This document shows, one piece after another, positions 1-64,000 of a stretch of DNA of 64,000 nucleotides. Origin of the DNA: Kiritimatiellia bacterium (lineage in GTDB: Bacteria; Verrucomicrobiota; Kiritimatiellia; PWTM01); contig JAOACR010000021.1 of NCBI GenBank assembly GCA_026417735.1, positions 1 through 64,000 of the forward strand, written 5' to 3'. How positions within the stretch are numbered: position 1 is the first letter of the stretch; the number at the start of each line of letters is the position of its first letter. A program made the translations under genes and the position numbers. The notes beneath the pieces were generated by a model. That model saw only the letters and a program-made list of their open reading frames with translations. It was not told the origin of the DNA and searched no databases.

Positions 1-1
1 A

Positions 2-328
2 TTGAACGAGTTGGTGCAGCAACTGCGGAATGCCGAGGAGGAACGTCGCAACATGGGCGATTTGACCCATCGCCCCTACGCGACGCAGGCCTTCGCTGTG
101 GAATGGTGGTTGCGCATGCGCGAGGTCGCTCCCGAAAGTGCCCAGCAGGTTGCGCAAGCAATGGAAACTGCCTTCGCAGAGTTTCCACATTGGATGAGCA
201 ACGAGAGACAAGAAGCGGAGCTACGCGGCCGGCTATACAAGGCACTGATCGCCGCCGGTGTTCACAGCAACGCCGTCGTCGCCTGGGCTGATGCCGTGTT
301 GAACCTGCTGCGGAGGGCTGCTGAGTGA
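2..328 (+). CDS. hsdR: Type I restriction enzyme R subunit (HsdR), C-terminal fragment
   Basis: The reading frame is open at the window edge, so this is only the last 108 residues of a longer protein. The text runs through FAVEWWLRM, FPHW, ELRGRLYKALIAAGV and ends with LNLLRRA, which resembles the C-terminal helical region I know from HsdR proteins (FAVYWLLK, PHW..E..R..LYKALLKAGV, LLRR). HsdR is the ATP-dependent translocase and nuclease subunit of type I restriction systems. Its stop overlaps the start of the next gene by four bases (GTGA at 325-328), implying translational coupling with an M48-type metallopeptidase, a partner often seen next to hsdR. The helicase and nuclease domains would lie upstream of the window, so the assignment rests on the tail and the neighbour only. 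Confidence 0.65.
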   Translation: MNELVQQLRNAEEERRNMGDLTHRPYATQAFAVEWWLRMREVAPESAQQVAQAMETAFAEFPHWMSNERQEAELRGRLYKALIAAGVHSNAVVAWADAVLNLLRRAAE

Positions 329-630
329 AAAAGACTGGTGTGCCGGAGTGGCAACCCTTGGAGCAGGCCGTGCCGCCGGACCTGTTCCGCGCCGAGGTCG
401 AGGCCTGGGCGAAGCGCCTGGGCGTCACCCCGCGCGCGATCCGCATCCGGCCGATGAAACGCAAATGGGCTAGCTGCACCTCCGGTGGCCGGCTGACGTT
501 CGACGCCGGGCTCTTGCGCGAACCGGTTGAATTTCGCCGCGAGGTTATTGTTCACGAGTTGTTGCATGTCAAGGTGCCGAACCACGGCAAGTTATTTCGA
601 GCGCTGTTGAAAGCCTGTCTGGACAGTTGA
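325..630 (+). CDS. M48/DUF45 (YgjP-like) zinc metallopeptidase
   Basis: A 101-residue protein starting at GTG 325. It contains KRKWASCTSGGRLTFD in the middle and the zinc-binding HExxH motif as VIVHELLH near residue 78, followed by VPNHGKLF, whose His is the expected third ligand. This order (RKWASC, then HELLH, then NHG..F) is the DUF45/YgjP signature. The protein is shorter than free-standing YgjP proteins (about 160 residues) but keeps the whole catalytic segment. It overlaps the upstream hsdR by four bases and is therefore probably a component of the type I restriction operon. The role of these peptidases is not established; control or turnover of restriction subunits is an inference. Confidence 0.8.
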   Translation: MKKTGVPEWQPLEQAVPPDLFRAEVEAWAKRLGVTPRAIRIRPMKRKWASCTSGGRLTFDAGLLREPVEFRREVIVHELLHVKVPNHGKLFRALLKACLDS

Positions 631-672
631 AGCCCGTGCCGCTCGCGAGGGAGACGGGGTGCGAGGCCGGGA

Positions 673-840
673 GTGAAGGGCAAGCTGGTCCTCATCGAGG
701 TCGTGGAGGAGAGGGCGCGTACGCTTTCCAGCAGGGGATACAGATCGAGGATCGCGGCTTTGCACAGCGCGGAGCGCCGGACATTTACGATGCGGGAGGG
801 GGAGGGAGAGCTGGTCGAGGTCAAACCACCCGAAGCCTGA
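673..840 (+). CDS. Small hypothetical ORF downstream of the restriction genes
   Basis: A 55-residue frame from GTG 673 to TGA 838-840. The product begins VKGKLVLIEVVEERA and ends GELVEVKPPEA, with a natural mix of charged and hydrophobic residues rather than the Arg/Pro/Ala-rich text of antisense frames. It is in the same frame as the upstream metallopeptidase and open directly after that gene's stop at 628-630, so it might be a separate small gene or a decayed extension. There is no clear ribosome binding site. I recognise no family. It is the only plausible gene in the stretch 631-922. Confidence 0.35.
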   Translation: MKGKLVLIEVVEERARTLSSRGYRSRIAALHSAERRTFTMREGEGELVEVKPPEA

Positions 841-922
841 GCATGAGCAGCGGCGTGCAAGTTTTGCAGCGCGGGCGTGCTGGCTTCGGTGGATGTTGCA
901 CAACGGGGAGATGGGTGGGCAG

Positions 923-951
923 TTGACAATGGCGGTTGGCGCGCTTAGGAA
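923..951 (+). promoter_or_regulatory. Sigma-70 type promoter
   Basis: A perfect -35 box TTGACA (923-928) is followed after 17 bases by TAGGAA (946-951). The predicted start near 958 gives a leader of about 32 bases to the ATG at 990, with AAGGA as ribosome binding site at about 976-980. Confidence 0.6.
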
Positions 952-989
952 AGCGCGGGGGCTGGGGCGCCTCCCAAGGATACATCGGA

Positions 990-1950
990 ATGAAGGGCGA
1001 GCTGTTGAGAGTCGTCGCGGTGCTCGGGATGGCCTGCGCCGCACTTCGCGCCGCAGTGCCGAACTTCGAGCCATTCGATTATGCGACCGGCACGGCGCTG
1101 GCGAATCCGGCCAGGGGCAGCGGCTGGGGGGCGTGGAGTTTTGCGGGCAGTAGCGGCACGATGACGATTGCGAGCGGTTCGCTGATGCATCCGCAGGTGG
1201 GGTCCACGGGAGGGCGGTTGCGCGTCGCCTGGCCGGCCGGCCCGGGAACAACGACCACCGCCGACCGGGGCCTGCAGCCGCCGATGAGCGGGGGCACGTG
1301 GTACATTCGCGTCCTCGCACGCAACCTGAACGGGAACGTGCGGTATCACGGCATCGGGCGGTTCGACGGCGGCACGGAGCGGGCGCTGATCGGCCCGGCG
1401 AGCCGGTTTACGAACTGGACGCTGACGCGCGTTGCGGAATCGTGACCCGGTATTCGACGAACGTGCTGGTGAGCAGCGCGAGCCCGCTGCAGACGTCCCT
1501 GCTGGTGTTGCGAGTGGACATGCTGAGCGGGCCCGAGCGGGTGACGTTCTGGGTCAATCCGGATCTTTCGCAACCGGAGAGCGCGGCGACGGTGGTGGGG
1601 GAGCGGAGTTGGACGAGGGAGGTGGAGTACGTGAAGATCATCCGCATTCGGGTGGGCGGCGGGGGCAGGCGCGCGATGTTCGGCCATCCGACGAAGCACG
1701 CGGTGGACGAGATTGAGGTCTCGCCGATTTCGCCTTCTGCCGCGCCGCGAATTCACGCGGCCGTCTCGACGTGGGGTCTTGCGGTGTCGGGGCCAGCGGA
1801 GTATGCGGGGTGGACGCAGCAGACGAACGCCGCCGGGCTGGGCGCGGCGGGGGGGGGGGGGATGTGCCGGCGATGGAGAGCGTATCGGCGACGAATTGGC
1901 CGGCGGCGTGGTTGTCGGGCGCGACGTTTATCTGGCTGCGGTCGCCGTGA
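990..1950 (+). pseudogene. Secreted protein with two frame breaks
   Basis: The start at ATG 990 is supported by AAGGA upstream and by a signal peptide (MKGELLRVVAVLGMACAALRA). The mature N-terminus (FEPFDYATGTALANP..GSGWGAW) resembles the jelly-roll/LamG-like start seen in many secreted PVC proteins. The first frame ends at TGA 1441-1443, but coherent protein text continues in another frame from about 1435 (IVTRYSTNVLVSS, LLVLRVDMLSG, VTFWVNPDL, HAVDEIEVS). At the 13-G tract (1849-1861) the text changes frame again and continues VPAMESVSATNWPAAW up to TGA 1948-1950. So one gene of about 320 codons is broken twice. It may be a pseudogene, a phase-variable gene through the G tract, or carry sequencing errors. 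A good promoter is still present. No enzymatic motif is visible. Confidence 0.65.
1849..1861. repeat. Homopolymer tract of 13 G
   Basis: Thirteen consecutive G bases within the broken secreted-protein gene. Protein text on the two sides is in different frames, so gain or loss of one or two G would restore or break the C-terminus. Such tracts are classic slippage sites and also a common site of sequencing error. Confidence 0.9.
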
Positions 1951-1959
1951 GGTGGGGGT

Positions 1960-2418
1960 ATGAGTGCGAGTGCGTGTGGCGGTGTGCGTTGGATTGACAG
2001 ACTGATTCGGTGGGTGGCGACGGCGCTCATGTGGATGCTGGCGCTGGTGGTGATGGCTGGTGCGGTCGATCTGGCGGCGACGCTCGTTCAGGACCTGTTG
2101 ACGCCGCCGGTGGGCCGGATGGAGGTGGCGGAGCTGCTGAGGGTGCTCGGCCTTTTTCTGGTGGTGCTGATCGCGATCGAGCTGGTGTATGTGGTGCGAT
2201 TGTACCTCGAGGAGCGGCATTTCGATGTGGAGGTCGTGTTGGTGGTTGCGCTGATCGCGATCGCGCGGAAAGTGGTGGTGTTTGATCTGGAACGCAACGA
2301 GCCGTGGCTGCTGCTCGGCATTTCGGCGGTCGTGATTTCGCTGGCGGCGGCGCTGTTTCTTTTGCGATGGTCGCGCCGGTGGGACGCGAAAACGGTCGGC
2401 GGTCAATCGTCTCCCTGA
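1960..2418 (+). CDS. PsiE-like phosphate-starvation-inducible membrane protein
   Basis: A 152-residue protein with four predicted membrane segments (about residues 17-40, 62-82, 92-107 and 118-138). Between segments 2 and 3 it reads IAIELVYVVRLYLEERHFDVEV and then VALIAIARKVVVFD, which is the core of the PsiE family (IELV...YL, AIIAIARKVI..D). PsiE proteins are inner-membrane proteins induced by phosphate starvation in enterobacteria, of unknown function. The start ATG 1960 is preceded by a GGTGGGGG stretch. The gene ends inside the next one if the glycosylase starts at 2367. Its presence near a polyphosphate operon 12 kb away is suggestive but no more. Confidence 0.75.
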   Translation: MSASACGGVRWIDRLIRWVATALMWMLALVVMAGAVDLAATLVQDLLTPPVGRMEVAELLRVLGLFLVVLIAIELVYVVRLYLEERHFDVEVVLVVALIAIARKVVVFDLERNEPWLLLGISAVVISLAAALFLLRWSRRWDAKTVGGQSSP

Positions 2419-2990
2419 AGAGCCCGCCGAAGAGAGGTCGAAGAGCTTCCGCGGGTCCGCGGCTGCGGGCGTTTGGTCCGGTGGCCGGAGGGCGGCCGCG
2501 GGTGCTGGTGCTGGGCTCGATGCCGGGGCCGGCGTCGCTGGCGGCGGGGGAGTACTATGCGCATGCGCGGAACGCGTTCTGGCGGGTGATGGCGCGCGTG
2601 ACGGGGGTGCCGGCCGATGCGCCATACCGGGAGCGGTGTGCGGGTCTGGTGCGGGCGGGCATTGCGTTGTGGGATGTGGTCGCGGAGTGCCGGCGGGCGG
2701 GCAGCGCCGATCACGAGATCCGCCACGACAGTGTGCGTCTGCAGGACGTGGCTGGATGGCTGTGTCGGCATGCGAGCGTGCACACGGTGATGTTCAACGG
2801 AGAATTTGCGGCGCGCATGTTTCGCCGGCATGTGCAGCCGCGTCTGGGCGCGCGCGGTCGGGCGCTGCGGCTGATGCAGCTGCCCTCCACGAGTCCGGCG
2901 CACGCCAGTCGTTCGGAGGCGCAGAAGACGGCGATCTGGCTGGCGGCGATGCGGAGAGCGGGGGTCGCGCCGGTCGCGCGCGCGTGCTAA
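2367..2990 (+). CDS. DNA-deoxyinosine (hypoxanthine-DNA) glycosylase, UDG family 6
   Basis: A base-excision-repair glycosylase, 207 residues from ATG 2367. The core begins with PRVLVLGSMPGPASL, then EYYAHARNAFWRVM, ALWDVVAECRRAGSAD, VMFNGEFAARMF and LMQLPSTSPAHAS. This is the motif order of the hypoxanthine-DNA glycosylase branch of the uracil-DNA glycosylase superfamily (GS.PG..SL, YYAHPRN.FW, LPSTSPA), which removes deaminated adenine from DNA. The start is uncertain: ATG 2367 gives about 40 non-conserved residues and a 52-base overlap with the psiE-like gene, and a later non-ATG start is possible. The next gene begins 22 bases downstream, so these probably share an mRNA. Confidence 0.85.
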   Translation: MVAPVGRENGRRSIVSLKSPPKRGRRASAGPRLRAFGPVAGGRPRVLVLGSMPGPASLAAGEYYAHARNAFWRVMARVTGVPADAPYRERCAGLVRAGIALWDVVAECRRAGSADHEIRHDSVRLQDVAGWLCRHASVHTVMFNGEFAARMFRRHVQPRLGARGRALRLMQLPSTSPAHASRSEAQKTAIWLAAMRRAGVAPVARAC

Positions 2991-3012
2991 GATGAGGGCG
3001 GGAGACGACGAC

Positions 3013-4023
3013 ATGACGCGACGACATCCGAAGTTCGCGGCGGTGATCGTGAGCGTGCTGGCGGTCGCGCTGTGGGCGGGTGGGGTGCTCGCACAGGCGC
3101 AGGACCTGCGGGGCGAACTGAACCGGCTGCAGACTCGGTTGCAGGCGATGGGCGACCGTGTGATTTCGGAGTCACAATGGTCGCAGTTGATTTCCGATCT
3201 CAACTCGCTGGCGGAGAGCGCGCGCGCGGCCGGCGAGGGCGGGATCGAGGTGCTGGCGGTGGTCGCGCAGGCGCGGGCGTGGGGGGATTTGCGCCGCGAG
3301 CCGGCGCGGGCGGTGTCGCTGTTGCGGGCCGCGCGCGCGCGGCATGGAGCGCAGGCATGGCCGGAGGTGCGGCAGCTGTACCTGACCGAGGCGGAGATGC
3401 TTTCCCGCATCGGCGATGCGGACGCGATTCGCCGGTTGATGTCGGAGTATCGCGCGAGTCCCGCGTACGATCCGCCGGCCTTTGCGTACAGTGCGACGCC
3501 GGATCCGGCGCCGGTGGTGGCGATGGTTCGTCCGCGCTCGCCGCAGACCGAGTCGCCGGTGATGTTGGCGATGCAGAAGTATTTCGACGCGGCGCTCGCG
3601 TCGGCCGGCGCGCGCATTCCGGACTTTGAGCTCACCGACATTGACGGTTTACAGTATTCGCCGGGCTCGATGCGGGGGCGGGTGGTGCTGCTCGACTTCT
3701 GGGTGGCGGGGTCGGTGCCGTACGAGCGCGAGATTCCGTTCCGCATCCGTGCGCGGGAACGGTATGCGGCACAGGGGTTTGAAATTCTCGGCATTTGCCA
3801 GAACCTCGATGCGGCGGCGATCCGGGAGTACATCGGGCGGCATCGAGGGATGAGCTGGCCTCAGGTGGAGGGGCGGGCCGCGCGCAACCTGATTGTACGC
3901 CTCGGCGTGCCGGGCGAAAACGCGAGTTTTCTGCTCGACCGGGAGGGGCGGATCCGGGCACGCAATCTGACCGGTGCGGCGTTGGCGGAGGCGGTGGCCC
4001 GTTTGGTGGCCGAGTCTCCGTGA
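3013..4023 (+). CDS. Exported thioredoxin-fold (TlpA/redoxin-like) protein lacking the CxxC cysteines
   Basis: 336 residues from ATG 3013 (GGGAG nine bases upstream), with a signal peptide ending near VLAQA (residue 29). Residues 30-190 are helical and unassigned. The C-terminal third is a TlpA/AhpC-type fold: IPDFELTDIDG, RGRVVLLDFWVAGSVPYERE, QGFEILGICQN and, near the end, ASFLLDREGRIRARNL. In TlpA-like thiol oxidoreductases the third position reads FWATWCGPC; here both cysteines are replaced (S234 and Y237), so disulfide chemistry should be impossible. The fold may act as a binding or scaffold domain outside the cytoplasm. The stop overlaps the next gene's GTG start by four bases. The fold is clear; the role is unknown. 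Confidence 0.8.
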   Translation: MTRRHPKFAAVIVSVLAVALWAGGVLAQAQDLRGELNRLQTRLQAMGDRVISESQWSQLISDLNSLAESARAAGEGGIEVLAVVAQARAWGDLRREPARAVSLLRAARARHGAQAWPEVRQLYLTEAEMLSRIGDADAIRRLMSEYRASPAYDPPAFAYSATPDPAPVVAMVRPRSPQTESPVMLAMQKYFDAALASAGARIPDFELTDIDGLQYSPGSMRGRVVLLDFWVAGSVPYEREIPFRIRARERYAAQGFEILGICQNLDAAAIREYIGRHRGMSWPQVEGRAARNLIVRLGVPGENASFLLDREGRIRARNLTGAALAEAVARLVAESP

Positions 4024-5348
4024 GGGGTGCCGCCGCGTGCGGCGCATTCGTCGCGTTTGCGGCGGCGGTGAGCTCTGCGGGGTCACCGCCGCTGCGGATC
4101 GCGTGTGTAGGGGATAGCATCACCTTTGGAGCGGGGCTGGCCAGCGCCAGTTTGCAGAGCTATCCGGCGCGACTGGCGGAGCTGTTTCCAACCGGCCGAG
4201 TGATCGTCGGGAACTTTGGCGCGCCAGGTCGTACCCTGCTTCGGGGGGGGGATCTGCCCTATGTGCGCGACGGTGCGTTTCGTGCCGCGATCGAGTTTGC
4301 GCCAGATGCGGTGGTCATTCTGCTGGGTGCCAATGACACGCGCCCGCCGAACCGGGGCCGGCTGGGGGAGTTCAAGCGCGACGCGGCGGATCTCGTGCAG
4401 CGGTTTCAGCGGCTGGCGTCTCGGCCGGTGGTTGTGGTCGCGTTGCCGACGCCGGCGTGGGAGAACCCGCATGGTGTGGACGGCGAGCTGCTGCGGGAAG
4501 AGGTGGTTCTGCGCTGGTGCGAGGTCGCTGCGGAATGCCGCGCGCATGTGGTGGATCTGCATACGCCGCTGCGGTCCGCGCGCAGCCGTTTTCCCGATGG
4601 TGTACATCCGGATGAGCACGGTTCGCTGGCGGTGGCGATGCTGGTTTACGGTGCGCTTCGCTCGCGGCTGTTGAGCAGCGGCCTGCCGGAGAGCGATCGC
4701 GATGCGTTGGGGGGGATGGATTCGCGGTGGGGCGAGCTGTGGCCGTGGGGGGACTACGGCATGCCGAACGTGGCCGCAGCGCTGAAGGGCAACGACTGGC
4801 TGCGGCTTCACCGGGAGCGAGTGGCTGGCGCGGCCGAGCGGGGCGTGCGGCTGCTGCTGGTCGGGGATGCGTGGTTCGAGCCTCGGCACGAACCGGCGCC
4901 GGAGTGGGCGGGGACGCCTGCGGCCTGGATGGGGGTTGCGGGCGACGAGCCGGAACACGTGATGTGGCGATTGCTCGATGGCCTATCCCGCATGCCGGCG
5001 CTGCAGTATGCGGTCGTTCGTCTTTCGTGGTACCGATTGACGAGCGAGCGGCGGGAGCTGGAGTTGGCCGATGCGATTCGGGCGCTGCGGCGGTGTGGGC
5101 GGCCGGGTCTCGAGATCGCGGTGTTGTTGGGACCGTTCGAAACCGAGGCGGATCGTTGGCGCGCGGAGACGGTCTGGGCCCGCTTGGAGGAGGAAGCGCA
5201 ACACCGCCGCACCGGCGCGGATGTGGTCTGGCTGGACCGGGCTGTGCCGGCGCGGAGGGAGGGGGCTGCCGGGACCGCATCTGCGATGGATCGGATGGAG
5301 CTGGTCCGACGATGGTTGGAGAGCCGGATCGGTCGGCCGGTGGAGTGA
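4020..5348 (+). CDS. Exported tandem SGNH/GDSL protein with an inactive second domain
   Basis: 442 residues from GTG 4020, which overlaps the previous stop (GTGA). A short hydrophobic N-terminus is probably a signal peptide. Domain 1 (about 25-215) is a standard SGNH hydrolase: GDSITFG with nucleophile Ser33, an LGANDTR block and DGVHPDE with the catalytic Asp/His pair. Domain 2 (about 240-430) aligns by eye with the PAF-acetylhydrolase-like SGNH type (DWLRLHRERV, RLLLVGDAWF, GVAGDEPEHVMWRLLDG), but the nucleophile position reads GDA (Ala284), and the usual G-T-N block is LSWY. Domain 2 is therefore probably catalytically dead. Domain 1 would hydrolyse esters, for example on polysaccharides or lipids. 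The stop overlaps the next gene by four bases. Confidence 0.82.
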   Translation: MRGAAACGAFVAFAAAVSSAGSPPLRIACVGDSITFGAGLASASLQSYPARLAELFPTGRVIVGNFGAPGRTLLRGGDLPYVRDGAFRAAIEFAPDAVVILLGANDTRPPNRGRLGEFKRDAADLVQRFQRLASRPVVVVALPTPAWENPHGVDGELLREEVVLRWCEVAAECRAHVVDLHTPLRSARSRFPDGVHPDEHGSLAVAMLVYGALRSRLLSSGLPESDRDALGGMDSRWGELWPWGDYGMPNVAAALKGNDWLRLHRERVAGAAERGVRLLLVGDAWFEPRHEPAPEWAGTPAAWMGVAGDEPEHVMWRLLDGLSRMPALQYAVVRLSWYRLTSERRELELADAIRALRRCGRPGLEIAVLLGPFETEADRWRAETVWARLEEEAQHRRTGADVVWLDRAVPARREGAAGTASAMDRMELVRRWLESRIGRPVE

Positions 5349-6637
5349 GCGGTAGCGGGTCGGCCAGCGGGGGTGTTCTGGACGCGGCGCTGGCGGAGGG
5401 CTTTCGAATTGTACTGATTGGCGCGGGTTGGGATTCCACTCGCCGGAAGATGCGCGCGCGGATGGTGCGGCTAGAGGGTGGACGGGTGGCCGCGGACGTG
5501 CGCGGGGAACTGGATGTGTGGAGCGGGGAAAGCGATCTGGCGAGGGCGCTATATGAGGGGCTGATGGATGTCGCCGCGCCGCCGCATCTACTGGTGCTCT
5601 GGGGCGGTGCGGCGAGGTCGCTGCTGGCGCGAGCCGCGACCGCGGCGATGCTCGGCACGTTTCGGGTTCTGGACCTGCGGCGCGCGGTGCTTGTGCTGAG
5701 GCCGGAGTCGCGCGCGCGGGCGGACGGTGAGGCGCTGCTGGTGGCCATGGGTGTCGGTGGGGTGGCCGACGCCGAGTCTCCGATGGATGACCGGGTGATT
5801 GACCTGTTGTGGGCGGTACTGGCGGAGGCGCAGCGGCGGGGCTGGGGGTGGGCTGAGCTGCTGGGCCGGGCCTCGGCGCCGCGATCGCTCGAGGCGACCG
5901 GCGGCGTGGCGCTGGATCCGGACGCGCTCACGGAGCTGCCCGAGGCGCCGGCGGTGTATCGGTTGCTGGATGCGGCGCGTCGGGTTGTTTACATCGGGCA
6001 GACCGGCAATCTGCGGCGGCGGGTCGCCGAGCATTTGCGGGCGACGGACGCGCCGACGCCGAAGACCGTGGAGCTGGGCCGCCGAGTGCGTGCGATCGAA
6101 TATCGGCGGGTCGGGTCGGAGCTCGAGGCGCGGCTGTACGAGGACCGTTGGATTCGCCGGTGGTGCCCACCGCTGAACGTGGCGGTGCGAACACGACGCC
6201 GCCGCGGCGGTCGAGGGGCCGCATGGGCGGTGGTGATTGTGGCCCGGTCGGCGGAGGAGGGGGCGGTGGAAGTGTTTGGCTGGCGGCCGGGGTCGTCGTT
6301 GTGGCAGCTCCGTGTGCGGGAGGGGCGCATGCCGAGGCGGAGGTTGGAGGCATTGTGGGAGGTGCTGACGGGTCGCCGTCGGCGAATGCCGCGGGGCGAC
6401 GGGATCACCGCCTGGGGCCGGATCGGCGCCGAGTTGGCCGCGCGAATGTTTCGTGCGCGCCGCGCGCGATGGATATGGTTGCGGCCGGAATCGTTCCCGG
6501 ATGCGGAGGCGTGGCTGGCGGCGTTCGGCGTGGCGATTCGCGAGGTGAAGGCCGGCCCTCCCGAGGGGGTTGAATATCGCTGGACGGATAGCGAGGAGGT
6601 GCCGGCTGGGCCTCACCGGCACGACGTAACGGGTTGA
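5345..6637 (+). CDS. GIY-YIG nuclease-domain protein with degenerate DnaQ-like N-terminal domain
   Basis: 430 residues from GTG 5345 (GTGA overlap with the previous stop). The middle (about 200-280) is a GIY-YIG nuclease domain of the UvrC/Cho type: LPEAPAVYRLLD, RVVYIGQTGNLRRRV, a Glu in ELEARLYED, and the final CPPLNV. The N-terminal 190 residues follow the layout of the DEDD exonuclease domain fused to GIY-YIG in DnaQ-UvrC-like proteins, but the expected DxE is replaced by IGAG and the later Asp motifs are not apparent, so the exonuclease is probably inactive. The C-terminal 150 residues are Arg-rich and unassigned. A DNA repair or DNA structure-cleaving role is likely from the GIY-YIG domain. 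The exonuclease relationship is inferred from layout only. Confidence 0.75.
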   Translation: MSGSGSASGGVLDAALAEGFRIVLIGAGWDSTRRKMRARMVRLEGGRVAADVRGELDVWSGESDLARALYEGLMDVAAPPHLLVLWGGAARSLLARAATAAMLGTFRVLDLRRAVLVLRPESRARADGEALLVAMGVGGVADAESPMDDRVIDLLWAVLAEAQRRGWGWAELLGRASAPRSLEATGGVALDPDALTELPEAPAVYRLLDAARRVVYIGQTGNLRRRVAEHLRATDAPTPKTVELGRRVRAIEYRRVGSELEARLYEDRWIRRWCPPLNVAVRTRRRRGGRGAAWAVVIVARSAEEGAVEVFGWRPGSSLWQLRVREGRMPRRRLEALWEVLTGRRRRMPRGDGITAWGRIGAELAARMFRARRARWIWLRPESFPDAEAWLAAFGVAIREVKAGPPEGVEYRWTDSEEVPAGPHRHDVTG

Positions 6638-6703
6638 TCTTGTGGCAGGGTTGTCGTAAGCGGGCGAAGAACAGCGAGCGACGCAGATGGATCGAGGTGA
6701 AGG

Positions 6704-7459
6704 ATGACGGATCTGCACAAACTGTTGGAACAGGTGGCGCGAGGGGAGATCTCGCCGGGCGAAGCGGCTGCGGAGCTGAATCGGCGTGTGGAGCTGGGGC
6801 TCGGCTATGCGCGGCTCGACTTGGATCGTCGGCGGCGGTGCGGCGTGCCGGAGGTGGTGTTCGGCCCGGGGAAGACGGTGGAGCAGATTGTGGAAATTGC
6901 GCGACAGCTGCTGGAGCGGGAACGGCACGTCATGGCCAGCCGAGTTTCGGCGGAGCAGGCGCGCGCGTTGTGCGAGGCGCTGCCCGGTGCGGTGTACCAT
7001 TCGGCGGCGAGGTGCGTGACCGCGGATCTGGATCCGCTGCCGCCGCCGCGCGGACGGGTCGCGGTGGTGTCGGGCGGAACGGCGGACTTGCCAGTGGGCG
7101 AGGAAGCGGCGATCACCGCGGAGCGGATGGGCGCGGCGGTTGATCGGATCTGGGATTGCGGTGTGGCGGGCCTGCACCGTTTGCTGCCCCATCTGGAGAC
7201 GCTGCGCCGTGCGAATGCGGTGATCGTCGCGGCGGGGATGGAGGGAGCGCTGCCGTCGGTGGTCGGCGGACTGGTGGACCGGCCGGTGATCGCCGTTCCG
7301 GTCAGCGTTGGCTACGGTGCCCATCTGGGGGGGCTTGCGCCGCTGCTGACAATGCTGAATTCCTGCGTGCCGGGCGTCACGGTCGTGAACGTGGACAACG
7401 GGTTCGGTGCCGGCGTCGCAGCGGGCCTGATCAACCGGCTTGCGGAGAGAGGGGAATGA
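6704..7459 (+). CDS. larB: LarB, nickel-pincer cofactor biosynthesis carboxylase
   Basis: 251 residues, full length for LarB, starting at ATG 6704 after GAGGTGAAGG. Typical blocks are DLDRRRRCGVPEVVFGPGKT near residue 40, VVSGGTADLPVGEEA near 125, and GGLVDRPVIAVPVSVGYG with a VDNGFGAG end. The C-terminal half has the AIR-carboxylase (PurE-like) fold. LarB carboxylates and hydrolyses nicotinic acid adenine dinucleotide to the dicarboxylated mononucleotide that becomes the nickel-pincer cofactor of lactate racemase and related LarA enzymes. It is coupled to larC by an ATGA overlap. LarE and LarA are not in the window. Confidence 0.93.
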   Translation: MTDLHKLLEQVARGEISPGEAAAELNRRVELGLGYARLDLDRRRRCGVPEVVFGPGKTVEQIVEIARQLLERERHVMASRVSAEQARALCEALPGAVYHSAARCVTADLDPLPPPRGRVAVVSGGTADLPVGEEAAITAERMGAAVDRIWDCGVAGLHRLLPHLETLRRANAVIVAAGMEGALPSVVGGLVDRPVIAVPVSVGYGAHLGGLAPLLTMLNSCVPGVTVVNVDNGFGAGVAAGLINRLAERGE

Positions 7460-8679
7460 AGATTTTGCGATGGGATCTGGTCGGGGGGATCTCCGGCGAC
7501 ATTGCGCTTGCGGCGCTGTTGGATCTGGGCGCGGATCGTCGGCGCGTCGAGGCGGCCGTTCGCGCATGTGGTCTGGAGCAGGTGTCGCTAGATGTGGAAG
7601 CGGTGGCCGAGGCAGGACTGGCGGGGCTGAGGGTGGCGGTCCGGGATCGAACACCGGCGGGTCCGCACGCGCATCGGGCCTGGCGGGAGATCCGCGGCTT
7701 GCTCGATCGCGCGCCGCTGTCCGCGCGGGCCCGCGAGCTGGCGCTGCGGGTGTTTTCGCGGCTCGCCGCGGCGGAGGGTCGTGTGCACCGGGTGACCGCG
7801 GACGAGGTGGAGTTTCATGAGATCGGCGCGGCGGACTCGATCGCGGATGTCGTCGGCGCGTGTGTTGCGCTTGAGCTGCTCGGCGTGGAGGCGGTGGAGA
7901 CGGGGCCGTTTCCGCTGGGGCGGGGAGAGGTTCGATGCGCGCACGGCGTCTATCCGCTCCCGGCGCCGGCCGTGATCGAGCTGTTGAAGGGGTGGCCGGT
8001 GAGGATGGTCGAGGAGGAGCTGGAAACCGTCACACCCACCGGGGCGGCGCTGCTCACCGAATGGGCGGAGTCGCTGCCGGCGCGTCGCGGCGAGCGTGTG
8101 ATTCGCGCGGCGGGGCTGGGGTGGGGGTGGCATCGCTTGCGGGGGCGGCCGAATGTGGCGCGCGCAGTGCTGTACGAAATGGTGGGAGACGACGCCGGGT
8201 CGCCGGACGAGTGCCTCGTGCTCGAGACGCAGATGGACGATGTGACCGGCGAGTGGATTGGCGTGCTGGTGGAGCGGCTGCTGTCGGCGGGCGCGCTGGA
8301 TGTGTACACCACGGCGGTGCAGATGAAGAAGCAGAGGCCCGGCACGCTGCTGACGGTGCTTTGCGAGCCCGCGCGCCGGGACGCGATGCTGGAGATGATC
8401 TTCCGGCACAGCCCGACGCTGGGCGTTCGGGAGTACCGGGCGGATCGCGCGGTGCTGGAGCGGCGGCATGTCACCGTGAATACGCGTTGGGGGCCGGTGC
8501 GGGTAAAGCTCGGCGTCTGGAAGGGCGAGGTCGTGACGCGGGCGCCCGAGATGGAGGACTGCATTGCGCGGGGGGATGAGCACCACGTGCCGCCCCGTTG
8601 CGTGTATCTGGAGGCGTTGCGATGCACGCCGATTGCGGCCGATTCGGGGGGACCCAACGAACCTGTGCCGCTGCCATGA
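7456..8679 (+). CDS. larC: LarC, nickel insertion enzyme for the nickel-pincer cofactor
   Basis: 407 residues from ATG 7456, overlapping larB by four bases. The start reads LRWDLVGGISGDIALAALLD, then EVEFHEIGAADSIADVVG and PLGRGEVRCAHGVYPLPAPA; the C-terminal half has ETQMDDVTGEWIGVL and KKQRPGTLLTVLC. These are the LarC blocks. LarC is a CTP-dependent cyclometallase that inserts Ni into the pincer precursor. In lactobacilli larC is read through a programmed frameshift (LarC1/LarC2); here both parts are in one uninterrupted frame. The stop overlaps the ATG of the next gene (ATGA at 8676-8679), tying cofactor synthesis to a secreted beta-helix protein. Confidence 0.93.
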   Translation: MKILRWDLVGGISGDIALAALLDLGADRRRVEAAVRACGLEQVSLDVEAVAEAGLAGLRVAVRDRTPAGPHAHRAWREIRGLLDRAPLSARARELALRVFSRLAAAEGRVHRVTADEVEFHEIGAADSIADVVGACVALELLGVEAVETGPFPLGRGEVRCAHGVYPLPAPAVIELLKGWPVRMVEEELETVTPTGAALLTEWAESLPARRGERVIRAAGLGWGWHRLRGRPNVARAVLYEMVGDDAGSPDECLVLETQMDDVTGEWIGVLVERLLSAGALDVYTTAVQMKKQRPGTLLTVLCEPARRDAMLEMIFRHSPTLGVREYRADRAVLERRHVTVNTRWGPVRVKLGVWKGEVVTRAPEMEDCIARGDEHHVPPRCVYLEALRCTPIAADSGGPNEPVPLP

Positions 8680-10772
8680 CGGGAGCGGACTTGCAGTTGG
8701 CCCGGTTCCGCCGCGGCGCGCTCGTGGCGCTGGCGATCGCGGCGTCGGCGCCGGCGGCCGGTGTCCGGGTTCTGGATGCGGCGGTTTGGAATCCCACGAA
8801 CACGACTGCGGTTCTGCAGGAGGCGCTCACTGGCGCCTGGTCGCGGGTGATCATCCGCGCTGCGCCCGGACCGTGGTGTACCGAACCGCTCGTTGTGGGC
8901 GGCAATCGTGAGATCGTTCTCGAAGCCGGCGCGGTGGTGGAGGCGCTTCGCGGCGGTTTTCACGGCTTGGGCGATTCGCTGATCACCGTGCGAGCAGTGA
9001 CGAATGTGACGATTCGTGGGAGCGGCGTCCTCCGTATGTGGCCGGAGGACTACACGGGACCGCACTATCGGCCCTCTGAGTGGCGACACGCAGTGAACCT
9101 GCGGGGTGCGGTGGACGTTCAGATTGAGGGACTGCGCATCGAGCGCAGCGGCGGTGATGGCATTTACGTCGGCGCCGGCCCGAGCCGTGAGCCGTGTCGG
9201 AGAGTGGTGGTGCGCGACGTCGTTTGCGAACGGAACCATCGGCAGGGGATCAGCGTGATCACGGTGGACGACCTGCTGCTCGAACGCGTAGAACTGCGTG
9301 GCACCTGCGGCACCGCCCCAAAAGCGGGGCTCGATGTCGAGCCGAATCATCCGTGGGAACAGGTCACCGGCTGCCGGATCGTCGACTGCGTGGCGGCGGA
9401 GAATCTCGGCGGCGGCTTCGTGTTCTATCTGGCGCAGTTGGGCGCGACGTCCACGCCGGTGTCGATCCGACTGGAGCGGTGCCGCGCAGACCGCAACGGG
9501 CGGCCTGCGCTGGTGTGGACGGGTGCGCGCGAGCAAGGGCCGACGCGGGGCGAGCTGGTGGTCGTGGACTGCAAATTTCGGTCCGACTCGTTCTCGCCGG
9601 TGGAGTTTCGCAATGTGGATGCGGGGGCTGTCAGGATCGAGTTGGAGCGCGTGCACATCGAGAGCGCGGTGGTGGGGCGGCCACCGCTGACGTTGGTGGC
9701 CGAACACGGCTTTGCGGGTTGTCTGGGTGGGGTGTCGGCGCGCGAGGTGACACTGCGTGTGCCCGACGTCCGCACGATGCCGGTCGCAGTGATCTATGAG
9801 CCACCCCTGCGGCCGCTCGGCGAGCTCGGCGGCGCGGTGATGGTGGAGGAGCCCGACGGCAGGCGGCGCGGGGAACCCCTCTCCGTGGAGCGGCTCCGCG
9901 CGTGGCAACCGGAGCTCGGTTTGGCCGACCTGCCGCGCGTGAACGTATCACCGTCTGAAGTGCCTCCGCGGGGCGAGCCGCGCGCCGGTCGGTGGCCCCT
10001 GCGACATTCTGCCGTCGTGCTGGTTTGGCCGGACCGTGGCGGTGATGCGGAGTTGGAGCTGGAGGTGGGGCGTGTCGGTGAATGTGAACAGGTAGAGGTG
10101 CGCGTGTTCGACCGGCGGGATGCGGTGGTGATCCTCACCAACGTTGCTCGTGGGACCGTTACGCGATGGCGGCTCGGCCCAGCGGAATTGGCTCCGTGGC
10201 GGGTGCAGATCAGGGGTGAGACGGCCGCCTTCGTGGTGGCGAATCCGCGCGGCCACATCCGTTTTTGGGCAGAGGGCAGGGTTCATTTGTTCGGGTGGAC
10301 GGGCGAGTTTGAGATTCAAGTGCCGGCAGGACCCGCCCGGTGGGCGGTGTTGGTTCGAGGCAGTGGGACGGAAGGTGTGCGGGCCGAGCTAGCCGATCCG
10401 GAAGGGCAGGTGATCGCGTCGGAGGATAACGTCGTCAAACCGACCGTGCTGTGGGGACGGCCGGTTCAGGCGGGGCGGGCGCGGCTTCGTTTGTTGCGCC
10501 CCTCGAGCGTTCGGCTGGAGGACTACTCCATCGAACTTTACGGGTGCATGCCGTGGATCGATCCGGTGCCGCTGGAGGTGCGGGCGAGCAACGGACCCCG
10601 CTCGCCGCTCAGCCCGGGTCGAGTCCAACTTTTGGATCTCGGGGGCGCTGAGCCGTCCAACGATTGGATCGGCCGACGGCTGTCGTTTGAGGACGAGGCG
10701 GAGGGAATCAGCGCCAGACCGGCTGCCGACTCACCGCGCGAAGTCAGGCCGCTCCCGCTCGAGGGCGCATGA
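8676..10772 (+). CDS. Secreted right-handed parallel beta-helix protein (probable polysaccharide-active)
   Basis: 698 residues from ATG 8676, with an N-terminal hydrophobic signal (residues about 15-30). Residues about 45-390 are a right-handed beta-helix: repeated rungs such as VTNVTIRGSGVLRM, VDVQIEGLRIERSGGDGIYV, RRVVVRDVVCERNHRQGISV and DLLLERVELRG. The SGGDGIYVG and NHRQGIS turns carry the acidic and basic residues often found in pectate-lyase-3 or glycosidase helices. Residues from about 450 on look like beta-sandwich domains. It probably binds or cleaves polysaccharide outside the cytoplasm. It is translationally coupled to larC, an unexpected partner. The substrate cannot be told from sequence. 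It ends convergent with the PEP-CTERM gene. Confidence 0.8.
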   Translation: MTGADLQLARFRRGALVALAIAASAPAAGVRVLDAAVWNPTNTTAVLQEALTGAWSRVIIRAAPGPWCTEPLVVGGNREIVLEAGAVVEALRGGFHGLGDSLITVRAVTNVTIRGSGVLRMWPEDYTGPHYRPSEWRHAVNLRGAVDVQIEGLRIERSGGDGIYVGAGPSREPCRRVVVRDVVCERNHRQGISVITVDDLLLERVELRGTCGTAPKAGLDVEPNHPWEQVTGCRIVDCVAAENLGGGFVFYLAQLGATSTPVSIRLERCRADRNGRPALVWTGAREQGPTRGELVVVDCKFRSDSFSPVEFRNVDAGAVRIELERVHIESAVVGRPPLTLVAEHGFAGCLGGVSAREVTLRVPDVRTMPVAVIYEPPLRPLGELGGAVMVEEPDGRRRGEPLSVERLRAWQPELGLADLPRVNVSPSEVPPRGEPRAGRWPLRHSAVVLVWPDRGGDAELELEVGRVGECEQVEVRVFDRRDAVVILTNVARGTVTRWRLGPAELAPWRVQIRGETAAFVVANPRGHIRFWAEGRVHLFGWTGEFEIQVPAGPARWAVLVRGSGTEGVRAELADPEGQVIASEDNVVKPTVLWGRPVQAGRARLRLLRPSSVRLEDYSIELYGCMPWIDPVPLEVRASNGPRSPLSPGRVQLLDLGGAEPSNDWIGRRLSFEDEAEGISARPAADSPREVRPLPLEGA

Positions 10773-10823
10773 GGCGCCTTGCGGCGCTGCGCGGGGGGCA
10801 CCGCTCGGCGGAGCCTTCGGGGA

Positions 10824-11678
10824 TTACGCGGGCGGAGCGGGCGGCTGCGGACCGCCGGGCCCAGAGGTCACCGCCTCTTCGCGCAGGCGGCGGCGGAGCA
10901 GCCACATTGCCGCGGTTGCGAGCAAGAGACTCCCGACGGCCGGTTCCGGCACCGCGACAAAGCTGAAATCATCGATGGCAAGCCCGTGGTCATTGCCGGC
11001 GTCGTTCAACTCACGAAATCGGATCCAGAGCTCCTGCCCCGGTGTCCAGCTCAGGCCGGTGACCGTGAAGCCGACACCGGTGACGCGGTTCGAGGCGAGG
11101 TTTCCATTGAGCCACGAGGCGGCGTTGAAGTTCACCGGCGAGGGCGTCGACGTGCCGCTATTCCAGGAGCCGCTCAACCAGTTCGGCGGCTGGATCGCCC
11201 ATTCGGCAACCAGCGGTTGCACGTTCACATTTGCGTCGCGCCACTGCTCGACCGTGTACTCGACCTGGAACTGGCTCAGCGTGAGGCCGGTGTTGTTCTG
11301 GATTCGCACGCCCCAGTAGCCGGCGACGCTTCCCGAGGAGGGGGAACCGAAGTAGGTACCACCCGACCCGATGCCACCCAGAGCCCGCTCCGGGTCGTCG
11401 ATCAGGCCGAAGCTATAGAAGCGGCCCGTTGTCGTGTCGCCGCGGTGGATGCCGATGTCCGCCGGCGTGTTCGTCAGTGAATTGACGAGGTACCATCCGG
11501 GAAGGGTGACGCCATCGGTCCACGGGGTGGTGGTGTTGTTGGGCGTGTAAGGGAGCGAATTGAAGTTTTCACTGTAGATCAGACCTGGCGCCGTGTAAGA
11601 GATCTGCGCGCGGGCCGAAACGGCCAGCCACAGCCCGGCCGTCCACGCCAGTAGGAAAACGGTTCGGAACGTCCTCAT
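10824..11678 (-). CDS. PEP-CTERM sorting-domain secreted protein
   Basis: 284 residues. A signal peptide ends near VSARA (residue 24). The middle is beta-rich, Asn/Thr/Ser/Gly-rich and begins with a YSENFNSLPYTP segment, typical of PEP-CTERM cargo. The C-terminus has the sorting signal: VPEP (about residue 242), a hydrophobic stretch AVGSLLLATAAMWLL and the basic cluster RRRLR. Such signals are cleaved by an exosortase and lead to cell-surface or extracellular-matrix display. Unusually, about 18 further residues rich in Gly, Pro and Ala follow the basic cluster, where most family members end. No exosortase gene is in the window. GAGGTG precedes the ATG. Confidence 0.88.
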   Translation of the reverse strand: MRTFRTVFLLAWTAGLWLAVSARAQISYTAPGLIYSENFNSLPYTPNNTTTPWTDGVTLPGWYLVNSLTNTPADIGIHRGDTTTGRFYSFGLIDDPERALGGIGSGGTYFGSPSSGSVAGYWGVRIQNNTGLTLSQFQVEYTVEQWRDANVNVQPLVAEWAIQPPNWLSGSWNSGTSTPSPVNFNAASWLNGNLASNRVTGVGFTVTGLSWTPGQELWIRFRELNDAGNDHGLAIDDFSFVAVPEPAVGSLLLATAAMWLLRRRLREEAVTSGPGGPQPPAPPA

Positions 11679-11920
11679 GGTCGCACCTCGATTTCTAGCG
11701 TAGTGACACGCGGAAGAATCTACCCTTGCTTCGGAGGCGGTACCGCACAGCGCCGGTTAGTTTTCCATGATGGAGCCGGGGCGGGGCGGCGAACCGCGAT
11801 CGCGGAACGCCGAGCACCACCGGCCGCAAATCTGCGAGTTTCCCCCTGCTGACTGCGCACACGGGGTGGTCGGCGGGCGAAGCCGTGCTGCCGCATCGGG
11901 TGCGAGCGGTGGGGCGGGTG
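11679..11920 (-). other. Spacer with a possible gene remnant
   Basis: Between the PEP-CTERM gene and the TIM-barrel gene. On the minus strand a frame ending at TAG 11695-11697 reads AVRYRLRSKGRFFRVSLR at its end, resembling the FYRV-type C-termini of secreted Verrucomicrobia proteins, but it has no start or signal peptide of its own. It may be the tail of a lost gene. Nothing else is seen. Confidence 0.2.
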
Positions 11921-12751
11921 TCACGCGAACAGCTTGCGGACGAACTCTCCGTTGCGGCGGGCGTCGGCGACGCCATCCTTCGAAGGGCTGGAGGTTTCCA
12001 GCACCACCCAACCCGAGAACCCGATGTCCTTGACCGCCGCGGTCACCTCCTGGAAGTAGGCGGCATCCTCGTCGAGATATTTCGGGCCGTTCTTGTAGTG
12101 CAGTTGTGAGATGCGGGCGCCGAGCCGACGGATTTCGGCTGGGACGCCATAGCTCTTGGTGTTGAAAACGTCGTAGTAGATGCGGACCGCGGGGTGGCCG
12201 ACCGCGTCGAGCAGCCGCTCGTTCTGTTCCGCGGTCAGTGTGTTTTCGACCGCGAGGATCACGCCGGCGTCGGCGGCGCGCGGAGCGGCCTTTTTCAGCC
12301 GTTCGACCACGACGCGGAAGTCGTCCTCCTTCAGCCGGTTGTTTTCCAAGAGACTGCCTTTGCCGAAGAACGCGACCAGGATGTTTTTCGCGCCGAGCGC
12401 GGCCGCGCCGGCGATGGTTTGCTCCAGCCAGGCGGGTGCTCGCGGGTCGCTGGCCAGCGGGTGAGAGTTCAGCAGGCCCATCATGATCGAGCAGATGGGC
12501 AACCCTGTTTCGGCCATCTCGGCCTTGTACGCCTCGATCTTTTCCGGCCGCGCGATTTCCAGTGTGTCGGCCGCGTTGCCGGCGCGAACTTCGACGCCGT
12601 CCAAACCGGCCTCCTTGGCGGCTTTCAATCCGAGTGTACAGGTGCCCACACGGATGCGCGGCGTTGCGGCGGCGACCAGGCGCGGGGAGAGTGTGGCCAA
12701 CGCGGACGCGGCGGCTGAACGGGCAAGGAACGATCGGCGCGACAGGTTCAT
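11921..12751 (-). CDS. Tat-exported sugar phosphate isomerase/epimerase-like TIM-barrel protein
   Basis: 276 residues from ATG 12751, with AAGGAG nine bases upstream. The N-terminus MNLSRRSFLARSAAAS is a twin-arginine (Tat) signal. The rest is an AP-endonuclease-2/xylose-isomerase-like TIM barrel: GLDGVEVRAG, ICSIMMGLLNSHPLAS, LGAKNILVAFFGKG, VILAVENTLTA (metal-binding Glu), IYYDVFNTKSYG (Asp) and a final GWVVLETSS (Glu). The pattern matches periplasmic epimerase/isomerase relatives acting on sugars such as 3-keto-glucosides. It is divergent from a Tat-exported Gfo/Idh/MocA oxidoreductase, a frequent pairing in which the oxidoreductase makes a keto-sugar and the barrel protein processes it. 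The substrate is not known. Confidence 0.82.
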   Translation of the reverse strand: MNLSRRSFLARSAAASALATLSPRLVAAATPRIRVGTCTLGLKAAKEAGLDGVEVRAGNAADTLEIARPEKIEAYKAEMAETGLPICSIMMGLLNSHPLASDPRAPAWLEQTIAGAAALGAKNILVAFFGKGSLLENNRLKEDDFRVVVERLKKAAPRAADAGVILAVENTLTAEQNERLLDAVGHPAVRIYYDVFNTKSYGVPAEIRRLGARISQLHYKNGPKYLDEDAAYFQEVTAAVKDIGFSGWVVLETSSPSKDGVADARRNGEFVRKLFA

Positions 12752-12780
12752 CGGGCATGCTCCTTGTGGTTGACTCTCGC

Positions 12781-12809
12781 AGCATAGGCGGATGGACTGA
12801 CGCATGCAA
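12781..12809 (-). promoter_or_regulatory. Sigma-70 promoter for the TIM-barrel gene
   Basis: On the minus strand TTGCAT (12809-12804), 17 bases, then TATGCT (12786-12781). The predicted start near 12774 leaves a 23-base leader holding the AAGGAG site. Confidence 0.6.
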
Positions 12810-12882
12810 TCTCGCCGGTGACCACCGCCGGGCCGCATTTCGACCTCGCGCGTGCGTGGGCGTGATGGTACGGGCGCGGGGT

Positions 12883-12912
12883 TTGTCTCCGCTCAGGGTG
12901 ATACGGCATAGT
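12883..12912 (+). promoter_or_regulatory. Possible sigma-70 promoter for the Gfo/Idh/MocA gene
   Basis: TTGTCT (12883-12888), 18 bases, CATAGT (12907-12912). The predicted start near 12919 gives a leader of about 40 bases with AAGGAG before ATG 12960. Confidence 0.4.
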
Positions 12913-12959
12913 GGCGGCGTGCGGCCCCACGGGAAACGCACGAGCAAGGAGCGAACACA

Positions 12960-14222
12960 ATGACACGGGTCACACGCAGGAATTTTTTGGTGCGCACCGG
13001 GACGATCGCCTCAGCGGTGGCGGTGGCACGAGGGGTTTCGGCGGCCGTGCGCGCGCGTTCGGTCGGCGCCAACGAGCGGCTGCGGATCGGGCTGATTGGG
13101 TGTGGAAGCCGGGGGGTGGACGCCCACATGGGGACGGTGCGCAAGTTCGCGAAGGAGATGAACGTGGAGTTCTCAGCGGTCAGCGATCCCTGGCGGCTTG
13201 CGCGGGAACGGGCGGCTGCCTGTGCGAAGGAATGGTTCGGGCGCGAGCCGAAGATGTACGTTTCCTATCGGGACCTGATCGCGGACGATGAGGTGGATGC
13301 GGTGATGATTGCCTCGCCCGACCACGTGCACACGACGCATCTGGAGGCGGCGGCGATGGCGGGGCGGCACGTGTATGTGGAGAAGCCGCTCGCGACGGAA
13401 TTCGACCGGCTGGTGCGCGCGGTGGACGCGGTGAAAGCGGCGGGGATTGTCTGTCAGGTCGGCACGCAGATTCGGAGCTTGCCGACGATGGTCGGGTGTC
13501 GCGCGCTGGTGCAGGCGGGGACGTTCGGCAAAATCACTCGGATCGAGGAGGTGCGCAATGCGGAGCGCCCCTATTGGTACCACTATCTGAAGGAGGCAAA
13601 AGCGGAGGATGTGGACTGGGCGGAGTTCCTTGCGGACCGTCCGCACCGGCCGTTTCGCGCCGACGTCTTTACGGGATGGTACGGCTACTATGAGTTTTCA
13701 CAGGGGCCGGTCCCGGGGCTGGGCAGCCACTACATTGACCTGGTGCATTTCATGACGGGGGCGACCGCGCCGGAGAGCTGTGTCTGTTTGGGCGGGACGT
13801 TCTACTGGCGGGACGAGCACGAGTTCACCGCGCCGGACCAGTGCCAGGCGCTGTGGATCTACCCCGAGGGGTTTTTCGTCAGCTATGTGACAAACTTTGG
13901 CAACGGCGCGGGGAACTTGAAGCGGCTGTACGGCGAGTATGGCACGCTGAAGTTTGACAACTGGTCCGCGCCAACCTACAGCGCCGAGGGCGGACCCAAG
14001 CGAGCAGAGGGGAAGATCCGGGGCGAAAACCCCGTGCCGCCGGTCGAACACCCCGACCACTTCCTCAACTGGTTGCAGTGCATTCGGAACGGGGGTACGC
14101 CCAATGCACCGATCGAGGCGGGCTATGCGCATGCGGTCGCCGTGCTCATGGCGATGAAGTCATACGAGACCGGCCGGAAGGTCCTTTACGACGCCGCCAC
14201 TCGGACGCTGCGCACGGCATGA
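12960..14222 (+). CDS. Tat-exported Gfo/Idh/MocA family oxidoreductase
   Basis: 420 residues. The N-terminus MTRVTRRNFLVRTGTIAS is a Tat signal, so the enzyme should act in the periplasm with a pre-bound nucleotide. The Rossmann domain begins LRIGLIGCGSRG (residue about 42); MIASPDHVHTTH and HVYVEKPLAT carry the conserved EKP lysine used in catalysis. The C-terminal domain has GLGSHYIDLVHFMTG with the His pair typical of this family. These enzymes oxidise or reduce sugars or cyclitols with NAD(P). It lies divergent from a TIM-barrel protein with its own Tat signal, about 210 bases away, with a promoter for each. Together they likely process a sugar outside the cytoplasm. The exact substrate is unknown. 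Confidence 0.9.
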   Translation: MTRVTRRNFLVRTGTIASAVAVARGVSAAVRARSVGANERLRIGLIGCGSRGVDAHMGTVRKFAKEMNVEFSAVSDPWRLARERAAACAKEWFGREPKMYVSYRDLIADDEVDAVMIASPDHVHTTHLEAAAMAGRHVYVEKPLATEFDRLVRAVDAVKAAGIVCQVGTQIRSLPTMVGCRALVQAGTFGKITRIEEVRNAERPYWYHYLKEAKAEDVDWAEFLADRPHRPFRADVFTGWYGYYEFSQGPVPGLGSHYIDLVHFMTGATAPESCVCLGGTFYWRDEHEFTAPDQCQALWIYPEGFFVSYVTNFGNGAGNLKRLYGEYGTLKFDNWSAPTYSAEGGPKRAEGKIRGENPVPPVEHPDHFLNWLQCIRNGGTPNAPIEAGYAHAVAVLMAMKSYETGRKVLYDAATRTLRTA

Positions 14223-14372
14223 CGCAAACGGTTGATGATCCGTGTGATGGTTTGACCCGTCCAGGGCGCGCTTCCGGCTTTGCACGGAGAGGTCACGGAA
14301 AGAGAACGCGGGGCGAATCAGTTCCTAACACGGGATGCGTACTGTTTCGGCAGACGGCCGGAGACCAGAGCG

Positions 14373-14597
14373 ATGAAATCGAGGCCAAGGCCGGCGGGCG
14401 CAATCTTCGTGGACGACGGCTATCCCGAGGCCGAGGATTACGTGAACAACTACATCGCGTACGACTCGACGGACCCGGAGGACTATCGCCGCGCGGTCGC
14501 ACTGGCCCGTTGCCGGCTGTGTGAACTTCGCGGTCGCTGTGATTCAGAGCCGGGCGCCTGTCCGAGGTCCGAGGGTCGCTCTCCTTTGAGCCGGTAA
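14373..14597 (+). CDS. Small acidic four-cysteine protein (hypothetical)
   Basis: 74 residues from ATG 14373 if real. The text AIFVDDGYPEAEDYVNNY and STDPEDYRRAVALA is acidic and natural-looking, and is followed by CRLCELRGRC and a further Cys, a possible small metal-binding cluster. The 3' third overlaps, on the opposite strand, the non-conserved tail of ppk (14483-14597). No ribosome binding site is obvious. The codon usage and residue mix favour a real gene over an antisense shadow, but I recognise no family. It would be convergent with ppk. Confidence 0.45.
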   Translation: MKSRPRPAGAIFVDDGYPEAEDYVNNYIAYDSTDPEDYRRAVALARCRLCELRGRCDSEPGACPRSEGRSPLSR

Positions 14598-16708
14598 GGG
14601 GAGAGGCGCCGTCGGTCGGCCTGGTGGGCGAGCCGCGCCGCCCGCTGGGCGAGCTCGTACAACCGTTGTTGGCTGCGCACCCGTGCGCCGCGGGCGGGCG
14701 GTCGGAGACGTTCGTAGCTGCCGTCGCCGCGGAGTTCCCAGGCTTGGACGTTGTCTGCGGCGCAGACATCGAGGATGGTTTCGAGCCGTCGACGTGCGGC
14801 GGGGTCCACGACCTCGATGAGCAGTTCGATGCGCTTGTCGAGGTTGCGCGGCATCCAGTCCGCGCTGGAGATGAAGATCGCGGGGTCGCCGCCGCGATGG
14901 AACCAGAAGATCCGGGCGTGCTCCAGAAAACGGTCCACCACGCTGACCACGCGGATGCGCTCGCTGAGGCCGGGCACGCCGGGACGGAGGCAGCAGATGC
15001 CGCGCACCAGCAGCGTAATGGAGACACCCGCGCGGGAGGCCGCGTAGAGCGCGTCGATGAGTTCGCGGTCGGAGAGGGAGTTCATTTTCGCGACGATGCG
15101 GCCGCGCCCGCCGGCCTCGGCGTGCCGCCGTTCTCCCTCGATCAGCTCGAGCAGCCGGCGGCGGAGACCGAGCGGAGCCATTTCGATGCGGCGGAACGTT
15201 CCCGGCTGGGCGAGGCCGGTGACCGCATTGAAAAAGGCGGCGGCGTCGGCGCCGTAATCGTCGCTGGCCGACAGCAGGCTGATGTCGCAGTACTGCCGTG
15301 CGGTGCGCTCGTTGTAGTTGCCGGTGCCGAAGTGGACATACCGCCGGATGCCGCCGGCCTCGCGGCGGACCACCAGGCAGCACTTCGCGTGGACCTTGTA
15401 CCCGCGAACGCCGGCGATCACCTGCACGCCGGCCCGTTCGAGCGCGCGCGCCCACTCGATGTTGCGTTCCTCGTCGAAACGAGCCTTCAGTTCGACGACG
15501 GCGGTCACCTGCTTGCCGCTTTCTGCCGCACGAATCAGCGCGGCGATCACCGGGCTGTTGCGGCTGGTGCGGTAGAGGGTCTGTTTGATCGCGAGCACAT
15601 CCGGATCGTCGGCGGCTTCTTCGATGAACTGCACGACGGGGTCGAAGCTCTCGAACGGCGCGTAGAGCAACATATCCCGGCGGGCAATTTGGGGCATCAA
15701 AGGTTCGCCGCGGCGCCACGCCGGCGGGTCGGCCGGCGGCCAGGGGGCGAACCGCAGCCGCTCCGCGCCCGGGAGGTCGGCCAGCCGCATGAGGTCGGCC
15801 AACCCCAGCGGACCCGGCGCGCGCGTGACGTGGGCGGAGGGCACTCCGAGACCGGCGCGCAGCCATTCGGCGATCGCGGAGGGGACGCCGGACTCGATCT
15901 CGAGCCGCACCACGTCACTTTCGCGTCGCGCGGCGAGGATGTCCTCCATGCCTGCCAGAAGGTCGGCGGCCTGATCCTCCGCAAGTTCGAGATCAGCGTT
16001 GCGGGTGATCCGGAACATCGCGGTGTCGAGCAGTTCCGCGCCCGGCCACAGCTGCGGCGCAAATCCTCGCACCAGGTCTTCGATGAACAGCAGACGCGTG
16101 CCACCCTCGAACGGCAGCGCAAACCAGCGGGGCAACGAGCGAGGGATCGCGACGACCACCCATCCCTCACCGGCGGGCCAGGGCCCGTCCGGCGGACGTC
16201 GCAGGCGGGCCACCATGTGGAGGGTGAGGCCGGCCAGCTGCGGCCAGGCTTCGCCGTCGGGTACCGCGCGCGGCGTCAGCAGCGGCAGTACCTCGTCCTG
16301 CCAGATTCGCTCCGCGTGTCGCCGGGCCTCGCCATCGAGTTCCTCCCATTTTGCGCGGGCCAGGCCCGCGCGGCCGAGCGCCGGTTCGAGGTCCCGTATC
16401 CACAGCGCATACTGGCGCTCCACCAGGTCTCGGACGCGCTCTGCGATTGCGGCCAGCTGCTCGCGTGGCGTTCGACCGGAGATGTCGCGCTGCGCGCGGC
16501 CCTGCCGCGCCAGCATCCACAGCCCGCCGACGCGCACCATGAAGAACTCGTCGAGATTGGACGCGCTGATGGCGAGGAACCGGACCCGTTCGAGCAGCGG
16601 GATTGCGGGATCGGACGCCTGCTCCAGCACTCGGCGGTCGAACTCGATCCAGGAGAGCTCCCGGTTCAGGTAGCGCGCGCTGCGCTCGGGGCGGCGCTCA
16701 GAGCTCAT
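14483..16708 (-). CDS. ppk: Polyphosphate kinase 1
   Basis: 741 residues from ATG 16708. It makes polyphosphate from ATP reversibly. The N-terminal domain shows RYLNRELSWIEFDRRVLEQA and FLAISASNLDEFFMVRV. The catalytic half contains LLYAPFESFDPVV, IKQTLYRTSRNSPV, the phospho-acceptor His in KVHAKCCLV, HFGTGNYNERTA and the arginines of SSADWMPRNLDKRIELL. The protein is slightly longer than usual because of about 40 basic, non-conserved residues at the C-terminus, which overlap a small gene on the other strand. The start is preceded by, and overlaps, the end of ppx by 11 bases, so ppk is the last gene of the ROK-ppx-ppk operon and is probably made together with the enzyme that degrades its product. 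Confidence 0.96.
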   Translation of the reverse strand: MSSERRPERSARYLNRELSWIEFDRRVLEQASDPAIPLLERVRFLAISASNLDEFFMVRVGGLWMLARQGRAQRDISGRTPREQLAAIAERVRDLVERQYALWIRDLEPALGRAGLARAKWEELDGEARRHAERIWQDEVLPLLTPRAVPDGEAWPQLAGLTLHMVARLRRPPDGPWPAGEGWVVVAIPRSLPRWFALPFEGGTRLLFIEDLVRGFAPQLWPGAELLDTAMFRITRNADLELAEDQAADLLAGMEDILAARRESDVVRLEIESGVPSAIAEWLRAGLGVPSAHVTRAPGPLGLADLMRLADLPGAERLRFAPWPPADPPAWRRGEPLMPQIARRDMLLYAPFESFDPVVQFIEEAADDPDVLAIKQTLYRTSRNSPVIAALIRAAESGKQVTAVVELKARFDEERNIEWARALERAGVQVIAGVRGYKVHAKCCLVVRREAGGIRRYVHFGTGNYNERTARQYCDISLLSASDDYGADAAAFFNAVTGLAQPGTFRRIEMAPLGLRRRLLELIEGERRHAEAGGRGRIVAKMNSLSDRELIDALYAASRAGVSITLLVRGICCLRPGVPGLSERIRVVSVVDRFLEHARIFWFHRGGDPAIFISSADWMPRNLDKRIELLIEVVDPAARRRLETILDVCAADNVQAWELRGDGSYERLRPPARGARVRSQQRLYELAQRAARLAHQADRRRLSPYRLKGERPSDLGQAPGSESQRPRSSHSRQRASATARR

Positions 16709-18296
16709 CGGCGGTCTCCTCGCGCTCCGGCGCACCGACCAGTTCGAGCGTCACGCCGAACAGCTCCTCAAACATCGCGCCCTTGTCACGCAGCGCCATC
16801 CGCTCAATGGTGAGATCGCCGGCACCGGGCACCGACAGAATCACGCGGTTGTCGCGACGTTCCACGCGAACGCGGTCCACACGGCGCTGATGCGAGCGGT
16901 CAAGCGCGTCGGCGACGCGGAGCAGCGCGGCCAGCTTCTGCACCACGACCCGTTGCGGCCGCGGCAGCGCGCCGTACACGGGGTGCTCGGGGCGCGGCGG
17001 CGACTTGCGGTGGTAGCGCGCGATCAGTGCGATCAGCACCAGGTCCTCCTGCGAGACGCCGAACAACTCGCTGTTCTGGATCAGGTACATCGAGTGTTTG
17101 TGGTGGCTGCGATTGCTCACGTACAGGCCGACCTCGTGAAGGCGCGCGGCGATCTCCAGCAGAAACTCGTGCCGCACCCCCAACCCGTGCAAGTCGCGCA
17201 GCTCCCGGAAGAGCGTGACCGCGAGCGCAGCAACCTGGTCCGCGTGGCGTCGATCGACACGGTAACGGTCGGCGAGCATCCGCGCGGCGTGCCGCACGTG
17301 ATCGCGGAACTCCTCCGCGAGCTCCGGCCGGATGGACATTTCGACCTCGAGCGCGGTTCGCAGGTGCGCCTTCGGCACGACGATTCGCCGCACGTGAAAC
17401 GCGGCCGCGGTCTCGCTGTAGGCCAGCAGCGAGGGGCCAAGTGTTTCCGCCTCGACGAACGACAGGCCGTGTTCTGCCGCGATCTCCTCGGGGGACATTT
17501 CGAGCAACCGATCGGCGAACCGTGCCAGCCGCGCCGGGGAGAGCGAGCCGACCCGCACGCGGTCCCAGTTGTCGGTCAGGTGTTCCGCCGCGAAGCGGAC
17601 GTCGCCGGAGACGGCGACCAGGGTGTTCACGCGCTGCACCGGCGAGGCCTGAACCATCTGCTGAACGGTCCGGCGGATGTCCTGTTGGAGCGTCGCCCGC
17701 TGCCGCGGGGCGGGCACGCGTCCGGCGTCGAGCGTCTCGCGGAGGCGTACCGCGCCGAGCGGGTAGGTCTCGTAGAAGCGGACACGCCCGGATTCCAGCA
17801 GCAGCACTTCGGTGCTGCCACCGCCGACCTCGACGACGAGCACCGGTCCGCGGCCGCTTCCGGCGCGGGTCCAGCGCAGGTCGCGCACGGCGAGGTAGGT
17901 GAGGCGAACGAGGTCCGCGTCTTCCGCGCACTCGACGGGGATCCCGGTGGCGACATACACACGGTCGAGGAACGCGTCGCGGTTGGCCGCCTCCTTCACG
18001 GCGCTGGTTGCGATTGCGCGGATGCAGGCGGGGTCAGTGATGCGATATTCGCGCATCAAGTCCGCGTAGCGGCGAAGGATGCGGACGCTTTCCTCGATGG
18101 TCTCGCGGCGGATCGAACCGATCGTGAACGTGTCCTTGCCGAGGCCGACTGGCTGGGAGAGTGACTCGAGCGTACGCGGAGGGCGATTCGCGGCGACTTC
18201 CGCAATTTCCATGCGAATCGCGGTCGAGCCGATGTCGAGCACCGCGACCAGACGGGGGGGCTCGGTGGCGGCGGGGGAAGGGGGGCGCGGGCTCAC
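16698..18296 (-). CDS. ppx: Exopolyphosphatase / pppGpp phosphohydrolase (Ppx/GppA)
   Basis: 532 residues from GTG 18296, which overlaps the ROK stop by four bases. The ASKHA-type catalytic part has VAVLDIGSTAIRMEIAE, IRAIATSAVKEAANRD, the catalytic Glu in ECAEDADLVRLTY and VVEVGGGSTEVLLLE. The C-terminal part is the HD-like regulatory domain: LHEVGLYVSNRSHHKHSMYL and IARYHRK. This is the domain plan of long Ppx/GppA proteins, which remove terminal phosphates from polyphosphate and may hydrolyse pppGpp. The order ROK-ppx-ppk with overlapping ends gives one coupled unit handling sugar phosphorylation and polyphosphate turnover. Confidence 0.94.
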   Translation of the reverse strand: MSPRPPSPAATEPPRLVAVLDIGSTAIRMEIAEVAANRPPRTLESLSQPVGLGKDTFTIGSIRRETIEESVRILRRYADLMREYRITDPACIRAIATSAVKEAANRDAFLDRVYVATGIPVECAEDADLVRLTYLAVRDLRWTRAGSGRGPVLVVEVGGGSTEVLLLESGRVRFYETYPLGAVRLRETLDAGRVPAPRQRATLQQDIRRTVQQMVQASPVQRVNTLVAVSGDVRFAAEHLTDNWDRVRVGSLSPARLARFADRLLEMSPEEIAAEHGLSFVEAETLGPSLLAYSETAAAFHVRRIVVPKAHLRTALEVEMSIRPELAEEFRDHVRHAARMLADRYRVDRRHADQVAALAVTLFRELRDLHGLGVRHEFLLEIAARLHEVGLYVSNRSHHKHSMYLIQNSELFGVSQEDLVLIALIARYHRKSPPRPEHPVYGALPRPQRVVVQKLAALLRVADALDRSHQRRVDRVRVERRDNRVILSVPGAGDLTIERMALRDKGAMFEELFGVTLELVGAPEREETADEL

Positions 18297-19282
18297 GCTC
18301 GGGCCGCCTCCTGCATCGCGAGCGCGGCGGCGCCGACGACGGCGGCCTGATCGCCCAGTCGAGCGGCGACCACGCGGAACGTACCTCGGAACGCGTCCAT
18401 CACCTCGTCCTGTGCGGTTTCGAGAACCTCCTCGACGAACAGCTTCGGCATCGCCTCCACCAGCCCGCCGCCGAGCACCACCACGTCCGGTGCCAGCAGG
18501 TTGATCGCGTTGGCGGCGGCCAGCCCGATGTGTCGGGCGGCGCGCCGGACGATTCGTTCGACTGTCGCGTCGCCGCGGCGGATGGATTCGGCGAGTGCGC
18601 GGCTCCGGATGCGGGCAAGGTCGGTGCCGGCGAGTTTGCGCAGCGCGGGCGCCTCGCCGCGCAGTGCGGCGGCCGCGGCGGCGGCGGCGATCGCAATGCG
18701 GCTCGCCATCGCTTCGAGGCATCCGCGGCGACCGCATCCGCACAGCGGTCCGCGCGGCAGCAGCTTCATGTGGCCGATCTCCATGCAAGAACGCCGACGC
18801 CCCCGCAGCAGGCGCCCCTCATAGACACAGGCGCCGCCGATGCCGGTGCCGGGGAAAATGCCCAGCACGGTCCGTGCGCCCTGCGCGGCGCCGGCAACGT
18901 ACTCTCCGTAGGTGCCCGCGTCCACGTCGTTCGCGACAACGACCGGGCAGCCGAAGGCGGCCTCGAGGCGCCGCCGCAGCGGCACGTTGCGCCAGCCGAG
19001 GTTCGGCGCGGCGAGGAGGACGCCCCGCTCGAGGTCCAGCGGTCCCGGCGTACCAATGCCGATGCCGCCCACGTCGCGGCGTGCGAGGCCGGCTTCCCGC
19101 ATCACGCGGCGGATCATCGTCTCGATTTGTGTGAGCCCCTCGTCTCCATCCTCCGCTGCGGTCGACTGCCGCAGCGACGCTCGCATGCGCATCTCCGTAT
19201 CGAACGCGGCGCAAAACATCTTCGTGCCACCCAGATCGAAGCCGATCCAGCATTTCGAGCTCCGCGGCGCTGTTCGAGTCAT
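18293..19282 (-). CDS. ROK-family sugar kinase (glucokinase-like)
   Basis: 329 residues from ATG 19282, with GGAGG nine bases upstream. It opens with CWIGFDLGGTKM (the ATP-binding phosphate-1 motif), then GIGTPGPLD, VVVANDVDAGTYGEYV (catalytic Asp in NDVD), GIFPGTGIGGACV and the ROK zinc site: EIGHMKLL followed by CGCGRRGCLEA. It should phosphorylate glucose or a related hexose. It is the first gene of the ppx-ppk operon, which raises the question whether polyphosphate is its phosphoryl donor; the FPGTGIGGA text differs from the TLGTGIGSA-type motif I associate with polyphosphate glucokinases, so ATP remains the default. A promoter lies 26 bases upstream. Confidence 0.9.
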   Translation of the reverse strand: MTRTAPRSSKCWIGFDLGGTKMFCAAFDTEMRMRASLRQSTAAEDGDEGLTQIETMIRRVMREAGLARRDVGGIGIGTPGPLDLERGVLLAAPNLGWRNVPLRRRLEAAFGCPVVVANDVDAGTYGEYVAGAAQGARTVLGIFPGTGIGGACVYEGRLLRGRRRSCMEIGHMKLLPRGPLCGCGRRGCLEAMASRIAIAAAAAAAALRGEAPALRKLAGTDLARIRSRALAESIRRGDATVERIVRRAARHIGLAAANAINLLAPDVVVLGGGLVEAMPKLFVEEVLETAQDEVMDAFRGTFRVVAARLGDQAAVVGAAALAMQEAARA

Positions 19283-19307
19283 CGCTGGTGTCCTCCGGGA
19301 CGGTCGC

Positions 19308-19336
19308 ATTCTAGCGGGCCGTCGGCGCCGGGTCAC
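19308..19336 (-). promoter_or_regulatory. Sigma-70 promoter for ROK-ppx-ppk
   Basis: Minus strand GTGACC (19336-19331), 17 bases, TAGAAT (19313-19308). The predicted start near 19301 leaves a short leader with GGAGG. It overlaps back-to-back with the promoter region of the divergent EEP gene. Confidence 0.55.
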
Positions 19337-19359
19337 TACAACCGGCGGGCGGGTCGCAG

Positions 19360-19388
19360 TTGAAGAGAGCGTTTCTGCCCCGTAGATT
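19360..19388 (+). promoter_or_regulatory. Sigma-70 promoter for the EEP gene, very short leader
   Basis: TTGAAG (19360-19365), 17 bases, TAGATT (19383-19388). Transcription should begin near 19395, only about seven bases before ATG 19402. A TTG start at 19360 would lie in the -35 box and is therefore unlikely. Confidence 0.5.
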
Positions 19389-19401
19389 CGATGCCGCGCG
19401 G

Positions 19402-20184
19402 ATGCGGTTTCTGCTCTACAACATCCGGTATGCGACGGGCGGTCTTCCCGGCCGGGGGCCGCTGCAGTTTTTCCGACCATCCAAGCAGTTGCTCGATGAG
19501 CTGATCGCTTACATCCGGCAGGTGAATCCGGATGTTGCCGGACTGCTCGAGGTCGATTCCGGCTCCGTCCGTTCGCGACGCCGCGATCAGTCCCGGCTCA
19601 TCGCGGAGGCGCTGGGCCACAACCATGCGTACCGGTCGAAATACGCGATTGGCTCGTTCGCGCACCGCGTGCCGATCCTGCGGCGCCAGGGCAACGCGCT
19701 GATCGTGCGGGACGCGAACCGGCCGGTGCGATTCCACTACTTCACCAGCGGTGTGAAGCGGCTGGTGCTGGAGCTGGAGCTGCCCGACGTGGCGATTTTT
19801 CTGGTGCACCTTGCGCTGGGCGGACGGGTTCGGCTGCGGCAGATGCATACGCTGTATGACCTCGTTCGGGCCTCGACGAAACCGGTGCTGTTGGCGGGCG
19901 ACTTCAACGCGTTCTGGGGTCGGCACGAGATCGAACTGTTCAGCGCCGCGTGCGGTCTGCGGAGCGCGGATCCCGAAAACCGGCCAACCTGGCCCAGCTG
20001 GCGACCCCGCCGACAGCTCGACGTGATTCTGCACAGTCGAGAGATCGTGGTGGAGCGCTTCGAGCTCGGCCACGTGCTGCTTTCGGACCACCTGCCGCTG
20101 ATCTGTGATTTTCGAGTCACCCACCGTTCTCGTTCGACCGAAATCCTACATCAGGCGGTCACCGCCGCGCGTGAGATGTACTGA
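19402..20184 (+). CDS. Endonuclease/exonuclease/phosphatase (EEP) family hydrolase
   Basis: 260 residues from ATG 19402. It has the EEP motifs in order: MRFLLYNIRYATG (catalytic Asn), NPDVAGLLEVDSGS (metal-binding Glu), LVHLALGG, VLLAGDFNAFWG (GDFN), RRQLDVILHS and VLLSDHLPLICDF (SDHLP). The family includes nucleases, sphingomyelinases and inositol-phosphate phosphatases; the GLLEVDSGS variant is common in bacterial proteins annotated only as EEP family. No signal peptide is visible, so it is probably cytoplasmic. It is divergent from the ROK operon and convergent with the PfkB kinase. The substrate cannot be inferred. Confidence 0.88.
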   Translation: MRFLLYNIRYATGGLPGRGPLQFFRPSKQLLDELIAYIRQVNPDVAGLLEVDSGSVRSRRRDQSRLIAEALGHNHAYRSKYAIGSFAHRVPILRRQGNALIVRDANRPVRFHYFTSGVKRLVLELELPDVAIFLVHLALGGRVRLRQMHTLYDLVRASTKPVLLAGDFNAFWGRHEIELFSAACGLRSADPENRPTWPSWRPRRQLDVILHSREIVVERFELGHVLLSDHLPLICDFRVTHRSRSTEILHQAVTAAREMY

Positions 20185-20554
20185 CGCATCCGGCCGGCGG
20201 GTGCACGATCGCGCGGACCGGCGGCCGATCGCCGGCGAACTTCATCTGCCTGCAGGGGCGTGCGGACACCGCGGTCGAGCGCTGGAGCGCAGAGATGGAG
20301 ACGAGGCAGGGGGTCGCTGGAGCGCCGACCGACCAGGTGGCACGTCGCGACATGTTCACCGGCTCGAGGAAGTGGGTGACGAGGCACCCGGCGACGGCTC
20401 GAGGAGCCATTGCGACGGTGCTCTTCGATCGCGCGACGGTGTCGCGATGCGGTCCCGCGCCCTCGGCGGCCCCGCTGTGATGTCCTCGCGGGAGGACGAC
20501 GCCCCCGGCGGCCGTGTCCGCCCGTCGTGAGCGCGCCGCAACCGTGGCGGAGGC
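20185..20554. other. Convergent spacer, no gene recognised
   Basis: 370 bases between the ends of the EEP gene and the PfkB kinase gene. The open frames here have the Arg/Ala/Pro-rich text of non-coding GC-rich DNA. One hairpin, CCGGCG (20218-20223) with CGCCGG (20230-20235), could help terminate one or both transcripts but has no T run. Confidence 0.4.
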
Positions 20555-21637
20555 TCAGCGCTGGATCCGGGCGGAGCCGCCTTTTGCGAACGCCTCCACG
20601 TCGGCGAGCGTCGCCATGGTTGTGTCGCCCGGGAAGGTGGTCAGCAGTGCACCGTGCGCCCAGCCCAGACGAACCGCTTCTGCGGCCGGACGGCCGGTGA
20701 GCAGGCCATAGAAGAAACCGGCCGCGAAGCCGTCGCCCCCGCCGACCCGGTCGTACACGTCGAGCTGGCAAGTGGGGGCCTGGATCACCTCTCCGTTGAT
20801 CCAGGCGACCGCGCTCCAGTTGTGGCGGTTAGAGCTGAGCACTTCCCGCAGCGTGGTGGCGACCACCTTTACATTGGGGAAACGTTCCACCACCGTCTGC
20901 ATCATCGCCACGAATGCGCTCGGATCAAGCTTCGAGGCGGCGGCCACCTCGGGCCCTTTCAACCCGAGGCCCTTCTGCAGGTCCTCCTCGTTGCCCACCA
21001 GTACGTCCACATGTTCGACGATGCGCCGCAGTGTTTCCACCGCGCGGCTCTCCCCCCCGGACACCTTCCACAGCTTCGCACGGTAGTTCAGATCGAACGA
21101 CGTCACCGCGCCCGCCGCCTTGGCGGCCTTCATCGCGGCGATCACGGTTTCGGCGGTGCTGGGCGACAGTGACGCGAAAATCCCGCCGCTGTGGAACCAG
21201 CGGACACCCTCGCCGAAGATCGCCGGCCAGTCGAAGTCGTCCGGTTTCAGCAGCGCGGCGGCCTCATTGCACCGGTTGTAGAACACTACGGGAGGCCGCA
21301 CACCGAATCCTCGATCGCTGTAGACGGTCGCCATGTTCGGTCCGCGGACACCGTCGTGGTCGAAGTACTTGTAGATGCCGCGGACGCCCATCGCGCGGAC
21401 GCGCTCCGCGATCAGGTCGCCGACCGGATAGCGCACCATCGCGGTGGCAATCGCGGTGCGCAGGCCGAAGCAGTCGGACAGATTGGCGGCGACGTTGTAC
21501 TCGCCACCGCTGACGTGGATCCGGCAGACGGTGGCCTTGCGGAACGGGACGATGTCCGGGTCCAGCCGATGGACGAGCGCGCCGAGCGAGAGCAAATCGA
21601 TCGCGCCGCCGGCGGGAATTTTCAGTTCACTGGCCAT
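20555..21637 (-). CDS. PfkB-family sugar kinase (2-keto-3-deoxygluconate kinase-like)
   Basis: 360 residues, ATG 21637 with GGAGG eight bases upstream. The N-terminal pattern LLSLGALVHRLDP and RIHVSGGEYNVAANL (substrate-binding GGE.N.A) and the C-terminal DRVGGGDGFAAGFFYGLL (anion hole and catalytic Asp) place it in the PfkB/ribokinase superfamily. The FDLNYRAKLW block is typical of 2-keto-3-deoxygluconate kinases. It lies 30 bases after gnd on the same strand, so the pair probably forms an operon linking gluconate or ketodeoxygluconate use to the pentose phosphate pathway. Sugar specificity is inferred from motif resemblance and neighbour. Confidence 0.82.
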   Translation of the reverse strand: MASELKIPAGGAIDLLSLGALVHRLDPDIVPFRKATVCRIHVSGGEYNVAANLSDCFGLRTAIATAMVRYPVGDLIAERVRAMGVRGIYKYFDHDGVRGPNMATVYSDRGFGVRPPVVFYNRCNEAAALLKPDDFDWPAIFGEGVRWFHSGGIFASLSPSTAETVIAAMKAAKAAGAVTSFDLNYRAKLWKVSGGESRAVETLRRIVEHVDVLVGNEEDLQKGLGLKGPEVAAASKLDPSAFVAMMQTVVERFPNVKVVATTLREVLSSNRHNWSAVAWINGEVIQAPTCQLDVYDRVGGGDGFAAGFFYGLLTGRPAAEAVRLGWAHGALLTTFPGDTTMATLADVEAFAKGGSARIQR

Positions 21638-21667
21638 GGGAGGTCCTCCGTGGAACGGGTTGGGTAC

Positions 21668-23131
<1,464 letters not shown>

Positions 23132-23175
23132 CTGCCGAGGTCCTTTCTGAGATCGAAGTCGTGAGACCGCGCGCT

Positions 23176-23203
23176 AGGGTACCGAGGGTGGTGACGTTGT
23201 CAA
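23176..23203 (-). promoter_or_regulatory. Sigma-70 promoter for gnd
   Basis: Minus strand TTGACA (23203-23198), 16 bases, TACCCT (23181-23176). The predicted start near 23169 gives a 38-base leader to gnd. The perfect -35 box lies just after the end of the antiporter gene. Confidence 0.5.
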
Positions 23204-23235
23204 CGGCGATCCGGAGCGGCAGCGGTCGGTTGGCG

Positions 23236-24435
23236 TCATTCGTCGGCGGCGTCCTCTTCGGGTTTCGGCTCGACTGTTGGCAGCGGGGAGGGCAGGAGAT
23301 GCCGGGGGAGAAACGCTGCGTTTGCGATCAGCGTTGGGACCACCGCGCTGGCGATCACCGCACCGACGAGCAGCGAGTACTGCGATTGCGACACGATACC
23401 GTGCGAATAGCCGTACAGTGCGGAGATGGTGCCAAAGGTCAGTCCGGTGGACATCAACAGCGTGTAGTACCATCGCTCGCCGCGGTCACGTCGGAACCGC
23501 GCAATGACACCGTACAGGCCGAAGATTTTCGATGCGACCTTGCCAACGAGCAGCGCGAGCAGCACCAGCGGCGCTGCCGCCAGCGCCGGTACCGACACCA
23601 GGGAGCCGGCGCGCAGGAAGTAGAAGGGGGTGAGGAAGCCCACCGTCAGCGTTCGGAGGCGACGCATGAAGTGGGCGTCGGCGTCGGCGAACTCGGCCAG
23701 AACCATGCCGGCGATGTAGGCGGGCAGCACCGCCTCGCTGCCAGACCACAGCGCCAGCGCGCCGAGCGCAAAGAGCACGAAGGTGATCCACTTGGTGCGA
23801 ATGGCCGCGGTCCGGAAGCCGTAGCGACGCGTGATCTCCCGGGAGAGCGGCGGCAGCGCGACGAAGGCCACTGCGCTGGCGACGATGAACACCACGGTGC
23901 GAACGGTGAACGGCGCAAAAATCACGCCGAGCGCGATCACAGTGCCGAGATCGTTGATGAAACATGCCCCGAGGATGCCCTTGCCGAACTCGGTGCGGTT
24001 CAGGCCGGTCTCCAGCATCACCGCGTAGACGACGGCCATCGACGTGGTCGACAGCGCGATGCCGGCCAGCCAGCTCGCCCGAGGGTCCCAGCCCAGCACC
24101 CACCGCGCGATCGCCGCGCATCCGAGGAACGGCGCCATGAACCCAACGAGGCCCACCACCCAAACCTCGCGCAGCTTCGTGCGCATCACGGCGGGGTCCA
24201 GCTCCGCGCCGGCCAGGAATGTGAGCAGGACCGATCCGGACGCCGCAATGAACTTCAGCCACTCCTCCTGATTCCGAATCGCGCCGGCGCCCGCGATCCA
24301 TGTGGTCAACGCGGCGGCGACAACGCCCACACAGATCTCCATCAGCGCGATCGACACTCTGAGGTGATGTGCGAGCACTGCGGCGACCAGCGCCAGCCCC
24401 AGCCAGACTGCCGCATGCGCAAACAGGGTTTCCAT
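23236..24435 (-). CDS. Cation:proton antiporter (CPA family)
   Basis: 399 residues with about 11-12 membrane segments from residue 6 to 380. The text LALVAAVLAHHLRVSIALMEI, TFLAGAELDP (the LAGLE-like loop of segment 3), GIALSTTSMAVVYAVM and ACFINDLGTVIALGVI matches the Na+/H+ exchanger domain. The ion-binding pair reads ND in FINDLG, the form associated with electroneutral exchange, rather than DD. There is no C-terminal TrkA-N domain; the tail is a short acidic stretch. ATG 24435 is preceded by AAGGAG. It would export Na+ or K+ in exchange for protons at the inner membrane. It is upstream of, but has a separate promoter from, gnd. Confidence 0.88.
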   Translation of the reverse strand: METLFAHAAVWLGLALVAAVLAHHLRVSIALMEICVGVVAAALTTWIAGAGAIRNQEEWLKFIAASGSVLLTFLAGAELDPAVMRTKLREVWVVGLVGFMAPFLGCAAIARWVLGWDPRASWLAGIALSTTSMAVVYAVMLETGLNRTEFGKGILGACFINDLGTVIALGVIFAPFTVRTVVFIVASAVAFVALPPLSREITRRYGFRTAAIRTKWITFVLFALGALALWSGSEAVLPAYIAGMVLAEFADADAHFMRRLRTLTVGFLTPFYFLRAGSLVSVPALAAAPLVLLALLVGKVASKIFGLYGVIARFRRDRGERWYYTLLMSTGLTFGTISALYGYSHGIVSQSQYSLLVGAVIASAVVPTLIANAAFLPRHLLPSPLPTVEPKPEEDAADE

Positions 24436-25194
24436 TGCGGTGCTCCTTTTCCGGATCAGCGGTGTCCGCTCCTCACCGTTGGGGCGCGATTTGCCGCCGG
24501 CCGAACGTTGTCGCCGCCTCGGCCGGCAAGAATCGGTGGCCCATCGCGCGCGTGCGTTCGCCGCAGGATTCGAGCTCGGCGGGCTCTCCAGCGTCGCGCG
24601 CCGCCGTCGGCGTGCCTGCCTGCGGCGGGCTGGGCGACGAGCCGGCGCAACGCACTTTTGCGTTCACACGCTGCTGCAGCGATCCACGCTGATGCTTGCG
24701 ATTCACGGTTCGCAGTTTCCTCGGTCTCGCGGGACCAGCGTCGCGGTCGCATCAGCCGGCGGCTTCTCCTCCGGCTGGGCGACGAATCCCTCAGTGTACA
24801 CCAGCAGCGGCTCGTTTCCGAGCCGCGGCCGTGGCTCACTGTGCCGGCGGATTCGCCCACCGAGTTGGGGAGGGGGATCTTCGGCTCCGTGGCCACCTGC
24901 GCCCCGCAGGTCTTCGGCGGAAGTTGGCGGCATGGCGCTGCCCGCGACACATCCGTGTGTCCACTCGAGGGCGGCCATCTCCGGTCACATCGCCACGGCG
25001 GGGCACGAGATTCAGGGCAAAGTCGGGCTCGCGGTGATTCCGGGCCATATGCCTCTGCGATGGAAGAATGAGCCGCAGGTGAGACTCTCACGCGTCGCCA
25101 TGTGGCACAACGCGGAACACGGCGGCGGGGGCGAAACGGAGACGCGACCACCGCAGACCGGCTCCTCACCGAGGCGCGCTGGATGAGCGCCGAG

Positions 25195-25224
25195 GGTCTG
25201 CGACCTCGGCAGACCGCAGGTCGC
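25195..25224. repeat. Two mutually exclusive perfect hairpins
   Basis: GGTCTGC (25195-25201) pairs with GCAGACC (25209-25215), and GCGACCT (25200-25206) pairs with AGGTCGC (25218-25224). The two 7-bp stems share bases, so only one can form at a time, the arrangement of a switch or attenuator. Confidence 0.5.
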
Positions 25225-25675
25225 GTACCGTCGCTGTGGTGCGGCGGAAACGGCCGTAGGAGTTCTGCGTCCGGGGTGCGGTGGGGGCCGTCGGGGCGTG
25301 TGGGGGAGCCTCCGTTCCGAGGCGGGATTCACAACGGCAAAACCGTTTCGAGCGGCACGGAAGAGCCCGGAAGGACCGAGTGCGCGGTGCGGTCCCGATC
25401 AGCTTGGGGGAGCGAGCCCCGCCGTACAAAACGGCCTAGGTGTGGATGGCGGGCGGACCATCGGGTTGACCTACGGGCGGCAGGGCGTGTGACTCAGTCG
25501 CGCGATGCCCGGCCGATTCTTTTCCGGCTGAGCCGATGTATTTGCGGCGAGGCGCGCGGCGCGCCGAGCCCAGCGGAGTCAGCATTCGGGTCGGCGCGTG
25601 GTGGACCACGGTCAGACGGCGTCCCGAGCCGCAAGGCGCTCAGCGAGGGCGATTGTGTAGGGGTGCTGCGTCGCG

Positions 25676-25701
25676 GCGGTGACCGCCCATCGGGTCACTG
25701 C
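25676..25701. repeat. Nine-base-pair hairpin upstream of the tuf promoter
   Basis: GCGGTGACC (25676-25684) pairs with GGTCACTGC (25693-25701) including one G-T pair, with an eight-base loop. It sits 45 bases before the -35 box and might terminate upstream transcription or bind a regulator. Confidence 0.4.
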
Positions 25702-25745
25702 GCGGTCGTGGATGGGCGAGCGTGGTGTGGCTGGTTTGTCGGGTG

Positions 25746-25773
25746 TTGACGCAGGGACAAAATTTGATATGCT
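25746..25773 (+). promoter_or_regulatory. Main promoter of the tRNA-Thr/tuf/ribosomal cluster
   Basis: TTGACG (25746-25751), 16 bases that are locally AT-rich, then TATGCT (25768-25773). Transcription would start near 25780, about 120 bases before tRNA-Thr. This is the clearest promoter ahead of the 31-kb cluster. Confidence 0.7.
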
Positions 25774-25900
25774 GTCGGTTCGCTTCCGTTCGAACGATCG
25801 GGTCGAGCCGGCGGACAGCGCGCATTCGTGCGAGAGCGCGGGGGTGTTGTGTCGCGGGTCGGCGCGACGGGGCGGCGGCTGAACGGCGTGGACAGAGGAT

Positions 25901-25976
<76 letters not shown>

Positions 25977-26022
25977 TGCCGGGCCGGGACGGGCGAGGAT
26001 GGGTGAGGATCGATCGAGAACA

Positions 26023-26036
26023 GCGCCGAAAGGCGC
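26023..26036 (+). other. GAAA-tetraloop hairpin in the tuf leader
   Basis: GCGCC (26023-26027), loop GAAA, GGCGC (26032-26036), directly before the GAAGGAG ribosome binding site of tuf. A stable GNRA hairpin here could protect or expose the site after tRNA processing. Confidence 0.45.
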
Positions 26037-26054
26037 GGCGAAGGAGACAGGACC

Positions 26055-27263
<1,209 letters not shown>

Positions 27264-27287
27264 TGCGGTGGGTGGAGGCTCGCGGCG

Positions 27288-27440
27288 ATGCCGAGGGAGA
27301 TCATCACGCTCGCGTGCACGGAGTGCAAGCGGCGCAACTACACGACGACGCGGAACAAGAAAGCGCAGACCGAGCGGCTGGAGCTGCGGAAGTACTGTCC
27401 GGCGGAGCGGCGGCACACTCTGCATCGCGAGACGAAGTGA
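27288..27440 (+). CDS. rpmG: 50S ribosomal protein L33
   Basis: 50 residues, ATG 27288, too short to stand out among longer frames. Text: [20 protein letters not shown], then [20 protein letters not shown]. The CTEC pair is kept; the second pair has one Cys and a His-rich end, so zinc binding could use C3H. L33 sits near the E site of the large subunit. The position tuf-rpmG-tRNA-Trp-secE-nusG is standard in many bacteria. Confidence 0.95.
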
Positions 27441-27459
27441 CGGGCGGGATTTGGCAGGC

Positions 27460-27535
27460 AGGCCAGTAGCTCAATTGGCAGAGCACCGGTCTCCAAAACC
27501 GGTTGTTGGGGGTTCAAGTCCCTCCTGGCCTGCCA
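27460..27535 (+). tRNA. tRNA-Trp (anticodon CCA)
   Basis: Acceptor AGGCCAG pairs with CTGGCCT, D arm GCTC/GAGC, anticodon arm CCGGT-CTCCAAA-ACCGG with anticodon CCA, T arm GGGGG/CCCTC, discriminator G and encoded CCA at 27533-27535. It lies between rpmG and secE, as in many bacterial genomes. Confidence 0.97.
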
Positions 27536-27560
27536 TCGGTGATCGGAGAGCACGGGCGGC

Positions 27561-27767
27561 ATGGAGAAGATCCGGGCACTGATCGGTCGCTCACGCGGCT
27601 TTCTGGCCGACGTGCACGCGGAGCTTCGGAAGTGCTCGTGGCCGTCGCGGACGGAGCTGTTCGAGTCCACGGTGGTTGTGATCGTTTCGGTGGTGTTGCT
27701 GGCCGCCTTTGTCGCGGTGAGCGACGGCCTGGTGGTGCTCGTGCTGCAGGCGATCCTGCCGCGCTGA
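27561..27767 (+). CDS. secE: Preprotein translocase subunit SecE
   Basis: 68 residues, the short single-span form of SecE. ELRKCSWPSRTELFEST (residues about 21-37) is the conserved amphipathic helix with the WP motif, followed by one membrane segment VVVIVSVVLLAAFVAVSDG. It braces SecY in the protein-export channel; secY is in this same cluster at 50.8 kb. It follows tRNA-Trp by 25 bases and precedes nusG by 15. Confidence 0.95.
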   Translation: MEKIRALIGRSRGFLADVHAELRKCSWPSRTELFESTVVVIVSVVLLAAFVAVSDGLVVLVLQAILPR

Positions 27768-27782
27768 CGGAGGTGGGGGTGG

Positions 27783-28331
27783 ATGAAGAAGCAGTGGTTC
27801 GTGTTGCACACGCTGTCGGGGCAGGAGAACCGGGTGAAGGAGAGCATTGAGCGGCGCGCGAAGATCGAGGAAATGGGGGATCTGATCGGGACGGTGTTGG
27901 TGCCGACCGAGCGTGTCGCCGAGGCGAGGGGCTCGCGGCGCACGACCACGGTGAAGAAGTTTTTTCCGGGTTACGTGTTGATCGAGATGGCGCTGTATGA
28001 CGAGGAGGACCGGCTGATCGAGCGGAGCTGGCGGTTCATTCAGGAGACGCAGGGGGTGATCCGGTTCATTGGCGGTGACCGGCCAGTGCCGCTGCGGCCG
28101 GAGGAAGTGGAACGGATCCTGTCGCAGGTGGAGGAGAAGAAGGACAAGGTGCGGCCGCGGGTGACCTTTGAGCCGGGTGAGTCGGTGACGATCACCGAGG
28201 GGCCGTTTCAGAATTTTACGGGGGTGGTGGAGGAGGTGGATCCGGCGCACGGCAAGCTGAAGGTGTCGGTTTCGATCTTTGGCCGCGCGACGCCGGTGGA
28301 GCTGGAGTATTCGCAGGTGGAGCGGGCGTGA
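27783..28331 (+). CDS. nusG: Transcription termination/antitermination protein NusG
   Basis: 182 residues. The NGN domain begins [20 protein letters not shown] and contains the [12 protein letters not shown] block that contacts RNA polymerase; the KOW domain at the C-terminus reads [25 protein letters not shown]. NusG links RNA polymerase to Rho or to ribosomal protein S10 and speeds elongation. It follows secE directly and precedes rplK by 22 bases. Confidence 0.97.
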
Positions 28332-28353
28332 GCCAGCCCGGGGCGGGAGAGCT

Positions 28354-28776
28354 ATGGCGAAAAAAGTCACAGGTGTGATCCGGCTGCAGATTCCGGCCGG
28401 CCAGGCGAATCCGGCGCCGCCCGTCGGCCCCGCGCTGGGCCAGCAGGGCGTCAACATCATGGAGTTCTGCAAGCAGTTCAACGCGGCGACCGCGGCGCAG
28501 GCGGGGCTGGTGATCCCGGTGGTGATCACGGTTTACCAGGACAAATCGTTCACGTTTGTGACGAAGAGTCCGCCCGCGTCGGTGCTGTTGAAGCGGGCGG
28601 CGGGGATTGCGAAGGGGTCCGGCGCGCCGAATCGGGAGAAGGTGGGCCGGGTGACGCGGGCGCAGGTGGAGGAGATCGCGCGAGCGAAGGCGAAGGATCT
28701 GAATGCGGCGGACCTGGCGCAAGCGGTGAAGATGATTGAGGGAACGGCCCGCAGCATGGGCATCGAGGTGGTGTGA
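28354..28776 (+). CDS. rplK: 50S ribosomal protein L11
   Basis: 140 residues from ATG 28354 after GGGAGA. Begins [20 protein letters not shown] with the conserved [22 protein letters not shown], and ends [18 protein letters not shown]11 forms the base of the L7/L12 stalk with 23S rRNA and takes part in the stringent response. One base separates its stop from the ATG of rplA. Confidence 0.97.
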
Positions 28777-28777
28777 C

Positions 28778-29470
28778 ATGGCGCGGCACGGCAAGCGGTA
28801 TGCGTCGGTGGCGAAGCTGGTGGACCGGACGAAGACCTATGAGCTGGCCGAGGCGATCCAGTTTCTGAAGGATCATCCGACCGCGTCGTTCGATGAGACG
28901 ATGGAGGTGGCGTTCCGGATGGGGCTGGACCCCAGCAAGTCGGATCAGACGCTCCGCGGCACCGTGGTGCTGCCGCACGGCACGGGCAAGAAAGTTCGAG
29001 TGGCGGTGTTTGCGGACGGCCCGGCGGCGGATGCGGCGCGGGCGGCGGGTGCGGATGTGGTGGGATTGCAGGATCTGGTCGAGCGGGTGCTGGGCGGCTG
29101 GACGGAGTTCGATGTGGCGATTGCGACGCCGGACGCGATGAAGGAGGTCCGGAAGCTTGGCAAGGTGCTCGGGCCGCGCGGGCTGATGCCGAACCCAAAG
29201 ACGGGCACCGTCACGAACGACACGGCGACCGCGGTGCGGCAGTGCCTGGCCGGCCGCGTGGAGTTTCGGATGGACAAGACGGGCAACGTGATCGTGCCGT
29301 TCGGGAAGCGGTCGTTTCCGACGCAGGCGCTGGTGGAGAACTGCCAGGCGGTCATTGATGCGATTCGGGCGGCGCGGCCGCCATCCGCGAAGGGCGTGTA
29401 CATCCGGCGGTGCACGGTGAGTTCGACGATGGGCCCGGGTCTGCACGTGAACGTACGGGACAGCGTGTGA
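28778..29470 (+). CDS. rplA: 50S ribosomal protein L1
   Basis: 230 residues from ATG 28778. Conserved text: DETMEVAFRMGLDPSKSDQ, RGTVVLPHGTGK, KVLGPRGLMPNPKTGTVT, and STMGPGLHVNV at the end. L1 builds the mobile L1 stalk at the E site and in many bacteria represses its own operon by binding its mRNA. No L1-binding mimic can be judged in the single-base gap to rplK. Confidence 0.97.
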   Translation: MARHGKRYASVAKLVDRTKTYELAEAIQFLKDHPTASFDETMEVAFRMGLDPSKSDQTLRGTVVLPHGTGKKVRVAVFADGPAADAARAAGADVVGLQDLVERVLGGWTEFDVAIATPDAMKEVRKLGKVLGPRGLMPNPKTGTVTNDTATAVRQCLAGRVEFRMDKTGNVIVPFGKRSFPTQALVENCQAVIDAIRAARPPSAKGVYIRRCTVSSTMGPGLHVNVRDSV

Positions 29471-29483
29471 GCGCGAGGTGGGC

Positions 29484-30032
29484 ATGAGCGCGACAGCGAT
29501 GAGGGCAGCGCGGCGAATACGGCCGGAGAAGCTGGCGATCGCCGATGAGATCCGCCGCAAGGTGGACGGCTCCGCGTACGTGATTTTGGTGAACCCGTCG
29601 GGGTTGGATTCGGGGCGAAGCGCCGATCTGCGCGGACGGTTGCGCACGGCGGGCGCGCGGATGCAGGTGGTGCCGAACCGAATTTTTCGGGCGGCGATCG
29701 GTGACCGGGCCGCGAAGCTGGAGCGTGCGTTGCGCGGTCCGACCGCGATGGTGGTGGGCAGCGGGGATGTCGCCGAGGTTGCTCGGGTGCTGGTGCAGTA
29801 TCAGCGGGAACTGAAGCTGGAGAACGTGTTGAAGTTGGGCGCGATCGGCGGCCAGGTGCTGGGTCCGGCGGAGCTGGCGGAGATTGCGAATTTGCCGCCG
29901 CGGCCGGTGATGCTCGGCATGCTGGCCGGTGTGTTGGCGGCGCCGGTGAGAGGACTGGTGACGGTGCTGCGCGAGACGACGGCCGGCATTGTGCGGGTTC
30001 TGCAAGCGATTGCGGATCGCAAGGCTAGCTGA
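29484..30032 (+). CDS. rplJ: 50S ribosomal protein L10
   Basis: 182 residues from ATG 29484 with GAGGTG upstream. Residues 10-130 match L10: PEKLAIADEIRRKV, AYVILVNPSGLDS, DLRGRLRTAGARMQVVPNRI, and a long C-terminal helix for binding L7/L12 dimers. The central RPTAMVV-type block reads RGPTAMVVGSGD. L10 anchors the L7/L12 stalk. The 13-base gap to rplA leaves no room for a classical L10 leader. Confidence 0.93.
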   Translation: MSATAMRAARRIRPEKLAIADEIRRKVDGSAYVILVNPSGLDSGRSADLRGRLRTAGARMQVVPNRIFRAAIGDRAAKLERALRGPTAMVVGSGDVAEVARVLVQYQRELKLENVLKLGAIGGQVLGPAELAEIANLPPRPVMLGMLAGVLAAPVRGLVTVLRETTAGIVRVLQAIADRKAS

Positions 30033-30051
30033 TCGCGCGGCCGGAGGATTT

Positions 30052-30070
30052 CGGGCGGGTGGTCCGCCCG
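30052..30070 (+). other. Seven-base-pair hairpin between rplJ and rplL
   Basis: CGGGCGG (30052-30058), loop GTGGT, CCGCCCG (30064-30070), 40 bases before rplL. It could stabilise the rplL-proximal mRNA end, which would help make L7/L12 in excess over L10. Confidence 0.45.
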
Positions 30071-30110
30071 CCGACAGAGACAGAACCAACGAGGAACGAG
30101 GAAACGAGCG

Positions 30111-30530
30111 ATGAGCGAGACGACACAGACGGTGGAGCAGCCCCAGTTGGAGGGCAAGGCGGCCGAGTTCGTTGCGTGGCTGGAGACGCTGAACGTACTG
30201 GAACTGTCCCGGCTTGTGAAAGCGCTGGAGGCGCGCTTCGGCGTGTCTGCGGCGGCGCCGGTGGCGGTGGCGGCTGCGCCGGCGGCCGGTGGTGCGGCGG
30301 CCGCGCCGGCCGAGGAGAAGACGGAGTTCACGGTGGTGCTCGCTTCGGCGGGCGCGAACAAGATCGCGGTGATCAAGGAGCTGCGGGCGCTGACGAACCT
30401 GGGCCTGAAGGAGGCGAAGGACCTGGTGGACGGCGCGCCGAAGACGATCAAAGAGGGTGTTTCGAAGAAAGACGCGGAAGAGATGAAGGCGAAGCTGGAG
30501 GCGGCGGGCGCGAAGGTGGAAATCAAGTGA
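30111..30530 (+). CDS. rplL: 50S ribosomal protein L7/L12
   Basis: 139 residues, longer than the usual 120-128 because of an N-terminal acidic lead and a long Ala/Pro hinge (about residues 45-65). The N-terminal dimerisation helix reads [17 protein letters not shown]; the C-terminal factor-binding domain reads [36 protein letters not shown] and ends GAKVEIK. It recruits translational GTPases to the ribosome. It is flanked by two hairpins in the spacers on either side. Confidence 0.97.
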
Positions 30531-30551
30531 TTCGCGCGGGGTGCGCGGTGG

Positions 30552-30569
30552 GCCCGGACGGAACCGGGC
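30552..30569 (+). other. Hairpin in the rplL-rpoB spacer
   Basis: GCCCGG (30552-30557), loop ACGGAA, CCGGGC (30564-30569). There is no T run, so a full terminator is unlikely. In enterobacteria this spacer holds a partial terminator and an RNase III site that lower rpoBC expression; a similar role is possible. Confidence 0.4.
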
Positions 30570-30601
30570 GGATCGGAGGCGTTCGCGACTGAGGACGTGG
30601 A

Positions 30602-33600
30602 ATGGCCAGGCGCATCAACTTCGGAAAACTGAAAGATGTCATCGCTCCGCCGGACCTGATCGAGGTCCAGACGGAGTCGTACCGCGAGTTTCTGCAGCGG
30701 GACGTGCCGCCCGCGAAACGTCGGCGGGTGGGGCTGCAGGCGGTGTTTCGCGAGGTCTTCCCGATCGAGAGCTACGACGGGCAGTGCGTGCTCGACTTCG
30801 TGAAGTACGACATTCGGGAACCGAAGATGGGGCCCGTGGAGTGCCTGCGCGAGGGGCAATCGTACACCGCGCCGCTCTACGTGACCTTCCGCCTGAAGGA
30901 CCCGAAAGAGGTCCGCGAGGAGGAGGTGTTCATGGGCGAGGTGCCGCTGATGACGGAGCAGGGCACCTTCATCATCAACGGCGCGGAGCGGGTGGTGGTC
31001 AGTCAGCTGCACCGCTCGCCGGGCATTTGCTTCGAGAGTGAAGACCATCCGAACGGCTCGACGCTGTTCTCATTCCGGGTGATTCCGGACCGTGGCTCCT
31101 GGCTCGAGGTGCAGTTCGACACGTCCGACATTCTGCACGTCTACATGGACAGTCGTCGGCGGCGGCGGAAGTTCCTCGCGGTGACGTTCCTGCGCGCGCT
31201 GATCGGCATGGGCGACCGCGGCGATGGCGAGAACGCCGGCCGCGGCACGGACGAGGAGCTGTTGCGGCTGTTCTATCCGATTGAGACACTGCGGCTCGAC
31301 CGCGCGTCCGACCTTGCGCACCGGGTGCTGCTGCACGACGTGCTGGATCCGGACAATCAGGTGATTCTGGCGCGCGCCTACGATCCGCTCACGCCGGACC
31401 TCGCCCGGCAGATGCAGGCGGCCGGCCATCGGGAGGCGCAGGTGGTGAACATCCGCTGGGACGAGGGGGTGTTCCTTGCCAATGTGCGTCGCGATGCGCA
31501 GAACCGTACCGCGGAGGATGCGCTGAAAGACATCTACACGAAGCTTCGTCCCGGCGATCCGCCGACGCTGTCGAATGCGCGGCAGTTGCTGAAGCGGCTG
31601 TTTTTCGATGAGAACCGCTACAACATCACGCGTGTCGGTCGATACAAGATCCACCAGAAGCTCGGTGCGCACGTAGGGGCGGACGACTGCGTGATTCTCT
31701 GCAAGGAAGACATCATCGAGGGGATTCGCTACCTCATCAATCTGCGTCGCGGCGAGGGCACGGTGGACGACATCGATCACCTGGGCAGCCGGCGCGTGCG
31801 GACGGTCGGTGAACTGTTGGAGAGCCAGTGTCGCGTGGGGTTGGCGCGGCTGGAGCGGCTGGCGCGGGAGCGGATGTCGATGGTGGACCTCGCGGTGGAG
31901 AAGCCGACACCGCAGAAGCTGATCAATCCGAAAGCGCTCTCGACGGTCATCCGCGATTTCTTCGGGCGGAGCCAGCTCAGCCAGTTCATGGATCAGACGA
32001 ATCCGCTCTCCGAGCTGGCGCACAAGCGGCGGCTGAGCGCGCTGGGACCGGGAGGTCTGAACCGGGAACGGGCGGGCTTCGAAGTGCGCGACGTGCACTC
32101 CAGCCACTATGGCCGGATTTGCCCGATCGAGACACCGGAGGGGCCGAACATCGGGCTGATCTCCTCGATGAGCATGTATGCGCGGGTGAACGCGTACGGC
32201 TTCATCGAGAGTCCGTACCGGCGGGTGCAGAACGGTCGTGTGCTGGACGAGGTCGATTATCTGACCGCCGACGAGGAGGAGAAGTTCATCATCGCGCAGG
32301 CGAACGCGCCGCTGGACGAGCGGGGCCGCCTCGCGAGCGAGCTGGTGATGGTTCGAAAGGGCGGCGAGTTCAAGGAGGTGCCGCGCGAGGCGGTGCAGTA
32401 CATGGACGTGTCGCCGCGGCAGGTGGTGAGCGTTGCCGCCGCGTTGATTCCGTTCCTGGAGCACGACGATGCGAACCGGGCGCTGATGGGTTCGAACATG
32501 CAGCGCCAGGCGGTGCCGCTGCTGCGCGCGGAGAGCGCGCTGGTGGCGACCGGCAACGAGGAACGGATTGCGCGGGACTCACGGGTGCTGGTGCTGGCGC
32601 GCGAACCGGGACGGGTCGCGTACGTGTCGGCGAGCCGGATCATCGTGACGCCCGACGGACGGCTGCCGGACAAGCGGCATCTGAAGGACGGCCCGGAGGT
32701 TCAGATCTACGAGCTGCGCAAGTTCATGCGCACGAACGCTGGTACGTGTTTCAACCAGCGGCCGGTGGTGCGCGTCGGTCAGAGAGTCCGGCGCGGGGAC
32801 GTGCTGGCGGATGGCCCATCGACCTCGAGCGGAGAGCTTGCGCTGGGTCGCAACGTGCTGGTCGCATTCATGCCGTGGCACGGCTACAACTTCGAGGACG
32901 CGATTGTCATCAGCGAACGGCTGGTGCGAGACGACGTTTACACCTCGATCCACATCGAGGAGTTTGAGTGTGGTGCGCGTGACACGAAGCTGGGGCCCGA
33001 GGAGATCACGCGCGACATCCCGAACGTGGGCGAGGAGGCGCTGAAGAACCTCACGCACGGCGGGGTGGTGCGGATCGGCGCGGAAGTGAAACCGGGGGAC
33101 ATCCTGGTTGGCAAGGTGACGCCGAAGACTGAAACGGAGCTGGCGCCGGAGGAGCGGCTGCTGCGGGCGATTTTTGGGGAGAAGGCGGCGGACGTGCGGG
33201 ACACCTCGTTGCGGGTGCCGAGCGGCACCTGGGGGATCGTGATGGATGTGAAGGTGTCCGCGCGCAATGCGGTGAAGCGCACGAAGCTGAGCAGCCGGGA
33301 GCGCCGTCAGCAGATCAAGCAGCTGCAGGACGAGTTCCGGGAGAAGCGTCAGAAGCTTCAGGAGAGCTGCATCGAGTCGCTCGCGAACATTCTCCTGGGC
33401 GAGAAGATTCCGGTCGACGTGGTGAATCTCGAGAACGGCGAGACGATCATTCCCGCGAACCGCAAGATCACGAAGACGCTGCTGCGGAAGCTCGCGGCCG
33501 CCCGCGAGCACGTCGAGATGGATGCGGGGCCGGTCCAGGCGAAGATTCAGGCGATTTTGGCCGAATACAACCGCCGATTTTCGGATTTGGACGTGGAGGA

Positions 33601-34558
33601 GGCCAGCGCGCTGGACCGCGTGGAGAGCGGCGACGAGTACGATCCGGGCATCATCAAGCAAGTGAAGGTATACGTCGCGACGAAGAAAAAGATCAGCGTT
33701 GGCGACAAGATGGCCGGCCGGCACGGCAACAAAGGCGTGATTGCGAAGATCGTGCCCGAGGAGGACATGCCGTTCCTGGAGGACGGCACACCGGTGGATA
33801 TTGTGTTGAATCCGCTGGGGGTGCCGTCGCGGATGAACGTCGGTCAAGTGTTGGAGACGCACCTCGGGTGGGCGGCGCGGTATCTCGGCTACGAGCTGGG
33901 GCGAATGGTGCGCACCGGTGCGGCGACCGCGGAGCTGCGAAAGTGTCTGGAGCGCATTTATGGCGCCGCGGGGCGTCAGTCGGAGATTGCGGGCGCCAGC
34001 GATGCGGAGATCCGCGAGCTGGCCGAGTCGTATGCGGACGGCGTGCGGTTCGCGTCGCCGGTGTTCGACGGTGCGCCGGAGCCGAACATTCACGCGTTGC
34101 TCGCGGAGGCGCGGAAGCGCGGTTCGCCGGTGGGCATGGATGGCAAGGCGGTGCTGTACGACGGCGGGACGGGCGAACCGTTCGAGCAGCGGGTGGTGGT
34201 GGGTGTGATCTACATGATGAAGCTGCATCATCTGGCCACTGACAAGATCCATGCGCGAGCGGTCGGGCCGTACTCGTTGGTGACGCAACAACCGCTGGGT
34301 GGGAAGGCGCAGTATGGCGGTCAGCGTTTTGGTGAGATGGAGGTATGGGCGATGGAGGCCTACGGCGCCGCCTATTCGCTGCAGGAGCTGCTGACCGTGA
34401 AGAGCGATGACATCCGCGGTCGGACTGCGATCTACGAGGCGATTGTGAAGGGTGACAACGTGCTCGAGGCGGGCACTCCGGAGTCGTTCAACGTGCTGAT
34501 GAAGGAGCTGCAGAGTCTCGGGCTGGACATCAAGGTGCACCGCACCGGCAAGGGATGA
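30602..34558 (+). CDS. rpoB: DNA-directed RNA polymerase subunit beta
   Basis: 1318 residues. The start lies 71 bases after rplL. Landmarks are [20 protein letters not shown] near residue 125, the rifampicin region [20 protein letters not shown] with [19 protein letters not shown] (about residues 455-500), [13 protein letters not shown], the catalytic-domain text [62 protein letters not shown] and the final [20 protein letters not shown]. The rifampicin-contacting Asp, His, Arg and Ser residues look wild type. It makes the active-site cleft with the beta-prime subunit encoded 34 bases downstream. Confidence 0.98.
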
Positions 34559-34592
34559 GCGGCGCGAACCCCGGTTTAGGACGGAAGACACC

Positions 34593-37500
34593 ATGGCCGA
34601 TTCGTTGACCAGCGTCGTTCAGCAGGCTCTGGGGTTGGCCCCCGAGAGCGACTTCGACTCGGTCAGCATCACGCTGGCCTCGCCGGAGACCATCCGTTCC
34701 TGGAGCAAGGGCGAAGTCAAAAATCCGGAGACGATCAACTACCGGACCTTCAAGCCGGAGAAGGGCGGGTTGTTCTGCGAGCGGATTTTCGGGCCCACGA
34801 AGGACTGGGAGTGTGCCTGCGGCAAGTACAAGCGGGTGAAGCACAAGGGCGTGGTGTGCGACCGTTGCCTGGTCGAGGTGACGGAGTCCCGCGTGCGCCG
34901 CGAGCGGATGGGGCACATTGAGCTGGCCGTGCCGGTCTCGCACATTTGGTTTTACAAGTGCACGCCGAGCCGGATGGGGCTGGTGCTGGACCTTACGGGG
35001 AACCAGCTCGAGCGGGTGCTGTACTACGAAGACTACATTGTCGTTGATCCTGGCGACACCGCGCTGCGGCCGAAGCAGCTGCTCACCGAGCGAGAGTATC
35101 GAGAAGCGATCGATGCGTACGGGGAGGGGACGTTCCGTGCGCTGATGGGCGCGGAGGCGATTCGCGATCTGCTGAAGCAGGTGGATCTGGAAAAGGAGAT
35201 CGCGCTGCTGACGGAGGAAATGGAGACCACCCGCAGCAAGCCGACGCGCAAGAAGCTGACCAAGCGGATCAAGCTGCTGGAGGGCTTTTTGCGCAGCGGA
35301 TCGAGGCCGGAATGGATGGTGCTGGAAGTGTTGCCGGTGATTCCGCCCGATCTGCGCCCACTGGTACCGCTGGAGGGGGGGCGGTTTGCGACGTCGGATC
35401 TGAACGATCTGTACCGGCGTGTGATCAATCGGAACAATCGGCTGAAAAACCTTTTGCAGCTGAAGACGCCCGACGTGATCATCCGCAATGAGAAGCGGAT
35501 GCTGCAGGAGGCGGTGGACGCGCTGTTCGACAATGGCCGGCATGGTCGCCCGGTGACCGGTGCGGGCAACCGTCCGTTGAAGTCGCTATCGGACATGCTG
35601 CGGGGCAAGCAAGGTCGGTTCCGCCAGAATCTGTTGGGCAAGCGGGTGGACTATTCCGGGCGCGCGGTGATCGTGGTGGGGCCGGACTTGCAGATGAACC
35701 AGTGCGGCCTGCCGAAGAAGATGGCGCTGGTGCTGTTTGAGCCCTTCATCATTCGGCGGCTGAAAGAACTCGGCATCGTCCACACCGTGCGCAGCGCAAA
35801 GAAGATGATCGAGCGCGAAGCGCCGGAAGTGTGGGACATCCTCGAGGAGGTGACGCGTGGCCACACCGTGATGTTGAACCGCGCGCCGACGCTGCACCGG
35901 TTGAGCATCCAGTCGTTCGAGCCGGTGCTGATCGAGGGCGAGGCGATTCGGATTCATCCACTGGTCTGCACCGCGTACAACGCGGACTTTGACGGCGATC
36001 AGATGGCGGTGCACGTGCCGCTGTCGGTCGAGGCGCAGCTGGAGTCGCGGCTGTTGATGCTGGCGCCGAACAACATCTTTTCGCCATCCAGCGGACGCCC
36101 GATCACGACACCGACGCAGGACATCGCACTGGGCTGTTACTATTTGACCAGCGACTCTCAGGCGGAGCGGATCCGGCAGCGGCAGAAGGGCGGTGCGGCA
36201 CCTGACGAGCACCTGCCGCTGATGACGGGTCCCGACGAGGTGCACACCGCCTACGACGAGGGGGCGGTGCGGATCCACGACCGGATCCGTCTGCGGAACC
36301 CGTGCCGGGGGCGGTCGGGCGTGGTGTATGGCGATCCGAACGCGAACGTGATCGTGACGACCGTCGGACGGGTGTTCTTCAACGAGATCTGGCCGCCCGA
36401 GCTGGGGTTCGTGAATTCGGTTGTGAAGAAGAAGGACCTCGGCGACATGATCCGGCACTGTTACCGGCTTGCCGGCCACCAGGAGACGGTGCGGGTGCTG
36501 GACCGGCTGAAGCAGCTCGGGTTCGAGTTCGCGACGCGGGCGGGCATTTCGATCGGCATGGTGGACATGATCATTCCGCAGGAGAAGGCGGAGATCCTGG
36601 CCCGAGCGCGCCGTCAAATCGCGGAGGTGCAGGCGCAGTACAACCGCGGGGTGATCACCGACGGCGAGCGGTACAACAAGATCATCGATATTTGGACGCA
36701 CGCGAACCAGGAAGTTGAGAACGTGATGTACAGCGCGCTCGACCGGAACATCGGGGAGGACGGCGAGCGGCGATCGGAGCTCAACCCGGTGTTCATCATG
36801 GTGGACTCCGGGGCGCGCGGCAGCCGGCAGCAGATCCGGCAGCTGTCGGGCATGCGCGGTCTGATGGCGAAGCCCTCCGGTGAGATCATCGAGCGGCCGA
36901 TTTTGTCCAACTTCCGCGAGGGGTTGAGCGTGCTGGAGTACTTCATCAGCACGCACGGCGCGCGCAAGGGGCTGGCGGACACCGCGCTGAAGACCGCGGA
37001 CGCGGGCTATCTGACGCGCCGGCTGGTGGACGTCGCGCACGACATCATCGTGGTCGAGGAGGACTGCGGAACGCTGAACGGAATCGAGGTCGCCGCGATC
37101 ATTGAAGGGGAGGACGAGCGGCTGCCGCTGGTGCAGCGCATTGACGGCCGCACCGCGCTGGACGACATCCGGGATCCGCAGACGGGCGCGCTCATCGTCG
37201 CGGCCGGACAGGAAATTGACGAGAGCGCTGCGAACCGAATTGTGCAGGCGGGCTTCGAGCGGGTGCGCATCCGCAGCGTGCTGACGTGCGAGTCGGTCCG
37301 CGGGGTGTGTGCGAAGTGCTACGGCCGCAACCCGGCGACCAACCGTCCCGTCGCGCTGGGGGAGGCGGTGGGCATCATTGCGGCGCAGTCGATCGGCGAG
37401 CCGGGTACGCAGCTCACGATGCGGACGTTCCACATCGGCGGGACTGCGAGCTCGGTGTTCAAGCAACCGCAGATCGTTGCGCGGCATGACGGGATCCTGC

Positions 37501-38834
37501 GCTACCAGGATCTGCGCACGGTGCAGACCGTGGAGCTGGTGGATGGTCGAGAGCAGCCGCGGTTCGTGGTGCTGAACAAGAACGGCGCGCTGATCGTGTA
37601 CGACGCGGACGGCCGCGAGCTGGAGCATCACACGCCGGTGATCGGCGCGGTGATCAGTGTGCCGGACGGCGGCACCGTGACGAAGGGTCAGCAGATTGTG
37701 AAGTGGGACCCGTACAGTGTGCCGATTCTGTCTGAGCACAGCGGTGTCGTCGAGTTTCGGGACTTTATTGAGGGGGTGACCGTCCGGCGCGAGAAGAACG
37801 AGATCGGCGCGGAAGAGACGGTGGTGACGGAGCATCGGGAGGATCTGCATCCTCAGATCCTGATCCGCGCGGAGCCGGGCGGAGAGGTGCTCGGCAGCTA
37901 TGCGATCCCCGCCGGAGCGCATGTGACGGTGGCGGACGGCCAGCGGGTGCACGCGGGGGCGATGATGGCGAAGACGCCGCGCAAGGTGGTCCGCACGAAA
38001 GACATCACCGGCGGTCTGCCGCGTGTGGCGGAGCTGTTCGAGGCCCGCAAGCCGAAGGACGCCGCCGAGATCGCGAAGATCGACGGCATCGTGGACTTTG
38101 GCGGCACGGTTCGCGGGCGGCGCCGCCTGCTGGTGCGCGATCCCACGACCGGGGATGTGGAAGAGCATCTGATCCCGCTGGGCAAGCACATCGTCGTGTT
38201 TCGCGGCGACCGGGTGAAAAAGGGGCAGCAGCTCACAGAGGGCCCGGTCGTTCCGCAGGAAGTGCTGGACGTGTGCGGGCCGAAGGAGCTGCAGGAGTAC
38301 CTGCTGAATGAGATTCAGGAGGTCTATCGTCTGCAGGGGGTAGAGATCAACGACAAGCACATTGAGATCATCGTCCGCCAGATGTTGCGGAAGGTGAGGA
38401 TCACCGACCCCGGGGATACCGAATTCCTCTGGAGCGAGCTGGTCGAGAAGTACCGTTTCCAGGAGGTGAACCGCCGCGCGGTGGCGGAGGGCAAGCGGCC
38501 GGCGGAGGCGCAGCCGGTGCTGCTGGGGATCACGAAGGCGGCGCTGGAAACGGAGAGCTTCATTTCGGCGGCGTCGTTCCAGGACACGACGCGAGTTTTG
38601 GCGGATGCGGCGACGCTGGGCCGGCGCGACTACCTGCACGGGTTCAAGGAGAACGTGATTCTGGGCCATCTGATTCCGGCGGGGACCGGTTTCCCGATGT
38701 ATCGCAACATCAAACTGGTGCCGCTGGCCGAGCCGATCGCGGTGGAAGACCTGCTGGGCGACCGGCTGCAGACCGCCGCGCCGGACGCGGCGATGCTGGC
38801 CTCGGCGATTCCCGAGGAGGACATGGAGAGCTGA
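34593..38834 (+). CDS. rpoC: DNA-directed RNA polymerase subunit beta-prime
   Basis: 1413 residues. The N-terminal zinc site reads [19 protein letters not shown] (about residues 71-89). [20 protein letters not shown] precedes the active centre NADFDGDQM (N463 to M471) with its three Mg-binding Asp. [19 protein letters not shown] is the bridge helix region and the second zinc site is [16 protein letters not shown] near residue 900. A typical sequence-insertion-bearing jaw follows, and the C-terminus has [24 protein letters not shown]. It pairs with rpoB in the same transcript. The spacer after it carries a promoter for rpsL. Confidence 0.98.
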
Positions 38835-38836
38835 CG

Positions 38837-38865
38837 TTGCGCGGCGCGGGAGCGCCGGTTAGAAT
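38837..38865 (+). promoter_or_regulatory. Internal sigma-70 promoter before rpsL
   Basis: TTGCGC (38837-38842), 17 bases, TAGAAT (38860-38865), in the 58-base rpoC-rpsL spacer. The predicted start near 38872 gives a 20-base leader to rpsL, allowing the str/S10 genes to be transcribed apart from rpoBC. Confidence 0.6.
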
Positions 38866-38892
38866 AGAGGTTTACCCCGAGGATCGAACGCG

Positions 38893-39282
38893 ATGCCGAC
38901 GATCAACCAACTGGTGCGGGCGGGGCGGCCGAGGCCCCGCCGCAAGAGCAAGTCACCGGCGCTGACCGGATGCCCGCAGCGGCGCGGCGTGTGTCTCGTT
39001 GTGAAGACGATGACGCCGAAGAAGCCGAACTCCGCGCTGCGCAAGATTGCGCGGGTGCGGCTCACCAACGGTTACGAGGTGACCGCGTACATTCCCGGCG
39101 AGGGTCACAATCTGCAGGAGCACAGCATGGTGCTGGTGCGGGGCGGGCGGGTGAAGGACCTGCCGGGCGTCCGCTACCACATCATCCGTGGCACGCTCGA
39201 CGCGTTGGGCGTGGAGAGCCGGCGTCGCAGCCGGTCGAAGTACGGAGCGAAGCGGCCGAAGGCCGCCGCCGCAAAGGGCTGA
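38893..39282 (+). CDS. rpsL: 30S ribosomal protein S12
   Basis: 129 residues. Starts [20 protein letters not shown], contains [20 protein letters not shown] and [20 protein letters not shown]. The two lysines altered in streptomycin-resistant mutants (in PKKPNS and GRVKDLPG) are present, so the sequence looks streptomycin-sensitive. S12 monitors codon-anticodon pairing at the A site. It starts the str gene block (rpsL-rpsG-fusA), with a promoter just upstream. Confidence 0.98.
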
Positions 39283-39298
39283 GGGGACCCGAGCTACC

Positions 39299-39772
39299 AT
39301 GGCACGACGTCGCAGAGCGGAACCGCGGCCGGTCACGCCGGACGCACAGTACAACAGCGAGCTGGTCGCGCACCTGATCACGACGGTGATGCGGCGCGGC
39401 AAGAAATCGGTCGCGCAGCGGATCGTCTATGGCGCGCTCGCGCAGCTTCGCGAGAAGGTGCCGGATCAGTCGCCGTTGGAGGTGCTGGCGCGTGCGGTGG
39501 AGAACGTGAAGCCCCGGCTCGAGGTGAAGTCGCGCCGGGTGGGTGGGGCGACGTATCAGGTGCCGGTGGAGGTGCCGGAGCGCCGTCAGCTCGCGCTCGC
39601 GTTGCGCTGGCTGCGGCAGTTTGCGTCCGCGCGGCGCGGCGTGCCGATGGAGCGCGCGCTGGCGCTGGAGATTCTTGACGCCTACAACAACACCGGCGCC
39701 GCGATCAAGAAGCGCGACGACACGCACAAGATGGCGCAGGCGAACAAGGCGTTTGCGCACTATCGCTGGTGA
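39299..39772 (+). CDS. rpsG: 30S ribosomal protein S7
   Basis: 157 residues from ATG 39299, 16 bases after rpsL. Motifs: [54 protein letters not shown] and the C-terminal [22 protein letters not shown]7 organises the head of the 30S subunit and binds 16S rRNA first in the 3' domain. Its length and ends are those of ordinary bacterial S7. Confidence 0.98.
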
Positions 39773-39781
39773 TGCTGACCG

Positions 39782-41920
39782 ATGGCCGCCGTGCTCGAAC
39801 CGATGCCCACCCGTCCGACGTCCGGCTCACCGGACGCCGCACCCGCGGCCACCGCGCGCCGCTGGCCGCTGGAGCGGGTGCGGAACATCGGCATCGTCGC
39901 GCACATTGATGCGGGCAAGACGACGCTGTCGGAGCGGATTTTGTTCTATTCGGGCCGTGTGCATCGGATGGGCGAGGTGCACGACGGCACCACCGTGATG
40001 GACTGGATGGACCAGGAGCAGGAGCGGGGCATCACGATCACGAGTGCGGCGACGACGTTGCGCTGGAGGGACTGCCAGATCAACCTGATCGACACACCCG
40101 GCCATGTGGATTTCACGGCGGAGGTCCAGCGCTCGCTGCGGGTGCTGGACGGGGCGATCGGCGTTTTTTGCGGCGTTGCGGGCGTGCAGCCGCAGTCGGA
40201 GACGGTCTGGCGGCAGGCGCGGCAGTACGGGGTGCCGTGCCTCGCGTTTGTGAACAAGATGGATCGCAAGGGGGCGGATTTCGCGGCAGCGGTGCGCAGC
40301 CTTCGGGAGCGGCTGGGGGCGGCGCCGGCGGTGATGCAGCTGCCGTGGGGGGCGGAGGAGGAGTTTCGAGGGGTGCTGGATCTGGTACGACGGCGCGCGC
40401 TCGAGTTCGACGAGGCGGCGCTCGGCGCGCGGGTAGTGGAGTCGCCGGTGCCGTCGGAGTACGTCGAGACGGTGGAGGCGGCGCGCGCGGAGCTTTGCGA
40501 GAGGGTCGCGGAGGCGGACGAGTCGACGCTGGCGCTGTATTTGGAAAATCCGGATCTCGCGCCGGAGGTGATTCTGGCCGGTCTGCGCCGTGCGACGATC
40601 GCGGGCCGCCTGCTGCCGGTGCTGTGCGGCAGCGCGCTGCGCAACCGGGGTGTGCAACCGCTGCTCGACGCGGTGGTGGACCTGTTGCCGTCGCCGCTGG
40701 ACGTGCCGCCGGTGCGCGGTCATCACCCGAAGACGGGGGCGGAGATCCAGCGGCGCGCGGACGACACGGAGCCGCTGGCGGCGCTGGTGTTCAAGATCGC
40801 GACGGATTCGTTTGTCGGGAAGCTCGCGTACGTGCGGGTGTACTCGGGCGTGCTGCATCGCGGTACGAACGTGTACCACCCGCGGCTGCGGCGCCGCGAG
40901 CGGGTGGCGCGGATCGTGCGGCTACACGCGAACCAGCGGGAGGAGATCGAGGAGCTGCGCGCGGGGGACATCGGCGGCATACCGGGGCTGCGCGCGTTTG
41001 CGACGGGGGACACGATTTGTGCGGAATCGCATCCGATTCTGCTGGAGCCGATCGCGTTTCCGGAGCCGGTGGTCTCGATGGCGATCGAGCCGCGGTCGCA
41101 GGCGGACCGTGCAGCGCTGGACGCGGCGCTGGCGGCGCTGGCGGACGAGGACCCGACCTTCCGCGTATCGACCGACCCGGAGACCGGCCAGACGCTGATC
41201 AGCGGGATGGGCGAGCTGCACCTGGAGGTGTTGCGCGAGCGGCTTGTGCGGGAGTTCAAGGTGCCCGCGAACGCGGGCCGGCCGATGGTGTCGTATCGGG
41301 AGACGGTGACGCGGCCGGCGGAGTCGGAGCATGAGTTTCACCGCGAAATTGCGGGTGCGATGCAGTTTGCGCGGGTGCGGGCGGCAGTGGCGCCGCGGGC
41401 GCGCGGCGAGGGGAACACGATTGCGGTCGAGGCCGGCGAGCGCGAGATTCCGGAGATGTTTCGCGGTGCGGTGGAGTCGGGCGTGCGGGATGCGCTGGCG
41501 ACCGGCCCGCTGGCGGGGTATGCGGTGGTGGACACCGCGGTGCGGATCACGGGGGGTGCCTGGCGGGAGGGGGACACGACCGAGATCGCGTTTCGGACCG
41601 CGGCGATGCTGGCGGTGCGCGAGGCGATGGCCGCCGCGGAGCCGGCGTTGCTGGAGCCGATCATGGCGCTGGAGATCGTTACGCCCGATGCGCATCTCGG
41701 CGACGTGCTGGCCGATTTGAATGCGCGGCGCGGCCGCGTGCGGCAGGTGGAGGCGCGCGAGGGCCTGACCACCATTCGTGCGGAGGCGCCATTGATCGAG
41801 CTGTTCGGGTATGCGACGACGCTGCGGTCGCTCACGCGCGGCCGTGCCACCCACAGCATGGAGCCGCGGCGGTTCGAGCGGGTGCCGGCGGCGCAGCAGG
41901 ATGCCATGATACGGCGGTAA
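39782..41920 (+). CDS. fusA: Elongation factor G
   Basis: 712 residues. A non-conserved N-terminal extension of about 20 residues precedes [20 protein letters not shown] (P-loop). Switch I is canonical here ([20 protein letters not shown]), unlike EF-Tu in the same cluster. [15 protein letters not shown] (DxPGH), [12 protein letters not shown] (NKMD) and the C-terminal domains [12 protein letters not shown] and [15 protein letters not shown] follow. EF-G moves tRNA and mRNA after peptide transfer. It is nine bases after rpsG; no strong ribosome binding site is visible, which suggests coupling. A second tuf copy, often found after fusA, is absent. Confidence 0.97.
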
Positions 41921-41931
41921 GCGAGGCGAAC

Positions 41932-42240
41932 ATGACGGGGCAACGGATACGGATTCGTCTGCGGGGTTACGATCACCGGGTGTTGGACCAGTCGGCGGCG
42001 GACATCGTCGAGACCGCGAAGCGCACGGGCGCGCGGGTGGCCGGTCCGATTCCGCTGCCGACCCGACACGAGCGGTTTTCGGTCAACCGGAGTCCCCACG
42101 CGGACAAGAAGTCGATGGACCAGTTTGAGATTCGGACGCACAAGCGAGTGCTGGACATCATCCGGCCGACGGCGCGGACGGTGGACGAGCTGAAGAAGCT
42201 GAACCTGCCGGCTGGCGTCGACATCAACATCAAGGTGTGA
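41932..42240 (+). CDS. rpsJ: 30S ribosomal protein S10
   Basis: 102 residues. [20 protein letters not shown] opens the protein, followed by [40 protein letters not shown] and [10 protein letters not shown] at the end. S10 is part of the 30S head and the NusG/NusE contact point for transcription-translation coupling. It begins the S10 gene block, which here follows fusA directly. Confidence 0.98.
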
Positions 42241-42243
42241 CGA

Positions 42244-42879
42244 ATGAACGCGCTGATCGGGCGGAAGATCGGCATGACGCGCGTCTTTGATGCGGACGGG
42301 CGGCAGCTGTCGGTGACGGTGCTTCAGGCGGGGCCGTGCGTGGTGGTTCAGCGGAAGCGGGCGGATCGAGATGGGTACGACGCCGCGCAGCTGGGCTTTG
42401 AGCCGTGCAAGCCATCGCGGGCGACGCGCGCGGCGGTGGGGCACGCGAAGGCGGCGGGGGTGGGACCGTTTCGGGTGCTGCGGGAGGTGCCGCTGGATCC
42501 TGGTGAGGACCCGAAGCCGGGTGACACGGTCACGGCGGCGATTTTCTCGAAGGGCGAGCTCTTGGATGTGACCGGTGTGACAAAGGGGCGGGGCTTCCAG
42601 GGGGTGATGCGGCGGCACGGGATGGCGGGGCAGCCGGCGTCGCACGGTCATACGATGCATCGGCGTCCGGGGTCGGTGGGCATGCGCGAGCTGCCGGGGC
42701 ACATTTTGAAGAACAAGCGGATGCCGGGGCACATGGGGCACGTGCGTGTGACGGTGCAGCATTTGCGCGCGGTGGACGTCCGGCCGGAGGATCACCTGGT
42801 GCTGGTGCACGGCGCGGTGCCCGGCCCGGTGGGGGGCCTGGTGATGATCCGGCGGGCGCTGAAGAAGGCGGCGAAGTGA
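42244..42879 (+). CDS. rplC: 50S ribosomal protein L3
   Basis: 211 residues. [19 protein letters not shown] opens; the loop that reaches the peptidyl transferase centre reads [20 protein letters not shown], followed by [20 protein letters not shown] and [15 protein letters not shown]3 starts 50S assembly. The stop of rpsJ is three bases upstream, and the stop of rplC overlaps a possible GTG start for rplD (GTGA at 42876-42879). Confidence 0.97.
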
Positions 42880-42881
42880 TC

Positions 42882-43529
42882 ATGAGCAAGCTGGAGGTAC
42901 GGAATTTAAAGGGCGAGACAGTTGGTCACTACGAGTGGGACGACCACCGTCTGGTGACCGATCGCGGGGTTCAGGCGGTACACGATCTGGTCGTGGCGCG
43001 ACAGGCGACGCGGCGGGCCGGCACCGCGAACACGCGGGGCAAGGGGGAGGTGGCGGGCAGCAACCGGAAGCCGTGGCGGCAGAAGGGCACTGGCCGGGCG
43101 CGGGCGGGGTACCGCCGGTCGCCGATCTGGCGCGGCGGGGGGGTGGCTCACGGTCCCCATCCGCGCAGTTATGCGATGCGGGTGAACCGGAAGGCGGCGC
43201 GGCTGGCGTTCGCTCGGGCGGTGAGCGAGCGGATCGCTGCCGGCGAGGGGGTGGTGGTGGAGTCGCTGGAGATTCCGGAGCCGAAGACGCGGCACGTCGC
43301 CGAACTCGTGCGCTCGCTGGGTTCGCCGAGGAGCTTGTTGTTGCTGGCCGAGCCGGTGGGGCGGAATCTGCGGCTGGCGGCGCGGAACCTGCCGGGGGTG
43401 GAGGTGGCGGCGGCGAGGGACGTCGGCGTGGAGGCGGTGCTGCGTCCCGCGCGGATTGTTGCGACGCCGGCGGCGATGGACGTGCTGGCCGGCCGGATCG
43501 CGCCGGTGGTGGCGGGAGGTGCGCAATGA
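42882..43529 (+). CDS. rplD: 50S ribosomal protein L4
   Basis: 215 residues from ATG 42882; an in-frame GTG at 42876 would add two residues and overlap the rplC stop. Contains [40 protein letters not shown] and [20 protein letters not shown], which line the polypeptide exit tunnel. L4 also represses the S10 operon in enterobacteria. The start of rplW overlaps its stop (ATGA). Confidence 0.96.
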
Positions 43530-43807
43530 AGCCGGCCGAGACGATCATTCGTCGCATGCTGGTGACCGAGAAGGGAACGCGGTTGCGCGAGGGCCGTCAA
43601 TACGTGTTTGAGGTTGCGCCGGACGCGAACAAGATCGAGATCCGCCGCGCGGTCGAGCAGCTGTTCAAGGTGCATGTGACCGCGGTGAACACGATGTGGC
43701 GGCGGGGCAAACTGAAGCGGGGGCGGACGCTACAGGCGGGCCGCACGCCGTCACGAAAGCGTGCGATTGTGACGCTTCGCGAGGGCGAGAAAATCGAGAT
43801 GACGTGA
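43526..43807 (+). CDS. rplW: 50S ribosomal protein L23
   Basis: 93 residues from ATG 43526. [59 protein letters not shown] are the L23 blocks. It lies at the tunnel exit and is the docking site for SRP and trigger factor. It overlaps rplD by four bases and precedes rplB by ten. Confidence 0.96.
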
Positions 43808-43817
43808 GGCGAGCACC

Positions 43818-44642
43818 ATGGCGCTGAAACGCTGTAAACCAGTCACGCCCGGCCGCCGGTTCGCCGAGCTGCCGACGTTCGAGGAGATCACCAAGGACCG
43901 TCCGGAGAAGTCGCTGCTGCGACCGCGGCGCAGCACCGGTGGCCGCAATATGTACGGCCGCATCACGGTGCGGCACCGCGGCGGCGGTCACAAGCGACGG
44001 TTGCGGGTGATCGACTTTCGCCGGGACAAGATCGGGATCCCAGCGAAAGTGGTCGCGATCGAGTACGATCCCAACCGCTCGGCGCGCATTGCGCTGTTGC
44101 ACTACGCGGACGGCGAAAAACGCTACATTCTGGCGCCGGAGGGGCTGCGGCCGGGGGCGACGGTGATGAGCGGCCCGGATGCGGAGCCGGCGATCGGCAA
44201 TGCGCTTCCGCTGAACAAAATTCCGTTGCGACTGCCGGTGCACAATGTTGAGCTGCGGCCGGGCGGCGGCGGCCAGCTGGCTCGCGCGGCGGGTGCAATG
44301 GTGGAACTGACGGCGATCGAGGGGGGATACGCGCTGTTGAAGCTGCGCTCGGGTGAAATTCGGCGGGTTCCTGAGACGTGCATGGCGACGATCGGTCAGG
44401 TCGGCAATCTCGATCATGCGAACGTCTCGCTCGGGAAGGCGGGGCGGCGGCGTTGGCTCGGCATTCGGCCGACGGTGCGGGGCGTCGCGATGAACCCGGT
44501 GGACCATCCGATGGGCGGTGGTGAGGGGCGCACGTCGGGCGGTGGGCCGCCGGTGTCGCCGTGGGGTGTGCAGACGAAGGGCAAGCGGACCCGGCGGCGT
44601 CGGAAGCCCTCGAGCCGGTTCATTGTGAAGCGGAGAGATTGA
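43818..44642 (+). CDS. rplB: 50S ribosomal protein L2
   Basis: 274 residues, standard length. [20 protein letters not shown] near residue 38, then [20 protein letters not shown], and the C-terminal [20 protein letters not shown] containing the conserved His required for peptidyl transfer. L2 supports subunit joining and the catalytic centre. Gaps to neighbours are 10 and 3 bases. Confidence 0.98.
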
Positions 44643-44645
44643 GCG

Positions 44646-44930
44646 ATGTCGAGATCCTTGAAGAAGGGGCCGTTTGTGGATGAGCACCTGCGTCGCAAGG
44701 TGGAGCGGGCGCGCGCGACGGCGGACCGGCGGCCGATCAAGACGTGGTCGCGCCGGTCGATGATCACCCCCGAGTTCGTCGGGCAGACGTTTCTGGTGCA
44801 CAACGGTCGTACTTTTGTGTCCGTGTATGTGACGGAGAACATGGTGGGCCACCGGCTCGGCGAGTTTGCGCCGACTCGCACGTTCCGCAAGCACGGCGTG
44901 GCAACGGACAAGACGGTGGCGTTGAAGTAG
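44646..44930 (+). CDS. rpsS: 30S ribosomal protein S19
   Basis: 94 residues. [20 protein letters not shown] opens, then [40 protein letters not shown] and [13 protein letters not shown], all typical of S19, which binds S13 in the 30S head. The 86-base gap after it is one of the largest in the S10 block and contains a promoter. Confidence 0.97.
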
Positions 44931-44942
44931 CGGCGGCGCCAG

Positions 44943-44971
44943 TTGCAGGCGGCGGTGCGGTTGCCTATACT
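44943..44971 (+). promoter_or_regulatory. Internal sigma-70 promoter before rplV
   Basis: TTGCAG (44943-44948), 17 bases, TATACT (44966-44971), in the rpsS-rplV spacer. The predicted start near 44978 leaves a 39-base leader. Its close match to consensus suggests real extra transcription of the genes from rplV on. Confidence 0.65.
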
Positions 44972-45016
44972 GGCCGGCCGCGTCTGCGCGGGACGGGTTC
45001 CGCGGGGAAGTGGATT

Positions 45017-45361
45017 ATGGACATTGTCGCGACGACGAAATACGTGCGGCTGTCGCCACGGAAGGCTCGGGATTTGGCGCGCGAGCTGAAGGGGCGGCCG
45101 GTGTCGGTCGCGCTCGCGTTGCTGAGCGCCAGCGAGCGGCGGGCCGCGTACTGGCTGGGCAAGACGCTGCGGTCGGCGATCGGGAACGCGACGAACAATC
45201 GCAATCTGAATGCGGAGCGGCTGGTGGTGAAGGAAGCGGTGATCGAGGAGGGGCCGAGGTTGAAGCGGTGGATGCCGGTCGCGCGCGGCGCGGCGCACCC
45301 GATCCAGCATCGGTTCAGCCATGTGCGGGTGGTGTTGACGGAGGCGGGAAGCTCGAAGTAG
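45017..45361 (+). CDS. rplV: 50S ribosomal protein L22
   Basis: 114 residues from ATG 45017. MDIVATTKYVRLSPRKARDL, then KTLRSAIGNATNNRNLNAER and the tunnel loop IEEGPRLKRWMPVARGAAHP followed by IQHRFSHVRVVL. L22 lines the exit tunnel. It is the first gene after the internal promoter at 44943-44971. Confidence 0.97.
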   Translation: MDIVATTKYVRLSPRKARDLARELKGRPVSVALALLSASERRAAYWLGKTLRSAIGNATNNRNLNAERLVVKEAVIEEGPRLKRWMPVARGAAHPIQHRFSHVRVVLTEAGSSK

Positions 45362-45388
45362 CGCCGCCACACGGGAAAGGGGTGTTCG

Positions 45389-46069
45389 GTGGGTCAGAAA
45401 GCCAATCCGATCGGGATGCGGGTGACCGTCACCAAGGCGTGGCGGTCCCGGTGGTTTGCGGACCGGCGAATGTACGGGCTGTTCGCGGTCGAGGACGACC
45501 GGATCCGGCGATGGACGCTGGAGCGTTTCAAAGACGCGGCGATTTCGGAGATTGAGATTGAGCGGCACGGGAATCTGGTGCGGCTGACGATCCACACGGC
45601 GCGCCCGGGGGTGGTGGTGGGGCGGCGGGGCAGCGAGGACCGTCGCGAGGAACTTCGGAAGCTTCTGGCGGAGCGCACGAAGCGGGACGTGTATGTGGAC
45701 GTGCAGGAGGTGCACCATCCCGAGCGCAATGCGCAGTTGGTCGCGGAAGGAATTGCGGCGCAGCTGGTACGGCGGGTGTCGTTCCGGCGTGCGATGAAGC
45801 GGGCGGCGGACCTGGCGATGGAGGCCGGGGCGGAGGGTATCCGGATCCAGGTGGCCGGCCGCCTGGGCGGTGCGGAGCTGGCGCGCACGGAGGGGCTACG
45901 CCGCGGCAAGGTGCCGCTGCACACGCTGCGCGAGAACATTGACTACGGCTTTGCGGAGGCGCGGACGGTGGCGGGGCAGATCGGCGTGAAGGTGTGGATC
46001 TGCAACCGGACGGACGACCGGACCGCGCCGGCTGGGCGAAAGGAGCGTGCGTATGCCGCTCATGCCTAA
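45389..46069 (+). CDS. rpsC: 30S ribosomal protein S3
   Basis: 226 residues from GTG 45389, with an AAAGGGG purine run upstream. [20 protein letters not shown], the KH domain text [19 protein letters not shown], and [20 protein letters not shown] are typical of S3, which sits at the mRNA entry and has helicase activity. Its end overlaps rplP by 17 bases. Confidence 0.97.
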
Positions 46070-46475
46070 GCGGGTGAAGTATCGGAAGCAGCAGCGCGGC
46101 TCACGGCGAGGCATTGCGCAGTCTGGCAATACGCTGGCGTTTGGGGAGTATGGGCTGCAGTCGCTCGGGCGCGGGTGGGTGACCGCGACGCAGCTGGAGG
46201 CGTGTCGGGTGGCGATCAACCGGTTCATCAAGCGGAAGGGCCGGGTTTGGTTGCGGGTGTTTCCCGACAAGCCGGTGACCAAGAAGCCGCTTGAAACGCG
46301 CATGGGGAAGGGAAAGGGCGCGGTCGAGGCATGGGTCGCGGTGGTGCGGCCGGGCACGATGTTGTTCGAAATGGACGGTGTGCCCGCGGAAACCGCGCGC
46401 GAGGCGCTACGGCTGGCGGCGTTCAAGCTGCCGGTGCATTCGCGCTTTGTGTCACGGCACGCGTTGGTGCGGTAA
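46053..46475 (+). CDS. rplP: 50S ribosomal protein L16
   Basis: 140 residues from ATG 46053 (AAGGAG eight bases upstream). [60 protein letters not shown] and [19 protein letters not shown] are the L16 blocks. It binds near the A-site tRNA elbow. It overlaps the end of rpsC. Confidence 0.97.
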
Positions 46476-46494
46476 GGCGCACGGAGAACCGGCA

Positions 46495-46692
46495 ATGAAG
46501 GCGCGAGCGATCCGCGAATGGACCGACGATGAGCTGCGCGTGCAGATCGAGCAAGCGCGGCGCGAGCTGTTCAACCTGCGGATGCAGCCGGCAGTGGGGC
46601 GGCTGGAGCGCCCCTCGCGCATTCGCGAGGTGCGGCGGGACCTGGCCCGGATGGAGACGGTGCGGACCGAACGGAGGAAAGCGAAAACATGA
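46495..46692 (+). CDS. rpmC: 50S ribosomal protein L29
   Basis: 65 residues from ATG 46495. A helical hairpin with [40 protein letters not shown] and [16 protein letters not shown], the usual L29 layout. It sits by L23 at the tunnel exit. ATGA overlap with rpsQ. Confidence 0.95.
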
Positions 46693-46988
46693 CGACGACC
46701 GGCACAGCGACGCCGGCGCGCGGCCGCCGCAAGGAGAGGATTGGCGAGGTGGTGAGCGACCGGATGGCGAAGACGATCGTCGTGCGGGTGGAGCGTCGCC
46801 AGCGTCATCCGCTGTACGAGAAGGAGATCCGCGCCTATTCGAAGTTTTACGCGCATGACGAGGCCGGTCTCGCCCGGGTGGGCGACCGGGTGCGGATCGT
46901 GGAAACGCGGCCGCTGAGCCGGCTGAAGCGATGGCGTCTGGTCGAGGTGATCGAGCGGGCGCCCCGGAGCGGGGAGGACGCGCGATGA
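46689..46988 (+). CDS. rpsQ: 30S ribosomal protein S17
   Basis: 99 residues, a little longer than the usual 84 because of a short N-terminal lead. [60 protein letters not shown] and [16 protein letters not shown] give the S17 OB fold. It overlaps rpmC and rplN by four bases each. Confidence 0.96.
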
Positions 46989-47350
46989 TTGGGTTGCGGA
47001 CGACGATGGAAGTCGCAGACAACACTGGCGCGCAGCGCGCGCAGTGTATTCGGGTGCTTGGCCACGTGCGCGACTATGCGCGGGTGGGCGATGTGATCCG
47101 CGTTACGATCAAGGAGGCGACACCGGGTGGGATGGTGAAAAAGGGCGACGTGGTTCGGGCGGTCGTGGTGCGGACGCGCCAGCCGACGCGTCGGCCGGAC
47201 GGTTCTACAGTGCGGTTTGACTCGAACGCGGTGGTGCTGGTGGATGACCAAATGAACCCTCGTGGTACGCGGATTTTTGGCCCGGTGGCTCGGGAGCTGC
47301 GGGAGCGCGAGTTCATGAAGATCGTGTCGCTGGCGCCGGAGGTGGTGTGA
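46985..47350 (+). CDS. rplN: 50S ribosomal protein L14
   Basis: 121 residues from ATG 46985. [66 protein letters not shown] and [20 protein letters not shown] are standard L14. It lies at the subunit interface and binds RsfS. It overlaps rpsQ by four bases. Confidence 0.97.
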
Positions 47351-47351
47351 G

Positions 47352-47639
47352 ATGAGGGGACGGCGTCGGCGGTCTACTCCGTCGCCCGTGCCGTTCAAGC
47401 GGGGTGACGTGGTGTATGTGATTTCGGGCGATGACCGTGGCCGCACCGGCAAGGTGCTGCAGGTGCTGCGGCGTGAGGGGCGCGTGGTGGTGGAGGGGAT
47501 CAACCTTGTGCGCAAACACCTTCGGAAGTCACCCGAGCACCCGAAGGGAGCGATTGTGAGCGTCGAAGCGCCGCTGCCGGCCTGCAAGTTGAGGCGGTTT
47601 GATCCGGAGCGCGCGTCCGCGTCGAAGAAGACCGGCTGA
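47352..47639 (+). CDS. rplX: 50S ribosomal protein L24
   Basis: 95 residues. FKRGDVVYVISGDDRGRTGK (KOW motif), VVVEGINLVRKHLRKSPEHP and PKGAIVSVEAPLPACKL. Shorter than some L24 proteins at the C-terminus but complete in the KOW domain. It nucleates 50S assembly. The start lies one base after the rplN stop. Confidence 0.95.
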   Translation: MRGRRRRSTPSPVPFKRGDVVYVISGDDRGRTGKVLQVLRREGRVVVEGINLVRKHLRKSPEHPKGAIVSVEAPLPACKLRRFDPERASASKKTG

Positions 47640-47660
47640 TCGCGAACGGCAGGAGTGACC

Positions 47661-48209
47661 ATGGCGGCGTATCTGAAGGAGTTGTATCGGACGCGGGTGG
47701 TGCCGGAGATGGCGAAGGCGCGCGGCTATGCGAACCCGCTGCGGGTGCCGCGGCTTCGGAAGATTGTGGTGAACATGGGGTTTGATGCGGACACCGACCG
47801 CGACACGATGAAGGCGCTGACGGAGGATCTGGCGAAGATCACCGGTCAGCGTCCGCTGGTTACACATGCGCGCAAAAGCATTTCGAATTTCCGGTTGCGC
47901 GCGGGCATGCCGATTGGCGCGAAGGTGACGCTGCGGGGTGACCGGATGTACGAGTTTTTGCACCGTCTGATTGTGGCGGCGCTGCCGCGGATTCGGGACT
48001 TCCGGGGTGTGTCGCCGCGCGGGTTCGATGGGCGGGGTTCCTATTCACTGGGTGTGCGAGAGCAGACGATTTTTCCTGAGATCAATCCCGATCACATCAA
48101 GCGGGTGCAGGGCATGGACATCACGCTGGTGACCAGCGCCCGCACCGACGACGAGGCTCGCGAGCTGCTGGAGCGGCTGGGCATGCCATTTGCGAAACAG
48201 GGGGCGTAA
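47661..48209 (+). CDS. rplE: 50S ribosomal protein L5
   Basis: 182 residues from ATG 47661; an in-frame GTG six bases upstream is possible. [80 protein letters not shown] and the final [19 protein letters not shown] are L5 features. It binds 5S rRNA. Confidence 0.97.
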
Positions 48210-48213
48210 GACC

Positions 48214-48399
48214 GTGGCGACAAAAGCGTGGAGAGCGAAGCAGCAACGGCCGCCGAAGTTTCGGGTTCGCGCGTACAACCGTTGTGAGCGGTGCGGGCGA
48301 CGGCGGGCGTATTGGCGCAAGTTCCGGATGTGTCGGATCTGCGTGCGGGAGCTGGCGCAGGCGGGGCGGCTGCCCGGCGTCATCAAGGCGAGCTGGTGA
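48214..48399 (+). CDS. rpsN: 30S ribosomal protein S14 (zinc form)
   Basis: 61 residues from GTG 48214, four bases after the rplE stop. [20 protein letters not shown] precedes [20 protein letters not shown], the two CxxC pairs of the short zinc-binding S14, and the end is [18 protein letters not shown]. The short C-plus form contrasts with the 100-residue form of enterobacteria. Confidence 0.96.
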
Positions 48400-48418
48400 G
48401 CCGGCGGGAGTTTTGACG

Positions 48419-48826
48419 ATGAGTTTGAACGATCCGATCGCGGACCTTTTGAACCGGATCCGCACGGCCTGTGCGGCGGGGTTGCCCTCGGTGGACGCTC
48501 CGCACTCTCGGCTGAAGGAGCAGATCTGCCGGGTGTTGAAACAGGAGGGATTTGTTGCCGACTACGCGGTGGAGCCCCGGGGGGCGCGGCGGATGTTGCA
48601 CATTGCGTTGAAGTATCACGGGTCGGGTCCGAATCGCGTGCCGGTGATTCGCGGGTTGCGTCGGGTGAGTTCACCGGGTTGTCGGCGGTACGCGGCGGTG
48701 GACGAGCTGCGACCTGTTCGCAGCGGCACCGGCATCGCGGTGATCACGACGTCCGCGGGGTTGATGACCGACCGCGAGGCGCGCCGGCGGCGACTCGGCG
48801 GCGAGGTGATCTGTCAGGTCTGGTAG
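48419..48826 (+). CDS. rpsH: 30S ribosomal protein S8
   Basis: 135 residues from ATG 48419. MSLNDPIADLLNRIRTACAA, LKEQICRVLKQEGFVADYAV, a basic GLRRVSSPGCRRYAAVDELR and the C-terminal GTGIAVITTSAGLMTDREAR are typical of S8. It binds the central 16S domain and in enterobacteria represses the spc operon. Confidence 0.97.
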   Translation: MSLNDPIADLLNRIRTACAAGLPSVDAPHSRLKEQICRVLKQEGFVADYAVEPRGARRMLHIALKYHGSGPNRVPVIRGLRRVSSPGCRRYAAVDELRPVRSGTGIAVITTSAGLMTDREARRRRLGGEVICQVW

Positions 48827-48841
48827 TGCGGAGAACGGCCG

Positions 48842-49378
48842 ATGTCACGACTCGCAAAGAAACCGATTGCGCTGCCCTCGGGGGTGACCGCGGCGGTGGA
48901 CGGGCCTCGGATCAGTGTTCGTGGGCCGAAAGGAGAGCTGAGCTGGACGTTGCCGGCGGGCGTGGTGGCGGAGGTTGGCGCTCAGGGCATCGTGGTGCGG
49001 CGGCTGGGGGAAAGCGCGGACCATCGGCGGTTGCAGGGCACGTCGTGGTCCATCATCGCGGGGATGGTGACGGGGGTGCACCAGGGATACGTCCGCGAGC
49101 TGGAGGTGCAGGGGGTCGGCTATCGGGCGCAGCGGCAGGGCTCGACATTGTCGCTGACGCTGGGTTTCTCGCATCCGATCGAGTTCCCCATTCCGCCGGG
49201 AGTGGACATTCAGACGCCGGACGCGACGACGATTCGGGTCAGCGGTTGTTCGAAGGCGCTGGTGGGGGATGTGGCGGCGCGGATTCGATCCTTTTACCGG
49301 GCGGAACCCTACAAGGGCAAGGGAATCCGGTACAAGGGTGAACAGGTTCGGCGGAAGGCCGGAAAGACCGTGGCGTAG
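48842..49378 (+). CDS. rplF: 50S ribosomal protein L6
   Basis: 178 residues. SRLAKKPIALPSGVTAAVDG, ISVRGPKGELSWTLP, VTGVHQGYVRELEVQGVGYR and the C-terminal FYRAEPYKGKGIRYKGEQVR with KAGKT, all L6. It lies near the factor-binding site of the 50S subunit. It precedes rplR by 14 bases. Confidence 0.97.
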   Translation: MSRLAKKPIALPSGVTAAVDGPRISVRGPKGELSWTLPAGVVAEVGAQGIVVRRLGESADHRRLQGTSWSIIAGMVTGVHQGYVRELEVQGVGYRAQRQGSTLSLTLGFSHPIEFPIPPGVDIQTPDATTIRVSGCSKALVGDVAARIRSFYRAEPYKGKGIRYKGEQVRRKAGKTVA

Positions 49379-49392
49379 GGCACATTGGGCGG

Positions 49393-49755
49393 ATGAAACC
49401 GAGAACACGTGCGGAGTATCGGCAGCGGCGGCACCGGCGGATTCGTCGACGGGTGCGGGGCAGCGCGCAGCGGCCGCGGATGTGCGTGCACTTCAGTTTG
49501 CGGCATGCACAGGTGCAGTTTGTGGATGATGATGCGGGGCGGACGCTCGCGGCGGTATCGACCTATGCCGGTCCGCTGAAGGAGTTCGCCGGGCGGGTGA
49601 CGGTCGAGGCGGCGCGGCAGATCGGCCGGGCGGCGGCGGAGGCGGCGCGCGCGGTCGGGATTTCTGAAGTGGTGTTTGACCGTGGTGGTTTTCGTTACGG
49701 CGGCCGGGTGAAGGCGCTGGCCGACGCGGCACGCGAGGGCGGCTTGAAGTTCTGA
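49393..49755 (+). CDS. rplR: 50S ribosomal protein L18
   Basis: 120 residues. [60 protein letters not shown] and [20 protein letters not shown] match L18, which binds 5S rRNA. It is 17 bases before rpsE. Confidence 0.96.
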
Positions 49756-49772
49756 GGTCGGGGGCAAAACGG

Positions 49773-50294
49773 ATGAATCGAAAGCGGATTGGTGCCGATC
49801 GCGTGGACCGGGCGGGGGACGACTCCGGGCTGGACGAGGCGGTCGTTCAGATCAATCGCTGCGCGAAGGTGGTCAAGGGTGGCCGTCGGTTCAGCTTCAG
49901 CGCACTGGTCGTGGTTGGCGACCGGGCCGGGCATGTCGGATTTGCGTTGGGCAAGGCGCGCGAAGCGGCGGATGCGATTCGCAAGGGTGGCGAAATGGCG
50001 CGGCGGAACCTTCGCACGGTGCCGCTGCGCGACCGCACCATTCCGCACGAGGTGGAGGGCCGGTTTGCCGGTGCGCATGTGCTGTTGAAACCGGCGTCGC
50101 GCGGCACCGGCATCATTGCGGGCGGCGCGGTGCGGGCGGTGCTGGATCTGGCCGGAGTGAAGGACGTGCTGGCGAAGTCGCTTGGTAGCGACAGCGCACT
50201 GAATGTGACACGGGCGACAATGGAGGCGCTGGAGCAGCTTCGTCCGTATGAGGCGCTGCGGGAGATGCGGTCGGAGGGAGTGGTGACCACATGA
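49773..50294 (+). CDS. rpsE: 30S ribosomal protein S5
   Basis: 173 residues. [60 protein letters not shown] and [20 protein letters not shown] are S5 features; the protein helps set decoding accuracy. It is followed directly by rplO (four-base overlap), with no rpmD (L30) gene where one is usually found. Confidence 0.97.
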
Positions 50295-50737
50295 GACTGC
50301 ACGAGCTGAAGAATGCACCGGGCGCCCGCCGGCCCCGCAAACGGGTGGGGCGGGGTGAATCGTCCGGGCATGGCAAGACGGCGGGGCGAGGTCACAAAGG
50401 GCAACATGCGCGGGCGGGCAGTGGTCGGCGTTTGCGGTTTGAGGGTGGGCAGATGCCGCTGATCCGCCGGTTGCCGAAGGTGGGGTTCAGCTCGCCCAAC
50501 CCGGTGGAGTACCAGCCGGTGAACGTGGGCCAGCTGGAGGTGTTCGAAGACGGAGCGGTGGTGGACCCCACGGTGCTGCGCGAGCGCGGGCTGGCGCGAG
50601 GACCGGCGCGGATGCGGATCAAAGTGTTGGGGGACGGTGAGCTGACCAAGGCGTTGACGGTGCGAGCCCACGCGTTCAGCCGTTCGGCCGCCGCGAAGAT
50701 CGCCGCCGCGGGTGGCACCGCGGAAACGATCCGCTGA
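50291..50737 (+). CDS. rplO: 50S ribosomal protein L15
   Basis: 148 residues from ATG 50291. [60 protein letters not shown] and [20 protein letters not shown] are L15. It assembles late into the 50S subunit. It overlaps rpsE by four bases. Confidence 0.97.
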
Positions 50738-50750
50738 TCGAGGGGCGGCG

Positions 50751-52100
<1,350 letters not shown>

Positions 52101-52121
52101 GCGGCGGGGAGGTGTGTCGGG

Positions 52122-52775
52122 ATGAAGGCAATTCTGCTGCTGGGGGCGCCGGGTGCGGGGAAGGGGACGGTCGCGGCGCGGCTGGCCGCGACGACGCCGT
52201 ATCGACATGTGTCGACCGGCGACATGTTGCGCGAGGCGGTGAAGGCCGGGACGCCGGTCGGGTTGGAGGCGCGCGCCTACATGGAGCGCGGGGACCTGGT
52301 GCCGGACGATGTGATTCTGCGCATCGTTCGGGAGCGGATCGAGCGGGAGGGAACGTCGGCCGCATACATGTTCGACGGTTTTCCGCGGACCCGCGCGCAG
52401 GCGGACGGACTGGATGCGCTGCTGGCGGGGTTTGGGGCGAAGCTCAACGGGGTATTTTTGCTTGCGGTACCGCGAGAGGTGCTGATCTCGAGGATTGCGG
52501 GGCGACGCGTCTGCCGGCAGTGCGGCGCGGTGTATCACGTGGTGAACCTGCCCACGCGGGTGGCGGGGGTGTGCGACCGCTGCGGTGGGTCGACCTATCA
52601 GCGCCCGGACGACAACGAGGCGACGGTCGCGAACCGGCTGGACGTCTACGAGCGACAGACGCGCGAGCTCATCGATCTGTATCGCGCGCGCGGCATTCTA
52701 TACGAGGTGGACGCGACCGGCACGCCGGAGGCGACGCGCGATCGGATCGCGCAGGTGCTGGCGGCGTGGCCGTGA
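52122..52775 (+). CDS. adk: Adenylate kinase (zinc-binding long form)
   Basis: 217 residues. It balances ATP, ADP and AMP. ILLLGAPGAGKGTVAARLAA is the P-loop; HVSTGDMLREAVKAGTPVGL binds AMP; FDGFPRTRAQADGL is the DGFPR motif. The LID carries four cysteines, CRQCGAVYHVV and later CDRCGGSTYQRPDDN, so it should hold zinc, unlike the enterobacterial enzyme. The stop overlaps the GTG start of map (GTGA). Confidence 0.97.
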   Translation: MKAILLLGAPGAGKGTVAARLAATTPYRHVSTGDMLREAVKAGTPVGLEARAYMERGDLVPDDVILRIVRERIEREGTSAAYMFDGFPRTRAQADGLDALLAGFGAKLNGVFLLAVPREVLISRIAGRRVCRQCGAVYHVVNLPTRVAGVCDRCGGSTYQRPDDNEATVANRLDVYERQTRELIDLYRARGILYEVDATGTPEATRDRIAQVLAAWP

Positions 52776-53533
52776 GCATTCCGATCAAGAGCGAGACCGA
52801 GCTGGAGCGGATGCGTGCGAGCGGCCGGGCGGCGGCGCGGGTGTTGGCGGCGGTGTTGGCCCGCGTGGCGCCGGGGGTGACGACGGGCGAGCTGGATGAG
52901 GTGGCCCGGGAGGCGCTCGAGCGGGAGGGTGCGCAGAGCGCGTTTCTGGGCTACCGGGGGTTTCCGGCGCGCATTTGTGTCTCGATCAACGACGAGGTGG
53001 TGCACGGGATCCCCGGTCGGCGCCGCATCGCGGCGGGCGATGTGGTGAGCGTGGACTGCGGGGTGGTGTTGGACGGGTGGTACGGAGACGTGGCACGGAC
53101 GGTGGTGGTGGGCTCCGCGGAGCCGGAGGCGTGGCGACTGGTGAGCGTCGCGGAGGCAGCGCTGGCGGCGGCGACGGCGGCCGCGGTCGAGGGACGGCGT
53201 CTCGGCGACGTGTGCGCGGCGATCCAGCAGACGGTGGAGGCGGCAGGATATTCGGTGGTGCGGGACTATGTGGGCCACGGCATCGGCCGATCGCTGCACG
53301 AGGAACCGCAGATTCCGAACTTCGGGCGGCCGGGCACGGGTCCGGTGTTGCGGGCCGGAATGACGCTGGCGATCGAACCGATGGTGAACGAGCGGGGCTC
53401 GCCGGTGCGGGTGGATCCGGACGGCTGGACGGTGCGGACCTGCGACGGCGGCCGTGCGGCGCACGTGGAGAACACGGTTGCGGTGGGGCGAGCTGTCGCG
53501 GAAGTGCTGACGGATCTGGGCGATGGATCGTGA
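52772..53533 (+). CDS. map: Methionine aminopeptidase, type I
   Basis: 253 residues from GTG 52772. It removes the initiator Met. Metal ligands are visible in order: ICVSINDEVVHGIPGRRRI (substrate His), VVSVDCGVVLDGWYGDVART (two Asp), YVGHGIGRSLHEEPQIPNFG (His), MTLAIEPMVNERG (Glu) and HVENTVAV (Glu). It sits between adk and infA, overlapping both (4 and 11 bases), as in many bacteria. Confidence 0.97.
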   Translation: MSIPIKSETELERMRASGRAAARVLAAVLARVAPGVTTGELDEVAREALEREGAQSAFLGYRGFPARICVSINDEVVHGIPGRRRIAAGDVVSVDCGVVLDGWYGDVARTVVVGSAEPEAWRLVSVAEAALAAATAAAVEGRRLGDVCAAIQQTVEAAGYSVVRDYVGHGIGRSLHEEPQIPNFGRPGTGPVLRAGMTLAIEPMVNERGSPVRVDPDGWTVRTCDGGRAAHVENTVAVGRAVAEVLTDLGDGS

Positions 53534-53744
53534 CTGGTTTGTGCTGGACGCGGTGGTTGTGGATGTGATATCATCTAAAGCTTTTCGGGCGCGGCTGCGA
53601 AACGGCCACGAGTTCGTCGCGTTCTTTGCATGTGCGGCGGACGTGCGCCCGTTGGCGGTGGGTGATCGGATCACAGTGGAGATGTCGCCCTGTGACATGA
53701 GCAAGGGGCGCATCCGACCGCTGGACGAGGTGATGCGGAGATGA
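53523..53744 (+). CDS. infA: Translation initiation factor IF-1, divergent
   Basis: 73 residues. The S1/OB fold is recognisable from [20 protein letters not shown] and [18 protein letters not shown], which match the IF-1 blocks FRVEL.NGH and GD.VTVELSPYDL..GRI. The middle is unusual: the SGKMRKNYIRI loop of ordinary IF-1, which enters the decoding site, is replaced by ACAADVRPL, about two residues shorter and less basic. It may still be the functional IF-1 by position (map-infA-rpmJ), or another copy may exist elsewhere. ATG 53523 lies inside map, and the stop overlaps rpmJ (ATGA). Confidence 0.85.
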
Positions 53745-53854
53745 AAGTGCGCAGCTCGGTGCGTCGAATTTGCGAGCGGTGCAAGGTGGTGCGCCGCCGC
53801 GGAGTTGTGCGGGTGATCTGCACGAACCCGCGGCACAAGCAGCGTCAGGGCTGA
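53741..53854 (+). CDS. rpmJ: 50S ribosomal protein L36
   Basis: 37 residues, ATG 53741, very short. [20 protein letters not shown] followed by [17 protein letters not shown]. The zinc ligands C11, C14, C27 and H32 of the C-plus form are all present. It overlaps infA by four bases and stands 20 bases before rpsM, the usual place. Confidence 0.97.
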
Positions 53855-53874
53855 CGCATGGAGAGGAGTGGGCT

Positions 53875-54276
53875 ATGCCGCGAGTGATGGGCGTGGACAT
53901 CCCGGGGCGCAAGCGGATCGAGTACGCGCTACGGTACATTTACGGAATTGGATTGAGCCGGGCCCGCGAGGTTTGTCAGAAGGCCGGCGTTGACGTCGCG
54001 AAGCGGGCGGACGATTTGACCGATCAGGAGATCACGCGGATTTCCGAGGTGCTGCAGGGGTACCGCATCGAGGGCGATCTGCGGCGTGACGTGCAGCAAA
54101 ACATCCGCCGCCTGATCAGCATCAACGCCTATCGCGGCATCCGACACCGGCGCGGATTGCCGGTGCGCGGGCAGCGGACGAAGACCAACGCGCGGACGCG
54201 CAAGGGGCCGCGGAAGACGGTGGGTGCGGTGCGCGGCAAAGAGGCGCGAGCGGCGGTGAAGGCGGCGAAAGGGTAA
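53875..54276 (+). CDS. rpsM: 30S ribosomal protein S13
   Basis: 133 residues from ATG 53875 with GGAGAGGAG upstream. [58 protein letters not shown] and [20 protein letters not shown] with KGPRKTV are S13. It contacts tRNA and the 50S bridge. The C-terminal tail is a little longer than usual and basic. Confidence 0.97.
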
Positions 54277-54309
54277 GGTGCGGCCGTCGGAGTTCCGGAG
54301 AGCGTCGTT

Positions 54310-54777
54310 ATGGCCGATGACAAACAGATGAACGGGGCATCCGAGCCCGTGGCGCCGGAGACGGGTGCGGGGACGGCAGACGCAGCGGCGAAGCCTGTGC
54401 GGAAGGCGCGCGGGAAGGGGGCGCGCCACTGCCCGGTGGGGATCGTGCACATCCGGGCGACCTTCAACAACACCTGTGTCACGATCACGGATCCGAAGGG
54501 GAATGTGATCGCCTGGAGCACGGCCGGCCGGTGCGGATTCAAGGGATCGCGGAAGAGCACCGCGTATGCGGCCACGGTGGTCGCGCAGGAGGCGGCGCGG
54601 GCGGCGATGGCGAACGCGGGCATGCGGGAGGTAGAGATCTGCGTGCAGGGTCCCGGCGCCGGGCGGGAGTCGGCGATTCGGGCGGTGCAGGCGGCGGGAC
54701 TGCAGGTGACCGCGATCCGGGACGTGACGCCGATTCCGCATAATGGCTGCCGGCCGCCGAAGCGGCGGCGCGTCTGA
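54310..54777 (+). CDS. rpsK: 30S ribosomal protein S11
   Basis: 155 residues; about 25 longer than usual because of an acidic N-terminal extension (residues 1-35, rich in Glu, Pro and Ala). The core [60 protein letters not shown] and the C-terminal [12 protein letters not shown] are standard. It forms part of the 30S platform. Confidence 0.96.
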
Positions 54778-54797
54778 GGCGTCGAGGAGTACCAGCG

Positions 54798-55436
54798 ATG
54801 GGCAGATACATCGGACCTGCGTGCCGGCTGTGCCGCCGCGAGGGGATGAAGTTGTTTTTGAAGGGCACCCGGTGCTACTTGGCGAAGTGCGCGATCGACA
54901 AGGAGCGCAACCCGCCGGGGCAGCATGGGGCTCGACGGCGTAAGCTCTCGGACTACGGAGAGCAGCTTCGGGCGAAACAGCGTCTTCGCCGGATCTACGG
55001 GATGCAGGAGGAGCAGTTCCGGGTGTTTTTCGAGAAGGCGTTGAAGCGGCGCGGTGTCACGGGAGAGCGGTTGCTGCAGATGCTCGAGCTGCGGCTGGAC
55101 ACGGTGGTGTGGCGGCTGGGCTTTGCGGTGTCGCAGCGGGCGGCGCGGCAGATGGTGCTGCACGGCCACATCGAGGTGAATGGCCGGAAGGTAGACATCC
55201 CCTCCTGTCAGCTCCGGCCGGGCGACCAGGTGCAGGTTCGTGGTCGGGAGGCCAGCCGGCAGCTGGCGACAGCAAGCCTCGAGCAGATCGCGAGCGTCCG
55301 CAAGAGCGACGAGGTCGTGCCGTGGCTGGCGCTGCATCGCGAGGAGCTGCGGGGTGAAGTGCGGTATGTGCCGAGCCGGGATGAAATCCAGCCGATCGTG
55401 AACGAGCAGCAGGTTGTGGAGTTGTATTCGAAATGA
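54798..55436 (+). CDS. rpsD: 30S ribosomal protein S4
   Basis: 212 residues. The N-terminus has four cysteines: CRLCRREGMKLFLKGTRCYL followed by AKCAIDKERNPPGQHG, the zinc-binding form. RLRRIYGMQEEQFRVFFEKA and the S4 domain VSQRAARQMVLHGHIEVNGR with KVDIPSCQLRPGDQV follow. It starts 30S assembly. It stands 20 bases after rpsK and precedes rpoA by 79 bases. Confidence 0.97.
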   Translation: MGRYIGPACRLCRREGMKLFLKGTRCYLAKCAIDKERNPPGQHGARRRKLSDYGEQLRAKQRLRRIYGMQEEQFRVFFEKALKRRGVTGERLLQMLELRLDTVVWRLGFAVSQRAARQMVLHGHIEVNGRKVDIPSCQLRPGDQVQVRGREASRQLATASLEQIASVRKSDEVVPWLALHREELRGEVRYVPSRDEIQPIVNEQQVVELYSK

Positions 55437-55515
55437 TACGGGGTGGCGGCCCGCAGCGGCCGCCGGTCCCCTCACCATACGGGCCGGGTAACGTCCGGTC
55501 CTGGGAGGTTCGTCG

Positions 55516-56571
55516 ATGCCGATCCGAGTGGCGAGATTCGAAATGCCGAAGGCGGTTGCCGCCGTCGAGAGCGATCCGTCTCAGCATTATGCAAAGTATG
55601 TGGCGGAGCCGTTTGAGGCCGGTTACGGCCGGACGCTGGGCAACTCGTTGCGCCGGGTGTTGCTGTCCTCAATTGAGGGCGCGGCGATTTCATCCGTCCG
55701 CATTGAGGGTGCGATGCACGAGTTCTGCAGCCTTCCGGGTGTGGTCGAGGACGTGACCGACATCGTGCTGAACTTGAAAGGCGTGCGGTTGAAGATGTTC
55801 GCGCGCGAACCTCGCAAGATCCGGCTCCGGAAGAAGGGCCCTGGCGAGGTGACCGCCGGCGACATCGAGGGCGATGCGATGATTGAGGTGCTCAACCGTG
55901 AGCACCACATTGCGACCCTTGCGCCGGACGGCGTACTGGACATGGAGATGGAGGTGTGCATCGGGCGGGGGTACCGGCCGGCGGAGTGGAACAAGAAGCC
56001 GGACCAGGACATCGGCGTGATCCCGATCGACTGTCTCTTCTCGCCGGTTCGACGTGTGAAGTACACGGTCGAGAACTGTCGCGTGGGGCGCCGGACCGAC
56101 TATGACCGCCTCGTGCTCGAGATCTGGACGGACGGGCGCGTGGAGCCGGACGAGGCGCTGACGATCAGCGCATCCATTTTGCGACATCACCTGGATGTCT
56201 TTGTGCACTACGACCGCGACTTCATCCAGTTTGATACCACGGAGCGGCAGGTGGATGCGCAGCGCGAGGAGCTGCGGCGCAAGCTCGCGATGAGCATTAA
56301 CGACATTGAGCTGAGCGTGCGCGCGGTGAACTGTCTCAACAATGCGAACATTCTGACGGTCGGCGAGCTGGTGCAGAAGAGCGAGGCGGAGCTGCTCAAG
56401 TTCCGCAACTTTGGCAAGAAATCGTTGAACGAGATCAAGCAGCGGTTGCAGGAGCTCGGCCTCTCGCTCGGCATGACGTTCGAGGCCGATCTGTTGCCGA
56501 GCGAGGCCGACCGTGCCGCGGCGGCGGAAAAGGGCCGGGCGGTCGGCGTCCGGTCGGAGAAGAAGAGTTAG
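55516..56571 (+). CDS. rpoA: DNA-directed RNA polymerase subunit alpha
   Basis: 351 residues from ATG 55516 with GGGAGG upstream. The N-terminal dimerisation domain has EPFEAGYGRTLGNSLRRVLL, LSSIEGAAISSVRIEGAMHE and VEDVTDIVLNLKGVRL. The C-terminal DNA-binding domain (about 265-335) reads IELSVRAVNCLNNANILTVG, LVQKSEAELLKFRNFGKKSL and NEIKQRLQELGLSLG, with the Arg and Asn used for UP-element contact in place. An Ala/Lys-rich tail follows. Confidence 0.98.
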   Translation: MPIRVARFEMPKAVAAVESDPSQHYAKYVAEPFEAGYGRTLGNSLRRVLLSSIEGAAISSVRIEGAMHEFCSLPGVVEDVTDIVLNLKGVRLKMFAREPRKIRLRKKGPGEVTAGDIEGDAMIEVLNREHHIATLAPDGVLDMEMEVCIGRGYRPAEWNKKPDQDIGVIPIDCLFSPVRRVKYTVENCRVGRRTDYDRLVLEIWTDGRVEPDEALTISASILRHHLDVFVHYDRDFIQFDTTERQVDAQREELRRKLAMSINDIELSVRAVNCLNNANILTVGELVQKSEAELLKFRNFGKKSLNEIKQRLQELGLSLGMTFEADLLPSEADRAAAAEKGRAVGVRSEKKS

Positions 56572-56592
56572 GATCACGGCGGGAGGACCGGC

Positions 56593-56991
56593 ATGCGCCA
56601 TCGCAAGACGACCATCAAGCTGGGGCGGACGACCGCGCACCGCAACGCGTTGCTGGCGTCGCTGGTGTGCAGCCTGATTTTGCATGGCCGAATCCGCACG
56701 ACGCTGGCGAAGGCGAAAGCGGCCCGCCGGCTTGCGGAGAGGTCTGTCACCTGGGGGCGCGCGGGGACGCTGGCGGCGCGGCGGCGGGCGTTGGCGGTGC
56801 TGCGCCAAAAGCGGGCGGTCAGTCGGCTGTTCAAGGAGATTGCGCCGGCGATGAGCGATCGCAACGGCGGCTATACCCGCATTACCCGGCTTCCCGGCCG
56901 CCGGCGAGACAGCTCAACGATGGCGGTACTGGAATGGGTTCGGCCAATCGGCGAGGCTGCCCGAGAGGCTTCCGCCGCGACGGCCGGCTGA
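56593..56991 (+). CDS. rplQ: 50S ribosomal protein L17
   Basis: 132 residues. MRHRKTTIKLGRTTAHRNAL, LASLVCSLILHGRIRTTLAK and AKAARRLAERSVTWGR, ending RITRLPGRRRDSSTMAVLEW, are L17. It is the last gene of the plus-strand cluster. I see no clear terminator in the 97 bases before the convergent permease gene. Confidence 0.96.
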   Translation: MRHRKTTIKLGRTTAHRNALLASLVCSLILHGRIRTTLAKAKAARRLAERSVTWGRAGTLAARRRALAVLRQKRAVSRLFKEIAPAMSDRNGGYTRITRLPGRRRDSSTMAVLEWVRPIGEAAREASAATAG

Positions 56992-57088
56992 GCCGGTCGG
57001 GTTCCCCTCGCCTGTAGGATCGCCGGCGGGCGGGGGGAGCGGCGGCAGGGAGATGAGCGTGTCTCGCGCGGAAGGCGGCGCCGGCCCT

Positions 57089-58177
57089 TCACCGATCGCG
57101 CAGTGCCAGGCGTAAGCCGATCGCCAGATAGAGCAGCGTCGGGCCCCACCCGCCCACCCATGCGGGTATCAAGCCCATTTTGCCGGCCCACAGTCCCAAA
57201 CTGACCATCGCCCAGGAGGAGAAGAACAGCGCCAGGCACAACACGATGCCGCGGAACGCACCCTTGCGCGCAGTGGTGGTGCCAAATGGGATTCCAAACA
57301 GTACGGCGATCAGGCATCCCCAGGGCAGGGCCAGCCGGCTGTGCAGCGTGACACGCAGCCGTTGAACTGCACGGGCGTCCAACTGGGGGTGTGTGCGGAT
57401 GAACCGGACCAGCTCCGCGGCGGTCAGGAATTCCGGGTCTTTGATCTCGTTGAGGAACTCGCGGGGGGTTTCGGTGAATTCGGTCATCGGTCGGAGGGGG
57501 AGAATCCGCGGCGGCCCGAGCGGATGGCCGTTCGCGTCGTAGTATTGGAGGCGGACGTTGTAGAACCACCACGCCCCGCCGGTCCATACAGCCTCGTCCG
57601 CGAACGCCTTCCAGATGTCGCGGCCGGCGGCGGACTGCTGAACCACCTGAATGTTCTGCATCTGGTGCGTGAGGGTATCGAAGCGTCCGATCAGCCAGGA
57701 CCGGCGCTCGGTGGGGTTGTGGTAGGGCAGCGGTCCAGCGATGTGCGCCTCGTCTGCGTCGGACCGGCCTTGGACCCGGACAAACTGTCGGGTGCGATAC
57801 GCGGCCTCGGAGCCCATCGTCTCATTGACCGCCAGAACGACGCCACTGGCCACCAGCCCGATCACCATCAGCGGTAGCATCAACCGCACGAGGCTCAGAC
57901 CACAGGCGCGCATCGCGGTGATCTCATTGTGACGGGTGAGCTGGGAGAGCGACCAGAGAGTCGCCAGCACCATTGAGACCGGCACGATGTAGTTCAGCGA
58001 GGCGGGGATGAGCAGCAGATAGTAGAGGAGGAGGCTGGGCAGCGATGCGCGGCCTTGAAGAAAGTCTGAGAGGTTGTTGAAGAGGTCAAAGACGACATAA
58101 ACCATCGTGAACGCTGCGCAGCAGACCACGAGCGGCGCAAAGAACCGACGCAGAAGATATCGATCCAGCAGCTTCAC
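57089..58177 (-). CDS. LptF/LptG-type permease (lipopolysaccharide export)
   Basis: 362 residues if the start is GTG 58177; an ATG four codons earlier (58189) is possible. With the GTG start the protein begins MKLLDRYLLRRFF, the usual LptF/LptG N-terminus. Six membrane segments: about 12-35, 52-75, 95-120 and three near the C-terminus (270-360), with a periplasmic jellyroll between. LWSLSQLTRHNEITAMRACG is the conserved coupling-helix region that contacts the LptB ATPase. LptF and LptG form the inner-membrane pump that extracts lipopolysaccharide. Which of the two this is cannot be decided here; the partner is not in the window. A promoter places transcription start almost exactly at GTG 58177, implying a leaderless mRNA. 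Confidence 0.88.
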   Translation of the reverse strand: MKLLDRYLLRRFFAPLVVCCAAFTMVYVVFDLFNNLSDFLQGRASLPSLLLYYLLLIPASLNYIVPVSMVLATLWSLSQLTRHNEITAMRACGLSLVRLMLPLMVIGLVASGVVLAVNETMGSEAAYRTRQFVRVQGRSDADEAHIAGPLPYHNPTERRSWLIGRFDTLTHQMQNIQVVQQSAAGRDIWKAFADEAVWTGGAWWFYNVRLQYYDANGHPLGPPRILPLRPMTEFTETPREFLNEIKDPEFLTAAELVRFIRTHPQLDARAVQRLRVTLHSRLALPWGCLIAVLFGIPFGTTTARKGAFRGIVLCLALFFSSWAMVSLGLWAGKMGLIPAWVGGWGPTLLYLAIGLRLALRDR

Positions 58178-58184
58178 GCGCGCG

Positions 58185-58214
58185 AGCATACGGGGGCGGC
58201 GGCGACGCTGGCAA
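58185..58214 (-). promoter_or_regulatory. Sigma-70 promoter giving a probable leaderless LptF/G mRNA
   Basis: Minus strand TTGCCA (58214-58209), 18 bases, TATGCT (58190-58185). Start expected at about 58178, next to GTG 58177. The alternative ATG at 58189 lies inside the -10 box and could not be in this transcript. Confidence 0.55.
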
Positions 58215-58240
58215 GGACGGGGCGAGAACGGCGGCGCACG

Positions 58241-61200
58241 TCAGCGCGGACTTTCGACGGTGCGCAATTGGGTCGCCAGCGCCCGCAGCTCGGCGTCGTC
58301 CGGCGCAATCCTCAGCGCACGGTGCACCACCTCCGCGGCTCGGTTGGTCTGTCCCGCCGCGAGCAGTGCGCGGGCCAGCGTGTCGAGGTGGACTGCTGAG
58401 TTTGGTTCGAGCGCCACCGCGCGCGTGGCAAGATCCAGCGCCCTGCCGGTGTCGCCGAGGTGGAGGCGGCACCATGCCAGATCGTTGAGGATCGCGGCGT
58501 CGTCGGGCGCGCTGCGCCGGGCGACCTCGAGCGCTGCCGCGGCGTCTTCCCATCGGCCTTCCGCGATCAGCAGGCTTGCCCAGATGTGGTTGGCGCGGGG
58601 ATGGCCCGGCCGGAGGCGGAGAAGTCGGGCCGCGTGCTCCCGCGCGCGGTCTGAACGCCGTTCGGCGACATCGAGGGCGAGCAGCACATCCCAGGCGGGC
58701 CCGAAGGCGGGATGACGCGCGACGACCTGCTCGATGATTTCCCGGGCTTCCGCGGTACGGCCTTCCCCCGCGAGTGCGTCCGCGAGAACCGTTTCCAGCC
58801 ACGGGATGCGCAGATTTCTTGATCGAAGACTGTCAACGGTTCGGCGGAGGGCGGCGATGTCGCCGGCTTTTGCCGCGACGAAGCCGTTTGCGATGTGCGC
58901 GGCGCGGTCGTCCGGTGAATCGGCGAGGCGGCGGGTGAGAATGCCGCGGGCGGTCGCGACATCGCCCGTCATCGCAGCGAGGAGCGCCTCGTAGACCGGC
59001 AGTGTTGGTGGTTGCCGGTTGCGCAACGAATGCGCCACTGCGACCGCGGATGTCACGTCGCCGGCGTTGAGCGCGGCAAGCCCGGCGGCGAGCTGCAGCT
59101 CGATGCGATCCGGGTGTTGCTCGGCCAGCTGTTGGAACAATGCGCGGCTCTGCGCCACGTTGCCGCGGCCCTCGAGGACCGCGGCCATCGCAAGCTGAAC
59201 GGCAGGGGCATCTGACTCGTGGCGCAGGTCAATGAGATCCGACAGCGCGAAGTCGAGCAGGCCGGAGCGAGCCGCCAAAGCGCTTCTGCGGTATTGAAGG
59301 TTCGGATCGCGGATGAGGCCGTTCCACCGCGCGGCCGCGACCCGATCAAAGGCGGGGCGTTGTGCGAGCCAACGCTCGAGATCCTGTTGGGCCCTTTCCG
59401 CCGACGGGTGTCCCAGATCGCGGGCCAATCTGGCCCGGTTGTGCCGGGCGCTGAACTGCTCCGCATCGAGGGCGGCAGCGGCGTCGAACGCGGTCAACGC
59501 TTCGGCGGAGCGGCCGATCTCTTCGAGCATGAATCCGAAGTCGTTCAGCAGCCGGCTCGAATGGCGCCGCAACCAAACCGCGTAGGGTTCGAACGCGCGG
59601 GGCAGCCGGTCCAGCCGTGCGAAGGCGGCGGCCAACTGTGAGGTCCATGCTGGGAAGCCGGCCCATCGCGCGGCGAGTGTGGACGCATCCAGTGCGGCGA
59701 CGCCGCGGTAGGACAGGCGAGCGGGCAGCGCGGTCCATCCGCCGAGGCGCCAGAGTTCGGGCAGATCCAGTGTGACGACGCGGCCGGTGACCGAGGGGTC
59801 CCGAACGAACCAGTCCGCGAGGAGCGCGTCGAGACCGGCGGGTGCGAGTCCGCGAGCGCGGGGGTCGTCGGCGAAGATGTCCGCCACATAGCGCAGGTAC
59901 ACTGGATGGCGGCCCAGTTGGACGTTGAGGAATCGCAGGTCCGGCCGTTCGCTGCGGGCGCGCACGGTGAGTAACGGCTCGAGCGGCGATGCCAACACGA
60001 CCCGTTCGGACCCTTCGAGCTCCTCGAGCACGTTGCTCGCAAACTGGTCGAACGGCGTGGAGTCACAGAGGGCGACCTGCCGTAGGTGGCGACCGGCTGC
60101 GGCGCCGAACGAAAGCACCATTGCCGCCGTGTAAGCGACCGCGGCCTTGCGGCGGCGCGCGGGCGTGAGGTCGAGGCGGGCGAGCGGGCCGGGCAGATCC
60201 CGGCGGTCGAGGTCGTGCAGGAAAAGGCGGATCAGACCGGCGGCGGCGGCGGCGGTCCACAGTGCCATCACCCCGTAGGGAACGACGAGCAGCGGCGAGG
60301 CCTGAAAAATTGGCCAGGGTGCGAAGGGTGCATCGAAGGCGACGGAGACCGCGACGGCGGACACCAGCAACAGTGAGGCTGCGGCCGGCCCGCGTCGCTC
60401 GGGCCGCTCGCCGGCGAAGGCGGCGACCACCAACGCGCCGGGCAGACCCACGCACAGCGCCGGTAGCAGCCAGCCGACCGGGGGGATCGCGGTCCGTACC
60501 GCACGGAGTTGAGCCCGCAACACTTCCCGCAACGCGGGGCCGAACGATTCGGCGTCCGCCCAAGCTGCAGCGGCTTCGCGCTGGAAAATTGCGGCGCGAA
60601 CGACCCAGGGCGCCAGCAATGCGCCCAGCAGGATGGCGCCCGCGATCAGCGGCACGCGGATGGCGAGGTGGCCCCGGGACGCATCCGGCATGAACGGCAG
60701 CACGAGATCCCGATGGGCGAGCAGAAGCAGCGTCAGCCACGGGAGGAGCACCGGCCACAGGAACCATGTGCCGGGGGATTCAGCGGAGGCCAATCCGAGC
60801 AGCGCGGCGGCCGCGTACAGTCGCCGGCGTTTCCCGCTGCGGCCGTAGGCGGCCGCCAGACCCACACCTCCCAGCCAGAGCACTGTGGTTAACGCGGCGG
60901 GGTGACAACGAGTGGCAATAAACAGAAAGGGAAACGATCCGGCTCCCAACAGCACCGCCAGGATGGCCGGCACATGTGCCAGTTGTGGCGTGTCCAGCGG
61001 CGGAGCGGGGGATTCTTTGTCGCTGGAGTCGTCCGGAGCGGTCTGGGGAGGCGGGCATGCCGCGGTGCTGGTTCGAAACATCGCGGCGAGGTGGAACAAC
61101 AGCGCGGCGGCGGCGGCTCCGACCACGACGTTGAATCCGTTCAGTGTGCGAATGAAGAGTGGGAAAGGGAGACGCTGGGCGATCCGGACGACGCTTTCCC

Positions 61201-61435
61201 ACAGCGGGTGCGTGAGTGATGGCAGCGGTCCCCGTCCGCCGATCACGGCGATGGTCTCCGCCGGTTCACCGGGGAACAGTCCGGGACACATCACGCAGGC
61301 CAACAACACCAGTGCAGTGCCGCCCACGGCCGCCACCCATGCGCCGTGGTGCGGTGGCAATGGTCGTGGGGGTAGTCGTGTTACGGGATTGGCAACAGCG
61401 ATCGGTGGAATGCTCGCGCCGGTGTTCACCGACAT
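58241..61435 (-). CDS. Membrane DUF2723-like protein with C-terminal TPR repeats
   Basis: 1064 residues from ATG 61435, which shares one base with the stop of the upstream methyltransferase (TGATG). The N-terminal half has about ten membrane segments. Its start resembles DUF2723 (CPGLFPGEPAETIAVIGG, THPLWESVVRIAQRLPFPLF, IRTLNGFNVVVGAAAAALLF), a family related to protein mannosyltransferases, with acidic residues in the first loop. From about residue 620 to the end it is a TPR array: repeats such as SAEALTAFDAAAALDAEQFS, GRWEDAAAALEVARRSAPDD and NRAAEVVHRALRIAPDDAEL. It may transfer or flip sugars at the inner membrane, with the TPR part binding a partner protein; this is inference from the domains. 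Confidence 0.75.
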   Translation of the reverse strand: MSVNTGASIPPIAVANPVTRLPPRPLPPHHGAWVAAVGGTALVLLACVMCPGLFPGEPAETIAVIGGRGPLPSLTHPLWESVVRIAQRLPFPLFIRTLNGFNVVVGAAAAALLFHLAAMFRTSTAACPPPQTAPDDSSDKESPAPPLDTPQLAHVPAILAVLLGAGSFPFLFIATRCHPAALTTVLWLGGVGLAAAYGRSGKRRRLYAAAALLGLASAESPGTWFLWPVLLPWLTLLLLAHRDLVLPFMPDASRGHLAIRVPLIAGAILLGALLAPWVVRAAIFQREAAAAWADAESFGPALREVLRAQLRAVRTAIPPVGWLLPALCVGLPGALVVAAFAGERPERRGPAAASLLLVSAVAVSVAFDAPFAPWPIFQASPLLVVPYGVMALWTAAAAAGLIRLFLHDLDRRDLPGPLARLDLTPARRRKAAVAYTAAMVLSFGAAAGRHLRQVALCDSTPFDQFASNVLEELEGSERVVLASPLEPLLTVRARSERPDLRFLNVQLGRHPVYLRYVADIFADDPRARGLAPAGLDALLADWFVRDPSVTGRVVTLDLPELWRLGGWTALPARLSYRGVAALDASTLAARWAGFPAWTSQLAAAFARLDRLPRAFEPYAVWLRRHSSRLLNDFGFMLEEIGRSAEALTAFDAAAALDAEQFSARHNRARLARDLGHPSAERAQQDLERWLAQRPAFDRVAAARWNGLIRDPNLQYRRSALAARSGLLDFALSDLIDLRHESDAPAVQLAMAAVLEGRGNVAQSRALFQQLAEQHPDRIELQLAAGLAALNAGDVTSAVAVAHSLRNRQPPTLPVYEALLAAMTGDVATARGILTRRLADSPDDRAAHIANGFVAAKAGDIAALRRTVDSLRSRNLRIPWLETVLADALAGEGRTAEAREIIEQVVARHPAFGPAWDVLLALDVAERRSDRAREHAARLLRLRPGHPRANHIWASLLIAEGRWEDAAAALEVARRSAPDDAAILNDLAWCRLHLGDTGRALDLATRAVALEPNSAVHLDTLARALLAAGQTNRAAEVVHRALRIAPDDAELRALATQLRTVESPR

Positions 61436-62502
61436 CAGAGGGCCGTGCTCCGCGCTGCAGGGAGAGCCGCTTCGATGCGCCAGTAGGGGAGGGCGGTCGC
61501 GCAACGCCGTTCTCGGATGTTCCATCCCAGACGTTCAAGCAATCCGGCGATTTCCTGCACGCTCCACACCCGTCCCTGCGGGCTGGTGAGCCGCATGTTC
61601 AGCGAAAAGAGTGCCGCCATCGGATCAGCACGGTCTCCGCTGCTCATGAGGTCCACGATGATCAGCCGGCCGTTGGGTTCGAGATGAACGCGGAGACGGT
61701 CGAACAGATCGGCGGCACTCTCTGGCGACTCCTGATGCAGCGTGCCGCAGAAGAGAATCGCCTCATAGGGCCCCCCCCACTCGCGATGCTGCCGGTAGTC
61801 GGCGGGAAGAAAGCAGAGGCGGCTCGCGGCGGGGGAGGCGGCATGGAGTTCGCGGGCGATTTCGAGGACGGGCGGAAGGTCGCTGAGGGTGATCCGGAGG
61901 CGGGGATCGCGTTCGGCGAGCAGACGGCTCAGCGTACCGGGGCCGGCGCCGACATCCAGGAGGGTTTCGACGGGCCCGGGGTCGGCCAGCGGCAGCAGCT
62001 GGTCGGCGAGCGCCATGGCGCGGCTATGCATCGCCAGCACGAAGCGGCGGGTCTGGTCCGTGTCGCCACCCAGATGACGTCCCGGCTCCGAGGGGGGGCG
62101 GCCGGTGCGGACTGCGTGCGCGAGCCGGGCCCACAGCGGAAACAAATCGCGATTGATTGCGAGCGCAGGCAGGAGCGAACGCGGCGAGTCCGGGTTCAGA
62201 TAGACCTGGAGTTCCTGAGCCGGTTGCCATCCGAGCGGTGTGGTGTGGACGACGCTCAGCGCCGCCAGGGCGCGGAGCAAGTCTTCCAGGTGCGGCCGGC
62301 TGCACCCGCATCGGTCGGCGATATCGGCGGTGGTTCGGGCGCCGGCGGCGATCGCCTCGAAAACGCCCAGCTCGACTGCGGCGACCAACGCGGCAGACGC
62401 CCAGTAACCGGTGGCGAGGTTCATCAGACGGGTGAGGCCCTCGTCGGTTCCGTCGAGGGCACGGGCGTTGGTGGGGCGGTGGGTCGTCGTCACGTCCCGC
62501 AT
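61435..62502 (-). CDS. SAM-dependent O-methyltransferase-like protein
   Basis: 355 residues from ATG 62502, or 352 from GTG 62493, which fits the promoter better. The N-terminal winged-helix dimerisation domain reads YWASAALVAAVELGVFEAIA, CGCSRPHLEDLLRALAAL and PLGWQPAQ. The SAM-binding fold follows: VETLLDVGAGPGTLSRLLAE (motif I), ITLSDLPPVLEIAREL, FLPADYRQH, AILFCGTLHQES and RLIIVDLMS. This is the plan of the HIOMT/carminomycin-type O-methyltransferases. The His in LFCGTLHQES matches the usual catalytic base position. It starts the minus-strand unit with the DUF2723-TPR gene. The acceptor is unknown. Confidence 0.85.
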   Translation of the reverse strand: MRDVTTTHRPTNARALDGTDEGLTRLMNLATGYWASAALVAAVELGVFEAIAAGARTTADIADRCGCSRPHLEDLLRALAALSVVHTTPLGWQPAQELQVYLNPDSPRSLLPALAINRDLFPLWARLAHAVRTGRPPSEPGRHLGGDTDQTRRFVLAMHSRAMALADQLLPLADPGPVETLLDVGAGPGTLSRLLAERDPRLRITLSDLPPVLEIARELHAASPAASRLCFLPADYRQHREWGGPYEAILFCGTLHQESPESAADLFDRLRVHLEPNGRLIIVDLMSSGDRADPMAALFSLNMRLTSPQGRVWSVQEIAGLLERLGWNIRERRCATALPYWRIEAALPAARSTAL

Positions 62503-62529
62503 TCTAGTGGCCTACCGTCGGGGCTCCAA
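62501..62529 (-). promoter_or_regulatory. Sigma-70 promoter for the methyltransferase gene
   Basis: Minus strand TTGGAG (62529-62524), 17 bases, TAGAAT (62506-62501). The start would fall at about 62494, one base before an in-frame GTG (62493-62491). The ATG 62502 lies inside the -10 box. Confidence 0.5.
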
Positions 62530-62605
62530 ACAGGTTGGTTGAGTGTGAAGGTTCGTGATGCTCTGCCAGAAAGGGGCGGCGTCACGGCCGGCCCGTTCCA
62601 ATCGT

Positions 62606-62634
62606 GTGACAGCGACCGTGGGGAGGGGTATAAG
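62606..62634 (+). promoter_or_regulatory. Sigma-70 promoter for the N-acetylglutamate synthase gene
   Basis: GTGACA (62606-62611), 17 bases, TATAAG (62629-62634). Transcription should start at or within a base of ATG 62640, so the mRNA is probably leaderless. Confidence 0.6.
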
Positions 62635-62639
62635 AGGGC

Positions 62640-63764
62640 ATGCTGTTGTCCACGACGCTGCGACTTTTTCTCGACGGTCTGGGGCGCCGCGAAGAGTACG
62701 AGTACTATCTGCGCAAGTTTCAGACCGCACCGGGCACGTGTTTTGCGGCGATCGTGCCGGATGACACCGCAGTCGCGGAGTTTCTGCAGGCGGTGGAGTT
62801 TGACCTGCAGTTTCTGCTGAAGCTGGAGTTGACCCCGATTGTGCTGTTGTGCGGCCGTGAGGCGGCGGCGGCGGCGCGCGCGATGGAGTCGGCAGTGCCT
62901 GCCCTGATGCGATGGGCGCCGGCCGCTGGGGAAGGTTGGACGCGCGGCACGGCGGACCGTCTGGCGGAGTGTCGTGCGCGGCGCGGGGGGCTGATCCTGG
63001 AGATGCCGGCGCGAAGCCGGCTCGAAGCGCTGCTGCCCATGATTCCGGACCTCGTGCGCCGCGTCCAGTGGCTCCGGAGCCGCGGCATGTTCCGCGCGGT
63101 GGACGGTACTCCGGTCACACTGCACCTGTTGCAGGGCGAAAATGATCAGGAGCTTTCGGCCGACGATGCCGCCGACGAGGCGCTGTGTGTGGCGAGCGCG
63201 GCGCTGGACCGATATCCGTCACTGCATTTTTCGGTTGCGTCGCCGCTGGACCTTCTGCGGGAGCTGTTCACAGTGCGGGGCCGCGGAACGGTGATCCGGC
63301 GCGGCAGTCGGATCCTTCACGCATGCTGTTTGGAGGGGGTTGACGTGCACCGGCTGGTGGCTGTGCTCGAAGAAGCGTTTGGGCGGCGGCTGATCCGCCG
63401 AGAATGGTTGGCAGCGGTCAGCGATGTGTACTACGAGGAGCAGTACCGCGGGGCGGCGGTGCTCGAGCGCCATCCCGCAGGGCGCTATGTGTCGAAATTT
63501 GCGGTCGGTATGGCCGCACGGGGGGAGGGTCTTGCGCAGGAGCTGTGGCATCGGCTCCGGCGCGAACACGCCGCGTTGTTTTGGCGTTCGCGCGCCGACA
63601 ATCCCATCAACGGATGGTATGACCAGCAGGCAGAGGGACGGCTACGGGGTGCGCGATGGCATATATTTTGGCGCGGAGTCCGTATCGAAGACATTCCTCG
63701 CATTGTGGAGTACTGTTACAGTCGCCCACCGGACTTCGAGGAGGGGGGGGCGGGCGGTGCTTGA
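62640..63764 (+). CDS. Vertebrate-type N-acetylglutamate synthase (degenerate kinase fold plus NAT domain)
   Basis: 374 residues from ATG 62640. The C-terminal NAT (DUF619) domain is clear: RYVSKFAVGMAARGEGLAQE, LWHRLRREHAALFWRSRADN, PINGWYDQQAEG and RWHIFWRGV. This is the acetyl-CoA-binding domain of the N-acetylglutamate synthases found in animals, fungi and the bifunctional Xanthomonas enzyme. The N-terminal 220 residues follow the amino-acid-kinase fold and include the linker VASPLDLLRELFTVRGRGTV, but the Lys and Gly-rich ATP motif is missing, so kinase activity is unlikely. It would make N-acetylglutamate for arginine synthesis. It stands alone, divergent from the methyltransferase, with a probable leaderless mRNA. 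Confidence 0.85.
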   Translation: MLLSTTLRLFLDGLGRREEYEYYLRKFQTAPGTCFAAIVPDDTAVAEFLQAVEFDLQFLLKLELTPIVLLCGREAAAAARAMESAVPALMRWAPAAGEGWTRGTADRLAECRARRGGLILEMPARSRLEALLPMIPDLVRRVQWLRSRGMFRAVDGTPVTLHLLQGENDQELSADDAADEALCVASAALDRYPSLHFSVASPLDLLRELFTVRGRGTVIRRGSRILHACCLEGVDVHRLVAVLEEAFGRRLIRREWLAAVSDVYYEEQYRGAAVLERHPAGRYVSKFAVGMAARGEGLAQELWHRLRREHAALFWRSRADNPINGWYDQQAEGRLRGARWHIFWRGVRIEDIPRIVEYCYSRPPDFEEGGAGGA

Positions 63765-63803
63765 GCGAGGGATGGCGCCGAGGGGAGAGAGGGGCGGATG
63801 TCG

Positions 63804-64000
63804 TCAGGGGGGCTGGGGCGCCCCGTTGGGTTCTCGCGGATCAAGACCTAGGAGGCGGGCGGTTCGCTCGACATGGGATCCGCGCCAGTAGAGGCGATCG
63901 CAGCTCTCGCACCGCCACAGAGAGGGGTGACGTTCGCGCACTCGGGGCGGTAGCCGCGCTTCCATCGCAGGGGATGGATCGGCGGGTACGAGCGGGTGGT
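63804..64000 (-). CDS. Mut7-C (DUF82) domain protein, C-terminal part
   Basis: The frame runs off the right edge on the minus strand; 65 codons are visible before TGA 63806-63804. The text AMEARLPPRVRERHPSLWRC continues with CESCDRLYWRGSHVERTARL. This is the C-terminal zinc-ribbon pattern of Mut7-C proteins (RLPPRV, WRC..C..YWRGSH..R), related to PIN-type RNases; the family's usual zinc site has four Cys, two of which (WRCESC) are visible and two probably lie upstream. The catalytic Asp residues would be outside the window. It is convergent with the N-acetylglutamate synthase gene, 39 bases away. Confidence 0.8.
   Translation of the reverse strand, partial: HPLVPADPSPAMEARLPPRVRERHPSLWRCESCDRLYWRGSHVERTARLLGLDPREPNGAPQPP

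What the first reader, a model, noticed from the sequence alone, without database searches (positions are those of the whole stretch)
3013..6637. Three coupled genes, each with an apparently inactivated catalytic fold
Genes at 3013-4023, 4020-5348 and 5345-6637 are joined by two GTGA overlaps, so they should be made together. The first is a thioredoxin fold with both CxxC cysteines replaced (S234, Y237). The second has an active SGNH domain followed by an SGNH domain with GDA in place of GDS. The third has a GIY-YIG nuclease domain behind a DnaQ-like domain lacking the DEDD acids. Finding an active partner next to a dead copy in two genes, plus a cysteine-free redoxin, suggests scaffold or ligand-sensing roles and a shared function. 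The upstream DNA glycosylase and PsiE-like genes may belong to the same unit.
Basis: partly seen in the sequence, partly recalled or inferred. Interest (0 to 1): 0.62.

Follow-up and report, generated by a model that had tools for sequence, protein, structure and literature searches.

The report
Operon of three partly inactivated proteins
Three overlapping bacterial genes really do each carry a domain that has lost its catalytic residues, but two of these losses are ancient features of separate gene families and the third is a dispensable remnant, so the trio is better read as an ordinary small operon than as one machine built from dead enzymes.

Summary
Genes A (3013-4023), B (4020-5348) and C (5345-6637) overlap by two GTGA junctions. 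A is a TlpA/ResA-type redoxin with S234 and Y237 in place of the CxxC cysteines. B is an intact SGNH esterase followed by a degenerate PAF-acetylhydrolase-like SGNH domain (GDA for GDS). C has a UvrC/Cho-type GIY-YIG domain behind an RNase H-like domain without conserved DEDD acids. Calling that domain DnaQ-like rests on weak fold evidence.

The shared-function interpretation is not supported. A belongs to a class-wide family: 25 of 25 distinct full-length homologues from six taxonomic families lack both cysteines, usually with different neighbours. C belongs to a separate family: 12 members in six taxonomic families, all without DEDD acids, and unlinked to A outside four same-genus species and one other genus. 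B is absent between A and C in G008, and its dead domain is gone in G003. A and B look exported; C does not.

A core PsiE-glycosylase-A-(B)-C is a real conserved neighbourhood with retained 4-base overlaps, in up to five species. Most likely it is an operon of independent genes: two old non-catalytic domains under purifying selection, plus one vestige.

The parts
1960..2418 (+). PsiE-family membrane protein, upstream member of the conserved neighbourhood
   Evidence: Pfam PsiE 9.3e-27; next to A in G001, G002, G003 and G008
2415..2990 (+). DNA-deoxyinosine glycosylase (UDG superfamily); exact start uncertain, the ORF is open from GTG 2304
   Evidence: TIGR04274 1.2e-39, above its cut-off; upstream of A in G002, G003 and G008 and in G051 of another taxonomic family
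3013..4023 (+). Gene A: N-terminal hydrophobic segment, helical region about 30-195, cysteine-free TlpA-like redoxin domain 198-319
   Evidence: dN/dS about 0.09 against G003
3712..3723 (+). S234-V-P-Y237, replacing the CxxC of TlpA/ResA
   Evidence: alignment with CxxC relatives and 25 cysteine-free homologues
4020..5348 (+). Gene B: tandem SGNH protein, GTG start overlapping the stop of A
4095..4643 (+). B domain 1: intact AxeA1-type SGNH esterase (GDS, GN, GAND, DGVH)
   Evidence: dN/dS about 0.10
4791..5345 (+). B domain 2: degenerate PAF-acetylhydrolase-like SGNH domain; GDA at 4863-4871
   Evidence: degenerate in G001 and G002, lost in G003
5345..6637 (+). Gene C: GIY-YIG protein, GTG start overlapping the stop of B
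5372..5884 (+). C N-domain: RNase H-like fold, no conserved DEDD acids
5951..6157 (+). C GIY-YIG domain with the catalytic Arg (225/226), Glu266 and Asn278 positions invariant

Best explanation
This is a small translationally coupled operon of functionally separate genes. A is an exported member of an old class-wide family of cysteine-free TlpA-like proteins. It cannot do CxxC thiol chemistry and most likely acts as a non-redox binding or chaperone-like domain (inferred). B is an exported SGNH esterase in which only the first domain works; the second is a vestige of a PAF-acetylhydrolase-like domain on its way out. C is a cytoplasmic Cho/UvrC-type GIY-YIG nicking enzyme. Its N-terminal RNase H-like domain has lost, or never had, exonuclease acids and probably serves to bind or position DNA (inferred). 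Shown here: domain identities, missing residues, their conservation or loss, linkage and purifying selection. Inferred: cell location, binding roles, and that the 4-base overlaps reflect co-expression only.
For: A homologues from six families lack both cysteines and keep the domain; outside the window's family they sit next to YdjM, RmlD or LpxI genes instead of B and C. C homologues from six families lack DEDD acids; outside the window's family none has A, B, PsiE or the glycosylase nearby. In G006, of the window's own family, A and C lie on different contigs. dN/dS against G003 is about 0.09 for the A redoxin domain, 0.24 for the C N-domain, 0.11 for GIY-YIG and 0.10 for B domain 1, with LarB about 0.08. 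B is missing in G008, where A and C overlap directly by GTGA; the second SGNH domain is lost in G003. A and B have hydrophobic N-termini; C does not. larB/larC adjoin C only in the window and G003; in G002 and G008 LarB lies on other contigs.
Against: PsiE-glycosylase-A-C stays together between two genera whose A proteins are about 60% identical and whose flanking genes differ, which is more than drift would predict and leaves room for a functional link. No signal-peptide predictor was available. dS is near saturation (1.0-2.2), so the dN/dS values are rough.
Confidence: 0.66

Rival explanations
1. The three genes make one functional unit in which dead domains act as scaffold or ligand sensors.
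For: 4-base overlaps kept in G002 and G003, and directly between A and C in G008; conserved core PsiE-glycosylase-A-C across two genera.
Against: A and C exist unlinked in many genomes with the same residues missing; B is optional and its dead domain dispensable; likely different compartments.
Confidence: 0.12
2. A chance neighbourhood of decaying genes.
For: The second SGNH domain of B is degenerate in three species and lost in a fourth.
Against: A is as constrained as LarB, and C keeps open frames and low dN/dS in all three parts; the missing residues of A and C are ancestral, shared across taxonomic families.
Confidence: 0.07
3. C and the upstream glycosylase form a DNA-repair pair (base removal followed by GIY-YIG incision), with A and B carried along.
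For: Deoxyinosine glycosylase and a Cho-type nuclease lie in the same operon in the window, G002, G003 and G008; exonuclease-GIY-YIG proteins have been proposed to act in repair (PMC1564403).
Against: No glycosylase was found next to C in the unlinked C homologues or at the G001 locus.
Confidence: 0.15

Closest known systems
TlpA/ResA/DsbE thiol-disulfide oxidoreductases (best PDB match 2lrn)
   Same: Redoxin fold over 198-319, exported form expected, same insertion pattern
   Different: Both cysteines missing; cis-Pro position not Pro in most members (Pro kept in G007 and in G004b/G005); long N-terminal helical region
AxeA1-type SGNH acetylxylan esterase
   Same: Domain 1 of B with all four SGNH blocks
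   Different: Below the family's curated cut-off (132 of 700 bits; only the SGNH part matches) and followed by a dead second SGNH domain
PAF-acetylhydrolase Ib-like SGNH hydrolases
   Same: Second domain of B around GDx and the GxxGDxxxHVxWRL segment
   Different: Ser to Ala, GTNN and the terminal DxxH segment lost
Exonuclease-GIY-YIG fusions of Actinobacteria and Betaproteobacteria (PRK07883; Cho homologues with an N-terminal ExoIII domain, PMC1564403)
   Same: Domain order and spacing; best NCBIfam match in GIY-YIG
   Different: No DEDD acids, no detectable sequence match of the exonuclease core, unknown C-terminal domain instead of UvrBb or Cho-CTD

Membership tests
TlpA/ResA thiol-disulfide oxidoreductase (A) | CxxC active site | tested here: not met
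   S234/Y237 in the window; no Cys at either position in 25 of 25 distinct full-length homologues
TlpA/ResA thiol-disulfide oxidoreductase (A) | Redoxin fold by profile | tested here: met
   Redoxin 33 bits against a cut-off of 26.6 and AhpC-TSA 30.2 against 26; 2lrn 9e-19
TlpA/ResA thiol-disulfide oxidoreductase (A) | Export to the periplasm | tested here: inconclusive
   Hydrophobic N-terminus ending AQAQ; no predictor available
SGNH hydrolase (B domain 1) | GDS, GN, GxND, DxxH | tested here: met
   All present and conserved in four species
SGNH hydrolase (B domain 2) | Catalytic Ser and DxxH | tested here: not met
   GDA284; GTNN replaced; no DxxH
Exonuclease-GIY-YIG (PRK07883/Cho-like) (C) | GIY-YIG catalytic residues | tested here: met
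   Tyr205, Tyr216, Arg225/226, Glu266, Asn278 invariant in 7 sequences
Exonuclease-GIY-YIG (PRK07883/Cho-like) (C) | DEDD catalytic acids | tested here: not met
   No conserved acids at the expected places in 12 homologues
Exonuclease-GIY-YIG (PRK07883/Cho-like) (C) | Homologous DnaQ-type exonuclease domain | tested here: inconclusive
   RNase H-like model with a weak DinG match; no Pfam or hhalign match; the end of the domain aligns to PRK07883 models in G209
Exonuclease-GIY-YIG (PRK07883/Cho-like) (C) | UvrBb or Cho C-terminal domain | tested here: inconclusive
   NCBIfam UvrC and Cho matches cover the GIY-YIG part, with nothing recognised over residues 315-430
Conserved three-gene unit | A-B-C gene order beyond one genus | tested here: not met
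   A-B-C in four species of one genus; A-C without B in one other genus; unlinked elsewhere

The most novel reading that the evidence does not exclude
A is an undescribed, class-wide family of cysteine-free TlpA-like envelope proteins with a conserved non-redox task (neighbours YdjM, RmlD and LpxI suggest cell-envelope work). C is an undescribed branch of GIY-YIG repair nucleases in which an exonuclease domain was turned into a DNA-binding module. Their coupling in this operon would then reflect a real envelope-stress to DNA-repair link.
Probability: 0.1. Interest if true: 0.6.

Novelty: new variant of a known kind. Interest (0 to 1): 0.3.

Why it matters
It separates two things that look alike in raw sequence: inactivation that is an old, selected property of a family (A and C) and inactivation that is a remnant (B domain 2). 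If the A family is real pseudo-thioredoxin machinery, it gives a testable case of a redox fold kept for something other than redox. C gives a testable case of a repair nuclease with a non-catalytic RNase H-like partner domain.

Tried and rejected
Linking larB/larC to the unit: they adjoin C only in the window and G003; LarB lies on other contigs in G002 and G008. A viral origin of C: no relative in viral contigs, and no strong structural match in BFVD. Confirming DnaQ homology by Pfam and hhalign: failed. A class-wide NF005906 scan mostly returned matches over the GIY-YIG/UvrC part of the model and few exonuclease-part matches, so no intact exonuclease-GIY-YIG relative was identified. Paper searches found nothing on this operon.

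Full report
What is there. The window is contig C21 of a 3.09-Mb assembly. ORFs A 3013-4023, B 4020-5348 and C 5345-6637 overlap at CCGTGAGG and GAGTGAGC. A matches Redoxin and AhpC-TSA and ResA-type NCBIfam models. B matches Lipase_GDSL_2 and AxeA1 over its first half. C matches GIY-YIG and, best of all NCBIfam models, the PRK07883 exonuclease-GIY-YIG model over its GIY-YIG part. Upstream are PsiE and a TIGR04274 glycosylase; downstream are LarB and LarC.

Gene order. PsiE, A, B and C are kept in G001, G002 and G003, all of the window's genus, with the glycosylase in G002 and G003 but not found at the G001 locus. In G008, another genus of the same family, PsiE-glycosylase-A-C is kept without B, and A and C overlap directly by GTGA. 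Overlaps are 4 bases at A/B in G002 and G003 and at B/C in G002; in G003 the C start lies within the last bases of B. In G006, A and C lie on different contigs; G004, G005 and G007 have A but only UvrC-like matches to C.

Gene A. The full-length family was found in the window's family and in f3, f7, f8, f10 and f22, plus a partial match in f21. In 25 of 25 distinct full-length sequences both CxxC positions are free of cysteine. The second position is usually W, sometimes Y, H or T; the first varies (S, A, W, R, L, F). The cis-Pro position is not Pro in most, though G007 and G004b/G005 keep Pro. TlpA proteins with CxxC from other families match only the redoxin part. The redoxin domain has dN/dS about 0.09 against G003, like LarB. 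Outside the window's family A is followed, usually directly, by a YdjM gene in 6 of 11 neighbourhoods examined, in f3, f7, f10 and f22, with RmlD or LpxI close by in eight. In G005, and in G004 on a contig carrying identical A and SRAP proteins, an SRAP gene follows A; a second A in G004 also has an SRAP gene nearby. So the missing cysteines predate any link to B and C.

Gene B. Domain 1 has intact SGNH blocks and dN/dS about 0.10. Domain 2 resembles PAF-acetylhydrolase Ib and an intact SGNH paralogue elsewhere in the same genome that has GDSIT and GTNN, but has GDA and lacks the later blocks. It is degenerate in G001 and G002 and gone in G003, and B as a whole is missing at the G008 locus. 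This part is best read as a vestige.

Gene C. Twelve full-length or near-full-length members come from f1, f8, f27, f65, f76 and f77. None outside f1 has A, B, PsiE or the glycosylase in the stretches held, some of which are short contigs. The GIY-YIG catalytic residues are kept; the window and G003 have Q where most have K after YIG. The N-domain models well (pLDDT 85.3, pTM 0.83) and is RNase H-like, with weak matches to RNase HI, SPT6, the UvrC C-terminal half and DinG, the last being the best full-length match at TMq 0.44. No Pfam or hhalign evidence ties it to DnaQ, but domain order, spacing and, in G209, the alignment of the end of the domain to PRK07883 models make a degenerate DEDD origin plausible. 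A 2006 survey describes exonuclease-GIY-YIG Cho homologues in Mycobacteria and Betaproteobacteria and cites the proposal that the exonuclease digests from the incision (PMC1564403). C would be a variant without that activity. N-domain dN/dS is about 0.24 and GIY-YIG about 0.11; dS is near saturation, so these are rough.

Interpretation. The inference from three dead folds to one shared function does not follow. Two of the three are ancestral traits of families that usually live apart, the third is an optional remnant, and the N-termini suggest different compartments. What remains is a real conserved operon core whose reason is unknown, with a possible glycosylase-nuclease repair pair as the most testable functional link.

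Limits. Genomes behind G handles are metagenome-assembled or single-cell assemblies of varying completeness; absence at a locus may reflect assembly gaps (G001 is 68% complete). No signal-peptide tool and no complex prediction were available.

Noticed in passing
L115:6593-8147, L116:6888-8434, L117:7960-9543, L118:6351-8424, L120:6745-8532, L121:6977-8445: Outside the window's family, A-family genes lie just upstream of a YdjM (PF04307) membrane protein (one ORF between them in L118), with RmlD or LpxI genes close by in most, a cell-envelope neighbourhood kept in f3, f7, f10 and f22.
   Followed up: partly
L044:7587-9317 and L043:11026-12471: G005 and G004 carry A and SRAP proteins that are identical between the two assemblies, which suggests contamination or a shared strain in one of them.
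   Followed up: no
L115:8404-9030: In G051 (f7) a UDG-superfamily gene lies directly upstream of A, as in the window, so the glycosylase-A neighbourhood may be older than the link to B and C.
   Followed up: partly
window 6704-8679: LarB and LarC (nickel pincer cofactor) follow C in the window and G003; LarB lies on other contigs in G002 and G008. LarA and LarE were not looked for.
   Followed up: partly
L045:5473-6435 (reverse-complement coordinates of the locus): An intact PAF-acetylhydrolase-like SGNH protein in the window's genome is the likely kind of source for the dead second domain of B.
   Followed up: yes
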